Part shown: piece by piece, positions 1-64,000 of the stretch
Layout of the letters: each line of letters starts with the position of its first letter
Position numbering within the stretch: the first letter of the stretch is position 1
Origin: a virus
Reading direction: 5' to 3' (one strand)
DNA length: 64,000 nucleotides
IMG/VR virus record: IMGVR_UViG_3300008114_000003
Coordinates: 1 to 64,000 of that record
Position numbers and translations under genes: made by a program
The notes under the pieces: model-generated
Database searches by the model: none
The model's input: only the letters and a program-made list of their open reading frames with translations
What the model was told of the DNA's origin: nothing

Positions 1-23
1 ATTTTATAAAGTGAATTTTTAAT

Positions 24-35
24 TTTAATATATAA
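24..35 (+). promoter_or_regulatory. TTTAATATATAA element, short spacing
   Basis: TTTAATATATAA lies 3 bases before the ATG at 39. The same element precedes many genes in the window at either 3-4 or 17-22 bases from the start. It could be a phage late promoter (compare T4 TATAAATA) or part of an A/U-rich translation start. The sequence alone does not separate these. Confidence 0.5.
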
Positions 36-38
36 TAT

Positions 39-1037
39 ATGATTAAGAAATATTTAGAATTCATTAATGAGTCTTTTAGTAAAAATAGAGAAGATTTTAA
101 CTCATTAGGTGAATGGGTTGAGTATTTATATTCAACTTTAGAAGGTGATGATTTAGAATATATCAAAAATATAGTAAATAGAGAATTTAATATTAGTAGA
201 GAAGATGATTTGAGTGATATACCTTCTGATATTAGATTATCAAATGCGATTAACATATTAGATGATAATACTAAAAATGAAATAGAATCATTAATAAAAG
301 ATTTTATTGATAATGGTATACAGGAGAAAGAAACTAATGTAGAATTTTCAACTGATTTAGAACCCCTAACTGAATCAGAAATTACTATGGCTGGTAAAAA
401 CATTTTCACATCATTTTTAAAGTGTTTAACAGCACTTGGTCAAAAAGATGTCTTACCAAATAATGAAAAATTACCAGATGACTATCTTTTTTATTTTTTA
501 TTCGAATTAAATTCAGATGATGTTAAATCTATATTTAATAGATTTTCATCACTTAAAAGATATGTAAATGATGTACCATATGATAGAAATGAGATTGAAC
601 TTTATTATGGTATTAAAGATAATGGTTTGTTTGAATATGGTATTGTTAATCAACCAATAGGACAATTTAAATTATCAACAAGTGTTATAAAATGGATTCT
701 TGGTTTAGATCTTAAATCAGCTTATAATCTTAAAAAGAGCTTAGTAAACTTTAATTTTAATGAATTGATGTTAATTAGTAAAATTAAAAAAGATTTAACT
801 AGTTTCAATCCAGGTTTCTTTGATAAGAAATCAAAAGTGTGTGTAAGTGATAGAGTAATATCTATTGGTTATTATAACATTGGTACTTGGGATAATGGTC
901 AATTAGACTTAGGAGAATATGAAAATATAAAACAAAACTTTAATAACTGGATTATAAATAAAAAATGGTCTGATAAAGTACAATATAATGTTAAACCAAA
1001 CAATTCTTGGGTTTATTTCAACTTAAAATTAAAATAA
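39..1037 (+). CDS. Hypothetical protein with T4-like capsid-targeting N-terminus
   Basis: A 332-residue protein of unknown function. It begins MIKKYLEFINES, which closely matches the T4 capsid-targeting sequence MKTYQEFIAEA, including a candidate prohead-protease site after INE (consensus L/I-x-E). By analogy it may be packaged in the head and injected. The rest is acidic and mostly helical in look, with an aromatic C-terminal part (NIGTWDNGQLDLGEY and NNSWVYFNLKLK). I do not recognise an enzymatic motif. The start is well supported by the tag and by the TTTAATATATAA element 3 bases upstream. The next gene follows after 4 bases. Confidence 0.8.
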   Translation: MIKKYLEFINESFSKNREDFNSLGEWVEYLYSTLEGDDLEYIKNIVNREFNISREDDLSDIPSDIRLSNAINILDDNTKNEIESLIKDFIDNGIQEKETNVEFSTDLEPLTESEITMAGKNIFTSFLKCLTALGQKDVLPNNEKLPDDYLFYFLFELNSDDVKSIFNRFSSLKRYVNDVPYDRNEIELYYGIKDNGLFEYGIVNQPIGQFKLSTSVIKWILGLDLKSAYNLKKSLVNFNFNELMLISKIKKDLTSFNPGFFDKKSKVCVSDRVISIGYYNIGTWDNGQLDLGEYENIKQNFNNWIINKKWSDKVQYNVKPNNSWVYFNLKLK

Positions 1038-1041
1038 AATT

Positions 1042-1323
1042 ATGAAATATTTAAAAAAATTTAAAGAAGGTTTTGACTATAATAAAGATTGGGAAGATAT
1101 GTCAAAAGAAGAAAGAGAAGAAACTGGTATTCCTGCTTATAGAAACGTAGAAGATGATATTGATTTCATTATTACTAAAATTAAGGAAAAATATCCAAAA
1201 GGAGAGGTAAATGATAAATCAGACTTGATTGATATGATTGTTTGGTTTGAGGAGGAATTTCAAAGAGATATTAAAGATGAAGATAAAGTTATTGATATAC
1301 TAACACATGAATATAACTTATAA
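1042..1323 (+). CDS. Small hypothetical protein, weak capsid-tag-like start
   Basis: A 93-residue acidic protein beginning MKYLKKFKEGF, a weaker version of the MKxIKLFEAF tag seen elsewhere in the window; it lacks a clean (L/I)xE site. The body is rich in D, E and K (for example DMSKEEREETGIP) and looks helical. It is cotranscribed with the preceding tagged gene (4-base gap) and is followed at once by a terminator hairpin. Function unknown. Confidence 0.7.
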   Translation: MKYLKKFKEGFDYNKDWEDMSKEEREETGIPAYRNVEDDIDFIITKIKEKYPKGEVNDKSDLIDMIVWFEEEFQRDIKDEDKVIDILTHEYNL

Positions 1324-1333
1324 ACATTTAACT

Positions 1334-1365
1334 AAAACTTTTCTATAAAAAGAAAAGTTTTTTTG
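1334..1365 (+). terminator. Rho-independent terminator
   Basis: Inverted repeat AAAACTTTTC (1334-1343) and GAAAAGTTTT (1352-1361) followed by a T run. It closes the transcription unit that ends with the 93-residue gene. Confidence 0.75.
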
Positions 1366-1368
1366 TTT

Positions 1369-1755
1369 ATGGAAAAACCAAATAAAGAAGAATTAATGAA
1401 AAAATGGGCACCTATTTTAAATAATATTGGTGTCACTGGATCAAAAGCCGATTGGATGGCTGAATATGCTGAACTACATTCAAATACAAAAATTGAAGAA
1501 AATACAACATCACCAGGTGGAACTTCAGAAGAAGAAATGGAAAGAATTAAAAATGAAGTTAAAGCTGAAAATCGTGATAGAATAATAGAATCTTTAATCG
1601 AAGATAAGGAATATAAAGAAATGGATATTACTGAACACCCTGATTATAAAGGACCGGTTGGTACTCTATTTCACTTGGATTTTAAATACGGAGACGATAC
1701 TGATGATGAAGAAGTTAAAAGAAGTGTTAAAACACTTGGTAAGAAGAAAAAGTAA
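1369..1755 (+). CDS. Hypothetical acidic protein, 128 aa
   Basis: Unknown function. I choose the ATG at 1369 (MEKPNKEELMKKW) rather than the in-frame TTG six bases earlier, which sits in the terminator T run. The N-terminal part (LMKKWAPILNNIGVTGSKADWMAEYAE, positions 1396-1476) resembles short helical segments of phage head-completion or scaffold-type proteins, but this is only a resemblance. The C-terminus is charged and ends in a lysine run. The 3' end overlaps the next gene. Confidence 0.7.
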   Translation: MEKPNKEELMKKWAPILNNIGVTGSKADWMAEYAELHSNTKIEENTTSPGGTSEEEMERIKNEVKAENRDRIIESLIEDKEYKEMDITEHPDYKGPVGTLFHLDFKYGDDTDDEEVKRSVKTLGKKKK

Positions 1756-1903
1756 TTATAAAAAATTTTCTATAAAGATTGATGAAAAAACTGGAGAGGT
1801 TGACTTATCAGGTCATTTTATATCTTTCAATAACTATTGGTTTCCATACAACCCAAGACATGATAAAAGAAGAGTAAAAATTAAAAAAATTTATGATAAA
1901 TAA
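1703..1903 (+). CDS. Small basic hypothetical protein
   Basis: An ORF of about 66 residues starting at one of two adjacent ATGs (1703 or 1706), overlapping the previous gene by about 50 bases and the next by 11. The distinctive part lies after 1755: KKFSIKIDEKTGEVDLSGHF followed by NNYWFPYNPRHDKRRVKI. The region reads as coding and fills the gap between two good genes, but the start is uncertain. Function unknown. Confidence 0.55.
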   Translation: MMKKLKEVLKHLVRRKSNYKKFSIKIDEKTGEVDLSGHFISFNNYWFPYNPRHDKRRVKIKKIYDK

Positions 1904-2156
1904 AATAGTGGAGTTTGTAAAAAGTCTCTTTGTTAAGAAAAAGAAGAAAAATGTATGGGAGGATATAACTGGTATGTTACAAACATTCGAAAGAAGAAAT
2001 AAAATTGCTAAATTGTATGGTAAGAAATCACCGACATATCCGATTCCATATCGTAAGACTTTTTATATTCCAATAGGTGAGTTAGATAAAAATAAGGCTC
2101 AAAAAGAGATAAGTAAACTAATCTCTTCTTATAAAGAAGATATATTTAAAAAATAA
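1893..2156 (+). CDS. Small basic hypothetical protein, 87 aa
   Basis: Begins MINKIVEFVKSLFVKKKKKN, an amphipathic or basic N-terminus. It then has WEDITGMLQTFERRNKIAKL and FYIPIGELDKNKAQKEIS. The second segment is faintly like the FYVDVGNLPKxKAEQY segment of T4-type portal proteins, but the gene is far too short to be a portal. I treat it as unknown. The start overlaps the previous gene by 11 bases, suggesting coupling. Confidence 0.65.
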   Translation: MINKIVEFVKSLFVKKKKKNVWEDITGMLQTFERRNKIAKLYGKKSPTYPIPYRKTFYIPIGELDKNKAQKEISKLISSYKEDIFKK

Positions 2157-2189
2157 AAAATAGAGACATGAGGTGATTATATATACATT

Positions 2190-2525
2190 ATGATAAATGT
2201 ATATTTAATCTCATCAGAATTTGGAGGTAAAAAACTTTATAAAATAGGTTACACAAAAAGAAGTATAAATGAAAGAATGAAAGAATTCAAAACTGGTAAT
2301 GCTTCTGACCTAAAAATAGAAAAGTCATTTCATTCAAAGTGGGGGACTAAAATAGAAGCACATCTTCATAAGAAGTTTAAAGCTTGTAAAGTAAGTGGGG
2401 AGTGGTTTGATTTAGAAAAAGAAGATATTGATAATTTTGAAACTTATTGTCAAATAGTACATAATAATTTAGAGATTATCGAAAAAAATAATACTTACTT
2501 CATAGATAGAGGTGGTAGATTTTAA
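2190..2525 (+). CDS. GIY-YIG-superfamily nuclease (T5orf172/Mug113-like)
   Basis: A 111-residue single-domain protein. It shows the GIY-YIG arrangement: an N-terminal VYLISSE strand, then LYKIGYT, then an arginine in the helix SINERMKEFKTG, a KIEAHLHKKF helix, and the late GEWFDL motif, which is typical of the T5orf172 or Mug113 branch. It would be a small DNA endonuclease, possibly mobile, without an extra DNA-binding domain. ATTATATATAC lies 3 bases before the ATG. It sits alone between hypothetical genes. Confidence 0.75.
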   Translation: MINVYLISSEFGGKKLYKIGYTKRSINERMKEFKTGNASDLKIEKSFHSKWGTKIEAHLHKKFKACKVSGEWFDLEKEDIDNFETYCQIVHNNLEIIEKNNTYFIDRGGRF

Positions 2526-2541
2526 AAAATAAATAATTTGT

Positions 2542-2814
2542 ATGAACTCAATGAAAGAAATCGCAATTAGAGATTATATTTCTAAAATAAATTTTAAAGT
2601 AGATGATTGGAAATTATCTCAAATCAAGGAAGATATGAGAAGATTTTTAGGTGAAGAGCCAGGTATTGATGTAGTTTACAAAAAAGATGTAATGGTAAAC
2701 GAATTTACTGGTGAAGCGAGAGAGTTTAAAGATGTTGATAAAATATCAATTATCTTCACAGACTTAGATAATAGATTTAAAAAGATTGAATTTATTATTG
2801 ATGAAAAATTGTAA
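2542..2814 (+). CDS. Hypothetical protein, 90 aa
   Basis: Unknown function. It is an acidic alpha/beta-like small protein (MNSMKEIAIRDYISKINFKV at the start, KISIIFTDLDNRFKKIEFII near the end). It sits 16 bases after the GIY-YIG gene and 8 bases before the next gene, so is probably cotranscribed with both. No motif recognised. Confidence 0.65.
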   Translation: MNSMKEIAIRDYISKINFKVDDWKLSQIKEDMRRFLGEEPGIDVVYKKDVMVNEFTGEAREFKDVDKISIIFTDLDNRFKKIEFIIDEKL

Positions 2815-2822
2815 TAATTATA

Positions 2823-3059
2823 ATGAATGATAAAATTGGAAAATATTTTTTAGATTTAAATAAAATACACAAATTAGAAGATAAAGAAGAAAGACAGGCA
2901 ATTCACACCTACTATAAAGATATGTTATATGCTTATGGTGATGGTAGAAATGAAATGGCTGAGTCCATTAAGTGGACTTTAATTAATTCTGGTTATTTAT
3001 TAAATAATGATCAGATTAAAAGAGATGAAAAAATAAATGATATTTTAAATGGAGATTAA
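2823..3059 (+). CDS. Hypothetical protein, 78 aa
   Basis: A small helical, charged protein (LEDKEERQAIHTYYKDMLYA in the middle). Its last codons overlap the start of the following gene by 11 bases (the ATG lies in AATGGAGATTAA), an arrangement typical of translational coupling. No recognisable function. Confidence 0.65.
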   Translation: MNDKIGKYFLDLNKIHKLEDKEERQAIHTYYKDMLYAYGDGRNEMAESIKWTLINSGYLLNNDQIKRDEKINDILNGD

Positions 3060-3423
3060 AGCCGATATAGTAGATTATATGGGTAAATATGAAAATGGTG
3101 TCTTGGTATTAATTAGTCTAAATATAGATAATAAATTTTACGAAGGTACCATTTTTTATTCAGATAAAAATATTGTCTTAACGACTGATGAAACAGTTGA
3201 AGATGTAATTGGCATGAATATAGAATTATGGGATGGATATAAAGACTTATTAGAAAGTATTTTAAAAAAATTAATTCCATATGAAGAAATATCTAAAAGA
3301 TTGGATGAAGTTGACTTTGAAAAATATGTTTCATATTACGAAGAAGACTTAGGTAAAATTGTTTTAGATGAAGTAAAACCGGAGGAAATAATAACAGCAA
3401 CTAACTCAAACTTATTTCAATAA
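3049..3423 (+). CDS. Hypothetical protein, 124 aa
   Basis: An acidic protein with a beta-rich N-terminal half (VLVLISLNIDNKFYEGTIFY) and a helical C-terminal half. It is the last small gene before the split gp46 locus and is separated from it by a 32-base AT-rich gap. Function not recognised. Confidence 0.65.
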   Translation: MEIKADIVDYMGKYENGVLVLISLNIDNKFYEGTIFYSDKNIVLTTDETVEDVIGMNIELWDGYKDLLESILKKLIPYEEISKRLDEVDFEKYVSYYEEDLGKIVLDEVKPEEIITATNSNLFQ

Positions 3424-3455
3424 AATTAGTATAATTTAAAAATTATTTTTATATT

Positions 3456-3755
3456 ATGCTGATTAGCGAAATTGGAATTAGAGGTTTTAAATCATTCGGA
3501 AATAATGAACAAGTCGTAAAATTAAATACAGAAAAAGGAGAACTTATCTTACTAGTTGGAAACAACGGAAATGGAAAATCTGTTGTTGATAAAACTGAGA
3601 TTGAGATAAAATTTTCAATAGATAATTTGAATATAGATGATTTTTGTACTTTTTTGGAAATAATGGATGGGGGAAAGGAATATATTGAATATATAAAAGA
3701 AAATAATTATTCTTTATATGAGCAATATATTAAAAAACAAAAATCAATTAGATAA
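3456..3755 (+). CDS. gp46-like SbcC/Rad50 ATPase, N-terminal fragment plus split-intein N part
   Basis: Residues 1-41 are the start of an SMC-type ATPase of the T4 gp46 (SbcC/Rad50) family: SEIGIRGFKSFG, then Walker A as GNNGNGK. At residue 42 the reading changes to SVVDKTEIEIKF and 58 intein-like residues follow before the stop. The C-terminal partner at 5246 resumes gp46 with SSFLSSFEYTLYG directly after an intein ending (LSHN). Joining the exteins recreates GNNGNGKSSF, an exact Walker A. The protein would provide the N-extein and a Ser1-type IntN containing block A. The recombination exonuclease would need trans-splicing to work. Confidence 0.85.
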   Translation: MLISEIGIRGFKSFGNNEQVVKLNTEKGELILLVGNNGNGKSVVDKTEIEIKFSIDNLNIDDFCTFLEIMDGGKEYIEYIKENNYSLYEQYIKKQKSIR

Positions 3756-5614
3756 TTATCTAATTGATTTTCACCCAGATAAAAAAAATGAGATCTTAAA
3801 TCTATTTAAAGATTTTAATTTTGAATGTGGGAAGACCTCATTTATATCAAAAATGAAGTCTTTAATAGGAATGCCAAAGTTTGGTAAAAAAACTCTAATA
3901 TATTGGTTAAGTAGAGGCTGGGATGAAGAAACCGCTAAAATAAAAAGAGTACCAACAATTAAAAATGTTGAAACATCTCCTATGAATATAAATTTTTGGT
4001 TAAAAAGGGGATTTAGTTTAGAAGATTCTGAATATAAAATAAAATCTCAACGAAAAATGAACAAGGAATATTGGATGGAGAGAGGATATACATTGGAAAA
4101 TTCTATAATAAAGTCAAATGAGTTTCAGAAAAATAGTAATAGTTGTTTTATATCAAAATTGGAAAATGATGTGGAGTTTAGAGAAATTATATCATCAAAA
4201 AGAAGTAATAATATAAATTACTGGATAAACAAAGGTTTTAATTTAGAAGAATCTAAAATTAAATTATCTAATAGACAATCAACATTTTCATTAGAAAAGT
4301 GTATTTCTAAATATGGATCCGATGAAGGTAAAAGAATTTGGTCAGAACGCCAAAATAAATGGCGAAAATCTTTGATGGAATCCGATTACAATGGAATCGA
4401 TGATAAAGATTCTAGATCCATAGAACATTTTAAAAATAAGTATGGTGATATTTGGTTGGAAAAGTATATAGAAACTACATCATTTAAAGATAAAGAAGAT
4501 ATTAGATATCTATTATCATTTGAGAATTATAAAGATATGATAATAACTCTTATAAATGATAATTTAACTTTAGCTAAAATAAGTTATAGACTTAATTATT
4601 CAGTATTATATGAAATATACAATACGAATAAAGAAGATATGTATTCATTTCTTTTGGAAAATTATGAAAAAACTTATGGAACTCCATCATATTATGAAAA
4701 AATGTATGGTGATAAATGGGTAGATGAGTTTATAAAATCTAATAATTTTAAAGATAAAGAAGATATTGTTTTTTTATTATCTTTTGATAATTATTTTAAA
4801 TTAGTAGATTATTTAATGGAAAACTTTAGTATAACTGATATTGTTTTAAAAATAAAAAAAGTTATAGTATCATATTTTTATAAAACTACTTATGAAAAAA
4901 TGTTTGAATATCTAATGTCTGTTAATCCAAGTATAAAATGCAAATATGGTTACATGAGATATTATAATAATCATCTTTGTAGAAGTTCCGGTGAGTATAT
5001 GATTGCTAAATTTTTAAAATATAATGAAATTTCATATAAGTACGAAAAATTATATCCAAATTCTAAAAAAAGATGTGATTTTTATTTAATTGATCATGAT
5101 ATTTATATAGAATATACAGGTATGTATAAAATCAAAAAACACAATGATAAATATAATGAAAAAAAATCATTTTGTATTGATAATAATATTAAACATTTTT
5201 TTTCAAACAATATAGAAGAAATAGAAAATAAAATAAAAAGTATATATGGAATTTAAAATAGATCTAAAAAGGCTGAATATTCTAAATAATAAACTGTCTA
5301 TCATCAATAAAGGTGTTAAAGTAAATACTCCAAATGGTTGGAAAAATATAAAAGAAATTGGTATAACATCACCTAATTCCGAAAAAATAATAATAAAAAC
5401 AAAGGATTTTGAATTGATTGGTTCTCCAAATCACAGAGTTAAATATTTAGAAAATTGGATTTTCTTAAAAAATCTAAAAATAGGTGATTTTATAAATACT
5501 AAAAATGGTGTACAGACTATTTTATCAATATTAAAAGATGATAAAAGAGAAGATTTATGGGATATTGAAGTAGATGGTCATGAATACTATTCTAATGGAA
5601 TATTAAGTCATAAT
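3579..5614 (+). mobile_element. Atypically split intein with inserted endonuclease gene
   Basis: Intein boundaries are Ser42 of the first ORF (codon 3579-3581) and the His-Asn pair ending at 5614. IntN is 58 residues (3579-3752) and IntC 123 residues (5246-5614). IntC contains NTPNGWKNIKEI, the block B-like SPNHRV, block F-like DIEVDGHEYYSNG and block G LSHN followed by Ser+1. The three ORFs lie in three different frames, and the middle endonuclease gene overlaps the first by 38 bases and the last by 11. This fits the fractured-gene arrangement known from environmental phages (split intein plus Vsr-like homing endonuclease), but the split here lies before block B rather than between B and F. 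Confidence 0.8.
3718..5256 (+). CDS. Free-standing homing endonuclease, PD-(D/E)XK or Vsr-like, between intein halves
   Basis: A 512-residue protein. The N-terminal 200 residues hold about four repeats of a YWxxRGxxxEES pattern (WLSRGWDEETAKIK, WLKRGFSLEDSEYK, WMERGYTLENSIIK, WINKGFNLEESKIK), probable DNA-binding units. A larger unit is duplicated further on (KYGDIWLEKYIETTSFKDKE and MYGDKWVDEFIKSNNFKDKE). The C-terminal 90 residues carry the nuclease core: SSGEYMIAKFL, YEKLYP, RCDFYLIDHDIYIEYTG, compatible with a PD-(D/E)XK or Vsr-like (EDxHD) fold. It would cut intein-less gp46 alleles and spread the insertion. The start ATG at 3718 lies inside the first ORF. Confidence 0.75.
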   Translation: MSNILKNKNQLDNYLIDFHPDKKNEILNLFKDFNFECGKTSFISKMKSLIGMPKFGKKTLIYWLSRGWDEETAKIKRVPTIKNVETSPMNINFWLKRGFSLEDSEYKIKSQRKMNKEYWMERGYTLENSIIKSNEFQKNSNSCFISKLENDVEFREIISSKRSNNINYWINKGFNLEESKIKLSNRQSTFSLEKCISKYGSDEGKRIWSERQNKWRKSLMESDYNGIDDKDSRSIEHFKNKYGDIWLEKYIETTSFKDKEDIRYLLSFENYKDMIITLINDNLTLAKISYRLNYSVLYEIYNTNKEDMYSFLLENYEKTYGTPSYYEKMYGDKWVDEFIKSNNFKDKEDIVFLLSFDNYFKLVDYLMENFSITDIVLKIKKVIVSYFYKTTYEKMFEYLMSVNPSIKCKYGYMRYYNNHLCRSSGEYMIAKFLKYNEISYKYEKLYPNSKKRCDFYLIDHDIYIEYTGMYKIKKHNDKYNEKKSFCIDNNIKHFFSNNIEEIENKIKSIYGI

Positions 5615-7204
5615 TCATCATTTCTATCTTCCTTTGAATATACACTTTATGGTAAAGTAAGAGGTGGCCGTCAAAAAAAATGGTCTACTTTATCAACTCT
5701 CCCAAATAGAATTAATGGTGAATTATTAAATAGAATTTCATTCAATTCTAACGGTGTTGATGTTGAAATCAAAAGAGGTATTTCACCAAATAAGTTGGAA
5801 CTTTGGGAAAACGGAGTTCACAATGAAAGAGCTGGTAAATCAAATATAGATGAAAAGATTGAAAAGTATGTAGGTATGGATATTGAAACATTCAAATCTT
5901 TTATATCTATGTCTATAAATGACTTCAAAAACTTTATATCTCTTTCAAATGAAGAAAAACAACTACTTTTAGATAAACTTTTTAACTTAGAAGTAATCAA
6001 TATCTTAAATAGTATTTTAAAAGATATAAACAAGTCAAATAAAACAAGAATGGCTTCTTTAAACTCTGAAATAAATACTTTAGAAGAGTCTATTGAATCA
6101 ATTCAAAGATCAATTGATAAAACTATTAAACTTTCAATTGAAAAAGAAAAATTAAATCTACAAGCTGATATTGATCGTCTTATGGAAGAAATGAATTCTA
6201 AAAAGGAAGATTATAAAGCTCTTAAAGAAAAAGTAGAAAAGATTAAAGAAAAAGAGGAAATTTTATCAAATGAAATTGAAAATGAAAAAAAACAATACAT
6301 TAATATCCAAAATGATATTCGTAATACACAGAAAGAGATCGATCTTTATGACTCTGGTAAATGTCCCACTTGTAGAACAGATTTTAATTCTGATTACTAC
6401 TCTTCTTTAAGACAATCACTTGTTGAGAAAAAAGAGGGTTTTGAAAAAATTAAGACTGAAATAGACGAGAATATCAAAAATATAAAAGAGAAGCAACTTA
6501 AACTGAAAGAAATTTCAACTAAAACAAATGAAACATTCAGCGAAATGAGTTTCTTTTTAAAGAACTGTAAAACTCAAATTGATCAACTAACTAAAAAGAA
6601 AGAACTTGAACAAGTTGATAACTTACCAAATGTTGACGAGTTTAAAAAATCAATTGAAGAGTTAGAAGAAAAAATGTCTTTTAGTAAAGATAATGTTACA
6701 GTTTGTAAAGATAAAGAATTATACTATAAAGAACTATCTAGAATATTTGGTGAAGATGGTGTTAAAAAGTCAATTATTGCTGGTATTATTAAACCACTTA
6801 ACCACTTTATACATGAGAATATAACTAAGATGGGTATTGCTTTTGATGTTAAGTTGGATGAAACATTTACAGCGGAAATCAGACAATTTGGTTCACCAAT
6901 TGAAAGTGATTCATTATCTACTGGTGAGAATAAAAAAGTAAACATTGCTATTTTAATTGCTTACTTAAAGTTAATCCGAACTAAACGACATATCAATATT
7001 TTGTTCTTAGACGAGGTTTTCTCTTCAATTGATATCGAAGGTATAGATTCTATTTTAACACTCTTAAAATCGTTCGCAAACGAGTATAACATAAATATAT
7101 TTGTTGTACACCATGCTATCTTAAATCAAGAAATGTTCGATAGAATTTTAAAAATAAACAAAGATGTTTTCTCAACAATTGAGGAGGTAAACTTCTTAGA
7201 CTAA
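5246..7204 (+). CDS. Split-intein C part plus gp46-like SbcC/Rad50 ATPase C-terminal fragment
   Basis: Residues 1-123 are IntC, ending DIEVDGHEYYSNG then LSHN. The C-extein starts at Ser (5615) and gives 529 residues, so spliced gp46 would be about 570 residues, close to T4 gp46. Visible features are a long coiled coil, a Rad50-type zinc hook CPTC near residue 372, an ABC signature SLSTGENKK, Walker B ILFLDE followed by VFSSID, and the switch histidine in FVVHHA. With a gp47 nuclease subunit (not seen here) it should resect DNA ends for recombination-dependent replication. All catalytic parts are intact, arguing against decay. Confidence 0.88.
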   Translation: MEFKIDLKRLNILNNKLSIINKGVKVNTPNGWKNIKEIGITSPNSEKIIIKTKDFELIGSPNHRVKYLENWIFLKNLKIGDFINTKNGVQTILSILKDDKREDLWDIEVDGHEYYSNGILSHNSSFLSSFEYTLYGKVRGGRQKKWSTLSTLPNRINGELLNRISFNSNGVDVEIKRGISPNKLELWENGVHNERAGKSNIDEKIEKYVGMDIETFKSFISMSINDFKNFISLSNEEKQLLLDKLFNLEVINILNSILKDINKSNKTRMASLNSEINTLEESIESIQRSIDKTIKLSIEKEKLNLQADIDRLMEEMNSKKEDYKALKEKVEKIKEKEEILSNEIENEKKQYINIQNDIRNTQKEIDLYDSGKCPTCRTDFNSDYYSSLRQSLVEKKEGFEKIKTEIDENIKNIKEKQLKLKEISTKTNETFSEMSFFLKNCKTQIDQLTKKKELEQVDNLPNVDEFKKSIEELEEKMSFSKDNVTVCKDKELYYKELSRIFGEDGVKKSIIAGIIKPLNHFIHENITKMGIAFDVKLDETFTAEIRQFGSPIESDSLSTGENKKVNIAILIAYLKLIRTKRHINILFLDEVFSSIDIEGIDSILTLLKSFANEYNINIFVVHHAILNQEMFDRILKINKDVFSTIEEVNFLD

Positions 7205-7219
7205 AAAATAATAATAGTT

Positions 7220-7504
7220 ATGGCAAATATTTTGGGAAGTTGTAGTACAAGTACATCTAGTTATGGTATTGGAACTAATAGTGTTGTAGGTGGGTATAAT
7301 AATATCGTAATTGGTAATAGCAACACTATTACAGGTTATTCTTGGGTTGATAAGACAACTTCAATTCAGGAATATATAGAGTTCGGTTTGAAACTAATGG
7401 GTATAGATTTATCTTTTGAAGATTTTAATAATATGACTGAAACTGAAAGAACAGCATTTATGAGAAATCACAGATTAGATAATTTATTAAAAAATAAAGA
7501 ATAA
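7220..7504 (+). CDS. Hypothetical protein with beta-roll-like N-terminus
   Basis: 94 residues. The first third (GIGTNSVVGGYNNIVIGNSN) has the spaced G-N pattern of YadA-head or trimeric adhesin beta-roll repeats. The rest is helical and ends MRNHRLDNLLKNKE, a variant of the R-x-x-x-L-x-x-L C-terminal motif found on other small proteins here. A structural or fibre-accessory role is possible but not shown. It sits 15 bases after gp46 and 1 base before the next gene. Confidence 0.6.
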   Translation: MANILGSCSTSTSSYGIGTNSVVGGYNNIVIGNSNTITGYSWVDKTTSIQEYIEFGLKLMGIDLSFEDFNNMTETERTAFMRNHRLDNLLKNKE

Positions 7505-7505
7505 T

Positions 7506-7694
7506 ATGTTAATAGTTGAAGTAGATAAAAGTGGTATTGAAAGAGCACTTAAAAAACTTAAAAAGAAGTGGGATAAAAACAAAATGATTAAAGAGTTAAG
7601 ATCTCGAAAAGAATTTATTAAAAACACTGATAAAAAAAGAGCAGCTAAAAGTAGAGCAGCTTATATTGAGAAAAAATATAGAAGTCAAGACTAA
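7506..7694 (+). CDS. Small highly basic protein, 62 aa
   Basis: Rich in lysine and arginine (RALKKLKKKWDKNKMIKELR). The pattern and size resemble bacterial ribosomal protein S21 (bS21: short, basic, helical, with an RRE-FIKN-like core, here LRSRKEFIKN). Phage-encoded bS21 homologues are known, especially in phages of Bacteroidota and other environmental hosts, so this is a plausible S21-like protein that could join host ribosomes. The next gene (DnaJ-like) overlaps the stop by 1 base. Confidence 0.55.
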   Translation: MLIVEVDKSGIERALKKLKKKWDKNKMIKELRSRKEFIKNTDKKRAAKSRAAYIEKKYRSQD

Positions 7695-8407
7695 TGAATT
7701 TATCAAAAAATTATTATGCTATTTTAGGTGTTCCTAAAAATGCAGATGAAAAAACAATAAAAAAATCTTATTATAAGTTGAGTTTTAAACACCATCCTGA
7801 TAAGAATGGAGATGCTGATATTTTCTCCGAAATGACCGAGGCTTATGATGTTTTATGTGGTGAGAATCGAAGTGACTATGATTTAAAATCTAAATATGGA
7901 AATAACTATAATGAATACTATGAGTTATTTAATATAAATATTGATTTAGAATATGATGATGTTAAATCAACTAGAGAAAAATTTAAAAAAAATGAAGTAA
8001 ATGATATTATAATACAAGTTGATGATGATTTTGATGGAACAGTCGAATTTGAAAGATGGGTAAAGTGTAAATCTTGTGATGGTACTGGTAAAGACTTCTC
8101 ATCAAAAATTATTATTCGTGATAACGATGGTAATATTTTAAAAGTTTTTGATGCTGATGATGGTTGTGACTTTTGTGAAGGTACTGGTAAATATATGGAC
8201 CAAGAATGTTCTTTTTGTAATGGAAAGGGTCAAGTTGGATTAAATCATTGTAGTACTTGTAACGGTGAAAAAAGAATTTTAGGTAAACAAAAACTAACTG
8301 GTTTAAAACTAAAAGGTGATAAAACAAGAATAGATTCGATGGGTCATCATGCTAAAAACGGTAATGTTGGTCACTTATATTTAATAAAAAAAGAGTTACA
8401 ACAGTAA
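7694..8407 (+). CDS. DnaJ-like co-chaperone with zinc-finger domain
   Basis: 237 residues. The N-terminal J domain (NYYAILGVPKNADEKTIKKS, HHPDKNGD with the HPD motif) stimulates Hsp70 ATPase. From about residue 128 come four CxxCxGxG-type motifs: CKSCDGTG, CDFCEGTG, CSFCNGKG and CSTCNGEK, the class I DnaJ zinc region. The substrate-binding C-terminal domains are short or missing compared with about 375 residues in DnaJ. It may redirect host DnaK for capsid or tail folding. It ends in a bidirectional terminator shared with the convergent structural block. Confidence 0.85.
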   Translation: MNLSKNYYAILGVPKNADEKTIKKSYYKLSFKHHPDKNGDADIFSEMTEAYDVLCGENRSDYDLKSKYGNNYNEYYELFNINIDLEYDDVKSTREKFKKNEVNDIIIQVDDDFDGTVEFERWVKCKSCDGTGKDFSSKIIIRDNDGNILKVFDADDGCDFCEGTGKYMDQECSFCNGKGQVGLNHCSTCNGEKRILGKQKLTGLKLKGDKTRIDSMGHHAKNGNVGHLYLIKKELQQ

Positions 8408-8417
8408 CTCTTTTTTA
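8386..8417. terminator. Bidirectional terminator
   Basis: Stem AAGAGTTAC (8391-8399) and GTAACTCTT (8404-8412), with A and T runs on the two sides. It serves the DnaJ-like gene (+) and the 1511-residue structural gene (-). Confidence 0.8.
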
Positions 8418-8419
8418 TT

Positions 8420-11400
8420 TTAGTCATACGCTATGTTTGTCCAACTCGATGGTGGTCTTGATTCAGGCCCATACTCATCTGCTCCATAACCAGGCACCCA
8501 TTCCACTCCTATAAATGGTGAATCTTCTGATGTATATGTTGGCCATGAATTGTAAACTACACTCCAATAGTCAGTATTACCACCATATGTTGGTTCTGGT
8601 ATAACAATATTAACAGGTGGATCAAATGGCACATCAAACGGTGTAATATCAGTTGAATCAACCCATAATTCACTTGATAACCCAGGTAAACCAACATTTT
8701 GATAAGTTTCTTCTAAATATTGATTTCTTTCTATTCTATCAAATTTAGGAGTTAATTCGATGAATCTATAAGCATATTGATTTTCTCTTCTATAAGTTCT
8801 TTTACTAACAAGTGGTGCTTGTACAGAATTATTAATATTTTCATTTGTAAAATATTTAAAGAATGGTATCATATCAACCTCAAAGAAATTTAAATTATCT
8901 ATAACAAATTCCGAAATATTCTTACCACTATCACCAGATCCTCTAAATGACATCATTAAGTCTCTTTTATTAAAGAAGTATTCTACTTTCTTCTTATTTG
9001 GTGTTAAAATATGATTAACATTTTTATAAACAGGTAAATAAGATGCTTCTACTGTATTTGTTATGAAGGTATTTAATGTTGGATAAATAATCTTTTTAGA
9101 TATAACGTTTAAGTTACCAAAGTGTAAAATTGGTAATTCCATAGGTCTTGGATTATACTCAGATGATCTACCAACATAATTATTTTCAACTACATCTTTA
9201 TTAACTAGATCAAACTCAATCATAGTGTATCTATTTTGTTCTAATTTATCAGTATCTCTATTACCAACATCTTCAAGTGGATTCTGTAAATTTAGAACAC
9301 CTCCATCATATCTGGCTGAAACTTTCAACTCTTTCCCCTTTATCGGAAGAATTGTTGTAAAGAATCCACCAATTAGATCTTTAGCTTCATTTCTGGAGAA
9401 GGTAATATATGATCCGGATGATGATGATGTACTCCATTTCCAACCAAGATCTTTAAACTTTTGTGAGTTTGGTCTAAAGTATTCAGAGAATTTACCAGAA
9501 TCCCCTATGTAATCATTAAAAACTTTATATTTTGTTCCTAATTTATAATTTCTAATAGATGTTGAAAAACTATCTCTAAATTTAGAAACACTTGATAAAA
9601 CATCATAGGTTATATAACCATATAAATTATTATTTGATATGTTATTATCTGTTAGAGCATCATAATCAGTTAAAGGTTTAAATATATTAGTAGCTGAACT
9701 TTGATCATATACAACATCAATCCAAGAGTTATATGCAAAAATACTTCTATCATCTGTATTATTAATAGTAGTCGCTTTTGAAACATTTAATGAATCAAAT
9801 TGCATATTTTGTATAAGTCCGGTGTTTTTATAAGATCTTACTTTACCAACAAAATTTCTATTTGTGAGGAAATAAACAATTGAGTTTGAGGAAAAGATAT
9901 TTGTTTCAATAGTTCTACCATCTATTACAGTATTCACCTTTGTTTTACCAAACATAATTGAATCTACACTATCATCTTCAAATTCACTAACATATATCTC
10001 ATCACCAACATTTAAAGAATGTGTTGCACTTAAAGTTATATTAATAAATCTACCTCTTAATCCAGTTGATGAATTTGTTAGTCCAATATTACCTGATGAA
10101 TATGTGAATGAAATAATATTTGATTTAAAGTGACCACCAGATAACTCACCATCTATCCATTGAGTATCAACCATTTTAGTAGTATGTGGTAATCCATAGA
10201 AGCTACCGTTTGTCCAAACACCACCATTAAAATATCCATTGAAGAAATTACCACTTAACCAAATATTTTTAGTTACGTAAATAAAATGATAAGGTGAATC
10301 TTTTTCAACTCTTCTTAATGGAAAATCATATTCAAACTCAACTAATAATGTATTATTAGTTTTACTTATCACAGTATAATAATTTCTAATAAGTTTTCTT
10401 TCATTGTTTATATCTATAGCAACTATATTAGAAATAGATATTTTATCTCCAACATTAAAATTATTAACATTATATGATGGTCCAGAGATTGTTAATCTCC
10501 ATTTTTTATCTCTATTATATGAGTAGAATTGACTCACATCAAAAAAGTTTCTAACACTTCTATCTTCTCTATAACCATTTATCCAATTACCATCCTCCCA
10601 TATACCAGATTTAAATTTACCGGTTCCAACTTTTGTCTTTATGGTAGAATAAGTTATTGATCTTACAGCATTTAAAGTATTACCAACTCCTATATTATAA
10701 TAAAACTTTGGAGTTTCTATATAATCATATGAGTCGAATAGTCCAAATCCATAGTTTAGATAACCAGTAGGAAAACTATTTGTACCAACGGATAATAATG
10801 TATTATTTTGGATATGATAGGTTTCTTCGATTTTTAAATCTGTTAATGATGCGACAATGTATGTTGCTCCAGTTGTTTGAGGCACTGTATCCCCAACGAA
10901 TATTAGATATTGATTTCCTTGTAAACCATAGAATGTATAATCTTTATCTGTAACACTATAAGTTAAAGATCCTAAATAATTTTGACTTGAATTATCATCA
11001 AATAAAAATTCTATTGTCCATGTATTTAATTTACCAACATCTAACCCAGCGTCATCTTTTATGTAAAGTGTCCAGTTACCTACTATACTATCTGATGAAT
11101 TTAATAGTTTTCTAATATCCTGTGTATTTGATCTATAAGCACCATATCCAACACCAACATCTTTTTTCATTCTAAATGTATCAGTAAAAGGAGCTGATCC
11201 TTTAGATATACTATTTTTAGTATCATCTGATGTGAAAACGGTTGATTTTAAATTATCACTATTTCCTTTTTCTCTATTAAATAAATTTATAACTTTACCA
11301 ATACCTTGAACATCATTAGCTGCTGGACCTTTTAGATTTAAAATTAAATCACCATCCCAAGTATGATCTATATTAACTGTTACCTTAATCTCTTTTAATG

Positions 11401-12955
11401 TAGTAGCACTAGTTAAGTAATTATTTGAATCTAATGGTACACTAATTGTATCAGTTGTTGTTCCCCAATCTGCTATTGTTAAATTTGGTGACGATGATGC
11501 TATATAAGTAGCAATTGGTCTTTGTGAAGGAAGTCTACTAGATAAATAAAATTTTATACCAATATTATCATTTCTTGTATTCTTATACTTAAATGATAAA
11601 TTGAATTTATCATAATTTATAAACTTAGCAATATAATTATTTTTTCTAAATCCTTCATGTGGACTTTTTGAATACCCATTCAAACCACTACCAGAGTTAA
11701 CTGTCTCTGTTGACCTATTTGGTGTAACAAGACCAATTACATCTGATTCATCATCTGGATGAAATCCAAATCTATCATACCAGTTTGGTATATCAACTGT
11801 TGGACCATTTGACCATGGTCCACCAACAGGCATATTAAAATAAGGTTCATTTGCTAATCCTTTATATAAAGCAGCTCCACTTGGAAATACTATACTTTGC
11901 CAATTTGTTGTTGTTGATTTTGGTCTATCATACCAAATATATCTATTTTGAGCAACATACCAACCGTTACCAAATAAATTACCTCCTTCAGTCCATGGTT
12001 TAGCTGAAAAAGTTGATCTTGTAGTAGGTGGAGTGAAAGGTGTGGTAATAACCTCAGTTTTAAATAAACTAACATATGAAAATCCTTGTATTAACCAATC
12101 CGTTTCATTTACGGAGTATGATACAATACCTTCACCTGTATTAAGATGATTTCCAGATGTTTGATTACCATTTCCCTTAAATTCCGTATATCTATGATTA
12201 GATATAGTTATAAGATTGTTATAGGTTGTATTTGCGTGACTATTTCCGAATAAAATATTTGAATAAAAAGTTGATGGTCTTTCTGATAAAAAAGAACTAA
12301 CATCTTCTTTCGGAGTCGAGTAATAGTGAAATGTGAAAATTCTACCAGAACCATCAACAGAATTTAGTGTATCTAAACTAGCTTTACTTTCAAAGTAAGC
12401 CCAAGGTATTATAAATGTATCAGATTTTTTAAAATCATAATCGGTTAAATCTGATCCATTTATATTTTGTCTATAATCTTTATAAAATGTTTTATCAGCT
12501 AATAACTCAGCTTTATCTCCAATTGGAGTAACTAAATACAAAGCTGGTGATCTCCACTGTCTTGCATAAGTTGTATTTTCACCAATTTGTAAGTAGTTCA
12601 TCATAACAGTATTAAATTGATAAACTTTATCCTTTTTGAAACTTTTTGGAGTCGTATTATAAAAGCCAATAGCTTTTTGTAGCATATGTGCTTGTGTATA
12701 GTTTTCAGAAATAGGAGGTAAAGTGGAAATACCCGGTCTATTATACCAGAATGTTATATCACTATTTGATTGTGTGTAAATCAATGGATTTACTCTCAAT
12801 GCCATGAAAGATGCCTCATTTGGACTATCTTTATATTTCATCAAAGAATAAGTCCAACCGAAGTTTTTTTGAGTATCTGCTATTACTGTTGTTATACCAG
12901 ATGGTAAAGAACCACCTATGTATGTATCTCTATTTATATTTTGTGACCAACCCAT
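8420..12955 (-). CDS. Giant structural protein with P-like domain and WxxG repeats
   Basis: 1511 residues, probably a tail fibre, baseplate or virion surface protein. At about residues 520-650 there is a proprotein-convertase P (Homo B)-like beta domain: VNIDHTWDGDLILNLKGP, then VGYGAYR, then GNWTLYIKDDAGLDVGKL. Around 785-935 are aromatic [WF]xxG repeats (GIWEDGNWINGY, GNFFNGYFNGGVWTNGSF). The C-terminus ends SSWTNIAYD, nearly the same as the next giant protein. TTTAATATATAG lies 3 bases upstream of the start. No enzymatic motif seen. Confidence 0.8.
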   Translation of the reverse strand: MGWSQNINRDTYIGGSLPSGITTVIADTQKNFGWTYSLMKYKDSPNEASFMALRVNPLIYTQSNSDITFWYNRPGISTLPPISENYTQAHMLQKAIGFYNTTPKSFKKDKVYQFNTVMMNYLQIGENTTYARQWRSPALYLVTPIGDKAELLADKTFYKDYRQNINGSDLTDYDFKKSDTFIIPWAYFESKASLDTLNSVDGSGRIFTFHYYSTPKEDVSSFLSERPSTFYSNILFGNSHANTTYNNLITISNHRYTEFKGNGNQTSGNHLNTGEGIVSYSVNETDWLIQGFSYVSLFKTEVITTPFTPPTTRSTFSAKPWTEGGNLFGNGWYVAQNRYIWYDRPKSTTTNWQSIVFPSGAALYKGLANEPYFNMPVGGPWSNGPTVDIPNWYDRFGFHPDDESDVIGLVTPNRSTETVNSGSGLNGYSKSPHEGFRKNNYIAKFINYDKFNLSFKYKNTRNDNIGIKFYLSSRLPSQRPIATYIASSSPNLTIADWGTTTDTISVPLDSNNYLTSATTLKEIKVTVNIDHTWDGDLILNLKGPAANDVQGIGKVINLFNREKGNSDNLKSTVFTSDDTKNSISKGSAPFTDTFRMKKDVGVGYGAYRSNTQDIRKLLNSSDSIVGNWTLYIKDDAGLDVGKLNTWTIEFLFDDNSSQNYLGSLTYSVTDKDYTFYGLQGNQYLIFVGDTVPQTTGATYIVASLTDLKIEETYHIQNNTLLSVGTNSFPTGYLNYGFGLFDSYDYIETPKFYYNIGVGNTLNAVRSITYSTIKTKVGTGKFKSGIWEDGNWINGYREDRSVRNFFDVSQFYSYNRDKKWRLTISGPSYNVNNFNVGDKISISNIVAIDINNERKLIRNYYTVISKTNNTLLVEFEYDFPLRRVEKDSPYHFIYVTKNIWLSGNFFNGYFNGGVWTNGSFYGLPHTTKMVDTQWIDGELSGGHFKSNIISFTYSSGNIGLTNSSTGLRGRFINITLSATHSLNVGDEIYVSEFEDDSVDSIMFGKTKVNTVIDGRTIETNIFSSNSIVYFLTNRNFVGKVRSYKNTGLIQNMQFDSLNVSKATTINNTDDRSIFAYNSWIDVVYDQSSATNIFKPLTDYDALTDNNISNNNLYGYITYDVLSSVSKFRDSFSTSIRNYKLGTKYKVFNDYIGDSGKFSEYFRPNSQKFKDLGWKWSTSSSSGSYITFSRNEAKDLIGGFFTTILPIKGKELKVSARYDGGVLNLQNPLEDVGNRDTDKLEQNRYTMIEFDLVNKDVVENNYVGRSSEYNPRPMELPILHFGNLNVISKKIIYPTLNTFITNTVEASYLPVYKNVNHILTPNKKKVEYFFNKRDLMMSFRGSGDSGKNISEFVIDNLNFFEVDMIPFFKYFTNENINNSVQAPLVSKRTYRRENQYAYRFIELTPKFDRIERNQYLEETYQNVGLPGLSSELWVDSTDITPFDVPFDPPVNIVIPEPTYGGNTDYWSVVYNSWPTYTSEDSPFIGVEWVPGYGADEYGPESRPPSSWTNIAYD

Positions 12956-12958
12956 ATT

Positions 12959-12970
12959 CTATATATTAAA
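12959..12970 (-). promoter_or_regulatory. TTTAATATATAG element, short spacing
   Basis: On the minus strand TTTAATATATAG ends 3 bases before the ATG of the 1511-residue structural gene. It belongs to the recurring short-spaced class of this element. Confidence 0.5.
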
Positions 12971-12992
12971 ATTATATTACTATTATCAAAAA

Positions 12993-15900
12993 TTAATCAT
13001 AACTAATATTTGTCCAATTTGAAAATGGGTCTGAAGATGGTTCCGAAAAACTTGTGAATTCCCAGTTAGCATTTGGAATAGCCGTATTATTGTTATTATT
13101 AACTCCAAATACACTAAAATCTGTACTCCAATTTTCATTCCATGTTTCTGGATTGAATGAACCATCGCCAGAACTTTCGTCGGTAATTACCCAAGGTGTT
13201 ATATTTGTTTCTGGTCTTGGTGGTCTGAATGTATATGATGTTCCTTCGTTTGGATCATAATATGTTCCAAAATTATAAGATGATGTATTTTCAACTGTTA
13301 TATCAAAACTAATATCACTAGATCCACCATCACTTATTTGATTAATTACCTTTGATGAATTTTTAAATAAATTCCAAATATGTACTTCATTTCGACCATA
13401 AGATTGACCGTCTGGTGGTGGAACCAAAGAATATGTTCCATTTACGTAGTCATATGGTTGTGTGGCAACAGAATTACCATTATCTCTCAATCCACGTTTT
13501 AATATATTATAAGTAAATTCATTGTTTACATAACCAACATAGTCAAAATTTGATCCATACCAGTTACCATTTTTCCAAGTACCTCCTTCCCAAATAACAT
13601 TATAAGCATTCATAAAATTAGAAACACCATTATAAAAAATCATACCCCATGCAGTACCACTAATGAAATTACCATTTAACCATCTCGACATATAAAAATC
13701 ACTATCTATAAAATCACCAGTTACCCAATTTGATTTATCTGGTATTGAATTATTAGTAGCATTAGTACTATTAAAGTTAGGAGTAAATGAATAATCACTA
13801 TTCGTAGTATTTAACTTTAGCGGATATTCATCATTATTAGATCTAATTACATATGGATTAAAAGAACTATATTGAAATGTACCTTTATTAAATGTCCCGG
13901 TTAACCAAACACTATTTTTAAACGTACCGTTATCACTACTAAATGTACCAGATAACCACAAAACTTTATCAAAATTTATTGAGTTATAAACTTTTGGAAT
14001 TTTATTTCTAACATAAAAAGCTTTTTCTGATAAATATCTCCATTTATTATTTGTAGCAATTCCATCTACCCACAATCCATAAAAACTTTGCGTATATGAA
14101 TCTACGAATTTAGAAGCATTTGAATTCTGATAATTATTTATATCTAGATTACCAATTGCTGAGAAGGTTGAGCTACCTTTGAAGTTACCACCAGTGAATA
14201 ATCCATTATTCCAAATTTTACCTTTGAAGTCACCACCATTAAATATACCGTAATACCATGTTGAGTTATCTCCAGTTGATGAGTTACCAAATTCACCATC
14301 GTTAAATGTACCATTCTCCCAAGAGTAAGTTAACTTGTCTTCTGAGTTATTATAAAATAAACCACTTTGGCTACATCCATAAGTAGATATAAATCTACCA
14401 CCATTAAATGTACCATTTTTCCACTTAGCATAATTTGTAAATTGTCCTCCATTAAATGTACCATTATACCAAGTTGCATAGTTATTTCTATCTATTGTAT
14501 AATCAAGAGTATTGTATTTAAATGTTAATTCCCACTCAAATAAGTATCCAATATCATATAGTGAATTATCAATGATTATCAATTCCCAATTTCCATTAAA
14601 TGTATTATCAAAATTTAATAATTCAGTTGAGTTAATTGTATTGGATAGGAAGCTATATGTTCCAAAAGTACCAATACCAAGTGATTTACTCATTCTAAAT
14701 TTCAAATAAGGTGGGTTATCATTATTGTAGTATTGTGGTAAGACTGATGTTAATATTGGATTTGAATCATTTGTAGTAAAAACAATCGAGTCATTGGATT
14801 TAAAGTCATTATCACTTCCTATATTATAGTCTTTAACATTTATAATTTTACCATTTGGGGATTTTAAATTTATCAATATATCACCTATATAAGTATGATT
14901 GATTTTAACTTTTAATTCTATATCAAAAGGAAGTTCAGGATTTACAATAACATCATATACTGTACTTGATAAACTTTGAGTTGATACTAAAAATCCCTGT
15001 GTTCTTTGATCATTCCAAATATTACTAAAATTAGTTTGGTTTATAGACATACCATTACTACCATTTGGATTTGCAGTTGCGTTTAATGGGACAACATGAT
15101 TAGAGTATGTTGATCCACCAACATAAATATATAATCTTTCGTAATAAGAACCAAAAACACCATTATTAAATATACCATCATACCAGTTTATATTATAAAT
15201 ATCACCACTTTCAGTTGCTCCTAAATAATTTGGACTTTTAGCATATAGTGTGGCATTATTAACAGTTGCATAAAGAATATCTCCATTATAAATAACTGTT
15301 GATTCAGCCGCTGATTTTGGCTCACCAATTTGTCCGTTACTAAACGTACCTTTGTAGAACTTAGAATAATTAAATATACCATTCTTAAATACACCATCCT
15401 CCCAATCACTCTTAAAGAATATTCCATCTTTAAATTCTCCTTTGACCCAAGAGTATCTAAAGTTTGAAACAGTTGCTGTTACAACACCATCTATGTGATA
15501 TGATTTTATTCTATTATCATAATAATATTTCTTATCAATAGTACCATTACCATCAAATGATCTTGAGTTGTAAAAAGTTCCATTAGTAAATACACCATCA
15601 TACCATTGAGATTCTTTAATAACACCTTTATTGAAACCAAAGTTATTTAAAAATGAGTTTTGTATTATACCATCTTGCCAAACATCATTACCTCCGATAA
15701 AAAATGAATTTAAATAAGTTGCTGATGATAATATATTATTATTATTACTAAAAATTGTATCACTTATAATCAAACTTCTAATCTTCTCAAGATTGAAAAA
15801 ATCTTTATCGGATGAATCATAATTATCATTTTTTATCAATGAACTATTCATATATCCTCTTTTAAATAGCCCAGATTTTATTTTACTCTTATAGAATTTA

Positions 15901-18446
15901 ACTTTGCTTAGATAATTATATCTGTTTCTTGAATTATTTGTTTCAAAATATCCACCAGCTGTTAATCCGGATAATATATTAGTACCAATTTCTTTAAGTG
16001 TTAATTTGTTAACATCAATTGATAATACTTCGTATGAATCAGGTATTCTTTTAACTACACCACCATTTATATAATCAACTGAGTTTAAATAAACAACATC
16101 ACCAATTTTAAAACTAAATTCTTTATTTTTTTCAGATACATATTGTGTATTAGTAACAATTAAAGTACTATTAACGGTATTTAAAGATATTCTATAAGTA
16201 CCACTTCCTGTTAATGATGATATATTAACATCGTTGTTATAGTTTATATAATAACCACTATTCCAATCAGATGTTTCTAAAATACCACTATCAAAGTTTG
16301 AATTTATTATAAATGCTTTTGATATATCAATTAAGTTACCTATATATGTTGATTGTGTACCAGGATTAGAATTATAGTTAAAATTAAATTCTGTTGAATC
16401 CACATCTCTATTTATAACATCTTGTATAGATACTAAAATATCAACTGAATAGTAATTTGAGTTTGTATTTGTTTTGATTATTCCAGTTGATTGAGCAACT
16501 ATACTAGCAGTTGATGATAAAGTAGCACTTATCATCATTTGTAAATCAACAGATGCGGTTAAACTGTTTAAAACATAACTATTTTCTTCAGGTGTTGATA
16601 AATAAGCATTATACTCAAATCCTCTTTTATAGAAATTAGCCACTGTATTATCTCTTTCATATGTATAATCATCGTTTATAAAAGACTCTGTATATTCATC
16701 GTTAAAATCAACCCAAGTTCCAATTTTAAATTTTTTATCAAAGAAATTTATTGGAATTTTTGAATTATTATTTATGTTTATACCCTTTAAATAGAAATAA
16801 TCATCTAATTTAAGTTTTTTGTAGTCTTTTTCATCAATATAAAATTTGAATAATTTGTGTGTTGTTCTTGAATTTTGTAAGCTAAATGGACTAGATAGTT
16901 TTATTATACTATAAGTACTTGATCCGGTTGGGTTATTTGCTAGATTAGTGTATCTATATTCTGAAACATTCCACTCATCGTAAGCTTTTATCTTAATAGA
17001 ATCTTCCGAAATATAAGTAGAGTCTTTGACTACACTATCAATAACTTGGGAATTTACAATTCTACTATTTGTTATTTTACTATCAACTAACTTAGAGTTA
17101 ATTAAAGTTGAATTGTCAATTAATAATGAATTAAATTGTCCATCTTCAAAGTATCCTTTTTGAATAGATATATCAAAACTTTGTGTAGCAGAATTTAAGT
17201 GATTTTTTAAAACTTTCTTAGTATTTGTACCACCTAATTTAGCATTTATTATTGTACCATTTTCAATATTAGCTTTTAATATACTAGAATCTATAATAAA
17301 GTTAAACCCTTTACCACCATTATTATTAGTATTACTTTTTTGAATTGGATCACCAGAACTATCTAGTGTTGTTGTATAGTTTTGACCAGCAATTGTTATT
17401 TTTGAATTTAAATCACCATTTTCCCAAATTGTATTTAATAAAGTACCACCATTCCACTTAGATTTTATACCTTTCCACTGTATTCTCTTTTCCTGTATTC
17501 CATAAATACCATTATTAAAAGTTCCAAAAAAATCACCACTTCTAAAGTTAGACTTACTAATTATTGGTTTTGAGAAAAGTTTATCAACTCCCCAATATGA
17601 ATTTGTAGGTCCAGTAACCCATTCATAAATATTTCCTTCTTTGAAATCGGTTCCTTTATGAGTGAAATCACCACTCATAACCATTAGTCTATTATTTGAA
17701 TAAGTTCCAAGAGCTGCTGAAAAAGAACCATAAAAGTATAACTCTTTTGATATATTAATCCAATAACCACTACCATTTCTAACAAAAAATCCTGGAGCAC
17801 CTGTTAAACCTAAACTAACACCATATCCAGCTATATTAGATATTGTACCTGCGGTATACTCTTCGTTATAAACTGGTTGATAAAAAACGTCATTAGAATC
17901 AGCATATATCATATTATTTTGATACTTATCAAACTTATAGTTAAGTTGACCTCCTCTTGATGATATTTGTTTATTAACATGTAAGAATTGTTCTCTTGTT
18001 GAAATTTTCCAAACTTTTACAAAGTCATCCTTTTTTTCAGTATCATTGAATGGTAAAACACCAGTGTAATCTATATCAAGAACTATCTTACATTTATCAA
18101 CATAAAGAACTATATAACCATCTCTACCAGATTTATACTTATCATCCTTAATCAATAAATCACTATCATAATATCCATTTATTATAAATACTCTATCACC
18201 AACTTGTATATTTGAATTAACCTCTGTATAAAATAATGTTTTATTTATATCATTGACAGTATATGGTTCTACCCAGTTTACCAAACGAGGACTTGCGTAA
18301 CCATTCGTTCTTTCCTCTAATATTTGAAAATTATCAAAATAAGCTAAATTATATTGCAATGGATCAACAAAAGTACCTAACTGATAATCCACAGCTGAAA
18401 CTAAATATGGTTTATTTCTAATGATGTTTTGTGAAGGTAATGGCAT
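12993..18446 (-). CDS. Giant structural protein with P-like domain, WxxG and pentapeptide-like repeats
   Basis: 1817 residues, likely a fibre or baseplate component paralogous to its downstream neighbour. Around residues 440-470 there is a strand-ladder repeat (LINSKLVDSKITNSRIVNSQ), like a right-handed beta-helix. A P-like domain spans about 1170-1310 (LKVKINHTYIGDILINLKSP, then GNWELIIIDNSLYDIGYL). Many [WF]xxGx repeats follow (YNGTFNGGQF, WKNGTFNGGRF, WNNGLFTGGNF). The last residues SNWTNISYD match the C-terminus of the 1511-residue protein. TTTAATATATAA lies 19 bases upstream. Confidence 0.8.
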   Translation of the reverse strand: MPLPSQNIIRNKPYLVSAVDYQLGTFVDPLQYNLAYFDNFQILEERTNGYASPRLVNWVEPYTVNDINKTLFYTEVNSNIQVGDRVFIINGYYDSDLLIKDDKYKSGRDGYIVLYVDKCKIVLDIDYTGVLPFNDTEKKDDFVKVWKISTREQFLHVNKQISSRGGQLNYKFDKYQNNMIYADSNDVFYQPVYNEEYTAGTISNIAGYGVSLGLTGAPGFFVRNGSGYWINISKELYFYGSFSAALGTYSNNRLMVMSGDFTHKGTDFKEGNIYEWVTGPTNSYWGVDKLFSKPIISKSNFRSGDFFGTFNNGIYGIQEKRIQWKGIKSKWNGGTLLNTIWENGDLNSKITIAGQNYTTTLDSSGDPIQKSNTNNNGGKGFNFIIDSSILKANIENGTIINAKLGGTNTKKVLKNHLNSATQSFDISIQKGYFEDGQFNSLLIDNSTLINSKLVDSKITNSRIVNSQVIDSVVKDSTYISEDSIKIKAYDEWNVSEYRYTNLANNPTGSSTYSIIKLSSPFSLQNSRTTHKLFKFYIDEKDYKKLKLDDYFYLKGININNNSKIPINFFDKKFKIGTWVDFNDEYTESFINDDYTYERDNTVANFYKRGFEYNAYLSTPEENSYVLNSLTASVDLQMMISATLSSTASIVAQSTGIIKTNTNSNYYSVDILVSIQDVINRDVDSTEFNFNYNSNPGTQSTYIGNLIDISKAFIINSNFDSGILETSDWNSGYYINYNNDVNISSLTGSGTYRISLNTVNSTLIVTNTQYVSEKNKEFSFKIGDVVYLNSVDYINGGVVKRIPDSYEVLSIDVNKLTLKEIGTNILSGLTAGGYFETNNSRNRYNYLSKVKFYKSKIKSGLFKRGYMNSSLIKNDNYDSSDKDFFNLEKIRSLIISDTIFSNNNNILSSATYLNSFFIGGNDVWQDGIIQNSFLNNFGFNKGVIKESQWYDGVFTNGTFYNSRSFDGNGTIDKKYYYDNRIKSYHIDGVVTATVSNFRYSWVKGEFKDGIFFKSDWEDGVFKNGIFNYSKFYKGTFSNGQIGEPKSAAESTVIYNGDILYATVNNATLYAKSPNYLGATESGDIYNINWYDGIFNNGVFGSYYERLYIYVGGSTYSNHVVPLNATANPNGSNGMSINQTNFSNIWNDQRTQGFLVSTQSLSSTVYDVIVNPELPFDIELKVKINHTYIGDILINLKSPNGKIINVKDYNIGSDNDFKSNDSIVFTTNDSNPILTSVLPQYYNNDNPPYLKFRMSKSLGIGTFGTYSFLSNTINSTELLNFDNTFNGNWELIIIDNSLYDIGYLFEWELTFKYNTLDYTIDRNNYATWYNGTFNGGQFTNYAKWKNGTFNGGRFISTYGCSQSGLFYNNSEDKLTYSWENGTFNDGEFGNSSTGDNSTWYYGIFNGGDFKGKIWNNGLFTGGNFKGSSTFSAIGNLDINNYQNSNASKFVDSYTQSFYGLWVDGIATNNKWRYLSEKAFYVRNKIPKVYNSINFDKVLWLSGTFSSDNGTFKNSVWLTGTFNKGTFQYSSFNPYVIRSNNDEYPLKLNTTNSDYSFTPNFNSTNATNNSIPDKSNWVTGDFIDSDFYMSRWLNGNFISGTAWGMIFYNGVSNFMNAYNVIWEGGTWKNGNWYGSNFDYVGYVNNEFTYNILKRGLRDNGNSVATQPYDYVNGTYSLVPPPDGQSYGRNEVHIWNLFKNSSKVINQISDGGSSDISFDITVENTSSYNFGTYYDPNEGTSYTFRPPRPETNITPWVITDESSGDGSFNPETWNENWSTDFSVFGVNNNNNTAIPNANWEFTSFSEPSSDPFSNWTNISYD

Positions 18447-18465
18447 TCAACTAATATATTTTTTA

Positions 18466-18477
18466 TTATATATTAAA
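18466..18477 (-). promoter_or_regulatory. TTTAATATATAA element, long spacing
   Basis: Minus-strand TTTAATATATAA, 19 bases before the start of the 1817-residue gene. A good candidate phage late promoter with a short leader. Confidence 0.55.
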
Positions 18478-18509
18478 ATTTAAATACTTTCTAATAAACT
18501 TATTTTTAT

Positions 18510-18517
18510 TATCTTTG
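18510..18517 (+). promoter_or_regulatory. Bacteroidota-type -7 element TATCTTTG
   Basis: TATCTTTG matches TAnnTTTG, the -7 element of Bacteroidota sigma-ABfr promoters, 10 bases before the sirtuin ATG. The mRNA would have almost no leader. It heads the plus-strand cassette inserted in the minus-strand structural block. Confidence 0.65.
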
Positions 18518-18527
18518 TATATTATTT

Positions 18528-19247
18528 ATGTCTATGAAAAAAATATTAATATTTACTGGTGCTGGAGTTTCTAAAGAGTCGGGAGTTGAAACCTTTCGTG
18601 ATTCTGATGGTCTTTGGTATAACTTCAAAATTGAAGATGTAGCAACCTTAACTGGTTGGAGAAAAGATAAAAATCGTGTTTTGGATTTTTATAACCAACG
18701 TCGCGCTCAAATGAAAGATGTCTATCCAAATGATGCTCATAAAATAATTGCTGAGTTAGAAAAAGATTATAATGTAACTTTAGTTACTCAAAATGTTGAT
18801 AATCTACACGAAAGAGCAGGTTCTACTAATGTAATTCATTTACACGGTGAATTATCAAAAGCTAAATCTTCTTTCCCTGGATCAGATGAAACGTTTGATT
18901 GGGAAGGTGATATTAATATTGGTGATAAGTGTTCAAAAGGTTCTCAATTAAGACCAGCTGTTGTTTGGTTTGGTGAAAGTTTGAACTATAATTTATTATC
19001 AAAGGCAGAAGAAGCTGCTCAAAAGTGTGATATTTGTATTATTGTTGGAACATCAATGCAAGTAGCTCCTGCTAATTTACTACCAACATTGGTGAAGGAT
19101 ACTTGTAAGATATATTATGTTGATCCTGCTGATGAAATGATTGTTTGGTCAGATTCTTATGGTTTGAGTAAGATTAATTATACACATATTAAAGAACCAG
19201 CAACAGTTGGTATGAAAAAAATTGTTGATATTTTAAAAAATGTTTAA
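18528..19247 (+). CDS. Sir2-family NAD-dependent deacylase (sirtuin)
   Basis: 239 residues, the usual length of bacterial CobB sirtuins. The NAD-binding motif GAGVSKESGVETFR is at residues 11-24, TQNVDNLH at about 87-94, the catalytic histidine in HLHGE near 105, and GTSMQVAPAN near 180. It should remove acyl groups from lysines with NAD, giving O-acyl-ADP-ribose and nicotinamide, in the cytoplasm. The structural zinc site looks reduced: I find one cysteine in the zinc region (DKCSKGSQLRP), not four. It leads an operon of small genes with a host-type promoter. An NAD-related counter-defence role is possible but inferred. Confidence 0.9.
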   Translation: MSMKKILIFTGAGVSKESGVETFRDSDGLWYNFKIEDVATLTGWRKDKNRVLDFYNQRRAQMKDVYPNDAHKIIAELEKDYNVTLVTQNVDNLHERAGSTNVIHLHGELSKAKSSFPGSDETFDWEGDINIGDKCSKGSQLRPAVVWFGESLNYNLLSKAEEAAQKCDICIIVGTSMQVAPANLLPTLVKDTCKIYYVDPADEMIVWSDSYGLSKINYTHIKEPATVGMKKIVDILKNV

Positions 19248-19410
19248 GGTTAAGGATGTGGATACTTATTTATCAGAAAGAAGAAAAGATTTTCATAATG
19301 AAAAAATGAAAAAACTGGTTGAGGAGACTGAGGTAATGCTTAAAAAGATGTATTTAGTGAGAATTTCTCAGAGAAGAAAAAAGATTATTGAATGGATATG
19401 GAAAAAGTAA
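19240..19410 (+). CDS. Small basic helical protein, 56 aa
   Basis: Its ATG overlaps the sirtuin stop (ATGTTTAA), and its end overlaps the next ORF start by 19 bases. The sequence runs from MFKVKDVDTYLSERRKDF to RRKKIIEWIWKK, a charged helix. No function recognised. Tight overlaps on both sides argue that it is translated. Confidence 0.6.
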   Translation: MFKVKDVDTYLSERRKDFHNEKMKKLVEETEVMLKKMYLVRISQRRKKIIEWIWKK

Positions 19411-19700
19411 AATTGTTACAACTACTTATTGATATTTTAGATTTAAGAGATGAAAAGATGAAAGCTATTAAATCTCAAAGATATGAAGAAGGTGCCATAC
19501 TCAGAGATAGAGAAAGAATTCTCGAAAGAATGTTTTACAAAGAAGTAATGGGGTGTGATGATAACTATCAAGACTTTGTTTATAGTAAATATACCGAATG
19601 TGTTAAAGATTACTTAAAATCTGAATATAATTTAGATTATAATCATTATACAAAAACGGCTTTAATCAGAGAGATAAAATTAATTGAGTTGGGTTTATGA
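19392..19700 (+). CDS. Hypothetical protein, 102 aa, with shared C-terminal motif
   Basis: Unknown function. The N-terminal helix LLQLLIDILDLRDEKMKAIK and YEEGAILRDRERILER resembles a UVR-type or helical-hairpin segment (AxxLRDxxxxLE), though it is not a full UVR protein. It ends LIREIKLIELGL, a variant of the R-x-x-K-L-x-x-L-G-I/L C-terminal motif of the 52-kb gene cluster, again at an overlapping ATGA junction (TTGGGTTTATGA). Confidence 0.65.
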   Translation: MDMEKVKLLQLLIDILDLRDEKMKAIKSQRYEEGAILRDRERILERMFYKEVMGCDDNYQDFVYSKYTECVKDYLKSEYNLDYNHYTKTALIREIKLIELGL

Positions 19701-19837
19701 ATGTAATATTGGGAAAATCAAGACAAGTTGGTAGAAGCTATATGACTAGTGCGTTTTTTGAGTATCAAATGAAAATATTAAACTTTGAAAAGGTTAGTAT
19801 AAGAAAGAGAAAGTTAAGAAAGATTTTTAATATATAG
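19697..19837 (+). CDS. Tiny protein with P-loop-like start, 46 aa
   Basis: It starts in an ATGA overlap with the preceding gene. MNVILGKSRQVGRSYMTSAF looks like a P-loop pattern of terminase or helicase type, but with R in place of the Walker A lysine, and the protein stops after 46 residues, so an active ATPase is not expected. It is either a degraded remnant or a small peptide gene. Its stop lies within the TTTAATATATAG element of the next gene. Confidence 0.45.
   Translation: MNVILGKSRQVGRSYMTSAFFEYQMKILNFEKVSIRKRKLRKIFNI
19826..19837 (+). promoter_or_regulatory. TTTAATATATAG element, short spacing
   Basis: Lies 3 bases before the ATG at 19841, inside the end of the preceding small ORF, and precedes another protein with a tag-like N-terminus. 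Confidence 0.5.
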
Positions 19838-19840
19838 TAT

Positions 19841-20191
19841 ATGAAAATTAAACGATTTAACGAAACTTTTAGTAACTTTACTATAAATCCAATAAAGTTT
19901 AATAATAGTAAAGGTATTGAAAAGATTGTCTATCCATCTGTTATTGTAAATGTTAGTTCTGTTACTAGTGAAGTAACAAGTTCTATTAGACGAGATATGA
20001 TGGATTTAATGCACAATCAAGGTTTTTTAACACCACCTAAATTTATTGACATTGATACTGGGAATGTATTAGAAGATAGACTTAGATATAGTGTTAAAAA
20101 TCCAAGATGGGTATTTTTCGTTGAAGAGAAAAATTTAAATAAAGCTAAAGAAATCGCTGAAAAATATGGCGTTGATTTCTATCAAAAATAA
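19841..20191 (+). CDS. Hypothetical protein with possible capsid-targeting tag, 116 aa
   Basis: Begins MKIKRFNETFSNF, like the MKxIKLFEAF tags but with FNE instead of a strict (L/I)xE cleavage triplet. The C-terminal half (PRWVFFVEEKNLNKAKEIAE) has an alpha/beta look. No catalytic motif recognised. It has its own upstream element, which suggests regulation separate from the sirtuin promoter despite the shared strand. Confidence 0.65.
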   Translation: MKIKRFNETFSNFTINPIKFNNSKGIEKIVYPSVIVNVSSVTSEVTSSIRRDMMDLMHNQGFLTPPKFIDIDTGNVLEDRLRYSVKNPRWVFFVEEKNLNKAKEIAEKYGVDFYQK

Positions 20192-20201
20192 TAGTAACTG
20201 A

Positions 20202-20759
20202 ATGGACTTACAACAATTATTAGAAAAGTGGGGAATTAAGTGTGATATAAACACAATTCTTTCTATGTGGAATGAATCACATAGACACTACCACAACTTA
20301 AATCATCTTAATGATTTGATTTCTCAAATCAACGAAAATAAATCTAAGTTTTCTGAAAAAGAATATGAAAAACTTATGTTAGCTGCTCTTTTTCATGATA
20401 TCGTTTATGATCCTATTAGTAAAACAAATGAAGAAGATTCTGCTGATTTCTTAATGAGTTGCGCTGTTGATAAAACTAACAAAGATATTTTAGATGTTAA
20501 GCAAATTATTTTAGATACTAAAACTCATAATTCTACTACTAATTTATCAGAGTCTTTTAATCATTATGATATGAATATTGTTGAAAGAGATTTTGATCAA
20601 TTGTTGGAGTGGGAGAACGGAATTAGTGAAGAGTTTTCGGTTTACCCTAAAGAAGATTATAAAATGGGTAGATTGAAATTTTTAGAAAGTTTATTAGATA
20701 AATATACTCATAATACAGAAAACCTACTTAAATTAATTGACTATGTTAAATCAAACTAA
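20202..20759 (+). CDS. HD-superfamily metal-dependent phosphohydrolase
   Basis: 185 residues. WNESHRHYHNLNHLNDLI near residue 23 and LAALFHDIVYDP near residue 62 are the conserved histidines and HD pair of the COG4339-type HD family; NEEDSADF follows. The substrate is unknown, but such proteins are usually nucleotide phosphohydrolases. It is in the sirtuin cassette, 10 bases after the tagged gene, and overlaps the next gene by 17 bases. Confidence 0.8.
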   Translation: MDLQQLLEKWGIKCDINTILSMWNESHRHYHNLNHLNDLISQINENKSKFSEKEYEKLMLAALFHDIVYDPISKTNEEDSADFLMSCAVDKTNKDILDVKQIILDTKTHNSTTNLSESFNHYDMNIVERDFDQLLEWENGISEEFSVYPKEDYKMGRLKFLESLLDKYTHNTENLLKLIDYVKSN

Positions 20760-21183
20760 AGAGTACGGTGTATTTTATCTAAAAACTGTTTTCCCAAAAG
20801 GACACAGACTTGAATGGTTAAATTATTTACATATAAGTAGAGTTATACCAAAAGATCTATCTGATGAATTGGATTTATTAGTTTCTGATATAAACTCTAA
20901 AGAAGGTATTGTAATTCCTATGGATAAAGGAGTTGATCCAGGATGTGTTACCGAACCGGAAATAATTGAAGAAGTTGCTAATGAAGTTTATAATAGATAT
21001 TGTGAAATATTTGAAAGGCTTACAAGTGATAATGTAAAAGATTGTATTAGATTAGTTTGGAGTATTGGGGAAATGGATAGTGTTGATTATAAATCAACTC
21101 ATGATTTACCAGCTTATCCAATAATGATAAAAGTAGGTCGTTTTTTAGATTCTTCAAAAAAGTCAGGTATTTATAAAGTATAA
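20743..21183 (+). CDS. Hypothetical protein, 146 aa
   Basis: I take the ATG at 20743 (MLNQTKEYGVFYLKTVFPKG) rather than the upstream TTG. There is no family I recognise. It contains a central VIPMDKGVDPGCVTEPEIIE segment and a DLPAYPIMIKVGRF strand near the end. Last gene of the plus-strand cassette, closed by a bidirectional terminator. Confidence 0.65.
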   Translation: MLNQTKEYGVFYLKTVFPKGHRLEWLNYLHISRVIPKDLSDELDLLVSDINSKEGIVIPMDKGVDPGCVTEPEIIEEVANEVYNRYCEIFERLTSDNVKDCIRLVWSIGEMDSVDYKSTHDLPAYPIMIKVGRFLDSSKKSGIYKV

Positions 21184-21212
21184 AAAAAACCACTCAAATG
21201 AGTGGTTTTTTT
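21184..21212. terminator. Bidirectional terminator
   Basis: CCACTCA (21190-21196) and TGAGTGG (21199-21205) flanked by A and T runs. It separates the sirtuin cassette (+) from the structural block (-). Confidence 0.85.
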
Positions 21213-21214
21213 TA

Positions 21215-21754
21215 TTATTCAATTGATATTATAAAATTATGTCTAACACTAGTAGGACTTGAACTAAAAACAGGAACTTCCCATATTATTTCTAATTCAT
21301 CATTAATAGAAACATCTAATTTATTTTGTAATTCGTAGTTATCTAATTGACTATTCGAATAATTTATATAATTAGAAGTTACTATCGATGATTGTCCAGA
21401 AGTATAATTATTTATTATAAAAATTTGAGGATCATTACTACCAACTTCTCCTAAAATTTGAGTCATTATACTAATATGTTTAATTGAACCTCCTATTAAT
21501 GATTTAATCCTTCTTGATTTTATTGAACCGTTTGATTGAGCTGGTAGATCCGGAATATTACCAATATAATATCTCATATCATCAACTGGATCCATTGGGC
21601 AGTGTGAGAATTCATATGTTCCTGCCGGACCCAATGCAAGAATTGGATTTTCTCTTAGAGAAACCCATGCTTTACCAGACCATCTCCATTTAGATCCATT
21701 TGGACTAGTATAAATATCACCTATGTTTTTATTTAATGGCCAACTTATTAACAT
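21215..21754 (-). CDS. Probable tail-fibre-associated protein, 179 aa
   Basis: Starts MLISWPLNKNIGDIYTSPNG followed by KWRWSGKAWVSL, a short module often seen at the start of phage fibre or tip proteins (thing-with-a-window GDxYxxPNGxxWxWxGxxW). The C-terminal half is beta-rich and ends SVRHNFIISIE. It is 23 bases downstream of the collagen-like fibre protein. Receptor-binding or fibre-tip role is inferred. Confidence 0.6.
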   Translation of the reverse strand: MLISWPLNKNIGDIYTSPNGSKWRWSGKAWVSLRENPILALGPAGTYEFSHCPMDPVDDMRYYIGNIPDLPAQSNGSIKSRRIKSLIGGSIKHISIMTQILGEVGSNDPQIFIINNYTSGQSSIVTSNYINYSNSQLDNYELQNKLDVSINDELEIIWEVPVFSSSPTSVRHNFIISIE

Positions 21755-21777
21755 TTTGTATTATTATTTTTTTTTAT

Positions 21778-22773
21778 TTAAGATACTTTTATATATCCAT
21801 AATAAACCATTTGGTTTTCACTCGTATTATTAGTTATTCCAAATGTAAAAGTATTACTATTTACTGGATTTGGATCGGTCGTGATTATAGAACCAGATGT
21901 TCCAATTATATGACTTGGTATTGAATCTAAAACCAATTGATTTCCTGCTAAATAATACCAACCATATTGATTTCCAATAACTGGAACATTTATATTTGAA
22001 ATAGTAACCGTCGCATTCCAATTAATAATACCATTTGGTATATTACCATTAACCCACATAACATATGAATTTCCAACTGGAACTGTAAAACTAACTGTGT
22101 TTGAACCAGGAGATAATATCCAAGATCCGGATGTTGGTGTATAGCTTGTTCCGGATGTACCATCAGTCCCGGATGTACCACTTGTTCCTGAAACACCGGA
22201 TGTACCACTTGTTCCGGATGTACCATCAGTCCCGGATGTACCACTTATTGATGAGAAAAATGTATCTAATGATCCAATATTTCCCTCGTTTAACCAAACC
22301 TCATAAGCACTTAAACCTGGATCTCCTTGTGGACCAATTTCACCAACCGCTGTTACCCAGTTATAACCAGATATATTATCAAGTATATAAATATATAGAA
22401 ATCCAAATTCGGTATCATACCAAAATGAACCAGGTTCTATAAAATCCGTATATGTCCCATCCGGAATATTACTTTGATAATAAAATGATTTGGATAACTT
22501 ATTTAGGTATTTTCTACCAGTTCTCTTATTTAGATCACTTATTAATTGTTTAATTCTTGGAAGAGCCATTTTAGCCTCATTTAATGTTGAAAATGGTATA
22601 ATAACAACTCTACCACTTTTCAAACTAACCTTAACTAGGTTGTTATTAACCATGACATTTAATATTGTACTTGGGTTAATGGTGTGAGTAACAACTCCAT
22701 CATCATTCATAACCTGAACATTTACATCATTCATTGAAAAAGGTCTTAAAAATTTATCCCAACTATATCTCAT
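21778..22773 (-). CDS. Collagen-like fibre protein
   Basis: 331 residues. N-terminal globular part to about residue 140, then GEIGPQGDPGLSAYEVWLNE, a widespread phage-fibre linker, followed by about 14 Gly-x-x triplets built from GTS, GTD and GVS (residues about 175-210), then a beta-rich C-terminal domain of about 115 residues. Gly-x-x triplets form trimeric stalks, so this is probably a trimeric fibre shaft with a C-terminal head. The triplets are encoded by a DNA tandem repeat prone to length change. Confidence 0.8.
   Translation of the reverse strand: MRYSWDKFLRPFSMNDVNVQVMNDDGVVTHTINPSTILNVMVNNNLVKVSLKSGRVVIIPFSTLNEAKMALPRIKQLISDLNKRTGRKYLNKLSKSFYYQSNIPDGTYTDFIEPGSFWYDTEFGFLYIYILDNISGYNWVTAVGEIGPQGDPGLSAYEVWLNEGNIGSLDTFFSSISGTSGTDGTSGTSGTSGVSGTSGTSGTDGTSGTSYTPTSGSWILSPGSNTVSFTVPVGNSYVMWVNGNIPNGIINWNATVTISNINVPVIGNQYGWYYLAGNQLVLDSIPSHIIGTSGSIITTDPNPVNSNTFTFGITNNTSENQMVYYGYIKVS
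22144..22249 (-). repeat. Tandem repeat encoding GTSGTDG-type triplets
   Basis: Near-identical units around CCGGATGTACCACTTGTT repeat across about 105 bases and encode the collagen-like stalk. A related unit occurs at about 36118-36160 in an unrelated protein. Confidence 0.85.
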
Positions 22774-22790
22774 TTTTTTATTAATTATTT

Positions 22791-23933
22791 TTAATTTACT
22801 ATATCTAAGTTAACAAATACATGATCTAACTTATTTTTAGCCAAATCCATGAAGTTAAATGTAACAGAATACGTACCTATGTTTGTAATTGAGTGAACAA
22901 TTCCTGATACTCCTGAAATTATTAAATTTGAATCCATAAGATTTATAATACCATCTCTATTATCACTAACATGATCAATTAACAATTCAATCAATCTATC
23001 TTTTTGTATAACACTTGAAGTTCCATAAGTGGATAGACTTATAGAAGTAGAAAATGTAAAACCATATGATGTATCATATGGAACACCATAAGTTGCACTA
23101 TTAAATTCTATATAACTACCCATTGATCCAGATTTTGAATTGAAATAAATAACCGGTTGTACTGAATCCACAAGTGGATCTATATCATTAATATTAACAG
23201 TAGGATTTTCTAAAATATAATTTAGAAGTGAATGTGCTTGATTAGCATCAAACTCTGTTAAAAATTGTAAAAATATCATACCCTGACTTTCATCATCTAT
23301 AATAATAAAGTTACTATCTAATGTTATTGAATTTATATAAACTAATTCTAAGTAAATAAGTGCTCTTGGTGTTGTATTTTTATCATAAATAACAATAGAT
23401 TCACCGACAACATAAGATTTAATATCAGTGAATTCCAAACCAGTAAATGATGTTCCTGATTGATTTATATAATCATTAAATACCGAATAATTATCATCAA
23501 TAACAGCAACCATGACATCTAAATAAACCGGATAATTAACATTTGGGTTATTCAAATATAATTGAGGAACTCTATTTGATGAATTACCGGTTAAAACCAA
23601 TAATTGAGCAAAACTAAAAATCTGAACTGGGTAGTTATAATAACTATACTGAACATAATTATCAGCTTCAACTTTTGATTTTACATCATAAACAGCCTTT
23701 ATAGAAAGAAAAGTAGCATTATCTCCTAATCCTAAATGATTTAATAGATAATTAGTTTGACCTTTTTTAAGAATAATTCTACTTTTTAAAATTTGTTTAT
23801 AAGGTATTCTTAAATCAGAAAGCATCAATCTTTCTCTAATATTAGAACCTTCAGTTGCAATAAAGTCACCACCATTTGTCTTAATATATTGACTACTTGG
23901 TCCAAATAAAGAACCGCCACATACTACACTCAT
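22791..23933 (-). CDS. Structural protein candidate, 380 aa
   Basis: Unknown family, inferred to be virion-associated from position and beta-rich composition. It begins MSVVCGGSLFGPSSQYIKTN, and contains long stretches of alternating hydrophobic residues (VYLDVMVAVIDDNYSVF, SIVIYDKNTTPRALIYLEL). It could be a baseplate or tail-tip protein. TTTAATATATAC lies 20 bases upstream of the start. Confidence 0.6.
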   Translation of the reverse strand: MSVVCGGSLFGPSSQYIKTNGGDFIATEGSNIRERLMLSDLRIPYKQILKSRIILKKGQTNYLLNHLGLGDNATFLSIKAVYDVKSKVEADNYVQYSYYNYPVQIFSFAQLLVLTGNSSNRVPQLYLNNPNVNYPVYLDVMVAVIDDNYSVFNDYINQSGTSFTGLEFTDIKSYVVGESIVIYDKNTTPRALIYLELVYINSITLDSNFIIIDDESQGMIFLQFLTEFDANQAHSLLNYILENPTVNINDIDPLVDSVQPVIYFNSKSGSMGSYIEFNSATYGVPYDTSYGFTFSTSISLSTYGTSSVIQKDRLIELLIDHVSDNRDGIINLMDSNLIISGVSGIVHSITNIGTYSVTFNFMDLAKNKLDHVFVNLDIVN

Positions 23934-23953
23934 ATTTAGTTTTATATTTTAAT

Positions 23954-23965
23954 GTATATATTAAA
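23954..23965 (-). promoter_or_regulatory. TTTAATATATAC element, long spacing
   Basis: Minus-strand element, 20 bases before the start of the 380-residue structural candidate. Confidence 0.55.
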
Positions 23966-23980
23966 ATATAAAACCGACAT

Positions 23981-26692
23981 TTATTTTAAATCTATAATTT
24001 CTACTCTATATCTTTCAGATAATACTGTGGAATTTTCAGAAATCCTAGTAACAATAATCTTTTTACCTTTATTTAAACTAAAGTATGGCTTATTAGATAA
24101 CATAGAAGCAGTTGAACTATTCAAAATCATTGGTAGTGAAGCTGTTGTACCAAAACTTTTTAAACTCAAATTATTACTAACATCTAATGTGATATATGAG
24201 CTAGTCAAACCAACCGTTGTTACTGTATATTGTCCTGAAAAATCATAAACCGAAGATGTTCCAACAAAAAAGTTATTTAAAGTTAGTGTATCACCAGCCT
24301 TTATTGAATTGTATATTAAGTTACTACTACCATCAATTGGTACATCAATCACTGGACCTGATTTTAAAGTCATAGTTTCATTAAAGTTAATATCAAAATT
24401 AAAATCTTTCCATAGATAAGATGAGTTTTGAGATCCATTAACTAAGTTATAACTAACTGGTAGATCTATATTACCAAGAAGTAATACCTGTGTAAGAGCA
24501 GTCGTTGTTCCAGTTATATCAGAATTTATATAAATATCCATTTTTTTATTTTGAGATGATGTTATTGTTGGATTAATATAAAACTCAACAGATTGTTTGA
24601 AATCCAAATCTCTACTCAAATAAACAGTTAATTTATCATTATTTGGTAGTGTAAATGGTACTTCATCGTTATTAGAAATATAAACTAACCAACTTTTATT
24701 TGTAGGAACATCTAAACTTAGTGGTATTATACCAGTAGCGCTATATAAATCAGTAGTTTTTATATAATCTATTTTATTATAAAGTGGATCTATACTATTT
24801 AATGATATACTTGGTGGTGACCCAGGTAGTGTAGTCACATCAATTGAATCAGATGAAACGATTTGATTAGTTGCATATAATCTTAACAAATCATTTAAAC
24901 TATTAATTCTGGAATTAATGATATTAATATCAGACTGTGAATATATTAAAGATTTTAAATCTTGTAAGTCTGCTCTTAATTGATTTTGTTCAACTAAAAT
25001 ATTTAGAAATGAATCATTAACAGAAGAAAGTCTTTGCATAGCTTTGTTAAATAAATTCATACTAAACATTGAATTTATTGCCTCTGGGTTATATGTTTCC
25101 TGAACATTATCATTAATTATATTAAAATTTAAATTTAAACTAAAAGCAAATGATGTTCCATCTTGATCACTAGTTGAAACTAACTTTTTATACGTAGGGA
25201 ATTTTATACCAATTTCACTTTGTAATAAGTTATTAGCTGGATTATCTAAGAATGATATTCCATATAAGTTAGTGAATGTATTTCCTTTATCATCCTCAAC
25301 AGTATAATACCACAAAATAGCATTAAATTCAAAACTATCCGGTGGTGTGTTATTAACTTCAAGAGCATTAAACTGTTCAAAGTTAGTAATTACTCTATTA
25401 GCTAAATTCATTTTTACATAGTGACTTGTGTTAAAATCTAATGTGATACCATCCATACCAGATGTATCTACAACTGGGTTGTTTATATCACCACTAACAC
25501 CAAAATAATCACCACTTCTTCTTAAACTATCACCAGTAGATGTTTCATACGTGAAATCTAATGTATCAAATTGTCCAAAATAAGATCCTGGATAGTTTAA
25601 AGGCGAGCTTACTATTGGTGATGTAAAATTCTCAGCTCCCATAATTTCAGCTTGGTATTGACTAGGTACAATTGGGAAAGTTAAATTTGGTTTATAATTT
25701 GTATCATACATAGTTCTGAAAAGAATATCAGGTGTCATTCCAGTATGATCTGGAATATGAGCATAAACTTCAGTATATGACCTATTTGCTTCTTGAACAT
25801 TTGAAACACCATTAATCTCACCAATATATTGAACAAGTCTATGATAAACCAATGCCGCTTGACCAGAAGACTCAGATTGAGTTCCTAATTGAGTGTTCGA
25901 AAACAGTATATCAACTACGATTCTTTGACCTCTTGTAGCATTAGATGGTATAACACTAAGTACTTTTGTATATTTACCGTCTTCTGTTGCGGAATCTAAT
26001 AAATCGTTATTATATAAATCATTATTATAAATACTCGAATTAGAAACATTATAAATTCTTATAGTATCACCAACTTTGAAGTTAGTTTCACCATTAAATT
26101 CTATTTCTAATTTATTAAGAAATCCAGACTCACCAGTTTCATAAAATGAAATAGTGTCCCAATCAACAACCTCTCTTTCTTTCCATAAATATTCAGGAAA
26201 GTATTCATCATCATTTAAATTTCTTCTCTCAAATACTGGTAGATTACTAAAGTATTCATCATCAGGAATAGCAGGTTCAAAATCAATTAAATTTAATTTT
26301 TTACACCATTTAAAAAATAACTTTTCAGTTGTTGTTTCGAGTGAGTTTGTATTATAATAATAATCTGTATTATTTAATCTACTCTCTCTTATAACTACTT
26401 CTTGGTTAGCAACATAATTTCTCAAAGACTCTACAATTTGATCACTAAATGATGATGGAGCCGAATAATTTTGAGATTTTTTAAAAGCACTATCAAAATC
26501 AAAATATATTTGACTTGATTGTGTACCAGCACTTAAATTTCTTTTAGGTAAGTTTAATAAAACATATTTAGAAAAATACATTTTATAATTACTATTTTGA
26601 TAAGCAGCTGATATATCTTCTGCTGCTCCTGGAAAAGCGTAAAAAGAAGTTCCGTTTGATTTTAATCCTTTATAAAGTGGTGTACTTGCCAT
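23981..26692 (-). CDS. Large structural protein candidate, 903 aa
   Basis: Not assignable to a named family by eye. It begins MASTPLYKGLKSNGTSFYAF and has a mainly beta-rich sequence with one probable coiled coil at about residues 545-605 (LRADLQDLKSLIYSQ, INSRINSLNDLLRLYATN), which suggests oligomerisation. Context (between the 380-residue protein and the giant 2047-residue protein, same strand) suggests baseplate or tail function. The upstream sequence contains TTATATATAGAATA, a poorer form of the recurring element. Confidence 0.65.
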   Translation of the reverse strand: MASTPLYKGLKSNGTSFYAFPGAAEDISAAYQNSNYKMYFSKYVLLNLPKRNLSAGTQSSQIYFDFDSAFKKSQNYSAPSSFSDQIVESLRNYVANQEVVIRESRLNNTDYYYNTNSLETTTEKLFFKWCKKLNLIDFEPAIPDDEYFSNLPVFERRNLNDDEYFPEYLWKEREVVDWDTISFYETGESGFLNKLEIEFNGETNFKVGDTIRIYNVSNSSIYNNDLYNNDLLDSATEDGKYTKVLSVIPSNATRGQRIVVDILFSNTQLGTQSESSGQAALVYHRLVQYIGEINGVSNVQEANRSYTEVYAHIPDHTGMTPDILFRTMYDTNYKPNLTFPIVPSQYQAEIMGAENFTSPIVSSPLNYPGSYFGQFDTLDFTYETSTGDSLRRSGDYFGVSGDINNPVVDTSGMDGITLDFNTSHYVKMNLANRVITNFEQFNALEVNNTPPDSFEFNAILWYYTVEDDKGNTFTNLYGISFLDNPANNLLQSEIGIKFPTYKKLVSTSDQDGTSFAFSLNLNFNIINDNVQETYNPEAINSMFSMNLFNKAMQRLSSVNDSFLNILVEQNQLRADLQDLKSLIYSQSDINIINSRINSLNDLLRLYATNQIVSSDSIDVTTLPGSPPSISLNSIDPLYNKIDYIKTTDLYSATGIIPLSLDVPTNKSWLVYISNNDEVPFTLPNNDKLTVYLSRDLDFKQSVEFYINPTITSSQNKKMDIYINSDITGTTTALTQVLLLGNIDLPVSYNLVNGSQNSSYLWKDFNFDINFNETMTLKSGPVIDVPIDGSSNLIYNSIKAGDTLTLNNFFVGTSSVYDFSGQYTVTTVGLTSSYITLDVSNNLSLKSFGTTASLPMILNSSTASMLSNKPYFSLNKGKKIIVTRISENSTVLSERYRVEIIDLK

Positions 26693-26751
26693 TTATTTAA
26701 ATTTTATTTTATATTCTATATATAAACATTTCATATTTCCGTTTTTATTTT

Positions 26752-26759
26752 TATATTTG
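26752..26759 (+). promoter_or_regulatory. Bacteroidota-type -7 element TATATTTG
   Basis: TATATTTG matches TAnnTTTG, 18 bases before the ATG at 26778. No convincing -33 element seen. Confidence 0.55.
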
Positions 26760-26777
26760 TATCTCAAATTAAAAGCT

Positions 26778-27191
26778 ATGATTATTATTCAAGGTGAGAT
26801 GTTAAGTGGTAAGTCAAGATTAGCAATTGACTTAGTAAAAAATAACAAGAGATCATTATATCTGACATTAGATAAGGATAATTCTGTTATTAAATCTTTA
26901 AAAGAGAATAAAATAGAATACACATTAATGAATAAATGTCTTTTAATGGATATTAAATATAGAGTTTTGGAAAGAGGTGGTTTATTAAATAATGACTTAG
27001 ACTTTGTAGTAGTAGATTCGTTAAATAAAATAACCGATAAAAAAACGTATATTGAGAAAATAAAATATTTATTAGAAGTTGAAAAAGATTTCAAAATAAA
27101 AATAATAGCAACTATGAATACATTAAGGATGTTGGATAACATACAAAAGAAAATTGAAAATATTCCTGGTGTTGATTTTATAAATATTTAA
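26778..27191 (+). CDS. Small RecA-like P-loop ATPase
   Basis: 137 residues from the ATG at 26778 (MIIIQGEMLSGKSRLAIDLV); an upstream in-frame TTG lies in the promoter and is rejected. Walker A is GEMLSGKS and Walker B is DFVVVDSLN, separated as in a minimal RecA or DnaB-type core, followed by KIIATMNTLRML (sensor-like strand). The size suggests a stripped-down ATPase core or a decoy. It is a single plus-strand gene in the minus-strand structural block. Its stop overlaps the convergent gene stop by 4 bases. Confidence 0.7.
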   Translation: MIIIQGEMLSGKSRLAIDLVKNNKRSLYLTLDKDNSVIKSLKENKIEYTLMNKCLLMDIKYRVLERGGLLNNDLDFVVVDSLNKITDKKTYIEKIKYLLEVEKDFKIKIIATMNTLRMLDNIQKKIENIPGVDFINI

Positions 27192-27607
27192 GCTTCTGGT
27201 GACTGAGCTTGAGAATTTACCTCTTGAGCTTGATTACCTTCACTACCAGTTAATCCTTTAACAACTTCTTCTATCGCTCTTTGAGTTCCAGCTACGACAT
27301 ACTCATATAAACCTAACTTACCAATTTTAGTAGGAGATTGATCATAGAATTTAATATCATTTAGAATTGGATCTACATCGTTTCGCCATTTAAGATAAAA
27401 ATCAAATATATCACTATCGTTTATCAAACCTTCAATTTTAGTATTTTCTGGTTCTTTGATAAATTTTTCAACAAATGAATTGAAATCACCACCACTTTTC
27501 TCAATAGTTTTTTCAATCATTTCCTTTAAATTGTCTTTAATCTCCTGAGAAATTTCAGTGTTAGACTCATTCGCTTCTGTAATAAATTGTTTATATCTCT
27601 TAATCAT
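27188..27607 (-). CDS. Protein with T4-like capsid-targeting N-terminus, 139 aa
   Basis: Begins MIKRYKQFITEANES, the best match here to T4 MKTYQEFIAEA, with a candidate cleavage after ITE. The remainder is helical and acidic and ends in a Q/E/A-rich tail (SEGNQAQEVNSQAQSPEA). It may be an internal head protein, a scaffold-core component or an injected protein. It follows the 2047-residue structural gene on the same strand with its own ATAATATATAA element 3 bases upstream. Confidence 0.75.
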   Translation of the reverse strand: MIKRYKQFITEANESNTEISQEIKDNLKEMIEKTIEKSGGDFNSFVEKFIKEPENTKIEGLINDSDIFDFYLKWRNDVDPILNDIKFYDQSPTKIGKLGLYEYVVAGTQRAIEEVVKGLTGSEGNQAQEVNSQAQSPEA

Positions 27608-27635
27608 AAATTATATATTATTTTTAAAAAATGAT

Positions 27636-30600
27636 TTATCCCCAAGTTCCTTTAAATATACCATCATACCAAATACCAGTCTCATATAAACCGCTTTCAT
27701 AAATACCATTTGTCCAAATTCCGGATTTCCAATTAGCATTTGTAAACTTACTAACAATTCTTAAACCAGTATCAAATCCGTTTGTTATCGGATTGTTTAA
27801 TTGAGCACCAATTTTATCAGAGTAACAGAATTCTAATCTTAGATCATTAACTTTAACATCTAAACCATCAAATGATTTTATAAAGACTTCCCAATAACCC
27901 TTTGTTGTATTTTTAAATAAATCTTCAACGTTATTGGTTGTTACCAAATAATCTCCAACTCCGGTAGCTCCAGTAGCCCCTGAAAATTCATAAACTCCAT
28001 CATAAAGAGGTGATCCTAAAGAAAATTCAGTTGATTGAGTACCAGTAAATACAGTATTTTTCAAATAAATATCGGTATCACCAACACCCAACTTTTTAAC
28101 ATTTATAACATTACCATTAGGAGCTTTAAGATTTATCATTAGATATGATAAAGACTGTGTTAAACCTGGATTAGTTTCTAAATTTATTTTAACTCTAACA
28201 TTATTTATTTTATCCTCAATTTCATCCGTGTAGAAATATTCTACAATAGAACCAGAGTAACCAGTAGATATACTTGAATTACCATAGATGCTATTAACCA
28301 TTGTACCATCTTTAACATCAGATTTGAAAATACCAATATAATCACTTAATGATATATTATAATCAATATAAATCTCCGTAATTTTATTAACCTCATCTAA
28401 TACACATCTTAAAATTGTATATTTTTTTGGTTCACTAAGACTTCCATATGTACTTAAACCAGAGTTGTTAAATTTATCTGTAACGTAGATAACATCTCCT
28501 ATATTAAATCTAAATATACCATTTAATATAAATGAGTTATTAGTTTCATTTAGTCCTATAATTTCAATATCTTCTAGTATACCACCATGCCAAACACCTG
28601 ATGTAAACTCCATATTATATGCAATTCCACCATACCAATCACCATTTAAAAACTTACCAGTTTTCCATATTGAATACTTGTTTGTTTCCGAAGCATTTGA
28701 TAATAATTTTAAGTTTGAATAGAAACTACCACCTTTAAAAGTACCACCATTCCAAGTAGCTGTTCTACTGTTATAAGCATTTGTACCAAATCTAGATAAT
28801 CCATTTCTTTGCTCAAATATACCATTATACCAGATACCATTTTCAAAGTCACCACCATACCAATCGCCATCGATCCAATAAGCTGGTTCATTATCAGTAT
28901 TAAAATTACCTGAATTCCAAGTACCTTCAACCCATATACCACCAATGAAACTACCATTATTCCAAGTTCCATCATTCCAGATACCATTATACCAAGAACC
29001 TTTATTCCAAGTTCCATCATACCATCTACCTGCTCTCCAAGTACCATCATTCCAAGTTCCATCATACCATCTACCTGTAAACCAAACAGATTTTGTGAAA
29101 TCATCAACTTCATCAACTTTAACAGAAAGTTTTAAGTCTCTTACATTTCTTGAATACCAGTTACCTTCATACCAATCTCCATATCTCCATTGACCAGAAT
29201 ACCAAGTACCACCAAACCATCTACCAAACTCCCAAATACCTTTGTACCAAACTATACCATTCTCATCTTCACCAATTAAAGCATCTGAGATTTCAGCCTC
29301 TAATACCCAAGGATATTTAGTATGTAGATCATCAAATGTTAGATTATCAACTAATCTAAATCTATATCTATTGTAATCAACATTAACTAAGCTATAAGTA
29401 GATCCTTCAATTTTTGTATTATCGGTATCTAATTGAATAGATTGTTTAGCTCTTTTATTTAAAGAAACATCAATTAAATCAACAGGCTCATAATTAAAGA
29501 AAGGATCTTTTTTGACATATTTAACATAACCTATATCATTACCTAAGTAAACATTTTGTCCGTAATCAACTTCTGTTAAGAAATCATATTCATTATAAAC
29601 TTGTGTAACTATATGATAACCAAAATATTGTTGATTTAAATATTCAGATGAATATGTACCACCAATAAACTCTAAAATAACACCATCACCATTTCCCAAT
29701 TCATGTTTTTCGTTACAACGAACATAAAGTTTACCATTCACATTAGCTGTATTATTAATGGAGATTTTATAATCTTTTTCCATTCTAGTTAAATTCATAG
29801 CCAACTCATTCTTATAATCCGTGTAAATTAAACCAGTTAAGTTTTGATATGTATCAACATCAGAAAGTAATATTTTTGCATATGAATCTGTTGATATCTT
29901 AAAATTAAGTTCTCTTTCATAATTATCATATGTTTGGCCACTATGTATTTCAGTTTGTTTACTAAGTCTTCTTTGAATATTATTCAATTCTTGTAAATCA
30001 TCACTTATTTGCTCTAAAGTTCTTCTAGATGTAATGTTTAATTTTGATCCACCTATAGCAGTATTTAATTCGAAATTAACATTTCTATGAAACTCTATAA
30101 CGTATCCAGATTTGATTGAATCATAATACTTATTTGTAACTAATAATCTTTCAGAAGAGAAAGTTCCACCTGTTGATAAATTTGCTAATGGTTGATAGAT
30201 TGTTAAGTCAATAAATGTATTAATAAAAATACTTTCCCACTCTAACTTCAAATTATCACCAAAATATATCTTATTATCTTTATAACTATAATTACCCTCA
30301 GATGCTGTCAATCCAGCTGAATCCAAATAAACATTAGATGCTGTTAAACTACCAAACTCTAAATCATTATAGATAGGCATTGTTAAATACTCTTTTGTTG
30401 CGTAGAATGTTGGGTTAACATAATTTGTTTTATTTATACTAGTCATATAATCAAGTAGATTATATCTTGGTGTGTATCCAAATTTTAAGAAACCATCCGT
30501 ATAAATTAACGGTTCTTTTATCTCTCCTTTGAATAAAATAGACCAATTTTTCAAATAACCAATATAACTTGATACACTATCCTCTATTACTAATTTCCAA

Positions 30601-33600
30601 TCACCCTTTGCATTACCTTCTATTAACAAATCATTAAAATCAACTGTTGTACTAACATAAGAATAAGAACCAGCACTTAAACCCATATTCATTTTAATTA
30701 CATCCGTATAAGGAGATGAAAAAGTTCCTAATGTACCAGCTGTTGATTTAGTTGTAAATGTTGTGTTACTAAATGTGAAACCACTAATTGATTGTGATGC
30801 TCCATTCATAACATTTAATATTTCACCACTTGGACCAATTAGGTTTATTTTCAAATCAGATGGTCTTAAATGATATAAGTTGAAATTAACTCTAATCTCA
30901 GTTGGATAAACATTTGAATTACAATTAAGTGTTTGTGGGACAGAGCTTGTTCCATCTGGAATACCATAATATAAAAAGTCTGATGAGTTAAATTCTAAAT
31001 AATCATTATCAGAATTTACATGAATTTCTGTTGCTAAATTATAATAAGATGTGTAGTTATTAAATTTAGGATCAATTTTTAAGTAACCATCTCCATAATC
31101 ACTCATTTTATATCCTATTCCAAGCGGATGTGAATTAAAATTAGTGATTAAGTCATCTGAGTTATAAAATTTATTTAAATTCTTTAATACAATAGATGAT
31201 GTTGATGTTTTTAGATTTTTTATTATATCTCCACTAAAATCCGAAAACATGTAAATATACTTATTACTATTGGTGAAATTTTCAATTCTATTAACTATGA
31301 AATTTCCTTCAACAACACCAGATTCAATTCTTAAAACATCACCTAAATCAACATCAAAAGATTTATTATTACTAACTGCTGATGTACTATTTGTAACACC
31401 TAAAACCATCAAGTAATCTTTTAAATATAGTGTGAAATTAGATCCACCTACTGATGATATAGAAGCACCGATGTGTTTATATCTAGAACTTTGTGTACCA
31501 GTATAATTAAATGATGGTGCTAATTTTAACAAATCAACTGTGTTTGTATTCACAAAACTGACAGTAGCCACCGTAAATTGAGTAGTTCCTGAAAATGTTT
31601 TTGATATTAAAACTTTTGATGAGTTAGAAAGAGGATTAACAGAGTAATACTCAAATGTCTTTTCTCTATCACACCAATAGTCATACCAAGTTACTTCCGA
31701 CTGCGTCATGAAACTTGGGGCAGTAGCTCCATAAACTAAATTATTAAATGTTAATTCTGTACTTTCCGAAAAAACATTTTGTTTTATAATTGTTGAATTT
31801 GGTAATCTATAATTTCCTTCATCAGTAAAGAAATTTAATTTACTACCCATATCATAATCTATAAATAATAGCTTTGATTTTAATTTTGAGAAAAAAGTCG
31901 AGTCTAAATCAACAAAATCATATGATGATGAATGTGTAGATGATTTAACAAGAGTATAATTTCCACTTATTAACAAATATTCACCTCTATAATCATATAA
32001 ACTATTTGCGTATAAACTTGATATTTTCGAAGGTGCTGTTGCTGATATTATTGTATTTGAATATGTATTACCAACACCATAGTATTTAAAATCACTAATA
32101 TCAAATTTATAGATACCATCATCATTACTAAAAAAGAAATTATTAGTACCTTTTTGTTGTGTAATATTTTTTATATCACCATAATTTTTATCAAAATCAA
32201 AATATATAAAGTCACTATCTATAAAATTATTCTCATTATATGCAATTATTTTACCACCATCAACAGCCATAAAAACTAAATCCTTTGGTGATGAAATTGA
32301 TTGTGTATAGTATGAGTAACTTAATCCCCAACCACTTATTGATGTTTTCCATAAATCATTTATGTGATCTACTAAAACATACTCATCTTCATCATCTATT
32401 TGTCTAGATACTCTTCTCTTCCTAGCACTCCAACCATTTATATCTTCTGAGATTTCTAAAAATACACCACTCTTACCACCAATATAAAATTTAGTATCAG
32501 TCACAAAAATAACCTTATTATAATTGTATTCTCTAAAACTTGTAAAATCTAATAACTGCCATTTTTCACCACCATCATTAGTTATATAAATAGTATTGTA
32601 ATCACCTACGATAACACCTCTCAAATTATTAACAAATGATATTGATCTTAAATTTGTATAGGTATCTAATTTTATATTTTTTATTTCGAAATCATGTTTA
32701 CCTATTCTTAATAAAGTTGTATTATCACCACAAATCCAGTAATAGTTTTCAGTACTTGTTATACTTCTTAAATTATCTTTATATTTACAAGGTATTATAT
32801 TTGAATAACCATCTTGAGTATTAACTATTGTACCAAATTCACCAACTGCAATTGTTCTTTCCGGTATACTGTAAGTTACACCACTTATATAAATAGATTG
32901 AGTGCCATGTCTAAAAATATCATAATAGTTAGTTTCAAATAAGTTATTATAATCTACTCTGTTTCTTAATAACCAATTATGTTTTTCAACGAATTCCATT
33001 GGCTCATTTCTGAATGATGTTGGATAAAACCCGTTTAATAATCTTCTAACACTAAACTGTTTATTTTGATTTGTTGTACCCATTTTAACATAAACGCTTA
33101 ATCTAGAACATTTTTCATAGTCATCCAAGTCATTTAACTTAACTAATTTTCTATTCCTAAATTCATATAAGCCGTTCTCATTACTATAATATTGATATTC
33201 TATATCTAAACCTTCCTCATTAACTATTGTGTAAGGTCCTTTAAAATATTCATCTGGATTAACAGATATATCTAATATCTCAAATGTTACTTGGTCTTTA
33301 ACTAAAACTTTGTGGCCATCTTTTAACTTAATATCATCTATATAATAGTTATCCAACTCTAATGTTAAATCAATTTGTTGTGTAGTAGCTACATCAACTT
33401 GAATATAATTAGCTAAAATATCTTTCATCAACCTTTCCGGTGTAAAAAGATTTTTTAAAGTAAGACTATATTCTTTTAAGTTTTTTGTGTAAAAATCATA
33501 TTGAGAGTTTGTATCAATTGGAGTTGGAAATTTTGTCGGTTGTGGTGTATAAGCAAAATTAGAACTTAATGTACTAACAAACCAGTTTCTTGGTTTCCAA

Positions 33601-33779
33601 GCATTAATAACATCATATAAATTATTCACATCATCAATCGCAACATAAGCTGAACCACTTAGGGCTTTTGAATAAAACCTAGTAGCAACCAACTCTTGTT
33701 TATAAAAATCAAAATCTTCTTTTAATAAAGAATCTGTTTTTGTAAACCATTTACCATAATCACTATTGTATTTCCACAT
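27636..33779 (-). CDS. Giant structural protein with propeller-like, two P-like domains and WxxG repeats
   Basis: 2047 residues. About 300-450 shows Ycf48/BNR-like propeller strands (TIAVGEFGTIVNTQDGYS, GDYNTIYITNDGGEKWQLL). The first P-like domain lies at about 960-1085 (PSDLKINLIGPSGEILNV, GDWKLVIEDSVSSYIGYLKN), the second at about 1855-1985 (LMINLKAPNGNVINVKK, GYWEVFIKSFDG). Between them, about 1505-1660, is a dense array of aromatic pentapeptides (WYDGTWNDGTWRAGRWYDGT). The C-terminus returns to this repeat (GIWYDGIFKGTWG). Probably a fibre or baseplate organiser. The start is 1 base from the preceding small gene. Confidence 0.82.
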   Translation of the reverse strand: MWKYNSDYGKWFTKTDSLLKEDFDFYKQELVATRFYSKALSGSAYVAIDDVNNLYDVINAWKPRNWFVSTLSSNFAYTPQPTKFPTPIDTNSQYDFYTKNLKEYSLTLKNLFTPERLMKDILANYIQVDVATTQQIDLTLELDNYYIDDIKLKDGHKVLVKDQVTFEILDISVNPDEYFKGPYTIVNEEGLDIEYQYYSNENGLYEFRNRKLVKLNDLDDYEKCSRLSVYVKMGTTNQNKQFSVRRLLNGFYPTSFRNEPMEFVEKHNWLLRNRVDYNNLFETNYYDIFRHGTQSIYISGVTYSIPERTIAVGEFGTIVNTQDGYSNIIPCKYKDNLRSITSTENYYWICGDNTTLLRIGKHDFEIKNIKLDTYTNLRSISFVNNLRGVIVGDYNTIYITNDGGEKWQLLDFTSFREYNYNKVIFVTDTKFYIGGKSGVFLEISEDINGWSARKRRVSRQIDDEDEYVLVDHINDLWKTSISGWGLSYSYYTQSISSPKDLVFMAVDGGKIIAYNENNFIDSDFIYFDFDKNYGDIKNITQQKGTNNFFFSNDDGIYKFDISDFKYYGVGNTYSNTIISATAPSKISSLYANSLYDYRGEYLLISGNYTLVKSSTHSSSYDFVDLDSTFFSKLKSKLLFIDYDMGSKLNFFTDEGNYRLPNSTIIKQNVFSESTELTFNNLVYGATAPSFMTQSEVTWYDYWCDREKTFEYYSVNPLSNSSKVLISKTFSGTTQFTVATVSFVNTNTVDLLKLAPSFNYTGTQSSRYKHIGASISSVGGSNFTLYLKDYLMVLGVTNSTSAVSNNKSFDVDLGDVLRIESGVVEGNFIVNRIENFTNSNKYIYMFSDFSGDIIKNLKTSTSSIVLKNLNKFYNSDDLITNFNSHPLGIGYKMSDYGDGYLKIDPKFNNYTSYYNLATEIHVNSDNDYLEFNSSDFLYYGIPDGTSSVPQTLNCNSNVYPTEIRVNFNLYHLRPSDLKINLIGPSGEILNVMNGASQSISGFTFSNTTFTTKSTAGTLGTFSSPYTDVIKMNMGLSAGSYSYVSTTVDFNDLLIEGNAKGDWKLVIEDSVSSYIGYLKNWSILFKGEIKEPLIYTDGFLKFGYTPRYNLLDYMTSINKTNYVNPTFYATKEYLTMPIYNDLEFGSLTASNVYLDSAGLTASEGNYSYKDNKIYFGDNLKLEWESIFINTFIDLTIYQPLANLSTGGTFSSERLLVTNKYYDSIKSGYVIEFHRNVNFELNTAIGGSKLNITSRRTLEQISDDLQELNNIQRRLSKQTEIHSGQTYDNYERELNFKISTDSYAKILLSDVDTYQNLTGLIYTDYKNELAMNLTRMEKDYKISINNTANVNGKLYVRCNEKHELGNGDGVILEFIGGTYSSEYLNQQYFGYHIVTQVYNEYDFLTEVDYGQNVYLGNDIGYVKYVKKDPFFNYEPVDLIDVSLNKRAKQSIQLDTDNTKIEGSTYSLVNVDYNRYRFRLVDNLTFDDLHTKYPWVLEAEISDALIGEDENGIVWYKGIWEFGRWFGGTWYSGQWRYGDWYEGNWYSRNVRDLKLSVKVDEVDDFTKSVWFTGRWYDGTWNDGTWRAGRWYDGTWNKGSWYNGIWNDGTWNNGSFIGGIWVEGTWNSGNFNTDNEPAYWIDGDWYGGDFENGIWYNGIFEQRNGLSRFGTNAYNSRTATWNGGTFKGGSFYSNLKLLSNASETNKYSIWKTGKFLNGDWYGGIAYNMEFTSGVWHGGILEDIEIIGLNETNNSFILNGIFRFNIGDVIYVTDKFNNSGLSTYGSLSEPKKYTILRCVLDEVNKITEIYIDYNISLSDYIGIFKSDVKDGTMVNSIYGNSSISTGYSGSIVEYFYTDEIEDKINNVRVKINLETNPGLTQSLSYLMINLKAPNGNVINVKKLGVGDTDIYLKNTVFTGTQSTEFSLGSPLYDGVYEFSGATGATGVGDYLVTTNNVEDLFKNTTKGYWEVFIKSFDGLDVKVNDLRLEFCYSDKIGAQLNNPITNGFDTGLRIVSKFTNANWKSGIWTNGIYESGLYETGIWYDGIFKGTWG
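28800..29260 (-). repeat. Aromatic pentapeptide-coding repeat array
   Basis: Fifteen-base units such as CCATCATTCCAAGTT recur and encode [WF]xxGx pentapeptides. This is the longest run in the window. Similar shorter runs are at about 13.6-14.5 kb and 10.1-10.3 kb. Confidence 0.8.
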
Positions 33780-33780
33780 A

Positions 33781-33996
33781 TTACTTTTTTACTTTTAATT
33801 CCCAAGTAGCAGTCTTACTATCTACCTTTATTATACTTTTTATGATAGTTACTTTCGATTTTTTCATAACCAATTTAACATCATCAACAAAATCTTCATA
33901 ACTATAAATATCACTTACATATTCAGATAAATTTATTATATAGATTGTTTCATCTGAAAAAATCAAATCATAAATTAAATCATCTTTTGTTTTCAT
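33781..33996 (-). CDS. Hypothetical protein, 71 aa
   Basis: A small acidic or basic mixed protein (MKTKDDLIYDLIFSDETIYI to TATWELKVKK). It sits directly upstream of the 2047-residue gene (1-base gap), so is probably the first gene of that unit. TTTAATATATAA lies 18 bases upstream. Function unknown; an accessory tail protein is possible. Confidence 0.65.
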   Translation of the reverse strand: MKTKDDLIYDLIFSDETIYIINLSEYVSDIYSYEDFVDDVKLVMKKSKVTIIKSIIKVDSKTATWELKVKK

Positions 33997-34014
33997 ATCA
34001 AAAAAATATTTTTA

Positions 34015-34026
34015 TTATATATTAAA
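34015..34026 (-). promoter_or_regulatory. TTTAATATATAA element, long spacing
   Basis: Minus strand, 18 bases before the start of the 71-residue gene that precedes the 2047-residue gene. Confidence 0.55.
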
Positions 34027-34097
34027 AACTTTTAAGTCCTCTAAATTTATAATGGGTAAATAGGGAGTAATAATATATACAAAAAACTATTTTACAA

Positions 34098-35963
34098 ATG
34101 GCTAAACGAGATTTAAAATCAGAAATCGACGAAGGGATTCAAGATTATGAACACAGAAAAACATCAAGAAAGAAAAATTCATTATCTAAAGATGAATTTA
34201 ATAAATCAAATGTTCAGTTAACTCCTAAACAACATGATCTCTATAAGGGTATTAGAAATAATATTCTAAGTGTAGTTCATGGACCAGCTGGTACCAGTAA
34301 AACATTCACAACTTGTTATACAGCTTTAGCTTTATTAGCTGATAAGAAAGTTGAAAAAATTATTATTACTAAACCAGTTCAAGAATCCGGTGAGAATTTA
34401 GGTTCTTTACCTGGAACTATAGCTGAAAAAATTGATCCTTATAAACAATCTTATTATACAACGTTTTGTAAAATAATTGGGAAACAAAATACGGATTTTC
34501 TTTTTTCAACTGAAGAGATAAAATTTGAGCCACTTGCTTACATGAGAGGTTCTACTTATGATAATTGTATAATGTTACTTGACGAATGTTTTACTGGTGA
34601 CTCAAGAGTAGTTACAAACCATAAAAAAAGAGGATCTTTTAATTACCTTAGAATGAAAGAAATTGTTAATTATTTCAAAATGGGTAAAGAAATTTATGTA
34701 TCCAGTTGGGATGAAAATAAAAAAATAGTTGAAAATAAAAAAGTAACGGGAGTTTTTGAAAATGGAATTAAAGATATTGTTAAAATATCGGTTAAAGATA
34801 GAGTTAAACCATTAAAAACAACAATAAATCATCCATTTTCCGTATTCAGAGATGGTGAAATTAAATGGGAAGAGGTTAAAAACTTAACCATTGGTGATAG
34901 AATATGTAGATATAAGAATACCGGAACGAATGATTCAACTATATTAACTAATGACTCTTATGATATAATATTAGGTATGTGCTTGGGTGACTCATCATTA
35001 TTACCAAATAAACAATTAAAAAAATCATATAGAATTTCGACAAACCATTCTATAAAACAAATTGAATATATGGAATTTAAAAAAAGTATATTTGAAAATA
35101 TATCATCATATAGAAATTCATTGAAGTCTGGATATACAGGTGAACCACAATGTGGGTTTCAAACTAAATCAATTAATATATCTGAAAATTTTTATAATTC
35201 ACTATATAAAGACTCGAAAAAAACAATTAGTAATGATATTGAGAGATGGTTTACATTAAGAACATTATCCATATGGTATATGGATGATGGATCGGTTTCA
35301 AAATCAAATGGTTGTGTTACATTTTCTACCAATTCAATGAGTTTCACAGAGGTCCAAATATTATCAAATATAATTAAAAATAAATTTGGATTAGAAGGTA
35401 GTGTTTATAAGACATCTAAAGGTAATATTTTAGTACTAAATAAAATAAACTCATTGAAAATGTTTAATTTGACTTCTAAATATATACATCCCTCAATGTT
35501 ATATAAACTAAATAATAGTTTAGAAAGTAATTTTGATAGAAATTTATACAATATAACATATAATGAAAATTTATCAGTAGTCGATATTGTAGATATACAA
35601 AATTCAGAACCTGAAATTGTATATAATATAGAGGTTGATGGTAACCATAATTATTTTGTTGAAAATATATTAGTTCATAATTGTCAAAATGCAAATATTA
35701 AACAACTTATGTTATGGGTTACTCGTTTGGGTAATGATTCAAAAGCTGTTATGATGGGAGATACATCACAATATGATGTGAGAAGAAGAGATTCTGGTTA
35801 TGTAGATTTTATTAAAATGGTTAATGGAATGGATGATCTTTTTATGTTTGAATTTGAAAATCAAGATATTGTTAGAAATAAATTCCTAGTTGAAATAGCA
35901 AACAGATATGATAAATATCGTTTTGAAGAAGAAGAGAAATATAAAAATAATAAAAGAGATTAA
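34098..35963 (+). CDS. PhoH-like ATPase interrupted by an intein
   Basis: 621 residues, of which 365 are an intein; the spliced protein would be 256 residues, normal for phage PhoH-like proteins. Extein motifs: QLTPKQHDLYKGI, Walker A HGPAGTSKTF near residue 60, Walker B MLLDE at 159-163, then after the intein CQNANIKQLMLWVTRLG, GDTSQYDVRR and the terminal NKFLVEIANRYDKY. PhoH-like proteins are common phage ATPases with RNA-linked roles in nucleotide stress, but the exact function is unclear. It is intact at all catalytic positions. AATAATATATAC lies 17 bases upstream. Confidence 0.88.
   Translation: MAKRDLKSEIDEGIQDYEHRKTSRKKNSLSKDEFNKSNVQLTPKQHDLYKGIRNNILSVVHGPAGTSKTFTTCYTALALLADKKVEKIIITKPVQESGENLGSLPGTIAEKIDPYKQSYYTTFCKIIGKQNTDFLFSTEEIKFEPLAYMRGSTYDNCIMLLDECFTGDSRVVTNHKKRGSFNYLRMKEIVNYFKMGKEIYVSSWDENKKIVENKKVTGVFENGIKDIVKISVKDRVKPLKTTINHPFSVFRDGEIKWEEVKNLTIGDRICRYKNTGTNDSTILTNDSYDIILGMCLGDSSLLPNKQLKKSYRISTNHSIKQIEYMEFKKSIFENISSYRNSLKSGYTGEPQCGFQTKSINISENFYNSLYKDSKKTISNDIERWFTLRTLSIWYMDDGSVSKSNGCVTFSTNSMSFTEVQILSNIIKNKFGLEGSVYKTSKGNILVLNKINSLKMFNLTSKYIHPSMLYKLNNSLESNFDRNLYNITYNENLSVVDIVDIQNSEPEIVYNIEVDGNHNYFVENILVHNCQNANIKQLMLWVTRLGNDSKAVMMGDTSQYDVRRRDSGYVDFIKMVNGMDDLFMFEFENQDIVRNKFLVEIANRYDKYRFEEEEKYKNNKRD
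34587..35681 (+). mobile_element. Full-length intein with LAGLIDADG endonuclease in PhoH
   Basis: Begins with Cys (CFTGDSRVVTNHKKRG, block A) directly after Walker B LLDE and ends IEVDGNHNYFVENILVHN (blocks F and G) before Cys+1 of the extein. Block B-like TTINHPFSVF is present. The endonuclease domain has two LAGLIDADG motifs, DIILGMCLGDSSL and LSIWYMDDGSV. All splicing residues appear present (Cys1, His-Asn, Cys+1). It should splice autocatalytically and home into intein-less alleles. Confidence 0.9.
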
Positions 35964-35996
35964 ATAAAAAAACCAGTCATTTGACTGGTTTTTTTA
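35964..35996. terminator. Bidirectional terminator
   Basis: AACCAGTCA (35971-35979) and TGACTGGTT (35982-35990) with flanking A and T runs, between the convergent PhoH and 421-residue genes. Confidence 0.85.
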
Positions 35997-37262
35997 TTAT
36001 AGACCATCAAATGGATCTAAAGGATCTAACTCAATTCTACCATTCTCTCTATTCTCTCTATTTGAAGATTCAATTTCATCGAAAAGTTCCATTATCACCA
36101 GACCATCAACACCATTGACACCGGATGTACCGGATGTACCGGAGACACCATTGACACCTGATGGACCTACATCTTCTAAAGAAATACCTCTTCCTCTACG
36201 AATCCTCTCAGTAACACGAAGAGGTCTTGGAATCTCACGAGGTTCTTCACGAACTAGTCTTGGATTTTCATCTTCAATTGGAATTTCACTCCAATTAAAA
36301 GCATCATTATCAAATGTGAATGTCATATCATCATCACTAATATCCTCATCTTCTGGTAAGAAACCTCTACTCGACGTTAGAATATAGTCAAAGTATTTTA
36401 AATCATTATTTGAGAATCTTCCTTCTTTAACATTATAAAACTTAAATGTATCTAAATAAGGATAAGTTTCAAAATTTGATTTTTCCAATTTAATAGAAAG
36501 ATTTAATCTCTTCTTTTTACCATCAACAAGGAAGTATAACTCAGATTTAGCATCCTGTCTCCATTTATAAATGTAACCATTTTCATCAGCCCATTTTTTA
36601 AGGATATCAACTTGATGATCAAAGAATGAATAAACTCTATCCATTACTTTCCATTCTGTTCCATTTTCATCAAAAACTTCACTCTCCCAAAGTATAGCAC
36701 GTGCTTTAACCTTTTCTTCATCATCAAAAAGAACCAACATCTTGATATTTGGATTTACTGTATAGAGTTCCATAAATGAATTTCTTTCACTTTGTCTCAT
36801 ACAAGAGTTCCAAAGAGTACCATTTATATAACCATTATCTCTGTAATAGTTATCTTCTAAGTAATACTTTTGAATATCTTTACCCTCAACCACTTTAAGA
36901 TTTTTACCATCTTCTGAAAAATATGATTTATAAGCATTTACAAATTTTTCAATCTCAGCATCATTAATTTTAAATTCACTCAATGAAAACTCAGTATAGA
37001 ATTTTTTAATAAATCTACCAATCTTTATTTTAACTCTACTTCTACTCTCAAATGGATTTTCATCTTTATCCATTTTAGATTTTGGTAAATATGAAATAGT
37101 ATCATACTCACCTTCTACGGTTGAGATATAATTACCCTCATCTTTTAAGTGAGTACCAATAGCACCACTCGACATAATCTGTGATATTATAAATCTATTG
37201 TTAGCAAATCGTAAAAAATCTAACAATCTATCTTCTAAAATCAAATTTGTAAGTCTTAACAT
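35997..37262 (-). CDS. Conserved phage protein of unknown function with collagen-like insert
   Basis: 421 residues. A central GTLWNSCMRQSERNSFMELY and the following KARAILWE strand resemble a widespread but uncharacterised large-phage family (xxxNSCMRYxxxxxxxxLYxxNP...GRALLW). It begins MLRLTNLILED, possibly another processed N-terminus (ILE then D). Near the C-terminus a short Gly-x-x stretch (GPSGVNGVSGTSGTSG) like that of the fibre at 22 kb interrupts an acidic tail. The combination is odd. Function unknown; a virion protein is possible. Confidence 0.7.
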   Translation of the reverse strand: MLRLTNLILEDRLLDFLRFANNRFIISQIMSSGAIGTHLKDEGNYISTVEGEYDTISYLPKSKMDKDENPFESRSRVKIKIGRFIKKFYTEFSLSEFKINDAEIEKFVNAYKSYFSEDGKNLKVVEGKDIQKYYLEDNYYRDNGYINGTLWNSCMRQSERNSFMELYTVNPNIKMLVLFDDEEKVKARAILWESEVFDENGTEWKVMDRVYSFFDHQVDILKKWADENGYIYKWRQDAKSELYFLVDGKKKRLNLSIKLEKSNFETYPYLDTFKFYNVKEGRFSNNDLKYFDYILTSSRGFLPEDEDISDDDMTFTFDNDAFNWSEIPIEDENPRLVREEPREIPRPLRVTERIRRGRGISLEDVGPSGVNGVSGTSGTSGVNGVDGLVIMELFDEIESSNRENRENGRIELDPLDPFDGL

Positions 37263-37273
37263 TTAATATATAG
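37262..37273 (+). promoter_or_regulatory. TTTAATATATAG element, short spacing
   Basis: Lies 3 bases before the ATG at 37277, in a 14-base divergent gap between two genes. Confidence 0.5.
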
Positions 37274-37276
37274 TTT

Positions 37277-37534
37277 ATGAAATTTATACTCGAATACAAA
37301 AAGTGGAAGCCTACTTATGAAGTAGGTGACATAGTATTAGTGGAATACTGGTACTTAAATGAAGATGATTGCTCACAATATTTAAATAAAGAATTACCAC
37401 TAACACCAGTCAAAATCACTGAAAAGTTATCTAAAGTTTCTTTTAAAGTTACACATAATATTCCTAATTCCAAAATTAAAAACGCTCCGGATGAGGTTAT
37501 AAAATCAACCGATATTATAGACTATCATCGTTAA
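37277..37534 (+). CDS. Hypothetical protein, 85 aa
   Basis: Starts MKFILEYKKWKPTYEVGDIV, with a possible short form of the capsid tag (ILE). EVGDIVLVEYWYL suggests a small SH3-like or KOW-like beta barrel. It overlaps the 3' end of the convergent peptidase gene by 20 bases. Function unknown. Confidence 0.65.
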   Translation: MKFILEYKKWKPTYEVGDIVLVEYWYLNEDDCSQYLNKELPLTPVKITEKLSKVSFKVTHNIPNSKIKNAPDEVIKSTDIIDYHR

Positions 37535-38729
37535 TATATTCTACAAGATAATGATAGAATTGTTTATCATTTTCATTATCCATATCTAAATATTGACCTT
37601 TGATAATAGCCAATTCCTCAACAGTTAACTTACCAGTAAATTTGCCTAAAATCCAACCGTAGTGAGATTTTGGTTTAGTAATATCAACTAGACCACTTCC
37701 GTTATCAAAGTACTCTTTTCCATTATTTTTTTGTAATGTTGTTGATCCAACCCAATTAGGACAAAATCCATCTTCATCGAAAACTAAATTATCATCCCCA
37801 TAATCATCGTGGTGATTATCATACCAATCATCATGGTAACCATAATCTTTTCTTTTATTTTTATTCTTTTTCTTTTTATTTCTTCTAGAATATCCATAAT
37901 CAACTCCGTGATAAGAGTCATGTGTACTATAAGATGATTTACTTGAACCATATGTCTTATAGTCAGAAACTTTTGGATCTCTTTTTGTTGGTAAGTTCTC
38001 CCAATCAATTTTTAAACAAGCTTTAGCCAGTCTTTCTAAGTGATTTATATCTTGACTTTCGGTTACAGTGTGTTCTTTGTAATAACCAACTGAAATATTT
38101 GTACATTCTGGAATAATATCAATAAACTCAGCAGAGTCAGTATAAACACCACCATCATCCTTACGATAATTCAAGTCAAATCCACTAGCATTCAATTCTG
38201 ATGCTAATTGGTCAGCAAAATCATCTGAACAACATCTTGACCAAGATTGGTGAGTGATAACAGAGAAAACATCACGTCTATCAAAAGAAATTATACGATC
38301 ATATTTACCTTGAAACTCACTAATTGATTTAGCAGCCAAACCAGAACCAATACAACCAACTTCTTCACCAATAAAGAAATAGTAAAGACCTGGGATATTG
38401 TGTTTCATCATATACAACATAACAGTTGTACCCGCTTTATCATCAGCACCTAATACAGTAGAACCATCGGTTTTGATAATATCACCATCAAAAACGTGAT
38501 TTACTTTACTTGCTGTTTTTGTAGCCGTATCTAAGTGAGAAGCAAAAATAGTTCTTGATTCACCTATCTGATAGTAATAGTTACCATGAACATCTTTTTG
38601 TAAGTCTTTTGGAAAAAGACCAATCTTCTTCATATCAGCAACTAAAGTATCTTCTAGTCCATAAGGATATGTTCTCGAAGTAAGATTTAAGAAGGTATTT
38701 AAAATAAAGTTTTCTTTTGACTTGCTCAT
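37515..38729 (-). CDS. Zinc metallopeptidase of M20/M28/M42 type
   Basis: 404 residues. The co-catalytic zinc motifs are present: FASHLDT near residue 65, TVLGADDKAGTT near 92, FFIGEEVGCIGSG near 117, TDSAEFID near 190 and GYYKEHTVTESQDI near 207. This should be a cytoplasmic amino- or tripeptidase. After residue 245 comes a low-complexity linker with a K/N run and an H/D/Y-rich stretch, then a 90-residue C-terminal domain (SHYGWILGKFTGKLTVEELA) not part of the peptidase. A TATATTTG promoter element lies 19 bases upstream, with TTTG 19 bases further. Confidence 0.85.
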   Translation of the reverse strand: MSKSKENFILNTFLNLTSRTYPYGLEDTLVADMKKIGLFPKDLQKDVHGNYYYQIGESRTIFASHLDTATKTASKVNHVFDGDIIKTDGSTVLGADDKAGTTVMLYMMKHNIPGLYYFFIGEEVGCIGSGLAAKSISEFQGKYDRIISFDRRDVFSVITHQSWSRCCSDDFADQLASELNASGFDLNYRKDDGGVYTDSAEFIDIIPECTNISVGYYKEHTVTESQDINHLERLAKACLKIDWENLPTKRDPKVSDYKTYGSSKSSYSTHDSYHGVDYGYSRRNKKKKNKNKRKDYGYHDDWYDNHHDDYGDDNLVFDEDGFCPNWVGSTTLQKNNGKEYFDNGSGLVDITKPKSHYGWILGKFTGKLTVEELAIIKGQYLDMDNENDKQFYHYLVEYINDDSL

Positions 38730-38747
38730 CTTTCTTAATTTGTTTTA

Positions 38748-38755
38748 CAAATATA
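38748..38755 (-). promoter_or_regulatory. Bacteroidota-type promoter (TATATTTG, -33 TTTG at 38775-38778)
   Basis: Reverse complement CAAATATA at 38748-38755, with CAAA at 38775-38778 giving a 19-base spacer, the expected -33/-7 arrangement. Drives the metallopeptidase. Confidence 0.7.
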
Positions 38756-38792
38756 CAAACAATTTAGAATAATTCAAAATAAAAACATAAAA

Positions 38793-38804
38793 ATTAATAT
38801 ATAC
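38793..38804 (+). promoter_or_regulatory. ATTAATATATAC element, short spacing
   Basis: Lies 3 bases before the ATG at 38808. Confidence 0.45.
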
Positions 38805-38807
38805 ATT

Positions 38808-39284
38808 ATGGTTTACAACGTAACAGGTGATTTTCAAAATGATGATGTTTTTACATTTACTACCGACTTAGGTGGTGAATATAGAATTGTTTTGAAAGAT
38901 GGTGGTGAATATAGATTTGTTGAAATATCAATAGTATCATCACATAAATATAATGAAGAGACATTTTCTACATATAATACCATTAAAACTATTTTATATA
39001 GAAGCAAATTTAATAAATTTATTTTAACTATAAATACTGGAGATATTTATTATAGAAGAAGAATATTAGAAATATACAAAAGATGGTTAGACCAATTTGA
39101 TATGGTTGTGGTTGAAAATCCACATTTACCACCAATGGGTCGAGATCATTACAATACAGTTTTAGATATAACTCAAGTTTTTTTAACTAAAAAGAAAAAT
39201 ATAAAAGTTAAAAAGTATTGTCCAAATTGTGGATCAGAGAATAATGATTATAAATTCTGTCCAAGTTGTGGTACAAAATTGTAA
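38808..39284 (+). CDS. Protein with C-terminal zinc ribbon, 158 aa
   Basis: The N-terminal 125 residues are alpha/beta (LGGEYRIVLKDGGEYRFVEI) with no family I recognise. The C-terminus is a clear zinc ribbon: CPNCGSENNDYKFCPSCGTK, four cysteines in CxxC pairs. It could bind nucleic acid or a partner protein. A 21-residue ORF, and then the SHOCT protein, follow on the same strand. Confidence 0.75.
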   Translation: MVYNVTGDFQNDDVFTFTTDLGGEYRIVLKDGGEYRFVEISIVSSHKYNEETFSTYNTIKTILYRSKFNKFILTINTGDIYYRRRILEIYKRWLDQFDMVVVENPHLPPMGRDHYNTVLDITQVFLTKKKNIKVKKYCPNCGSENNDYKFCPSCGTKL

Positions 39285-39328
39285 ACAAAGAAGATATTTA
39301 ATTATATATAAACAAAGTTCTTAAACTT

Positions 39329-39394
39329 ATGTCAGGTAATTCCGGGTTACCTCTGAAATTTAGAAATGAATTGAGATATAAGTTAAAAAAATAA
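39329..39394 (+). CDS. Candidate 21-residue micro-protein
   Basis: ATG at 39329 to TAA at 39394, reading MSGNSGLPLKFRNELRYKLK and a final K. It fills an otherwise empty 119-base gap, follows an AT-rich TTATATATAAAC stretch, and is strongly basic and not low-complexity. It may be a real small gene, but there is no independent support. Confidence 0.35.
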   Translation: MSGNSGLPLKFRNELRYKLKK

Positions 39395-39403
39395 AGAATA
39401 AAA

Positions 39404-40369
39404 ATGGCAAAAATTGCAAACAACCACGTTTCTAAGCCAAGTGCTTGGGTCGTAAATTCTACTGATAGAGGTAGAAAATCTATTAAAAACGGAAAAGTTT
39501 ATCTAAAAGATTCCGAAGAATTCCAAATCGAATTATATAATCCACTTACAGACTGTGTCTTAGCTGATATTAAGTTAAATGGTAATTCAATTTCAAAAAC
39601 TGGATTGGTTTTAAAACCAGGTCAAAGATTTTATCTTGATTGTTTTATTGATGATAAAAAGAAATTTATTTTTTCAACTTATGAAGTTGACGCTTCATTA
39701 GAATCGATAAACGCTACTCAAAATAACGGTAAATTAGAAGTTTTCTTTTATAAAGAATCTGTTGTTTCTATTAAAAATTGGAGAGATAGATTTAATACAG
39801 TTATAATTGAAAGATACTATCCTACATATCCAACATACCCAAACACTTGGATAACTTACGGAAGTGGAACATTAAGTGGGAATACAACTGGTGGTTATTA
39901 CACAAATAATATTATTGGTACAAACACAAGTGGTAGTACAACAACTACTTCATATAATTCTACCAATGCAACATATACAACTGGTGTGGATTTATCAAAT
40001 TGTATTGGTTCTTTATCTTCTGGTCATAAGATTAACACTTCATTTGAAACCGGTAGAGTTGAAAAGGGATCATCATCTTCACAAAAGTTCTCTGAGATTG
40101 ATATGGACTTTGATACATATCATATTTCATCAACTATTTTACAATTATTACCTGAGAGTGTTAAACCAGTATCAACATCTGATATAAAAAAAGAACCATT
40201 GAAAAATAAAGTAAATGAAACTGAGTTGAAAAAAGAATGGGATAAAATAAAAGAGATTGATGGTATCTTAGATTTAATTAAGAAATTAGATGATTTACAC
40301 AAAGCCGGTGTTTTAACCGATGAAGAGTTTTCGGAAAAGAAAAAAGAATTATTATCAAAGATATGTTAG
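39404..40369 (+). CDS. SHOCT-domain protein, 321 aa
   Basis: The N-terminal 125 residues form a beta-rich domain (FQIELYNPLTDCVLADIKLN, GLVLKPGQRFYLDCFI), then a S/T/G/Y/N-rich linker (about 145-200), then a C-terminal SHOCT helix pair (LDDLHKAGVLTDEEFSEKKK), a short domain usually found at protein termini and thought to mediate oligomerisation. Overlaps the next gene by 7 bases. Role unknown. Confidence 0.75.
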   Translation: MAKIANNHVSKPSAWVVNSTDRGRKSIKNGKVYLKDSEEFQIELYNPLTDCVLADIKLNGNSISKTGLVLKPGQRFYLDCFIDDKKKFIFSTYEVDASLESINATQNNGKLEVFFYKESVVSIKNWRDRFNTVIIERYYPTYPTYPNTWITYGSGTLSGNTTGGYYTNNIIGTNTSGSTTTTSYNSTNATYTTGVDLSNCIGSLSSGHKINTSFETGRVEKGSSSSQKFSEIDMDFDTYHISSTILQLLPESVKPVSTSDIKKEPLKNKVNETELKKEWDKIKEIDGILDLIKKLDDLHKAGVLTDEEFSEKKKELLSKIC

Positions 40370-40695
40370 AACAGAATGAATTAAATTTAGATAACCCAAT
40401 ATTCACCTATTATGTTAATATTGGTGGCATGTCTCGACAAAGAGCAGAGGAGACATTATCAGAAATAGCAAAATCGTTTAATTATCAAAATGTAACTATT
40501 TGGTTTGTACCAATCCAACAAGGTGATTCTAGAATTGATTGCGTTTATGATGGTCGTATTAGAGAAAGAAGTGAAGAACTAAAATCACTAATAGAAGAAT
40601 TAAATGAGAAAGTTGACATTCTATCAAGAACCAATTCATTTGAGGACTTTAAAATTGAAGTCAGAGATTGGAGATTGAAAAATCTATTTAAATAA
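40363..40695 (+). CDS. Hypothetical protein with shared C-terminal motif, 110 aa
   Basis: Alpha/beta protein: IFTYYVNIGGMSRQRAEETL, then NVTIWFVPIQQGDSRIDCVY (a beta strand pair), then a helix. It ends VRDWRLKNLFK, matching the RDxxLKxL C-terminal motif of the 52-kb cluster. Here the end is not an overlap with another start codon, which supports selection on the peptide. Followed by a bidirectional terminator. Confidence 0.7.
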   Translation: MLEQNELNLDNPIFTYYVNIGGMSRQRAEETLSEIAKSFNYQNVTIWFVPIQQGDSRIDCVYDGRIRERSEELKSLIEELNEKVDILSRTNSFEDFKIEVRDWRLKNLFK

Positions 40696-40723
40696 AAAAA
40701 GAGACCTTTCAGTCTCTTTTTTA
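40693..40723. terminator. Bidirectional terminator
   Basis: AAAAGAGAC then CTTTCA loop then GTCTCTTTT, with A and T runs, between convergent genes. Confidence 0.8.
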
Positions 40724-42319
40724 TATCATTGTTTTTAATGCTTTGAAGAATTCCATTGAATCTTCATAATTCACACCATCAAAATTAAATGTGTGTAATT
40801 CATCTCTATTTACTCCCGCAAATGTTCTAATATAGTTTAAATCATTATAACTAATATCAGTTTCAATTGTTCTTTTAATATTATCAAGATTTCTATTTAA
40901 TATTTTAAGTGAGTAAAGACTCATAAATTCACTTGATTTAATTTTATTTTTAAAAACTGAACCAACTTCAATGATTTGTTTTATCAAATCACCAAATCTA
41001 CTATCCAATTCTGAAACTAATTTTATTTTAGAATCAATTTCAGTGTTAAACTTACTTTTTAATGACTTATAACTATTCAAATATGATTCAATATTTTTAA
41101 ATCCACTTTTTATATAATTCTCATCTCTATTTTCTTTTATATAAATGACCAGGTTTCTTATTGATGATATCAAACTCAAAAAGTCGTAATAAGTTCTATC
41201 CTGGAGAATTATATTTAATATAAAATAATCAGATAATAAATTACTGAAGAAATCATTTAATTTACTAAAATCAACACCTTCTATTGATATACCAGATCTT
41301 TTAAATGCTAAGTCTGTATATCTTTTGATATTAATTTCTTTTAATTCCTCATTGGATAAACCATGTGGTCCTCCAATAATACCAGATTTCAATTCTGTTC
41401 TTTTATCTTTAATATCTTTTATTGATTTTGTTTTTAAATCAACTAATTCTATATAGATTCCAAAGTCAGCATCATTTATAATATCTTTCATACTACCAGA
41501 AGATGATAAATAATCACCACTTACTTTTAGATTAAAATTATCAGGATTTGATTTATCAACTTCAACACCCTCCTTTCCATATGAGAGTGGTTTATCAGAA
41601 GGTGTATATAAACTTAAATAATAATGGTCACCAAAACACGTAGTTGGATTACCTATACCCCAGCTATAACTACCATATTGATTCCACTCCCTACTATCAT
41701 CATCTGTTGATCCATCAGCCTCCTCATTATCATGTATAATAAAGATTTTTCTATCTCTTTCTCTTTTCCAAATAGTACCAAATGTCATCGGACCTGTCCA
41801 ATCTGTTGCTTCATCATTATGAACTAAGTCTCTATCTTCACTAAACGGCATATCATATAAAAATGCAATTACTTTATCACCTCTATTCAATTGATTATAA
41901 TTATCAACCGTTTTTTCAACAGAAGTTAAGTTACCAGTTTTTGGAATATTTGAAAAATAACCATTTCTAACACGTTCTAATAATTCATCCGGAATTTCAT
42001 TACCCTCTGATAATGAAATAAGTTTGTTTCCGACACCCGAATAACCAACATAACTTCCATCACGATTAAACCAGAATTTTAATCCTGAAATATTACTATC
42101 TCCCTTTGGGGAAATTTTCCAAATTTTAATTTTAGAACCATATTCAACATTTTGATCTGGTATATCACTAATAGGAATATCTAAATTTGAAAAAACTTTT
42201 AATAGGTCTGATTTAAATTTGGATAAACTCGAATTACTTATATTCTCAGACTTTAAATACTTAATCATCTTGTTTAAGATGTCTGATGAAAAAGCTTCAT
42301 ATAATTTAATATACTTCAT
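40721..42319 (-). CDS. Tagged paralogue family member 1, 532 aa
   Basis: Starts MKYIKLYEAFSSDILNKMIK, a capsid-targeting-like tag with a candidate cut after LYE. It shares three blocks with the genes at 55066, 56706 and 59500: an N-terminal LKFWFNRDGSYVG strand, a central domain core KIFIIHDNEEADGS...YGSYSWGIGN, and a block DADFGIYIELVDL...LKSGIIGG...LSNEELKEINIKRY. A helical C-terminal half follows. No known enzymatic motif. If the tag works like T4 CTS, the protein is packaged and injected. A TTTAATATATAA element is 3 bases upstream. Confidence 0.8.
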   Translation of the reverse strand: MKYIKLYEAFSSDILNKMIKYLKSENISNSSLSKFKSDLLKVFSNLDIPISDIPDQNVEYGSKIKIWKISPKGDSNISGLKFWFNRDGSYVGYSGVGNKLISLSEGNEIPDELLERVRNGYFSNIPKTGNLTSVEKTVDNYNQLNRGDKVIAFLYDMPFSEDRDLVHNDEATDWTGPMTFGTIWKRERDRKIFIIHDNEEADGSTDDDSREWNQYGSYSWGIGNPTTCFGDHYYLSLYTPSDKPLSYGKEGVEVDKSNPDNFNLKVSGDYLSSSGSMKDIINDADFGIYIELVDLKTKSIKDIKDKRTELKSGIIGGPHGLSNEELKEINIKRYTDLAFKRSGISIEGVDFSKLNDFFSNLLSDYFILNIILQDRTYYDFLSLISSIRNLVIYIKENRDENYIKSGFKNIESYLNSYKSLKSKFNTEIDSKIKLVSELDSRFGDLIKQIIEVGSVFKNKIKSSEFMSLYSLKILNRNLDNIKRTIETDISYNDLNYIRTFAGVNRDELHTFNFDGVNYEDSMEFFKALKTMI

Positions 42320-42322
42320 ATC

Positions 42323-42334
42323 TTATATATTAAA
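42323..42334 (-). promoter_or_regulatory. TTTAATATATAA element, short spacing
   Basis: Minus strand, 3 bases before the tagged 532-residue gene. Confidence 0.5.
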
Positions 42335-42352
42335 TTATTTTTATAAAAATAA

Positions 42353-42380
42353 AAAAAACTCACTCTAATGAGTGAGTTTT
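42353..42380 (-). terminator. Terminator
   Basis: AACTCACTC (42357-42365), TAAT loop, GAGTGAGTT (42370-42378), with T run on the minus strand. Ends the I78-like gene. Confidence 0.8.
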
Positions 42381-42384
42381 TTTA

Positions 42385-42606
42385 TTAACCTCCATAAACA
42401 TCAATAACTAAACCTCCTCTAACTCGAAAATTTAATCTATTTGTTTTGTTATCTAAAGCGTCAACCATAATAGAATTACCATCGGTTTCAGTAACTCTTA
42501 CTATATACCCTCCTTCTTCAGCATATTTAGTAGCTTCTTCCAAAGTTTTACCTTTATATTCTGAAACTGAATATAATCCATTATTTCTCAATCTACTTTC
42601 AAACAT
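42385..42606 (-). CDS. Peptidase inhibitor I78-like protein
   Basis: 73 residues. GKTLEEATKYAEEGGYIVRV then ASN-rich turn and TNRLNFRVRGGLVIDVYGG match the I78 inhibitor family pattern (helix, vRV strand, then RLNv-v-x-x-g-x-I-x-x-v-x-x-G). It would bind and block a serine peptidase or other protease. No signal peptide, so it would act in the cytoplasm. Terminator directly downstream; the Nudix gene lies just upstream on the same strand. Confidence 0.7.
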   Translation of the reverse strand: MFESRLRNNGLYSVSEYKGKTLEEATKYAEEGGYIVRVTETDGNSIMVDALDNKTNRLNFRVRGGLVIDVYGG

Positions 42607-42635
42607 AATAATCTTTTATTTTTTATATAAAATAT

Positions 42636-43202
42636 TTATTTTAAGTTTAAATATTCTTTAACTTTTAATAACATATAATCTGTAAAAATATCAGATGCGT
42701 TAAGAGAATCTAAATATTTAATATCAACTTTGACTGCCTTACTCATAGCCTCTGCTTTAGAACCATCACCTTTAGCAATCACTTCATGATAATCTCTTTC
42801 ATTAAGTGGTAAAATAAATGGATAAAATTTAGCTGTTTGACCTTTACTCGCGAAAAGTGGTCTCAATTCCTCTGGTGAATAATCTTCTCTAACTACAATA
42901 CCAGCTTCTTCTTCCAATTCTCTAAAAAGAGCTGTAAGTGGATCTTCTCCTTTTTCAATACCACCAGCAACTAAAGTTAAGTGATATTCAGTACCTTCAA
43001 CATATTTATATGTTGGTACATATTCATATCTCAGAATAATTTGATTTGTTTCAATTAAAATTGGAATACAGATGATAGCATCACCACCTTTTACAATACT
43101 CCAATCTTCATACTTAATTATTTTAAATTTATCACCATCAAAAACTACATCATCTTTTGGTTCGGAATTAGTCTTTGGTTTTAATCTCGAAAATTTCTCC
43201 AT
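42636..43202 (-). CDS. Nudix hydrolase, ADP-ribose pyrophosphatase-like
   Basis: 188 residues. The Nudix box is complete: GGIEKGEDPLTALF then RELEEEAGI (G-x5-E-x7-REUxEExGU). Overall order (N-terminal beta wing, AGG-type strand LVAGGIEKG, SKGQTAKFYPFIL insertion, C-terminal helix) resembles ADP-ribose or NDP-sugar pyrophosphatases. The likely reaction is hydrolysis of a nucleoside diphosphate-X bond. It may process ADP-ribose-type products, for example those of the sirtuin, but the substrate is not shown. Upstream TTTAATATATAA at 20 bases. Confidence 0.88.
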   Translation of the reverse strand: MEKFSRLKPKTNSEPKDDVVFDGDKFKIIKYEDWSIVKGGDAIICIPILIETNQIILRYEYVPTYKYVEGTEYHLTLVAGGIEKGEDPLTALFRELEEEAGIVVREDYSPEELRPLFASKGQTAKFYPFILPLNERDYHEVIAKGDGSKAEAMSKAVKVDIKYLDSLNASDIFTDYMLLKVKEYLNLK

Positions 43203-43222
43203 TTTAATTATATACTATTTTC

Positions 43223-43234
43223 TTATATATTAAA
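43223..43234 (-). promoter_or_regulatory. TTTAATATATAA element, long spacing
   Basis: Minus strand, 20 bases before the Nudix gene start. Confidence 0.5.
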
Positions 43235-43299
43235 AAATGAGTATTGGTTTACTATAATTTCATTTAATAACGAAGTAGTCAAAATTAAATATATAATAT

Positions 43300-44055
43300 A
43301 TGAAAAAATGTAAAAAATGTGGAGAATATAAAGATCTGATAAACTTTAATAAATTAAAGATATCAAATGATGGATTAAGAACTCAATGTAAAGATTGTGA
43401 AAGAGAATATAGAATTAAAAATAGAGATAAAATGAAAAAATATCTCAATAATTATTATAAAGAAAATAAATATGATTTACTTGAAAAGTATAAAGAAAAG
43501 TACGAGTCAAATAAAGAAGAAATTAATGAAAGACGAAGGAATAGATATAATACAGATCAAGAACTTAGAGATAAAATTTCAAATGCTGGTAGAAAATATA
43601 GAAAGAATAATTCAGAAAAGGTAAAAATATCTAAACGGAGATACTATGAAGAGAATAAAGATTATATTAGAAATTGGAAAAAGAAATACTATGAATCCAT
43701 TAAAGATCTACCAGAACATAAAGAAAAACACAGAAAGTATATTTATAATTGGTCAAGTAAAAATCCACATATAGTAGCTTGGAGAAACTCACTACGTAGG
43801 GTACTATACTATTTTAATATTAAAAAATCAGAGAGTACTATTGATATATTAGGATACTCATCGAAAGAATTTAGAGATAATATTGAAAGTAAATTTTTAG
43901 AAGGCATGTCTTGGGATAATTGGGGTGAATGGCATATTGATCATATAATACCAGTTAGTAAATTTGATAAAGAAACACCACCATCAATAGTCAATTCTTT
44001 ATCAAATCTACAACCATTATGGGCAATTGATAACTATAAAAAAAGTAATAATTAA
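43300..44055 (+). CDS. HNH homing endonuclease with zinc-finger N-terminus
   Basis: 251 residues. CKKCGEYKDLINF and CKDCEREYRIKNRDKM form an N-terminal zinc finger, followed by a long K/E/Y/N-rich helical region and a C-terminal HNH domain: MSWDNWGEWHIDHIIPVSKF, then SNLQPLWAIDNYKKS. It is the only plus-strand gene among minus-strand neighbours and has its own ATTAAATATATAA element 3 bases upstream, typical of a free-standing homing gene. It is the same type as the gene at 61694. Confidence 0.88.
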   Translation: MKKCKKCGEYKDLINFNKLKISNDGLRTQCKDCEREYRIKNRDKMKKYLNNYYKENKYDLLEKYKEKYESNKEEINERRRNRYNTDQELRDKISNAGRKYRKNNSEKVKISKRRYYEENKDYIRNWKKKYYESIKDLPEHKEKHRKYIYNWSSKNPHIVAWRNSLRRVLYYFNIKKSESTIDILGYSSKEFRDNIESKFLEGMSWDNWGEWHIDHIIPVSKFDKETPPSIVNSLSNLQPLWAIDNYKKSNN

Positions 44056-44690
44056 AATTTATAGTTTTTAGTAGTCACTCTACATTTAATTTGACTACGT
44101 GAATTGTTTTTTGGAGTGTTTCCTATTTCTAATCTAGAATTCTTTCTTTTCAACACAAGACCCTCTAAAAGTTCGTTATTGTATGTTAGTTTATCAAACA
44201 ACACACTAAAATTATTTTCATATGATTTAACACGATAAACATTATCTGAAATTGAATAAAGATATTCTTTTTCTGATTCGTTTTGACCAAACATTTCATC
44301 TAACAATTTAATTCGCTGTTCAAATGTTTTACCAATTAAATAATCACCATCATTAACCAAAATATCAAACAAAATCAATTTATGATTAAATGATTTTCTG
44401 TTTTCATCTTGTTTATTCTTGTTTAAGTATTCACCATTTAATACAGTCCATCCACCAGTACCTTTATATAAATTGAGTACTTCTTCATCTTTAATTTCAA
44501 ATCTAGTAAGTCTATCATTATGTCTATTCATCTTATAAACAACTTCACCATTTGTGAAGATAAGACAGTTTGAACCATTTAATTTTGGTTGAGCAACCAT
44601 CGAACCATTATCATGATAATAAAGTTCAGAACTAGGAATTGCGTTCTCTGGACGAGGCGGGTATAAGTATCTAAATGTTGCGTATTTCAT
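44052..44690 (-). CDS. ATP-dependent RNA-ligase-like nucleotidyltransferase
   Basis: 212 residues. Covalent nucleotidyltransferase motifs: I as QPKLNGSNCLIF (KxNG instead of KxDG), III as LNGEYLNK, IIIa as LILFDILV, IV as LEGLVLKR and V as SQIKCRV. It is a compact ligase core without obvious extra domains, so it is more like a small RNA or DNA ligase of Rnl2 type. It may mend nicked RNA, for instance tRNA; a tRNA gene lies just upstream on the same strand. A TATATTTG promoter is 16 bases upstream. Confidence 0.8.
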   Translation of the reverse strand: MKYATFRYLYPPRPENAIPSSELYYHDNGSMVAQPKLNGSNCLIFTNGEVVYKMNRHNDRLTRFEIKDEEVLNLYKGTGGWTVLNGEYLNKNKQDENRKSFNHKLILFDILVNDGDYLIGKTFEQRIKLLDEMFGQNESEKEYLYSISDNVYRVKSYENNFSVLFDKLTYNNELLEGLVLKRKNSRLEIGNTPKNNSRSQIKCRVTTKNYKF

Positions 44691-44705
44691 AATGATTATT
44701 TTTTA

Positions 44706-44713
44706 CAAATATA
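44706..44713 (-). promoter_or_regulatory. Bacteroidota-type -7 element TATATTTG
   Basis: CAAATATA on the plus strand, 16 bases before the RNA-ligase-like gene, just beyond the tRNA terminator. Confidence 0.6.
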
Positions 44714-44749
44714 ATAAAAAAATCCACACCAAAAAAATTAGTGTGGATT
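44714..44749 (-). terminator. Terminator after tRNA
   Basis: AATCCACAC (44721-44729) and GTGTGGATT (44741-44749) form a 9-bp stem; read on the minus strand it is followed by a run of T. It separates the tRNA from the ligase gene. Confidence 0.75.
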
Positions 44750-44754
44750 ATTTG

Positions 44755-44827
44755 AGGTTGAGGATTGGATTCGAACCAACGTGCTTGCCTTTGCGGGGCA
44801 ATCTCTAACCACTCGATACACTCAACC
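44755..44827 (-). tRNA. tRNA, probably Cys (GCA), atypical
   Basis: Minus strand. Acceptor GGTTGAG pairs with CTCAACC, discriminator T (U73, a cysteine identity base). Anticodon arm TTGCC-CCGCAAA-GGCAA gives anticodon GCA; T arm GTTGG-TTCGAAT-CCAAT. The D region (GAGTGGTTA) is typical, but its stem pairs poorly. There is one extra base on either side of the acceptor stem and C at position 33 instead of U. No encoded CCA. A real but divergent tRNA is most likely; a covariance-model search would settle identity. Confidence 0.65.
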
Positions 44828-44828
44828 A

Positions 44829-45011
44829 TTAAAAAGGTAAATCATTGAAATCTTCATCAGAAATAGTTTGAACACTATTCGGATTTAGTTGTTCCATATA
44901 CAATTTATTTTTATGATCTTCCATCAATCTTAAAAAATCATTATATTGATTGATATCCAAAGTTGTATTTTCAATCATATCATAAACTATACTATCTACT
45001 GAACCATTCAT
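44829..45011 (-). CDS. Small acidic hypothetical protein, 60 aa
   Basis: A short helical acidic protein (MNGSVDSIVYDMIENTTLDI to TISDEDFNDLPF). It sits directly upstream of the tRNA on the same strand, with TATATTTG 21 bases before the start, so it probably shares a transcript with the tRNA. Function unknown. Confidence 0.6.
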   Translation of the reverse strand: MNGSVDSIVYDMIENTTLDINQYNDFLRLMEDHKNKLYMEQLNPNSVQTISDEDFNDLPF

Positions 45012-45031
45012 AACTTATCTCTTTTGTTTTA

Positions 45032-45039
45032 CAAATATA
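45032..45039 (-). promoter_or_regulatory. Bacteroidota-type -7 element TATATTTG
   Basis: CAAATATA on the plus strand, 21 bases upstream of the 60-residue gene and its tRNA. Confidence 0.55.
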
Positions 45040-45044
45040 AGGAA

Positions 45045-45452
45045 TTAATTTGAATGTTTATCAATTCTATCAAAAAAATCTCCAAGAGTTACAGTTGTTT
45101 GGTAATTAGGTTCTCTTAAACCTAAAATCATATCTATCTTACGATTTCTCATTTCGGATTTACCATAAACACTTTCCATATCAACATAAGTTCCAGGTAC
45201 ACTTGGATCACTGATACGCCAGTTACGAAATGATTTATTGATAACTTTATAACCCCAATCAATTTCCGGTATTTTTATATAATCCCATTCAATATACTCC
45301 CACTCATACTCATAATCATCATAATCATCATCCCAATCATAATAAAATCCCCACCACCACTGACCATTACAGTGATTATATGGTCGAATATCAAGTTTGT
45401 CAATATCGTTCTCGATTATATCAAATTTACTTTTATATTTTTTCAAAGACAT
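45045..45452 (-). CDS. Aromatic- and acid-rich hypothetical protein, 135 aa
   Basis: Unusual composition: residues about 28-60 read HCNGQWWWGFYYDWDDDYDD followed by a W/E/Y/I-rich stretch. The flanks are ordinary (SMEN-like start MSLKKYKSKFDIIEND, end TLGDFFDRIDKHSN). No family recognised. It abuts the next gene (1-base overlap), so is cotranscribed with the 167-residue gene. Confidence 0.65.
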   Translation of the reverse strand: MSLKKYKSKFDIIENDIDKLDIRPYNHCNGQWWWGFYYDWDDDYDDYEYEWEYIEWDYIKIPEIDWGYKVINKSFRNWRISDPSVPGTYVDMESVYGKSEMRNRKIDMILGLREPNYQTTVTLGDFFDRIDKHSN

Positions 45453-45955
45453 TATAATATATCATCTAATTTTCTATCTCTTCTAAAAGAAATTATTTCA
45501 GCAATTATCTTACTTTTATTTCCAATAATGACAAACTCTTTCATTAATTTATCTAATACACCAAGTGGAAAATCATCATCCATCATATTATACCCACCTG
45601 ACTCAGTTAATGACTGTTTTAAATAACCATCTTCATCATTATAATCTGTATCATCAAATATATACTCTCCTGATAGCTCCGTTAAATCAGAAAGAAATGG
45701 ACTTTCAAATAAATACCCTGTCGGTGGTCTTAAATCAGTCAACCACTCATCAACATAAGTTATGTATATTTTATCCAATTTGTGTGATGATGTGTAAATC
45801 TCATATATATCAGATATATTATCATTTATATAAGTAGATCCTAAACGATGGTAAATTATATAATCACCATTCTCACATCTTAAATTATTTAAGTATTCTC
45901 TTCCTTGTTCTATACTAAATAACTTTATTGGACTTTCCTCAGTTCCATAATTCAT
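45452..45955 (-). CDS. Hypothetical protein, 167 aa
   Basis: An acidic protein of unknown function with a DYNDEDGYLKQSLTESGG region and a helical C-terminus (PLGVLDKLMKEFVIIGNKSK). It is in a minus-strand operon with the aromatic-rich gene and the HAD-like gene (3-base gap upstream). Confidence 0.6.
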   Translation of the reverse strand: MNYGTEESPIKLFSIEQGREYLNNLRCENGDYIIYHRLGSTYINDNISDIYEIYTSSHKLDKIYITYVDEWLTDLRPPTGYLFESPFLSDLTELSGEYIFDDTDYNDEDGYLKQSLTESGGYNMMDDDFPLGVLDKLMKEFVIIGNKSKIIAEIISFRRDRKLDDIL

Positions 45956-45958
45956 ATT

Positions 45959-46393
45959 TTACATCAAATTTCTTATATCTATATGCGACAATTTTTCTAA
46001 GTCGTCATTAGATTTAAAAAGTAAGAATGGAGTTTTAAAATATTTAGAATAAACCTCTGTATCATCAATATGTAAATCTATTCCCCACTTCTCACAATAT
46101 TCACCTTTAATACTATCCCACAAATCATTATCAAACTTTCTTTGTGTTGTACCATCAGGGAATTTAATTCTACCCATTTGTTTAGCACCAATACTTTTCA
46201 AATGATCATAAACAGAAAATGAGTGTGTATAGATAACACCACTCTGTTCAACTAAATTTTTTAGCTCATCATTCCAAGTACCACCAGTGATGATGTGTAC
46301 TTCTCCACCCGCATCAATAACACTCTTACTGAGAAAAGCAAATATTTCAGGCTTACTATCAATAACTCCGTGTATATCCAAACCTAATTTCAT
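45959..46393 (-). CDS. HAD-superfamily phosphatase-like protein
   Basis: 144 residues. Motif I is LGLDIHGVID (the second Asp of DxDGT is His), motif II is IITGGT, and motif IV is LHIDDTEVY. This small, cap-less HAD version with DxHGVxD is seen in phages and some eukaryotic proteins. The His variant may alter activity; phosphatase or phosphotransfer on a small substrate is likely but not shown. Overlaps the 97-residue gene by 1 base. Confidence 0.75.
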   Translation of the reverse strand: MKLGLDIHGVIDSKPEIFAFLSKSVIDAGGEVHIITGGTWNDELKNLVEQSGVIYTHSFSVYDHLKSIGAKQMGRIKFPDGTTQRKFDNDLWDSIKGEYCEKWGIDLHIDDTEVYSKYFKTPFLLFKSNDDLEKLSHIDIRNLM

Positions 46394-46686
46394 TACTCTA
46401 ATATTTGGTTTATTTTATTATCTCGCTCTTTTAAAATTATAATAGCCTTCACTTCTTCCAAGTCTAAGATGTAATCCATTATATACCTTGGGATTGCCTC
46501 TTTTTTATTTGGATCAAAATAATCTATTCTTTTACAATTAGCAAAAGGACTCTTTCTTATCATTTTTTTGAAATTCTCACCTTCTTCTAATTGAAAAATT
46601 TCATGTTTAAGATTCCATGGTGAACTAACAAGTTTACCACTCTCTTTAACAAAGACTCCTATATTTTCAAACTTCACAAAATACAT
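46393..46686 (-). CDS. Hypothetical protein, 97 aa
   Basis: Unknown function (MYFVKFENIGVFVKESGKLV to KERDNKINQILE). It has a TACTTTTG -7-like element only 5 bases upstream, so the mRNA would be leaderless. First gene of a small unit with the HAD-like and two hypothetical genes. Confidence 0.6.
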   Translation of the reverse strand: MYFVKFENIGVFVKESGKLVSSPWNLKHEIFQLEEGENFKKMIRKSPFANCKRIDYFDPNKKEAIPRYIMDYILDLEEVKAIIILKERDNKINQILE

Positions 46687-46691
46687 ATTTA

Positions 46692-46699
46692 CAAAAGTA
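46692..46699 (-). promoter_or_regulatory. Bacteroidota-type -7 element TACTTTTG
   Basis: CAAAAGTA on the plus strand, 5 bases before the ATG at 46686. A leaderless transcript would follow. Confidence 0.5.
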
Positions 46700-46719
46700 A
46701 TGAATTGTTTTATTATATC

Positions 46720-47289
46720 CTAATCAGACATTGAAAGTTTTATATTATAAAGAATAACTAAGAAAGTATGTGCTATTTCAGCAATAGCCATACCCTTAAA
46801 CATTGATATTAATATCATTGGAATTATAGCCATGCCAACAGAAAGTATGACATAATGTAACCAATCCTTATAAGAAAGATATTTTCTATTTAAGTGAGAA
46901 AATGAAAAAATTGTTAAAGGATAAAAAAAGAAATATAAACCAGCGGAATAATTATGAATAGCACCCCAATCCATATTATAAAACCCAACCATAAATAGAC
47001 AAATAGAAACAAATGTAAATAATAAGTAAAATATATTTTTATATCTTACTCTTAAATTATTTCTAAGGTATAAAACCGAGTTTATGAAAATAGAAATGGC
47101 AAAAGTACAAACAGCTGTGTTCCAAACTCTACCCAAAAATCCACTTCTACCCCAAATAGATATCTGAACTTGAGTTATATCAAATTTAGTAAATTTCCAG
47201 CAAATAAAAAAAACTATAAAAAATAGTAATATTGATATGAATGTCTGTGTTCTTCTAACAACTCTAATTAACTCCTCTCTACTAGACAT
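46720..47289 (-). CDS. Multi-pass membrane protein, 189 aa
   Basis: About five to six hydrophobic segments can be seen: ISILLFFIVFFICWKF (about 18-33), AVCTFAISIFINSVLYL (about 58-74), FYLLFTFVSICLFMVGFY (about 87-104), AGLYFFFYPLTIF (about 116-128), and LHYVILSVGMAIIPMILISM (about 145-164) followed by AHTFLVILYN. It should sit in the inner membrane. No family recognised; superinfection exclusion or anti-host functions are possible but speculative. A long hairpin touches its start codon. Confidence 0.7.
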   Translation of the reverse strand: MSSREELIRVVRRTQTFISILLFFIVFFICWKFTKFDITQVQISIWGRSGFLGRVWNTAVCTFAISIFINSVLYLRNNLRVRYKNIFYLLFTFVSICLFMVGFYNMDWGAIHNYSAGLYFFFYPLTIFSFSHLNRKYLSYKDWLHYVILSVGMAIIPMILISMFKGMAIAEIAHTFLVILYNIKLSMSD

Positions 47290-47338
47290 AATAGTAATAT
47301 GAAAGGTGGTTTATCCACCTTTCATATATATTACTATT
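47290..47338 (-). promoter_or_regulatory. Long imperfect hairpin upstream of membrane gene
   Basis: AATAGTAATATGAAAGGTGG (47290-47309) is complementary to 47315-47338 with a four-base TATA bulge and a five-base loop. There is no U run on the minus strand, so a plain terminator is unlikely. It lies between gltX (ends 47346) and the membrane gene (starts 47289). Confidence 0.7.
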
Positions 47339-47345
47339 CAAATAC

Positions 47346-48839
47346 CTATTTTGTCATAGTATCATTATAACAAATTGATACACATTTAATTAATCTACTA
47401 ATAGTTTCTCTCATTCCTAAGATACTCATAGTAGTCATTAAGTCTGGTCCAGAGATACCACCCACAAGAGCCATTCTCAACCCTGGCATCACTTTACCCA
47501 TTTTGATACCATTGTTATTACAAATGTTGTTAATCAAATCTTTGATATCCATTGGAACATCAAAGTTAACACTTGTACAACTCTTGATAAATCCATCAAC
47601 ATCATTAGAAAATACTGTGATAAAATTATCATCAATTTTTTTAATATCTGTAATAACCGGATCATTAAAGAAAAGGTCAACAATTGTATTCAAATCATGT
47701 TTGAATTCAGATCTTTCTTTAGCCAAGTCAATGATTTTATTCAACTTATCATCAGAATATCTATCATCCTTAATATTGATAAATGGTTTCAAATCGTTAT
47801 TTGGAGTCATTCTCAAATAATTAGCATTTATCCATTTTGCTTTATCCATATCAAAACGAGCTCCTGATTTATGAACTCTATCTAAAGAGAATGAATTAAT
47901 CATATCATCCATAGACATAATTTCAACATCACCTCCTGGGTTCCATCCAATTAACGCCAATGAATTGATAAAAGCTTTTGGATCAAATCCTAAATCTTTC
48001 CAACCATCAACATAATTACCAGAATCATCTGTGTAACCAAGTGGAGCAATTGGAATACCATATTTCATTGCTGTTCTTTTAGATAACTTACCTTTACCAT
48101 CTGGGTTCATAATTAGTGGCAAATGAGCGAATGTAGGTACATCCCAACCAAATGCCTTATAAAGGATTACATGGAATGGTGTACTATTAACCCACTCGTT
48201 ACCTCTAAGTACGTGAGTAACACCCATATCATGGTCGTCACAAACATTACAAAGATGATAAGAACCAATACCATTTGATTTAATCAAAACTTTATCATCT
48301 AAAGTATTGGTATTGATTGTGATACTTCCTAAGATAGCATCATCAAAAGTAATATCAACATTAGGTTCAACTGCGAAACGGATAACATACGGAACACCAC
48401 TTTGCAACATTACATCAGTTGATGGATTAGTCAATGAGTTATTCATAGACATACGAGTAGTCGCATCATATTTTAAACCTTTTGATTTAAGAACTTCTAA
48501 TTCATCTTTAGTATCAAAAGCGTAATAAGCCAATCCGTTATTTAACAAAAATTTAACTTTATCAGAATAATCTCTTTCTGATTGTACAAAAGAACCAATT
48601 GATGGATCTGGGTTCCAATAAGAACCATCTGGAACTATTCCTAACCAATCACACATATCCTTGAAATAATCGAGAAAAGAAGGTGTGTAACGATCTCTAT
48701 CAGTGTCTTCTAACCGCACATAGAACTTCCCACCATTTTTCTTAGCAAGAAAATAGTTATAAATTAAAGTTCTCAAATTTCCAAGATGCGAGAATGGTCC
48801 CGTGGGTGAAGGTGCTATCCTTGTTACAATTTTTGTCAT
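47346..48839 (-). CDS. gltX: Glutamyl-tRNA synthetase (class Ic aminoacyl-tRNA synthetase)
   Basis: 497 residues, full length. TRIAPSPTGPFSHLGNLRTL contains the HIGH-type motif HLGN at 18-21, RLEDTDRDRYTP follows, and the KMSKS motif is GKLSKRTAMKYG near 250. HLCNVCDDHDMGVTHVLRGN is conserved. It should charge tRNA-Glu with glutamate; a GlnRS-like or tRNA-Gln activity cannot be excluded. Complete aminoacyl-tRNA synthetases are rare in phages. Promoter TATATTTG with -33 TTTG lies upstream. Confidence 0.92.
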   Translation of the reverse strand: MTKIVTRIAPSPTGPFSHLGNLRTLIYNYFLAKKNGGKFYVRLEDTDRDRYTPSFLDYFKDMCDWLGIVPDGSYWNPDPSIGSFVQSERDYSDKVKFLLNNGLAYYAFDTKDELEVLKSKGLKYDATTRMSMNNSLTNPSTDVMLQSGVPYVIRFAVEPNVDITFDDAILGSITINTNTLDDKVLIKSNGIGSYHLCNVCDDHDMGVTHVLRGNEWVNSTPFHVILYKAFGWDVPTFAHLPLIMNPDGKGKLSKRTAMKYGIPIAPLGYTDDSGNYVDGWKDLGFDPKAFINSLALIGWNPGGDVEIMSMDDMINSFSLDRVHKSGARFDMDKAKWINANYLRMTPNNDLKPFINIKDDRYSDDKLNKIIDLAKERSEFKHDLNTIVDLFFNDPVITDIKKIDDNFITVFSNDVDGFIKSCTSVNFDVPMDIKDLINNICNNNGIKMGKVMPGLRMALVGGISGPDLMTTMSILGMRETISRLIKCVSICYNDTMTK

Positions 48840-48868
48840 ATAGGTAATGTTATTTTTTATATATAATA

Positions 48869-48876
48869 CAAATATA
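48869..48876 (-). promoter_or_regulatory. Bacteroidota-type promoter (TATATTTG, -33 TTTG at 48895-48898)
   Basis: CAAATATA at 48869-48876 and CAAA at 48895-48898, an 18-base spacer. Drives gltX, 30 bases upstream of its start. The -33 element falls at the start of the divergent GIY-YIG gene. Confidence 0.65.
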
Positions 48877-48887
48877 ATAACTTTTTT

Positions 48888-49874
48888 ATGAATACAAAAT
48901 TTATTTACACACTTTCTGATCCAAATACTGGATTAGTTAGGTATATTGGAAAAACAAATAATATAAAAAGAAGACTAAGAGGTCATCTATCTAACAATAG
49001 CCTATCCGAAAACACAAAGAAGAACAATTGGATAATCTCACTACTAAGAAACAAATCTATTCCGATAATAGAAGTATTGGATGAAGTAAACTCAGAAGAT
49101 ATTGATTTTTATGAGGTTTTTTATATTTCACTATTTAAAACATGGGGATTTGATTTATTAAATGGTACTGAAGGTGGTGATGGATACGACTGGACTGGTA
49201 GAAAGCACAATGATCAATCAAAACTAAAAAATAAAATAAACAGCCCACATAGAAAATCTGTAGCTCAATTTGATTTAGATGGTAATCTAATAAAAGAGTA
49301 TCATTCTTTGAGAGAAGCTGCTTTATCAGTAAATGGTAATAGAGCTCATATATCTAGAGTTTGTCACGGTAAACAAAAAACATCAGCTGGCTTCAAATGG
49401 TCATTCATAGATAGAATAAATAATTATGATATACAAGAACAAAAAGATAGAATTATAAAATATGAAAAACCCAGAATTGATAGTAGAATGAAAAAGATCC
49501 AAGTATTCGATTTGGATGGTAATCTATTGGATATTTGTAGAAGTGTAAATGAAACATCAACTAAATATAATTGCCACCGACTTTTGATAGAAAAATGTTG
49601 TGTATATAAAGGATACTATCAAACAAAAAATCTAACCTTTAGATATGATGGTGATATATTTGATTATACACCTTACAAACATTATAGAAAAAACAAATCT
49701 TATAAAATCGGAATATTTTCAGATAATGATGATTTAATAAAATCATTCAACTCATTAAGGGAAGTTGTTGATTACACCGGAATTGGTAAGCAATATATAT
49801 CAAAATCTTGTAAAGAAAATGGTATCAATGGACAAAAAAAGTTAAAAAGTTATATCTTCCGTTTTATTAATTAA
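48888..49874 (+). CDS. GIY-YIG homing endonuclease with NUMOD-like repeats
   Basis: 328 residues. GIY-YIG core: KFIYTLSDPNTGLVRYIGKT, then the arginine in NIKRRLRGHL, then EVFYISLFKTWGFDLLNGTE. C-terminal part has a NUMOD1-type unit (VAQFDLDGNLIKEYHSLREA) and two diverged copies (IQVFDLDGNLLDICRSVNET and GIFSDNDDLIKSFNSLREV), DNA-binding modules. Plus-strand gene inserted between minus-strand gltX and the SLOG-like gene. Its end overlaps the neighbour by 8 bases. Confidence 0.88.
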   Translation: MNTKFIYTLSDPNTGLVRYIGKTNNIKRRLRGHLSNNSLSENTKKNNWIISLLRNKSIPIIEVLDEVNSEDIDFYEVFYISLFKTWGFDLLNGTEGGDGYDWTGRKHNDQSKLKNKINSPHRKSVAQFDLDGNLIKEYHSLREAALSVNGNRAHISRVCHGKQKTSAGFKWSFIDRINNYDIQEQKDRIIKYEKPRIDSRMKKIQVFDLDGNLLDICRSVNETSTKYNCHRLLIEKCCVYKGYYQTKNLTFRYDGDIFDYTPYKHYRKNKSYKIGIFSDNDDLIKSFNSLREVVDYTGIGKQYISKSCKENGINGQKKLKSYIFRFIN

Positions 49875-50487
49875 AAGTTTTATTTAATAAATCTTCAATC
49901 GCTTGAACACCATCACTATTTATCTCACGAGTACCAATTCCAGCAAAATTCTCTTCTGTTATTTTTGGAGTATCTTTTAATTGAACAAATCTTAAAGCAT
50001 TATAAGACCATCTAAACCAAGACTTCTTATTTTGTTCATAAACGTAAACTTCTTTCTCGTTATTGATAGCCATTTGAACAGCATAACCAGTACCACCCGA
50101 AACGATATCATATTTAGATTTATTATAATAACCCTTACTATCTTTACTACCAGGATTTACTATACTACCTATTGCAAAAACTTGATTAGAATATTTAACT
50201 TGAGACCAATTTCTAGCTAAGAGATTCATATATTTTTGAATACCAAATCTACCTAAAACCTTATTAGCACGGTTTATCTCATTAACACCTTCATTATAAT
50301 CATCATCTGATATCTCAACTTTATTAGGTGAGTCATGATATTTAGTTTTATAGGAAAAAGCCCTAACCTTAATACCTCTTTCAATACATTTATTTTCAAA
50401 AACAGTATCCGTTCCAACGGCACCACCAGAGTTACAAGTCATTCTATCAAGTCTAATTGGTCTTTTATTAAATAAATCGTCTATCAT
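49867..50487 (-). CDS. SLOG/LOG-like Rossmann protein
   Basis: 206 residues. TCNSGGAVGTDTVFENKCIE, ANKVLGRFGIQKYMNLLARN, YDIVSGGTGYAVQMAI and FAGIGTREINSDG give the SLOG-type pattern (GGxxG near the N-terminus, a second GGTGxA, and a FxGxGxR terminus). SLOG proteins bind nucleotides or nucleotide derivatives. In a phage this could be a nucleotide-binding metabolic protein or a second-messenger sponge; this is inference. Last gene of the overlapping minus-strand chain. Confidence 0.7.
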   Translation of the reverse strand: MIDDLFNKRPIRLDRMTCNSGGAVGTDTVFENKCIERGIKVRAFSYKTKYHDSPNKVEISDDDYNEGVNEINRANKVLGRFGIQKYMNLLARNWSQVKYSNQVFAIGSIVNPGSKDSKGYYNKSKYDIVSGGTGYAVQMAINNEKEVYVYEQNKKSWFRWSYNALRFVQLKDTPKITEENFAGIGTREINSDGVQAIEDLLNKTFN

Positions 50488-50753
50488 TTGTTTAAAATAT
50501 TAGTTAGTATCATTTCTCTAGTTAGTTGTTTGTCTGAAATCTTTAATATAATTGAAAATTTTTCTTCACCAAAGTTTCTATGTATAGTTACTTTTGTATC
50601 CTTATCAAAGGCTTGTATACCAAATTTTTTATTTATAAAATCTCTGCTACGATTTTTAGCTTGAGTTAGATTTTCACCAGAAAGAATTTCAAAATCAATA
50701 TTATGACAACCAATTAAATTATCATTTAAATCATATACAAATAAATCAGTCAT
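50484..50753 (-). CDS. Hypothetical protein, 89 aa
   Basis: Small protein (LFVYDLNDNLIGCHNIDFEI, then KKFGIQAFDKDTKVTIHRNF). It ends LTREMILTNILNK, a weak form of the shared C-terminal motif. It overlaps both neighbours by 4-8 bases in the coupled chain. Function unknown. Confidence 0.65.
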   Translation of the reverse strand: MTDLFVYDLNDNLIGCHNIDFEILSGENLTQAKNRSRDFINKKFGIQAFDKDTKVTIHRNFGEEKFSIILKISDKQLTREMILTNILNK

Positions 50754-51630
50754 TTAGTTCAATTTTTAAGTTTTCAACTCCCCAGATTGCTAAGTCACCA
50801 TCACATCTAAAATAAAGGTCTCTTATATCAATAGGTTCATTAAATATGTATTTTTTTAAGTAAATAAAGTATTTTCTACCATCACAACCAGTTAACTCCT
50901 TATATAGTTCATTTTCAAAAAAGTCTAAATAAGTATTTATTCTAAAATCTTCTGTTATTTTAGTTTTGAATATTTTAACATTATAAGACTCATTTTTAAT
51001 AATATCTAATAGAACTTCTTTTTGTAATTTTTTTATATCATCATAAGAGAATATAACCTCATCATACTTAATAAATTCCAATGTTAAACCATCAAAACCA
51101 CTCAATTTATTAATAACATCTTCAATCATAACTCTTTGAGCTCTAACTTGTCTTTTTGGATTTATATTACCAAAGATGTATTGTCTGAAATGTTTAGACT
51201 TGTGAAATATTGGATGTATATCAAACTTATTTAAGAAATCAGAATAAGTATCTCCTAATTCATTTAGGAAGAATGGATCATACTTTTTAAGAACCTGCCA
51301 ATTAGCCATCTTCAAATCGATAGATAAATATTTTTTATCTTCTGATAAAGTAACATTTTTATTGGTTGGTAAATCAGTAATTAAATTATCATCATTTAAT
51401 TCATTATAAGCTCTCGATTTTTTAAGAAACTCAATAGCCTCATTTGATTTATCCAATTTAAACTGGTAAATATCTTCAATCTCTAATTCAGCTGATTCAT
51501 ATAATGTTATTAAATCATCAATATTTTTCCACCTCCACAATTTTTTATATTGATTGATATAATAATCAAATTCATTGAAATTTGGAACATTCAAATCAAA
51601 TAACTTACAAAAACTCTTTATATCTTTCAT
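50746..51630 (-). CDS. Hypothetical protein, 294 aa, with palm-like motif order
   Basis: No family recognised with confidence. Three motifs stand out in order: KKYLSIDLKMANWQVLKKYD (about 105-124), FRQYIFGNINPKRQVRAQRV (about 150-170) and LEFIKYDEVIFSYDD (about 185-200). They resemble motif A, a K/R-rich motif B with an (F/Y)G, and motif C of family A-like polymerase palm domains. This is suggestive only. The gene sits in a coupled operon with small hypothetical genes. Confidence 0.65.
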   Translation of the reverse strand: MKDIKSFCKLFDLNVPNFNEFDYYINQYKKLWRWKNIDDLITLYESAELEIEDIYQFKLDKSNEAIEFLKKSRAYNELNDDNLITDLPTNKNVTLSEDKKYLSIDLKMANWQVLKKYDPFFLNELGDTYSDFLNKFDIHPIFHKSKHFRQYIFGNINPKRQVRAQRVMIEDVINKLSGFDGLTLEFIKYDEVIFSYDDIKKLQKEVLLDIIKNESYNVKIFKTKITEDFRINTYLDFFENELYKELTGCDGRKYFIYLKKYIFNEPIDIRDLYFRCDGDLAIWGVENLKIELND

Positions 51631-52031
51631 AATAACTTTTTTAATTGATAATCTCTTAGTTCAGATTTAAAATTTCTTTTCATTTTATTGAACCGACTTT
51701 TTAAATGATCTACCTTTTTCTCAGCTTCCAACAATTCATCAAACCAATCCTTAAACATTTGTAATGATAACACACTATCGAAATCAATTTCATACTCATT
51801 GGAAATATTACATCCAATAACAACCCAATGATCATTAAGTATTTGATTTCCTAATACTTTATTTTGTATTCTAACATGAGTATAAAAACCTTTAAATTTA
51901 TTATTATACTTCTTTATACGAAAACTAGTATAGTTAGGTTTACCTAAAAAAGCATACTTTGCTTTATTTATTTCAAAGTTTTCTTCAAAATAGACATCCT
52001 TTATAATATCAAAAACTTCATCTTCTGTCAT
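51627..52031 (-). CDS. Hypothetical protein with shared C-terminal motif, 134 aa
   Basis: A basic alpha/beta protein (TEDEVFDIIKDVYFEENFEI, FYTHVRIQNKVLGNQ, DHWVVIGCNISNEY) with a C-terminal helix ending FKSELRDYQLKKLL, the RDxxLKxL motif. Overlaps both neighbours by 4 bases (ATGA). Function unknown. Confidence 0.7.
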   Translation of the reverse strand: MTEDEVFDIIKDVYFEENFEINKAKYAFLGKPNYTSFRIKKYNNKFKGFYTHVRIQNKVLGNQILNDHWVVIGCNISNEYEIDFDSVLSLQMFKDWFDELLEAEKKVDHLKSRFNKMKRNFKSELRDYQLKKLL

Positions 52032-52261
52032 ATACCCAATTGTTTAAGTTTTTCATCTCTTATTGTAGTCCTGTATCGACTTAATAATTCTTCATTTTTT
52101 TGAATAAAATTTTTTAACTCACTCATTTCTTGATAAACATCTATCTGACTTGGATAAATATTAAGTCTTGAATCATTTTCTAATTTTTTTAATTTTTTCT
52201 TAGCATCTAAAATATCATTATATAAAGACATTACCAACACCTCAATAGTAGGAACTTTCAT
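52028..52261 (-). CDS. Helical small protein with shared C-terminal motif, 77 aa
   Basis: Mostly two helices (MSLYNDILDAKKKLKKLEND, EMSELKNFIQKNEELLSRY). It ends TIRDEKLKQLGI. Junction with the next gene is GGTATATGA, so the stop overlaps the next ATG. Function unknown. Confidence 0.65.
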   Translation of the reverse strand: MKVPTIEVLVMSLYNDILDAKKKLKKLENDSRLNIYPSQIDVYQEMSELKNFIQKNEELLSRYRTTIRDEKLKQLGI

Positions 52262-52638
52262 ATACCCAACATTTTCAATTTATCATTTCTATAAGAAGAC
52301 TTATTTGGTTTATACTCAACTTTGATATAATCGAACCATTCTTCCCAAGACTCAAATACTTTATGACTATACCAAAGTGATTTCCTATAACCTTCATCTT
52401 GTAAAAGATAATCTAACTGGTTATTATAACCTCTACAAATTTTTTCTTTATCAGATGTTTTAAGATTATTCCACCATAACTTTTCAATTCTATTTGAAAG
52501 TTTTCCCATATAAAAAATAGACAATTTATGTTCTAATTCTCTCCTCTTTTGTCTATCACTTTTATCTGAATAGTAATCAAAGTTACCATTTCTTTGTTTA
52601 TCTTGATAGTTTACAAAATTATTATCTTTATACTTCAT
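52258..52638 (-). CDS. Hypothetical protein with shared C-terminal motif, 126 aa
   Basis: Charged, aromatic protein (KYKDNNFVNYQDKQRNGNFD, LWWNNLKTSDKEKICRGYNN). It ends SSYRNDKLKMLGI, the shared motif. Overlaps both neighbours by 4 bases. Function unknown. Confidence 0.65.
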   Translation of the reverse strand: MKYKDNNFVNYQDKQRNGNFDYYSDKSDRQKRRELEHKLSIFYMGKLSNRIEKLWWNNLKTSDKEKICRGYNNQLDYLLQDEGYRKSLWYSHKVFESWEEWFDYIKVEYKPNKSSYRNDKLKMLGI

Positions 52639-52988
52639 ATACCTAATTGATTAAGTTTATCTTCTCTTCTATCCGCTTTCAATTTAGTTTCCCAATATTC
52701 ATCATAAGTTATGAAATAAGTATTTAACTCATTTAAATCTAAATAATACCACTTAATTCTTTCTGAATATGGTTTTTTCCACCAATCTTTTATAAGATTA
52801 CCTTTATCATCGTGTGATCCGTACCAATCATCTTCGATACAAATACCCCAACCTTTTCTACCACCAACTTCTGGGTCAGCATTAAAAGTCAAGTTTCCTC
52901 TACCTTTTATGTTATAAGAACCACCAACTCTATAATTTAAGTATGGTTTTATACAAACTACTGATTGTGCGTCTTCCCACTTTTCCAT
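52635..52988 (-). CDS. Hypothetical protein with shared C-terminal motif, 117 aa
   Basis: Beta-rich N-terminus (SVVCIKPYLNYRVGGSYNIK, NLTFNADPEVGGRKGWGI) then YDEYWETKLKADRREDKLNQ and final LGI. The GxSYxIKG pattern hints at a small barrel. It overlaps the upstream 64-residue gene by 31 bases and the downstream gene by 4. Confidence 0.65.
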   Translation of the reverse strand: MEKWEDAQSVVCIKPYLNYRVGGSYNIKGRGNLTFNADPEVGGRKGWGICIEDDWYGSHDDKGNLIKDWWKKPYSERIKWYYLDLNELNTYFITYDEYWETKLKADRREDKLNQLGI

Positions 52989-53152
52989 ATCTTTTCTATT
53001 TTATGAAATCTTTTATAAAGTATTTTTAACTTAAAAGTTTCTGAATAATATTCATCATCTATATTTAGAAACTTATTAGGCAAACCATAATTGGAGTTTA
53101 TAATAATTTTTCTGAATTGTAAACTAACTTCTATAATTTGACTCTTATTCAT
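52958..53152 (-). CDS. Small hypothetical protein, 64 aa
   Basis: Starts at the ATG at 53152 (MNKSQIIEVSLQFRKIIINS); a GTG 12 bases upstream is less likely. Basic helical protein ending KIWKSGKTHNQ. First gene of the eight-gene overlapping chain that runs to 49867. Function unknown. Confidence 0.55.
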   Translation of the reverse strand: MNKSQIIEVSLQFRKIIINSNYGLPNKFLNIDDEYYSETFKLKILYKRFHKIEKIWKSGKTHNQ

Positions 53153-53196
53153 GATGATCAACACTAATTTTATAAAAATAAAAAAGTAATATTAAA

Positions 53197-54075
53197 TTAC
53201 AAATTTTTTATATAAAGATATTTTTCATATTTTCTTTTCAATCCTATAAAATCATCACCATATAAATAATCTCCAAATTTTAAAACATCTTTTTTATTGG
53301 ATATTAAAACCAAAGAGTGTGTGTGAATATTACCACTTTTATTTATAGTCTCTCTCTTTTTAATTTTATATTCTATACCTAAATAATCAAAAATATCAGA
53401 GATGTGTCTCCAATCCTGATTAATGGTGGATGATATTGAATATTGTGTATTATAATGTTTCGAATTATAATAAAAACAACCATCAGCATCCGACAATCCC
53501 ATATAAAAATACCTTTTCATATCAAAACTTAAATTATCTAAAATTATAGGATAATTATAAGATTTCTTATGATAGTCTAAAGATACTAAATATTCAATTA
53601 ATATTCTATTATATATAGAAAAACAAATTTGCTCTTTTCTATTATTTCTTTTTCTATATGAAATATTCCAATTTATAACCGACATCATCTTTTCATAAAT
53701 ATCCAAACCATCATCTTTAATAATTTCTAACGATACCGAATTTGATTTACCAAGACCACCATTATGAATATAACCATCACCCCATATATAACCTAAAATA
53801 TATAAAAATGTAGGATTAGTATAAATGTCATCAATTGACACGTTTAATACCTTATTTAGGTTTTTTTGTGAGTCATTTCTTTTCTCCCAACTACATTTTA
53901 CAGTTGATGATCTAAGAGACTTAATCGTTTCAATGTCAACTTTCAATCCAAGTTTTGAGGCCTTTTTTTGAACACTTCTTTGTGTTCTATTAAGAAAATT
54001 AGAACAAAAGCTAATTCCCTCTTTAGCATAATTAGATAACAAAAAATCCAATTCATCATTATTCCACTTTCTCAT
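53197..54075 (-). CDS. LAGLIDADG homing endonuclease
   Basis: 292 residues. Two LAGLIDADG motifs: YILGYIWGDGYIHNG near 90 and YFYMGLSDADGCFYY near 190. N-terminal 50 residues (NDELDFLLSNYAKEGISFCS, NRTQRSVQKKASKLGL) form a Myb/SANT- or HTH-type DNA-binding unit. Free-standing gene with a TTTAATATATAA element 18 bases upstream, between the small-gene chain and the phosphoesterase. Confidence 0.87.
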   Translation of the reverse strand: MRKWNNDELDFLLSNYAKEGISFCSNFLNRTQRSVQKKASKLGLKVDIETIKSLRSSTVKCSWEKRNDSQKNLNKVLNVSIDDIYTNPTFLYILGYIWGDGYIHNGGLGKSNSVSLEIIKDDGLDIYEKMMSVINWNISYRKRNNRKEQICFSIYNRILIEYLVSLDYHKKSYNYPIILDNLSFDMKRYFYMGLSDADGCFYYNSKHYNTQYSISSTINQDWRHISDIFDYLGIEYKIKKRETINKSGNIHTHSLVLISNKKDVLKFGDYLYGDDFIGLKRKYEKYLYIKNL

Positions 54076-54093
54076 AAGAGTTTATTCTTTTAA

Positions 54094-54105
54094 TTATATA
54101 TTAAA
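54094..54105 (-). promoter_or_regulatory. TTTAATATATAA element, long spacing
   Basis: Minus strand, 18 bases before the LAGLIDADG gene. Confidence 0.5.
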
Positions 54106-54138
54106 AGTGAATAACTCCCTAATGATGTGCTATCTGAA

Positions 54139-54726
54139 TTATTTTTTTCTACTATTAAAATCAATAACCTCTTCTATACTAAAAGGTCTATATTCACCTA
54201 ATACTATTTTAGCGGAATCGACACCAACATCCATTCTTAAAGTGTTTTTATTTAAATGATCAAAATATGAGTGTTCATGACCATGTAGCATAATAACCCC
54301 CTTATGACTCCCATCCCAAGATAAATGTGGATAATGACTCATGAAAAATTTATGTTTTCCATGTGAAACTTGTAAAACATCTTGAACTGATGAAAAAAGT
54401 TCAATTGGGTTAAAAGAAGAATCGTGGAATTTTACTTCTTTATCAACTATATGCTGGTCGTGGTTTCCTAAAATAAGATGAATTTTTTTACAAACAATTG
54501 AATCTCTAAATAATTTGATGTTGTGAATTCCACCAAAGCTCCAATCACCTAAGTGATATAGTATATCATTTTCTTTGACATACTTATTGATACCATCAAT
54601 AAGAGCCATGTTCATCTCATGAACTGAATTAAAATTTCTATATCCAGAATTCCATCTAGATATTTTGGGACCAGCTATATTTGTATGCCCGAAATGCGTA
54701 TCTGAAGTAAACCATATATTACTCAT
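54139..54726 (-). CDS. Calcineurin-like metallophosphoesterase
   Basis: 195 residues. All metal-binding motifs are present: FTSDTHFGHTN (7-17), YHLGDWSFGG (near 56), LILGNHDQH (near 86), SHYPHLSWDG (near 127) and LHGHEHSYFD (near 147). Cytoplasmic phosphodiesterase or phosphatase of the small YfcE/MJ0936-like type; a nucleic-acid or nucleotide substrate is possible. Overlaps the next minus-strand gene by 4 bases. Confidence 0.9.
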   Translation of the reverse strand: MSNIWFTSDTHFGHTNIAGPKISRWNSGYRNFNSVHEMNMALIDGINKYVKENDILYHLGDWSFGGIHNIKLFRDSIVCKKIHLILGNHDQHIVDKEVKFHDSSFNPIELFSSVQDVLQVSHGKHKFFMSHYPHLSWDGSHKGVIMLHGHEHSYFDHLNKNTLRMDVGVDSAKIVLGEYRPFSIEEVIDFNSRKK

Positions 54727-54992
54727 TTTCTTAATTTTTTTAATTTCTTTCTCACTAAATCTTCCACAACTTCAGTTCCGTATATTTCACTTATACATCT
54801 ACCTTCTGAATTATAGAACTGATAACATTCTAACTCACCATTAGAATCACAGAATATCTCACCATTTATCCTTTCACCATTAATTGAAAGTAAGACATAA
54901 TAACAAGTCTCATCACTAGATTCATCTATTCTCTTGACACGGAATTTAGCTGATGTTATCTCTTTATATCTACCAAAATCTAATATTCTCAT
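54723..54992 (-). CDS. Hypothetical protein, 89 aa
   Basis: Start chosen at 54992 (MRILDFGRYKEITSAKFRVK); the upstream GTG at 55007 overlaps the -7 element of its promoter. A beta-rich core (CYYVLLSINGERINGEIF) and a C-terminal helix ending LVRKKLKKLRK, reminiscent of the shared C-terminal motif. Coupled with the phosphoesterase by a 4-base overlap. Function unknown. Confidence 0.65.
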   Translation of the reverse strand: MRILDFGRYKEITSAKFRVKRIDESSDETCYYVLLSINGERINGEIFCDSNGELECYQFYNSEGRCISEIYGTEVVEDLVRKKLKKLRK

Positions 54993-55006
54993 AATAATAT
55001 TTTTCA

Positions 55007-55014
55007 CAAATATA
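55007..55014 (-). promoter_or_regulatory. Bacteroidota-type -7 element TATATTTG
   Basis: CAAATATA on the plus strand, 14 bases before the ATG at 54992. Drives the 89-residue gene and the phosphoesterase. Confidence 0.6.
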
Positions 55015-55031
55015 CAAAATAAGTTTTACTT

Positions 55032-55043
55032 TTTAATATATAA
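55032..55043 (+). promoter_or_regulatory. TTTAATATATAA element, long spacing
   Basis: Plus strand, 22 bases before the tagged gene at 55066. It lies back to back with the host-type promoter of the divergent gene, so the two regulatory classes can be compared directly here. Confidence 0.55.
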
Positions 55044-55065
55044 AGAGTAAAAATATTATTATATT

Positions 55066-56709
55066 ATGAAGTATATAAAACTTTTCGAAGCATTTGAATC
55101 TAATGTAATTTCTAAAACATTAAATTATATAAAAAACGGGAAACCCAATTTCTTAGGTATGATTGATCATATATCAAGAGAATATGATATACCACAATCT
55201 AAAATAACTGATGAGGTTTTTGAATACCTACCTTATAAATCAGCTTTAAATTATAGAGTTGAAAAGGGTAAAAAAGGAGACCAGGTAGATTGTAAAGCCA
55301 AATCTATTGAAGTATTTGGTGATAAAGGAGTTGAAGATAGTGAATGTAGAGCTGGTAAATTAGCTAAGAAATGGGGTAAAGGCACTAGAAATGTTGAATG
55401 TCCTGTTTGTAAAGGAACTGGTAAAGTTGGAACACCAGATGGGAAAGATAAAAAACTTCCACAAAATGTTTTTAAATTTTGGTTAGATGAAGGGGGTAAT
55501 TTAATAACTATTTCCAAATCTAAGATAGATTCACCAAAAGAAGAAAGTGAAGAACAAAGATTGAGTTATCTATCATATCATGGTGATATTAGAGAGTTGG
55601 AAGAAAAAGGAATGAGAAACCTATTCAATCAAAGATTAAAAGATGGAGTTTATCCTGGTAAGATATACTTCAGTAGAAATGATTATCAAAGAGGAAGATT
55701 TGATAATGGATATTTATTTGTGCGAGGTGGTGGTAGATACTTTATACACAATAACGATGGTAAGAGTGGATCTTCACCTGATGGTAATTGGAGAGATTAT
55801 GGAAATTATTCTTGGTCAATTGGTGGTGATTCATATGTAACTATATTTGATTATTCAGGAGGAAAGACTATTTCTAGTGAAACCGAGTTTTATAAAAATG
55901 TTGGTGATAGAGCCTTCAGAACAAGAAATTTAACTAAAGAAAGTTTAACGGATGCTAAATTTGCTATTGTATTAGACGTTGATAAATTAAAAGGACTTGA
56001 CTTACCGAAAAAATCAGAGATTATTTCTGGTAGAAAAACTCAAAAATCAGGAGCTTTATCATTTATAAAACCAGAAGAGATCAAAAAACAAAACATTGAT
56101 AGATACATTTCTAAATTAAGCGAAATCTCATCTGATAAATTAGATGTATCCAACTTCGATACTTATTTCTTCAGAATATTAGGATTTAAAAATGTTCTTT
56201 TCAAGATGCTTGAACAAGGTGAACTATCAGATATATTAGACAACATCTTAAATAAATATGTTAAATTGATAAAAGCAATTGAAAAGGCTAAGAAAAAGAG
56301 AGGTGGTTATGTAGAACCTGAAGCTGAAATAAAAAATCTAGCTGATTCACTAAAATCATATTTTAGAAGAGAAATAACTAATAACTCAAACAACTTAAAA
56401 ACTATTGAAACTGTTAAGGCAGAAGCCGATGATAAACACAAAGTTTTAATAAGTCACATGGAAGAAATCAGTAATGTTATTTATAATAAATTGAAATCTT
56501 TTGGTAAACTAGAAACTATCGATGATGCTGAAATATTAGTCGCTAAAATAAAAACTATTGAGGATCTAATTAGAAATAAAAGATATGAATGGTCCAATTT
56601 TAGATTAGGTAGTATCCGTCATATAAATTATGTTGGTTTAACAACAAAAACACCGGAAGAAATTAGTAGAATCTGTAATAGAATGAAAAATGTAATAGAA
56701 AAAGTATGA
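55066..56709 (+). CDS. Tagged paralogue family member 2, 547 aa, with zinc-finger-like module
   Basis: Begins MKYIKLFEAFESNVISKTLN (candidate cleavage after LFE). A four-cysteine module lies at about 67-120: CKAKSIEVFGDKGVEDSEC, then VECPVCKGTGKVG, whose CxxCxGTGK matches a DnaJ-type zinc motif. The central domain core RYFIHNNDGKSGSSPDGNW then YGNYSWSIGG is shared with its paralogues, as is DAKFAIVLDVDKL...SGALSFIKPEEIKKQNIDRY. The second half is helical. Function unknown. Four-base overlap with the following paralogue, so the pair is a tandem duplication. Confidence 0.82.
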   Translation: MKYIKLFEAFESNVISKTLNYIKNGKPNFLGMIDHISREYDIPQSKITDEVFEYLPYKSALNYRVEKGKKGDQVDCKAKSIEVFGDKGVEDSECRAGKLAKKWGKGTRNVECPVCKGTGKVGTPDGKDKKLPQNVFKFWLDEGGNLITISKSKIDSPKEESEEQRLSYLSYHGDIRELEEKGMRNLFNQRLKDGVYPGKIYFSRNDYQRGRFDNGYLFVRGGGRYFIHNNDGKSGSSPDGNWRDYGNYSWSIGGDSYVTIFDYSGGKTISSETEFYKNVGDRAFRTRNLTKESLTDAKFAIVLDVDKLKGLDLPKKSEIISGRKTQKSGALSFIKPEEIKKQNIDRYISKLSEISSDKLDVSNFDTYFFRILGFKNVLFKMLEQGELSDILDNILNKYVKLIKAIEKAKKKRGGYVEPEAEIKNLADSLKSYFRREITNNSNNLKTIETVKAEADDKHKVLISHMEEISNVIYNKLKSFGKLETIDDAEILVAKIKTIEDLIRNKRYEWSNFRLGSIRHINYVGLTTKTPEEISRICNRMKNVIEKV

Positions 56710-58466
56710 AGTTTATAAAATTATTTGAGGCTTTTGAATCCAATATACTACCAAAGACTTTAAATTTTTTATCTGAAGATAGTAAAAAAACTTTCTTAAA
56801 AAAAGTAAAAAGTTATTGTGATAATATAGATTTCCCTTATTCAAAAATAAGTGATGACTTCTTTCAATACCTACCATTTAAAAAGGCAGTTAAAGAAGTT
56901 ATTAGTTCTAAAGAAGAAACTAAAAAGTGTGATGCTACTTCAACTGAATTATTTAATGATAAAGGAATTGAAGGTGTGACTTGTAAAGGTGGTAAAATTA
57001 ATAGAAAATGGGGAAGTGGAACCAGAAAAGTTGATTGTACTAAATGTAAAGGAACTGGAATGATGACTGTTTCTTCTGGAGAAGGAATTCCACAAAATTA
57101 TGAATTGATTAAATTCTGGATCACTAAAGATGGTGATCTAAAAGAAATAACAATCACTGATGGTAGACCCACAAAATTAAAAGGTGCTCAATTTGGAAAC
57201 TTAGATAAAGAGGGATATGTTAGTATTAAAAACTTATCCAGTGTAAATTTTAAAATACCAAATGGAACACCAATTGTTTTCAAAGAGGGTCGTGTAACAA
57301 CAACTGGTGTTATAGTGTTCGATGAGTATGAAAATGCTTATTTTGCTATACACAATAATCGTGCAAAAGACGGATCCTCACCATCAAGAGAATTAAGAAA
57401 TCAATATTCACATATTGGTAGATACTATTGGCAATTAACTGCTGGAAGTGGAACGAGATATGATCTTTTTGATGAGCTAAAGGTAAAACTAAATGATGAT
57501 AAAAAAGATAGTGATGAAATTGACTACTTCTTATACAACAAAGATATAAAAACAGGTAATGCTCTCTCTGAAAAATCAGAAGCTGACTTCGCAATTGTTT
57601 TCGATACTGGTAAATTAAAAAACTCTGAATTCTATAAAAGAAGTGATATTAAAAGTGATAGAAGCAAGGCTAGAATGGGAGCTCAAAGATTAAAAGATCC
57701 AGAAGAGATTAAAAAGAGTAATTTAGAAAATAGATTGATGAAGATTGCTCAGAAAGAATTTAATATCGAAAGTTTTAATTCTTTATTCAGTAGATTGTTA
57801 TTCGATAAGTATATCTTATTCTTCGAGTTGAAAGATACTATTCAGAAAATACAAAAACTTGTAAATATTTGGGATAACAAAGACAAAAAGGATCCGGGAA
57901 TTAAATACTTTGATAGGTTACAAGCACTATATAATACATCATCTACAACAGAAAGAAATAGAATAATTGATGCTTTTGAAAAGAATAGAAGTAAGTATGG
58001 GTTAATTAGTGGACACGCTGATGATAGAGAATTACTAGCTAAAATGACACTATCTGATGTTAATTATTTTTCAAATGTTGGGTCTTTATCAAAAAAAACA
58101 CAAGTAGATGACATTCACAACATCTTAAAATACTCAAACAGTCTTAAAACAGATGCTCTTGGAAGAATAGCAAAGTTACAACCAAATAATAAAAAATTAG
58201 CAACTAAACTAATTGAAGTTGGTGAAATAGTCCTTTCTAAAGTTAAAAAAGATATCAATGATGAAACTGATATGGAGATAGCTCTAAACAGATTAAACTC
58301 TATTAATGAATTAATAAATAAACCAAGATATAGTTTCAATGACAGAAAAGATAGAATAATTTATTATGCTAAAGGACTTTCATCTGATGATATTGATAAT
58401 GATACATTAGAAGCTTATATAAAAACTCTTAATGAAATAGAAGAAGTTATAAAAAGAATACCTTAA
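56706..58466 (+). CDS. Tagged paralogue family member 3, 586 aa, with zinc-finger-like module
   Basis: Begins MKFIKLFEAFESNILPKTLN. The cysteine module recurs at about 77-120: CDATSTELFNDKGIEGVTC and VDCTKCKGTGMM. Central core AYFAIHNNRAKDGSSPSREL then IGRYYWQLTAG, and EADFAIVFDTGKL...MGAQRLKDPEEIKKSNLENR are shared with the other paralogues. It ends in a helical region. Directly downstream of paralogue 2 in an ATGA overlap and closed by a terminator. Confidence 0.82.
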   Translation: MKFIKLFEAFESNILPKTLNFLSEDSKKTFLKKVKSYCDNIDFPYSKISDDFFQYLPFKKAVKEVISSKEETKKCDATSTELFNDKGIEGVTCKGGKINRKWGSGTRKVDCTKCKGTGMMTVSSGEGIPQNYELIKFWITKDGDLKEITITDGRPTKLKGAQFGNLDKEGYVSIKNLSSVNFKIPNGTPIVFKEGRVTTTGVIVFDEYENAYFAIHNNRAKDGSSPSRELRNQYSHIGRYYWQLTAGSGTRYDLFDELKVKLNDDKKDSDEIDYFLYNKDIKTGNALSEKSEADFAIVFDTGKLKNSEFYKRSDIKSDRSKARMGAQRLKDPEEIKKSNLENRLMKIAQKEFNIESFNSLFSRLLFDKYILFFELKDTIQKIQKLVNIWDNKDKKDPGIKYFDRLQALYNTSSTTERNRIIDAFEKNRSKYGLISGHADDRELLAKMTLSDVNYFSNVGSLSKKTQVDDIHNILKYSNSLKTDALGRIAKLQPNNKKLATKLIEVGEIVLSKVKKDINDETDMEIALNRLNSINELINKPRYSFNDRKDRIIYYAKGLSSDDIDNDTLEAYIKTLNEIEEVIKRIP

Positions 58467-58498
58467 AAAGTGAGTAGTTAAACTACTCACTTTTTTTA
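58465..58498. terminator. Bidirectional terminator
   Basis: AAAAGTGAGTAGTT, AA loop, AACTACTCACTTTTT. It separates the paralogue pair (+) from the alpha/beta hydrolase unit (-). Confidence 0.85.
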
Positions 58499-59002
58499 TT
58501 TGAAAAAATTGCTCATTTTAACAATTCTAACAAACTGTTCATCATTGAAAACATGGTACATATCTTCTAAAACCTCAATACGAGCTTTAATACCATTCCT
58601 TTCTAAATATTCAGTTGTGTAATGGTTTGGTATTTGAAAATCTCTAGCACCTAAGAAAACCTCCAAGTTTATATCATTTTTTTCAAGCGGATAGTTAAAA
58701 TCTTTTATCTCTAATTGAGATCTATCTCTATCTATACCAGGGTTGATTAAGATACAATTTTTTCTTAATTTGTTAGCAATTAAGTTAGCAGTATAGCCAC
58801 CAAGACTTAAACCAATTATAACATCACAATCTTTTGACAATTCAATAGACTCTTCTGTTATTGATTTACATTCATCAAGATCCCATTCATAATCATAATC
58901 AATGTATTGTTGGATGGTTTCGTAACCAAGATACTTAAATAACTCGGTTATAAATGGAATAGGTTCACCACCATACCCATGGAAAAATATTAGTTTCTTC
59001 AT
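58496..59002 (-). CDS. Alpha/beta-hydrolase esterase, YqiA/UPF0227-like
   Basis: 168 residues. KLIFFHGYGGEP (oxyanion strand), nucleophile elbow IIGLSLGGYTANL with Ser near 84, acid in LGARDFQIPNHY near 134, and His in VLEDMYHVFNDE near 155. A compact cytoplasmic carboxylesterase or thioesterase. Its ATG overlaps the stop of the upstream HD hydrolase by 1 base. Confidence 0.82.
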   Translation of the reverse strand: MKKLIFFHGYGGEPIPFITELFKYLGYETIQQYIDYDYEWDLDECKSITEESIELSKDCDVIIGLSLGGYTANLIANKLRKNCILINPGIDRDRSQLEIKDFNYPLEKNDINLEVFLGARDFQIPNHYTTEYLERNGIKARIEVLEDMYHVFNDEQFVRIVKMSNFFK

Positions 59003-59451
59003 TAAACTAGTTTTATTAATTTATTATAAATTGTGTGGTATTTCTTTAATCGTTTTAATTCGTAATCTCCTAATTCAGGTAATCGTGTTACATCCATATT
59101 ATCTTTTAAGTCGGATAATTTAACATGAATTGCTAACTTATTTGAGATTAAATTATTTATATAAGTTTCATAATTTTGACCTTCAACTTTTGTTAAAGCA
59201 ATAACAGCATCAACAACTTCATCTGGAAATTCTTTTCGTAAGTCTTCTTCAGTCCAATCGGTATCTTCAACTAAATCATGTAAAAGTGCGATTGTAGTTA
59301 ATAACTCTCTTATATTAGAATTACCTAATACATTAGAAGCCACACGTGTTAAATGTCCTATATAAGGTTTTCCAGCTTTATCGGTTTTACCATCAAATTC
59401 TTTTGAAACTATATCAAAAGCTTTCATTGTCATTTCAGTTTGTAAGAACAT
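59002..59451 (-). CDS. SpoT/MESH1-like HD hydrolase
   Basis: 149 residues. YIGHLTRVASNVLG, IALLHDLVEDTDWTEEDLRK and VKLSDLKDNMD are the His, HD-ED and N-D motifs of the ppGpp-hydrolase domain of RelA/SpoT and of small alarmone hydrolases. No synthetase domain. It probably removes the 3'-diphosphate of (p)ppGpp or a related nucleotide, which would keep the host out of stringent response. The upstream -7 element TATTTTTG has TTTG 20 bases further upstream. Confidence 0.82.
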   Translation of the reverse strand: MFLQTEMTMKAFDIVSKEFDGKTDKAGKPYIGHLTRVASNVLGNSNIRELLTTIALLHDLVEDTDWTEEDLRKEFPDEVVDAVIALTKVEGQNYETYINNLISNKLAIHVKLSDLKDNMDVTRLPELGDYELKRLKKYHTIYNKLIKLV

Positions 59452-59466
59452 AATCAGTCTTTTTCA

Positions 59467-59474
59467 CAAAAATA
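59467..59474 (-). promoter_or_regulatory. Bacteroidota-type promoter (TATTTTTG, -33 TTTG at 59495-59498)
   Basis: CAAAAATA at 59467-59474 with CAAA at 59495-59498, a 20-base spacer. Drives the HD hydrolase and esterase. Confidence 0.6.
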
Positions 59475-59483
59475 AAAAAATTA

Positions 59484-59495
59484 TTTAATATATAC
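59484..59495 (+). promoter_or_regulatory. TTTAATATATAC element, short spacing
   Basis: Plus strand, 4 bases before the tagged gene at 59500. It overlaps the divergent host-type promoter. Confidence 0.5.
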
Positions 59496-59499
59496 AAAT

Positions 59500-61035
59500 A
59501 TGAAACACATAAAGTTATTCGAGGCATTTAAATCACAATTATTATCTAAAACATTAAGATATTTATCAAAGGAATCTAAAATACTTTTCTTAAATAAAGT
59601 TAAGAGTATTTGTGATGAAATTGATTTTCCATATTCAGAACTAAAAGATGAATATTTTGAGTATTTAACATTCAATAAAGCTTTTGATAAAGTAGAAGGT
59701 AATGATAAAATCTATAAGTTTTGGTTAGATACCAATGCTAATTTGATAAATATATCTTTAACTGATGGAGTAGCGTTGAAATCCAGAACTGGTTACACAG
59801 AAGACAAAGAATATAGCTATTTTAGTGAATTAAGAGATGATTTTAGGAGTGGATTGATAAACCACTTAGATAAGATATTCATTAATTTTGACGAATTTGA
59901 TGATGATGTTAAAACACGTGCCACACTTTATATTGAACCTAATGGTGATCGAGTAAGGATGTATGCCATTTATAGTGATGAAGATTGTTATTTAGAAGGC
60001 TCAGAACCAGATAATGAAGATTGGACAGATTGGGGTAATAGATCTTGGAGTTTAGTTGATAGTGATTGGACTATATGGTCATTAAAACCCGAAAATAATG
60101 GAGAAGAGTTATGGAATAAAAAAATAGATTCAAATGACGCATTTACTAAAAAGAGTTTAAGTGAATCACAATTTGCTATCGTTTTTAATACTTCTAAATT
60201 AGACACTTCTAAAAATAGAAAGAATATTAAATCAAGTAGAGAAGAAATGAGAAGTGGTGCAACAGCATTACTTTCAAATGAAGAAATTAGAAAGACTAAT
60301 TTTAATAATAGAATATTGAAAATGGCTAATACTGATAATTTCAACTCATTATTTGATAAGGTACTTTTCAATAAATGGATTATGTTTGATATATCAAACT
60401 CAGCTTTAGATTTAGATAAACTAATTAAAATTAAAGAAGATAAAAATATAGAAGAAGAAGAAGAAAGACCTAACTTTTATATGGATAAATTACGTAAATG
60501 GTACTCAACTTTAAATGGTGATTCTAAAACTGAAGTAACTAAATATTTTTCATCACAAACAGATAGAATTTCAAATGAAATAGGAGATCATAAATCTAGT
60601 GATAACGTTAGAGATTTGGCTGCTAAATTAACTTTAATAAATTTTAATCAAATTAGTACAAATTTAGATACTGATTTAAAAGTTAAGTTGATTTTTGAAA
60701 TAATTCAGAGACTACATACTAAAAAATCAAAATTCGATAGTTTAACTAAGGGAATGAATAGTGAATTAGGAAAAGAAGTCCTAAATAAAATATTCCAATT
60801 AGGTGAACTAGTTACAAAGAAGATAAAACCTAATATAATAGAAGATTTAGATGATCTTTTTGTTATAAGAAAAAGAATGAATATGATTTTAGATGTTGTT
60901 AAAGAAGTTGGTTATCTAGATCAAATAAAAACATTAAAAGATATATTAACTGATTCAACACCATCAAATGATGATGAATTAAAATTTTTCAACGAGAATA
61001 TAGATAAAACAATTAGAATTATAAATAAGATTTAA
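59500..61035 (+). CDS. Tagged paralogue family member 4, 511 aa
   Basis: Begins MKHIKLFEAFKSQLLSKTLR. It lacks the cysteine module and is shorter at that point, but has the central core VRMYAIYSDEDCYLEGSEP then WGNRSWSLVDS and the ESQFAIVFNTSKL...RSGATALLSNEEIRKTNFNN block. A helical second half follows. Function unknown; inferred packaged or injected protein. Convergent with the downstream exonuclease (4-base overlap of stops). Confidence 0.82.
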   Translation: MKHIKLFEAFKSQLLSKTLRYLSKESKILFLNKVKSICDEIDFPYSELKDEYFEYLTFNKAFDKVEGNDKIYKFWLDTNANLINISLTDGVALKSRTGYTEDKEYSYFSELRDDFRSGLINHLDKIFINFDEFDDDVKTRATLYIEPNGDRVRMYAIYSDEDCYLEGSEPDNEDWTDWGNRSWSLVDSDWTIWSLKPENNGEELWNKKIDSNDAFTKKSLSESQFAIVFNTSKLDTSKNRKNIKSSREEMRSGATALLSNEEIRKTNFNNRILKMANTDNFNSLFDKVLFNKWIMFDISNSALDLDKLIKIKEDKNIEEEEERPNFYMDKLRKWYSTLNGDSKTEVTKYFSSQTDRISNEIGDHKSSDNVRDLAAKLTLINFNQISTNLDTDLKVKLIFEIIQRLHTKKSKFDSLTKGMNSELGKEVLNKIFQLGELVTKKIKPNIIEDLDDLFVIRKRMNMILDVVKEVGYLDQIKTLKDILTDSTPSNDDELKFFNENIDKTIRIINKI

Positions 61036-61691
61036 TTATAAAGAATGTTACCAACATCAATAGATGAACTAACATCCATTTCACAATATCTTTTTATATC
61101 TTCTAATTTACCTTTATGATAGTATTTATGTACTTCAGAACCATTCATATTCTCTTTAGGTGACTTAACACCTAATTCATAACAAACTTCATCAAAAGAA
61201 AAAGCCCAGGCAAATTTTTGTTTCCAATCATCTGCTATATCGACTATTCTAGCATCCCAAGGTTTTTTATCATATAAGTAAATAATATTAGCAGGTTTAA
61301 TACCATACTTATGAAGTTTATGTAAAATGAAAATTAAATCATAATATAAAATTCTATATCCACATAATTTTAAATTTTTTAATTCTACTTTTTTAAGTAA
61401 TTCATTAAAGTTATTTACAATTTCCTTCTCATTTTCGCCATAAAAACTTCTTATTTGTTTCTCACCTGATTCACTAACATAACCAAATGATATACAACAT
61501 ATCTTACCATAAGTGGTTATAATACCACTTTGCTTTATATAAGCATCATCAACAGAGTCGTATTTTTGATCCCAACTCATTCTTTTATATTTCTCACTAA
61601 ATAGTTTAGAACCTCTCTCATCTTCTAAACAAAAGGTTTCATAATCTTTATATGATCCAACACACTCTATGTCAAAATAGAATAACTCCAT
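61032..61691 (-). CDS. DEDDy 3'-5' exonuclease (PolB exonuclease-like)
   Basis: 219 residues. Exo I is YFDIECVG (DxE), exo II is CGYRILYYDLIF (D after a YY), exo III is IKRYCEMDVSSS (YxxxD). This is the predicted 3'-5' exonuclease family related to the PolB proofreading domain, free-standing here. It would degrade or trim 3' ends of DNA or RNA. The HNH gene stops 2 bases upstream of its start. Confidence 0.82.
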   Translation of the reverse strand: MELFYFDIECVGSYKDYETFCLEDERGSKLFSEKYKRMSWDQKYDSVDDAYIKQSGIITTYGKICCISFGYVSESGEKQIRSFYGENEKEIVNNFNELLKKVELKNLKLCGYRILYYDLIFILHKLHKYGIKPANIIYLYDKKPWDARIVDIADDWKQKFAWAFSFDEVCYELGVKSPKENMNGSEVHKYYHKGKLEDIKRYCEMDVSSSIDVGNILYN

Positions 61692-61693
61692 AG

Positions 61694-62428
61694 TTAATAA
61701 TTTAATTTATCTTTTTTAATATCTCTATTCACTTTACTACATAGAGGTTGTAAATTGGTATAATGATTTAGTTTTAAAACTTCATCAATATTAATTGCAG
61801 ATGATAATGGTACTATATGATCTATATCCCATCCATAATTTAATTCACCATTATATAAACCTCTATTATCCCAAGACATCCAATCTTCAAATTTAGATTC
61901 TAAATAGGTTTTAAACTCCTCAAATGAACATCCTAATATGTCATATGTTTTACTAATTTTAGTATAACCACATCTTTTAAAGGATTTAGTAATTAAGTTT
62001 TTCACCAAAACTTTAAATTTATATTGAAAATCATTGTTATACTTATATCTAAGTTTCTCATTTAATTTTTCTCTATTTTCGAACTTATATTTCCTACTCT
62101 TAATTTTTATAGTATGTTTATTCTCCAAATATCTATTTTTAATTCTTTCAATAACCTCCTCTTTTGAGTTATATTTTTTTAATATTTTCGAACGTTTATC
62201 TTTGTTATTTTTTACCCATTCATATGAACGGTCTATAACATCTTGTTTATTATTTTGATAATATTTATCCTTGATAGATTTAACCACTTCAATATTATTA
62301 CTAATCCATTTTTTATTTCTACTATAACAACAATCTTTACAATCTTTACGCAATCCATCCTTAGAGGATTTTCTTTTATAGAAATTTATCTCATCCTTTT
62401 CAATATTACAAATACTACAAATTTTCAT
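61694..62428 (-). CDS. HNH homing endonuclease with zinc-finger N-terminus
   Basis: 244 residues. N-terminal zinc finger CSICNIEKDEINF and CKDCCYSRNKKW, a K/N/Y/E-rich linker, and a C-terminal HNH domain (MSWDNRGLYNGELNYGWDID, then HIVPLSSAINIDEVLKLNHY, then NLQPLCSKVNRDIKKDKLNY). Same type as the gene at 43300 but diverged. Inserted upstream of the exonuclease. Confidence 0.87.
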   Translation of the reverse strand: MKICSICNIEKDEINFYKRKSSKDGLRKDCKDCCYSRNKKWISNNIEVVKSIKDKYYQNNKQDVIDRSYEWVKNNKDKRSKILKKYNSKEEVIERIKNRYLENKHTIKIKSRKYKFENREKLNEKLRYKYNNDFQYKFKVLVKNLITKSFKRCGYTKISKTYDILGCSFEEFKTYLESKFEDWMSWDNRGLYNGELNYGWDIDHIVPLSSAINIDEVLKLNHYTNLQPLCSKVNRDIKKDKLNY

Positions 62429-62472
62429 TTTATGAAACTTTTTTATTTTATATATAAAAAAGTTTCTCTTTC

Positions 62473-62664
62473 CTAGTATACTTTTTTTATTAATTCTAAT
62501 ACATCTAAAGTACCCTCTCTATATGAAAACTCCTTTAACCTTCTTTCAGGGAAATTAGAATTTCTCCATTTAGATGATACGGATTTAGTAACTTCGAAAT
62601 ACTCTTCTAATTTTTGATTATATCTTTTCTGTATGTAAAATTCTATAAAAAATATATCTATCAT
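62473..62664 (-). CDS. Hypothetical protein, 63 aa
   Basis: Short aromatic and charged protein (MIDIFFIEFYIQKRYNQKLE, then SSKWRNSNFPERRLKEFSYR). Function unknown. On the minus strand between the HNH gene and the divergent tagged gene. Confidence 0.5.
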   Translation of the reverse strand: MIDIFFIEFYIQKRYNQKLEEYFEVTKSVSSKWRNSNFPERRLKEFSYREGTLDVLELIKKVY

Positions 62665-62692
62665 TCTAATTTATTATTTTTATATATACTCT

Positions 62693-63034
62693 ATGAAAAG
62701 AATAAAGTTGTTTGAGGAATTCCAATTTTCTTTTAATAAAGAAGATAAGATTAAATCTATTAAAAACCTACACGGTTTACCAAAAGAATTAAAAGAAGTT
62801 GCTTATGAACTCGTTAAATATGTGACAAGTGTTAAAAAAGGTAAAGTTTTTGGACTAGAATTACACCCAGAATTAAAAAGGAAAATTAAAGAAGGTGGAT
62901 ATCCAAATGGATATGATATGGGTATTGATAAAGATGGGTATTTTATTCATACTCATAGAGCGCGTAGCAAAAGTCATGATAAACCTAGTGGTATCACAGC
63001 TAAAGAAATGAAATTTATAGATTCAACTGGTTAA
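62693..63034 (+). CDS. Small tagged protein, 113 aa
   Basis: Begins MKRIKLFEEFQFSFNKEDKI (candidate cleavage after LFE). The body contains KGKVFGLELHPELKRKIKEG, DGYFIHTHRARSKSHDKPSG. The terminal region is basic and His-rich. Unknown function; likely another packaged protein, unrelated in sequence to the four large paralogues. TTTTATATATAC element 3 bases upstream. Convergent with the GGCT-like gene. Confidence 0.75.
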   Translation: MKRIKLFEEFQFSFNKEDKIKSIKNLHGLPKELKEVAYELVKYVTSVKKGKVFGLELHPELKRKIKEGGYPNGYDMGIDKDGYFIHTHRARSKSHDKPSGITAKEMKFIDSTG

Positions 63035-63035
63035 A

Positions 63036-63365
63036 TTATCTTAACATCCAGTCACCAGACTTTATTTCTTTGAAGTTTGAAACATCATGTTTATATTCAT
63101 AAACCCAACAATCTAAATCAGAAGATGTTCTAACCTTTTTTCTAATATATTCATCACCTTCAAATTCATCTAATTTATCAAATACAACAGGATCTATTAA
63201 ATAAACATCACCAACAACTTTACCTTCACCACTAACAAAGCCTGGATAAAAGTTATCAACTCTATATAATTTCCCCTTAATTGTAGATTTACCACAAAAT
63301 GTAGTCTTACCTAAAAGATCTCTAGCAGAGTCTCTAAACATACCATAAACAAATATATACTCCAT
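63036..63365 (-). CDS. Gamma-glutamylcyclotransferase-like protein (GGCT/AIG2 fold)
   Basis: 109 residues. YIFVYGMFRDSARDLL (YGxxR-type loop), VDNFYPGFVSGEGKVVGDVY and FDKLDEFEGDEYIRKKVR with the acidic residue of the DxxEG motif fit the GGCT/AIG2 fold. Likely acts on gamma-glutamyl amines or a nucleotide-like substrate. Convergent with the tagged 113-residue gene. Confidence 0.8.
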   Translation of the reverse strand: MEYIFVYGMFRDSARDLLGKTTFCGKSTIKGKLYRVDNFYPGFVSGEGKVVGDVYLIDPVVFDKLDEFEGDEYIRKKVRTSSDLDCWVYEYKHDVSNFKEIKSGDWMLR

Positions 63366-63376
63366 AAATGTATATA

Positions 63377-63904
63377 TTAATTTAACAAATCGTTAATTAT
63401 ATGATCTCTATAATCATTAAAATATTTATTGAATTCTTCAACACCTACTCGGAATTCTTCATTCCTATCATTTAAAATTATTATCATTCCATGATAAATA
63501 GGATCCCAACAATAAAGATACTTAATATCTTCGTAAAATCTATATTTTCGACTACCATAATTATAGTCTAACTTACAATATTTTGTACAAATACAAACAA
63601 GAAAGTTATAAGTTACTTTTATATTTTCTCCACTTTTTCTATCCCAATGTCGCTTTATTTCTTGTTTTGATTTCGGGTTATATCCCTTTAATTTTTTAAC
63701 TCTTTTCCAACCAAGTATTTTATTGTGTATTTCTTTTTTATCATTATTACACTTTTTGATGAACTCTAATTCATCAATACCTAATCGTTTAGCAAACTTC
63801 TCAGGACTAAATCTAGTAAACTTATGAAAATCGACTAAATTATCTTCGGTTATTTTAGTCTTGATTAAACTATCATATAATGAGTTATATTCTTCTAATG
63901 TCAT
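63377..63904 (-). CDS. Hypothetical protein, 175 aa
   Basis: Basic, aromatic-rich protein with WKRVKKLKGYNPKSKQEIKR, FLVCICTKYCKLDY and WDPIYHGMIIILNDRNEEFR, ending DYRDHIINDLLN, a weak shared C-terminal motif. No family recognised. Its start overlaps the stop of the next minus-strand ORF. Confidence 0.6.
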   Translation of the reverse strand: MTLEEYNSLYDSLIKTKITEDNLVDFHKFTRFSPEKFAKRLGIDELEFIKKCNNDKKEIHNKILGWKRVKKLKGYNPKSKQEIKRHWDRKSGENIKVTYNFLVCICTKYCKLDYNYGSRKYRFYEDIKYLYCWDPIYHGMIIILNDRNEEFRVGVEEFNKYFNDYRDHIINDLLN

Positions 63905-64000
63905 TCTAAAAACTTTAAAATCTTACTTGATATGTTACATTGTTTTAAACCTTCTCGCTCACGAGTTTTAACGAAATTATCTAATTCACTTAAATCCATA
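63901..64000 (-). CDS. Partial ORF at window edge
   Basis: Open from the edge to a TGA at 63901, ending LKQCNISSKILKFLE and overlapping the next start by 4 bases. It may start at the ATG at 63999 (33 residues) or be the 3' end of a longer gene outside the window. Function unknown. Confidence 0.4.
   Translation of the reverse strand, partial: MDLSELDNFVKTREREGLKQCNISSKILKFLE

Follow-up and report, generated by a model that had tools for sequence, protein, structure and literature searches.

Dassa et al. 2009, as cited in later work (PMC11766414, PMC7090010), described fractured phage-like replication genes in which the halves of a split intein flank a free-standing endonuclease ORF. Atypical split inteins, among them AceL-TerL, GOS-TerL, Cat and VidaL, are divided before block B, and N-terminal parts (IntN) of 15-37 aa have been reported for them (PMC13014065). 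GOS-TerL is a Ser1/Cys+1 intein (PMC11766414), and PolB16 OarG is a natural, atypically split Ser1/Ser+1 intein of metagenomic origin (PMC10189870). A 2026 paper names the latter as the one known natural cysteine-less atypically split intein, other natural candidates being lacking (PMC13014065). Ser1 inteins typically have a histidine, that of motif NX, ahead of block B (PMC10189870). We did not find gp46 as an intein host in the open-access intein papers searched, on which our statements of novelty rest.

We analysed a stretch of 64,000 nucleotides (the window) from a 126,978-base IMG/VR virus contig, in which a gp46 (SbcC/Rad50-like) gene is interrupted within Walker A by a split intein and an endonuclease ORF. 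Three ORFs, at 3456-3755 (99 aa), 3718-5256 (512 aa) and 5246-7204 (652 aa), lie in three different frames, and neighbouring ORFs overlap by 38 nt (ORF1/ORF2) and 11 nt (ORF2/ORF3), which confirmed the end-to-end overlap described in an initial annotation of this DNA. Its reading of the first ORF as gp46 up to Walker A followed by 58 intein residues held up as well (residues 1-41 and 42-99), as did its reading of the third: residues 1-123 of ORF3 are the C-terminal intein part (IntC), ending in ILSHN, gp46 then resumes at SSFLSSF, and residues 124-648 match the SbcC-like family phrog_77 (E 6.5e-63). The anatomy of the fractured locus is assigned with high confidence (Table 1).

Table 1. Features of the fractured gp46 locus, in window coordinates.
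Feature	Position	Strand	Supporting observations
gp46 N-extein, residues 1-41, ending ...GNNGNGK (Walker A)	3456..3578	+	SMC_N/AAA_23-type N-terminus; uninterrupted in intein-less relatives, e.g. L025
IntN, 58 aa from Ser1 (ORF1 residues 42-99; block A-like SVVDKTEIEI...), and stop	3579..3755	+	Ser1, Thr6 and Ile8 common to L027 and L050; anchored similarity to TerL/helicase IntN
Endonuclease ORF, 512 aa, between the intein halves and overlapping both	3718..5256	+	full-length L027 ortholog, 47-48%
Endonuclease module 1 (residues 1-220), YWxxRG repeats and KYG...RQxKW segment, putative target-recognition module	3718..4377	+	51% to L050, E 3.8e-68
Tandem duplication inside endonuclease, 88-codon spacing	4400..4794	+	repeat D1, 131 nt, 72%; helical in model
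PD-(D/E)XK-like nuclease domain (predicted)	4900..5253	+	E426, D454, E465 kept in L027; phrog_559, 4538, 9084 matches; helix-strand-strand-strand core; weak fold matches
IntC, 123 aa: block B (GSPNHRV), block F region, block G (LSHN)	5246..5614	+	Pfam Intein_splicing, TIGR01443, VidaL by sequence and Foldseek
gp46 C-extein, 529 aa from Ser+1; Zn hook CPTC, LSTGE signature, Walker B ILFLDE	5615..7204	+	phrog_77 SbcC-like; motifs read directly
32-nt perfect palindrome, possible hairpin	3740..3771	.	spans ORF1 stop and early endonuclease ORF

The locus is neither a chance product nor an assembly error: L005 and L015, both further IMG/VR contigs, match it base for base across 13,117 nt, and a pair of diverged phages, L027 and L050, have it at the same codon, with the three-gene layout and the overlaps kept. 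The three-ORF fractured layout is confirmed as real. The phage has two further fractured genes, seen on the contig G002, whose sequence equals that of the window for 13.1 kb. One encodes a DnaB-like helicase and is interrupted at Walker A, with a 37-aa IntN from Cys1 and a Vsr-like endonuclease; the other is NrdA, with a canonical split and a GIY-YIG endonuclease. Contiguous LAGLIDADG inteins were found in PhoH (window 34098-35963) and in a flavodoxin-like gene (L073).

The C-terminal intein part was readily recognized. It matched Pfam Intein_splicing (E 9.6e-5), exceeded the TIGR01443 cut-off and, in a sequence search of the PDB, hit VidaL (1.5e-9), CatC (5e-4) and gp41-1, with PolB16 not among the matches. 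Its predicted model (mean pLDDT 64) gave VidaL as the best Foldseek match (2.8e-6), the listed matches being inteins and related Hint domains, and all seven PDB matches at E<=0.001 were inteins of the Hint fold. The profile comparison of both halves with intein families, as proposed in the initial annotation, thus succeeded for IntC and failed for IntN alone, for which hhalign gave a score of 10.0 against a shuffle mean of 10.5, i.e., no profile-level intein similarity; this may be expected because the piece is so short. Similarity of IntN was seen when it was anchored at the nucleophile and compared with the TerL and helicase IntN, only 7 of 2000 shuffles scoring as well, and a Thr6/Ile8 pattern, possibly part of a block A, is common to the IntN of the window, L027 and L050. 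IntN and IntC together comprise 179-181 aa, similar to the 153-179 aa of contiguous TerL P-loop inteins, so no part seems to be missing.

The intein is split between blocks A and B, and blocks B, F and G all lie on ORF3, which is the atypical arrangement. The annotated split position before block B is therefore correct, but the N-terminal part is not very short: at 58 aa in the window and 56 aa in each of L027 and L050, it exceeds the reported natural range. Its 25-residue tail is conserved. Ser1, the terminal HN and Ser+1 are present at all three loci, matching the nucleophile pattern of class 1 inteins. Block B, GSPxHRV, is invariant over the three, having S where T is usual and retaining the block B histidine; the usual block F histidine is missing in L027 and L050. 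Cysteines are rare, with one in the window intein (C23), one in L027 (C103) and none in L050. No histidine upstream of the block B histidine was found in any of the three gp46 inteins, which thus lack the motif NX histidine.

Among described systems, VidaL and CatC are homologous to the gp46 IntC, and GOS-TerL shares the Ser1; the atypical TerL inteins have Cys+1, shorter IntN and a different host. The gp46 intein resembles PolB16 OarG in being natural, atypically split, Ser1/Ser+1 and metagenomic, but differs from it in host gene, in the lengths of IntN (58 versus 15 aa in the window intein and PolB16) and IntC (123 versus 168) and in the missing NX histidine. The initial annotation had counted both Ser1 and the gp46 Walker A site as novel; both are present, but Ser1 has precedents in GOS-TerL (PMC11766414) and PolB16 (PMC10189870). 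The closest relatives that we found are Cys1 P-loop inteins of TerL (L042, 42%). Together with those of Kuttervirus, Taipeivirus, Vapseptimavirus and Kujavirus, these interrupt Walker A at the identical codon (GK^[ST]), are 28-42% identical to the window IntC and are of similar total length, but they are contiguous, begin with Cys1 and reside in an unrelated ATPase. We infer that Ser1 of the gp46 inteins probably arose by a separate Cys-to-Ser change, the deep tree being poorly resolved. The Ser1/Ser+1 splicing chemistry is assigned with moderate confidence from these residues.

Comparison with gp46 relatives, covering thirty viral loci and several phage records, revealed an uninterrupted gene in nearly all of them, in which Ser or Thr comes directly after GK. 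The intein-less relative L025 (77% identical) reads GNNGNGKSSFLSSFEYTL, with GNNGNGK-SSFLSSF exactly as in the predicted splice product, and other empty alleles likewise correspond to precise excision of the intein. The exact Walker A annotated on rejoining the halves is thus a natural allele, and the comparison with intein-less relatives, also called for in the annotation, agreed with the predicted excision in L025 and most others. The annotated split intein itself was borne out by the IntC family matches, the Hint fold of the IntC model, the intein-less alleles and the two further natural examples. Scanning of viral contigs with the endonuclease, IntC, IntN and sub-blocks identified no gp46 carriers beyond L027 and L050, and scanning of genome contigs identified none. 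Cyanophage Sf-FP1 was considered as a carrier on the strength of a gp46 match seemingly reaching into the intein; its gp46 is continuous and intein-less, as is that of LR756504.

The endonuclease of the window contains four YWxxRG-type repeats and an internal duplication (4400-4530 versus 4664-4794). Its similarity to the L050 endonuclease is confined to residues 1-220, beyond which the two are unrelated (best E 9.5), and this first module is also common to the helicase endonuclease (E 7e-11) and that of UvsX in Pseudomonas phage Cassandra (E 8e-6). For the C-terminus of the L050 enzyme, matches were obtained to the helicase endonuclease in its Vsr-like domain (E 4.6e-20), to phrog_22677 and to phage genes annotated as VSR endonuclease. 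The nuclease domain of the window instead matches the nuclease families phrog_559, 4538 and 9084, and E426, D454 and E465, conserved in the two sequences of the window and L027, form a plausible PD-(D/E)XK core in the model. A PDB fold search gave weak matches, to I-Bth0305I and Vsr, for this domain, and a PDB sequence search with the endonuclease gave no match. The nuclease domain thus appears PD-(D/E)XK-like in the window and L027, as judged from weak matches and a low-confidence model, and is Vsr-like in L050. Of the annotated "PD-(D/E)XK or Vsr-like" nuclease, the repeats stand and the first alternative is favoured; a Vsr-like assignment was rejected for the window enzyme, given the lack of similarity to the L050 domain and the weakness of the fold matches. 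The annotated fractured-gene arrangement stands too, in the window and at the two sister loci, without its Vsr-like enzyme in the window. Compared with the genes of Dassa et al. 2009, as far as the citing papers describe them, the gp46 locus shares the endonuclease ORF between split intein halves and differs in its atypical split and in the window nuclease. The pattern suggests a constant N-terminal targeting module behind which the nuclease domain has been exchanged.

Cassandra UvsX (L053) is similar to gp46 in being a fractured P-loop gene with endonuclease repeats (YWxxKG), a homologous IntC and a short IntN; it differs in having Cys1, a 17-aa IntN and a Vsr-like nuclease. The Cassandra UvsX record does not describe the gene as fractured.

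Identity to the window intein at the two sister loci is 41-52% for IntN and 61-70% for IntC. IntC of the window is closer to L050 (70%) than to L027 (61-62%), whereas gp46 shows the reverse ranking (62% versus 65%). The three carriers are not monophyletic in the gp46 tree, where intein presence requires three changes, forced by well-supported branches. The tree and the discordant rankings fit horizontal movement; a single gain followed by losses is also compatible with the patchy distribution. pN/pS was below 1 for all parts in all pairs, with values of about 0.3-0.45 in IntC and 0.45-0.6 in the endonuclease and the weakest constraint on IntN (0.98, 0.58 and 0.50 over 46 codons). IntC, endonuclease and gp46 are under purifying selection.

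Could the locus instead be a broken gene, in which an endonuclease has inserted into an intein-bearing gp46 and left decaying remnants? The position of the endonuclease within the intein-coding region and the weak IntN signal would suit such an event, but the frames, overlaps, Ser1, block B histidine, HN and Ser+1 are kept at three diverged loci, the selection just described acts on IntC, endonuclease and gp46, and the gp46 motifs are intact, making it improbable. That the two gp46 halves act unspliced as separate polypeptides, with the intein parts serving as association domains only, is very improbable: although unspliced ORF1 still reads GNNGNGKS, its Walker A would carry an extra 58-residue tail, the catalytic splice residues are kept in all three loci, and the empty allele equals the exact splice product.

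Joining at the RNA level, by a group I/II intron or otherwise, would also place an endonuclease ORF between exon-like parts. We regard it as hardly credible, for no Rfam intron match was found at E<=1, and the ORFs overlap with no non-coding flanks, the coding sequence that adjoins the exteins being intein. An assembly artefact, conceivable for a metagenomic contig, is equally remote in view of the two identical contigs and the recurrence in L027 and L050.

The locus is very probably a gp46 gene fractured by a split intein that is natural and mobile and is accompanied by a homing endonuclease; trans-splicing, cleavage of the target site and mobility are inferred. This reading is based on the anatomy, the homology, the exact empty site, purifying selection, the patchy distribution and the nuclease-domain exchange, and also on the IntC family and fold matches, the intact Zn hook, signature and Walker B and the lack of a group I/II intron. 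Counted against the split intein were the IntN profile score no better than shuffles, the IntN pN/pS of 0.98 in one pair, the weak endonuclease assignment, the block F histidine absent in two of three loci and the absent NX histidine. Three coupled ORFs would be translated, and the 99-aa N-precursor (gp46 1-41 and IntN) would associate with the 652-aa C-precursor (IntC and gp46), IntN completing the Hint fold. Ser1 would attack Lys-1 in an N-O acyl shift, the acyl group would pass to Ser+1, and Asn cyclization and an ester-to-amide shift would yield a gp46 of 570 residues whose Walker A is intact (GNNGNGKSS). ORF2 would act as the homing endonuclease, with its N-terminal repeat module recognizing the P-loop site in empty gp46 alleles and the PD-(D/E)XK-like domain at its C-terminus cutting there, and repair of the break would copy the whole element into intein-less phages. 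We hold this mobility with moderate confidence. It has been noted that gp46/gp47 may have a part in intron homing and that overlapping genes may restrict endonuclease translation via coupling (PMC2988022); both would suit the gp46 locus.

A broader proposal, which we consider quite possible without favouring it outright, is that these loci represent a natural cysteine-independent, atypically split intein family whose Ser1/Ser+1 chemistry evolved apart from that of polymerase-type Ser1 inteins, as the lack of the NX histidine and the kinship to Cys1 P-loop inteins suggest. Its members would move from one phage Walker A motif to another by means of homing endonucleases with a swappable nuclease and a fixed targeting module, and would reside in gp46, whose product may help repair the copying break. 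Ser1/Ser+1 without NX, the long IntN, the exchanged nuclease domain and the two additional fractured genes go beyond the initial annotation. The window and its two relatives supply three Ser1/Ser+1 atypically split inteins, one of them (L050) cysteine-free; as they lack the NX histidine, they allow the general role proposed for this residue in Ser1 splicing to be tested directly. At this one homing site the targeting module stays while the nuclease is swapped, which offers a natural test of the way in which such enzymes are remodelled.

The palindrome is absent from the sister loci L027 and L050. It is the sole palindrome with arms of >=11 in the 64 kb, and its predicted hairpin has an energy of -13 kcal/mol.

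The three gp46 IntNs, from the window and the diverged phage loci L027 and L050, share a conserved C-terminal tail of ~25 residues (YIxYIKExNxxLYExYIK), which known short IntNs lack. At the same gp46 insertion site, the homing endonucleases of L050 (4673-5770) and the window (3718-5256) have residues 1-220 in common, whereas their nuclease domains are unrelated, being Vsr-like in L050 and PD-(D/E)XK-like in the window. A perfect palindrome, the only one in the window with arms of at least 11 nt, spans the stop codon of the first gp46 ORF.

Locus L072 (G002:33500-43500), whose contig matches the window with full identity across 13 kb, contains a fractured helicase with a 37-aa IntN, a 150-aa IntC and a Vsr-like endonuclease. 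It also contains NrdA, a third fractured gene of the phage carrying the fractured gp46 and helicase; the ORF that separates its intein halves encodes a GIY-YIG endonuclease. A hairpin (6430-6459) lies close to the start of this endonuclease gene.

The UvsX gene of Pseudomonas phage Cassandra (L053) is broken up by a 17-aa IntN (CLPETAKVKIRLSKKQS), followed by a homing endonuclease gene (HEG) and a 128-aa IntC. Cassandra is a cultured phage, and its record annotation gives merely two UvsX-like pieces; a hairpin (1564-1589) is found close to the HEG start.

The PhoH-like ATPase intein in the window adjoins Walker B. In the TerL of L042, the second intein, farther along, is split ahead of block B, and its two parts are separated by a homing endonuclease ORF.

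Coordinates of intein-containing genes and associated features (slash, splice junction)
Feature	Locus	Position	Details
gp46 IntN	window	3579-3752
gp46 IntN	L027	3950-4117
gp46 IntN	L050	4534-4701
Perfect palindrome	window	3740-3771	32 nt
Fractured DnaB-like helicase	L072	597-3692	break at Walker A, NNGK/C ... HN/SLW
Fractured NrdA	L072	4785-8666	canonical split intein
Fractured UvsX	L053	1158-4203	IntN + HEG + IntC
PhoH-like ATPase	window	34098-35963	contiguous LAGLIDADG intein, LLDE/C ... HN/CQN
Flavodoxin/FMN-reductase-like gene	L073 (G000, outside window)	6938-8854	contiguous LAGLIDADG intein
TerL	L042	4012-7546	two inteins, first contiguous, at Walker A
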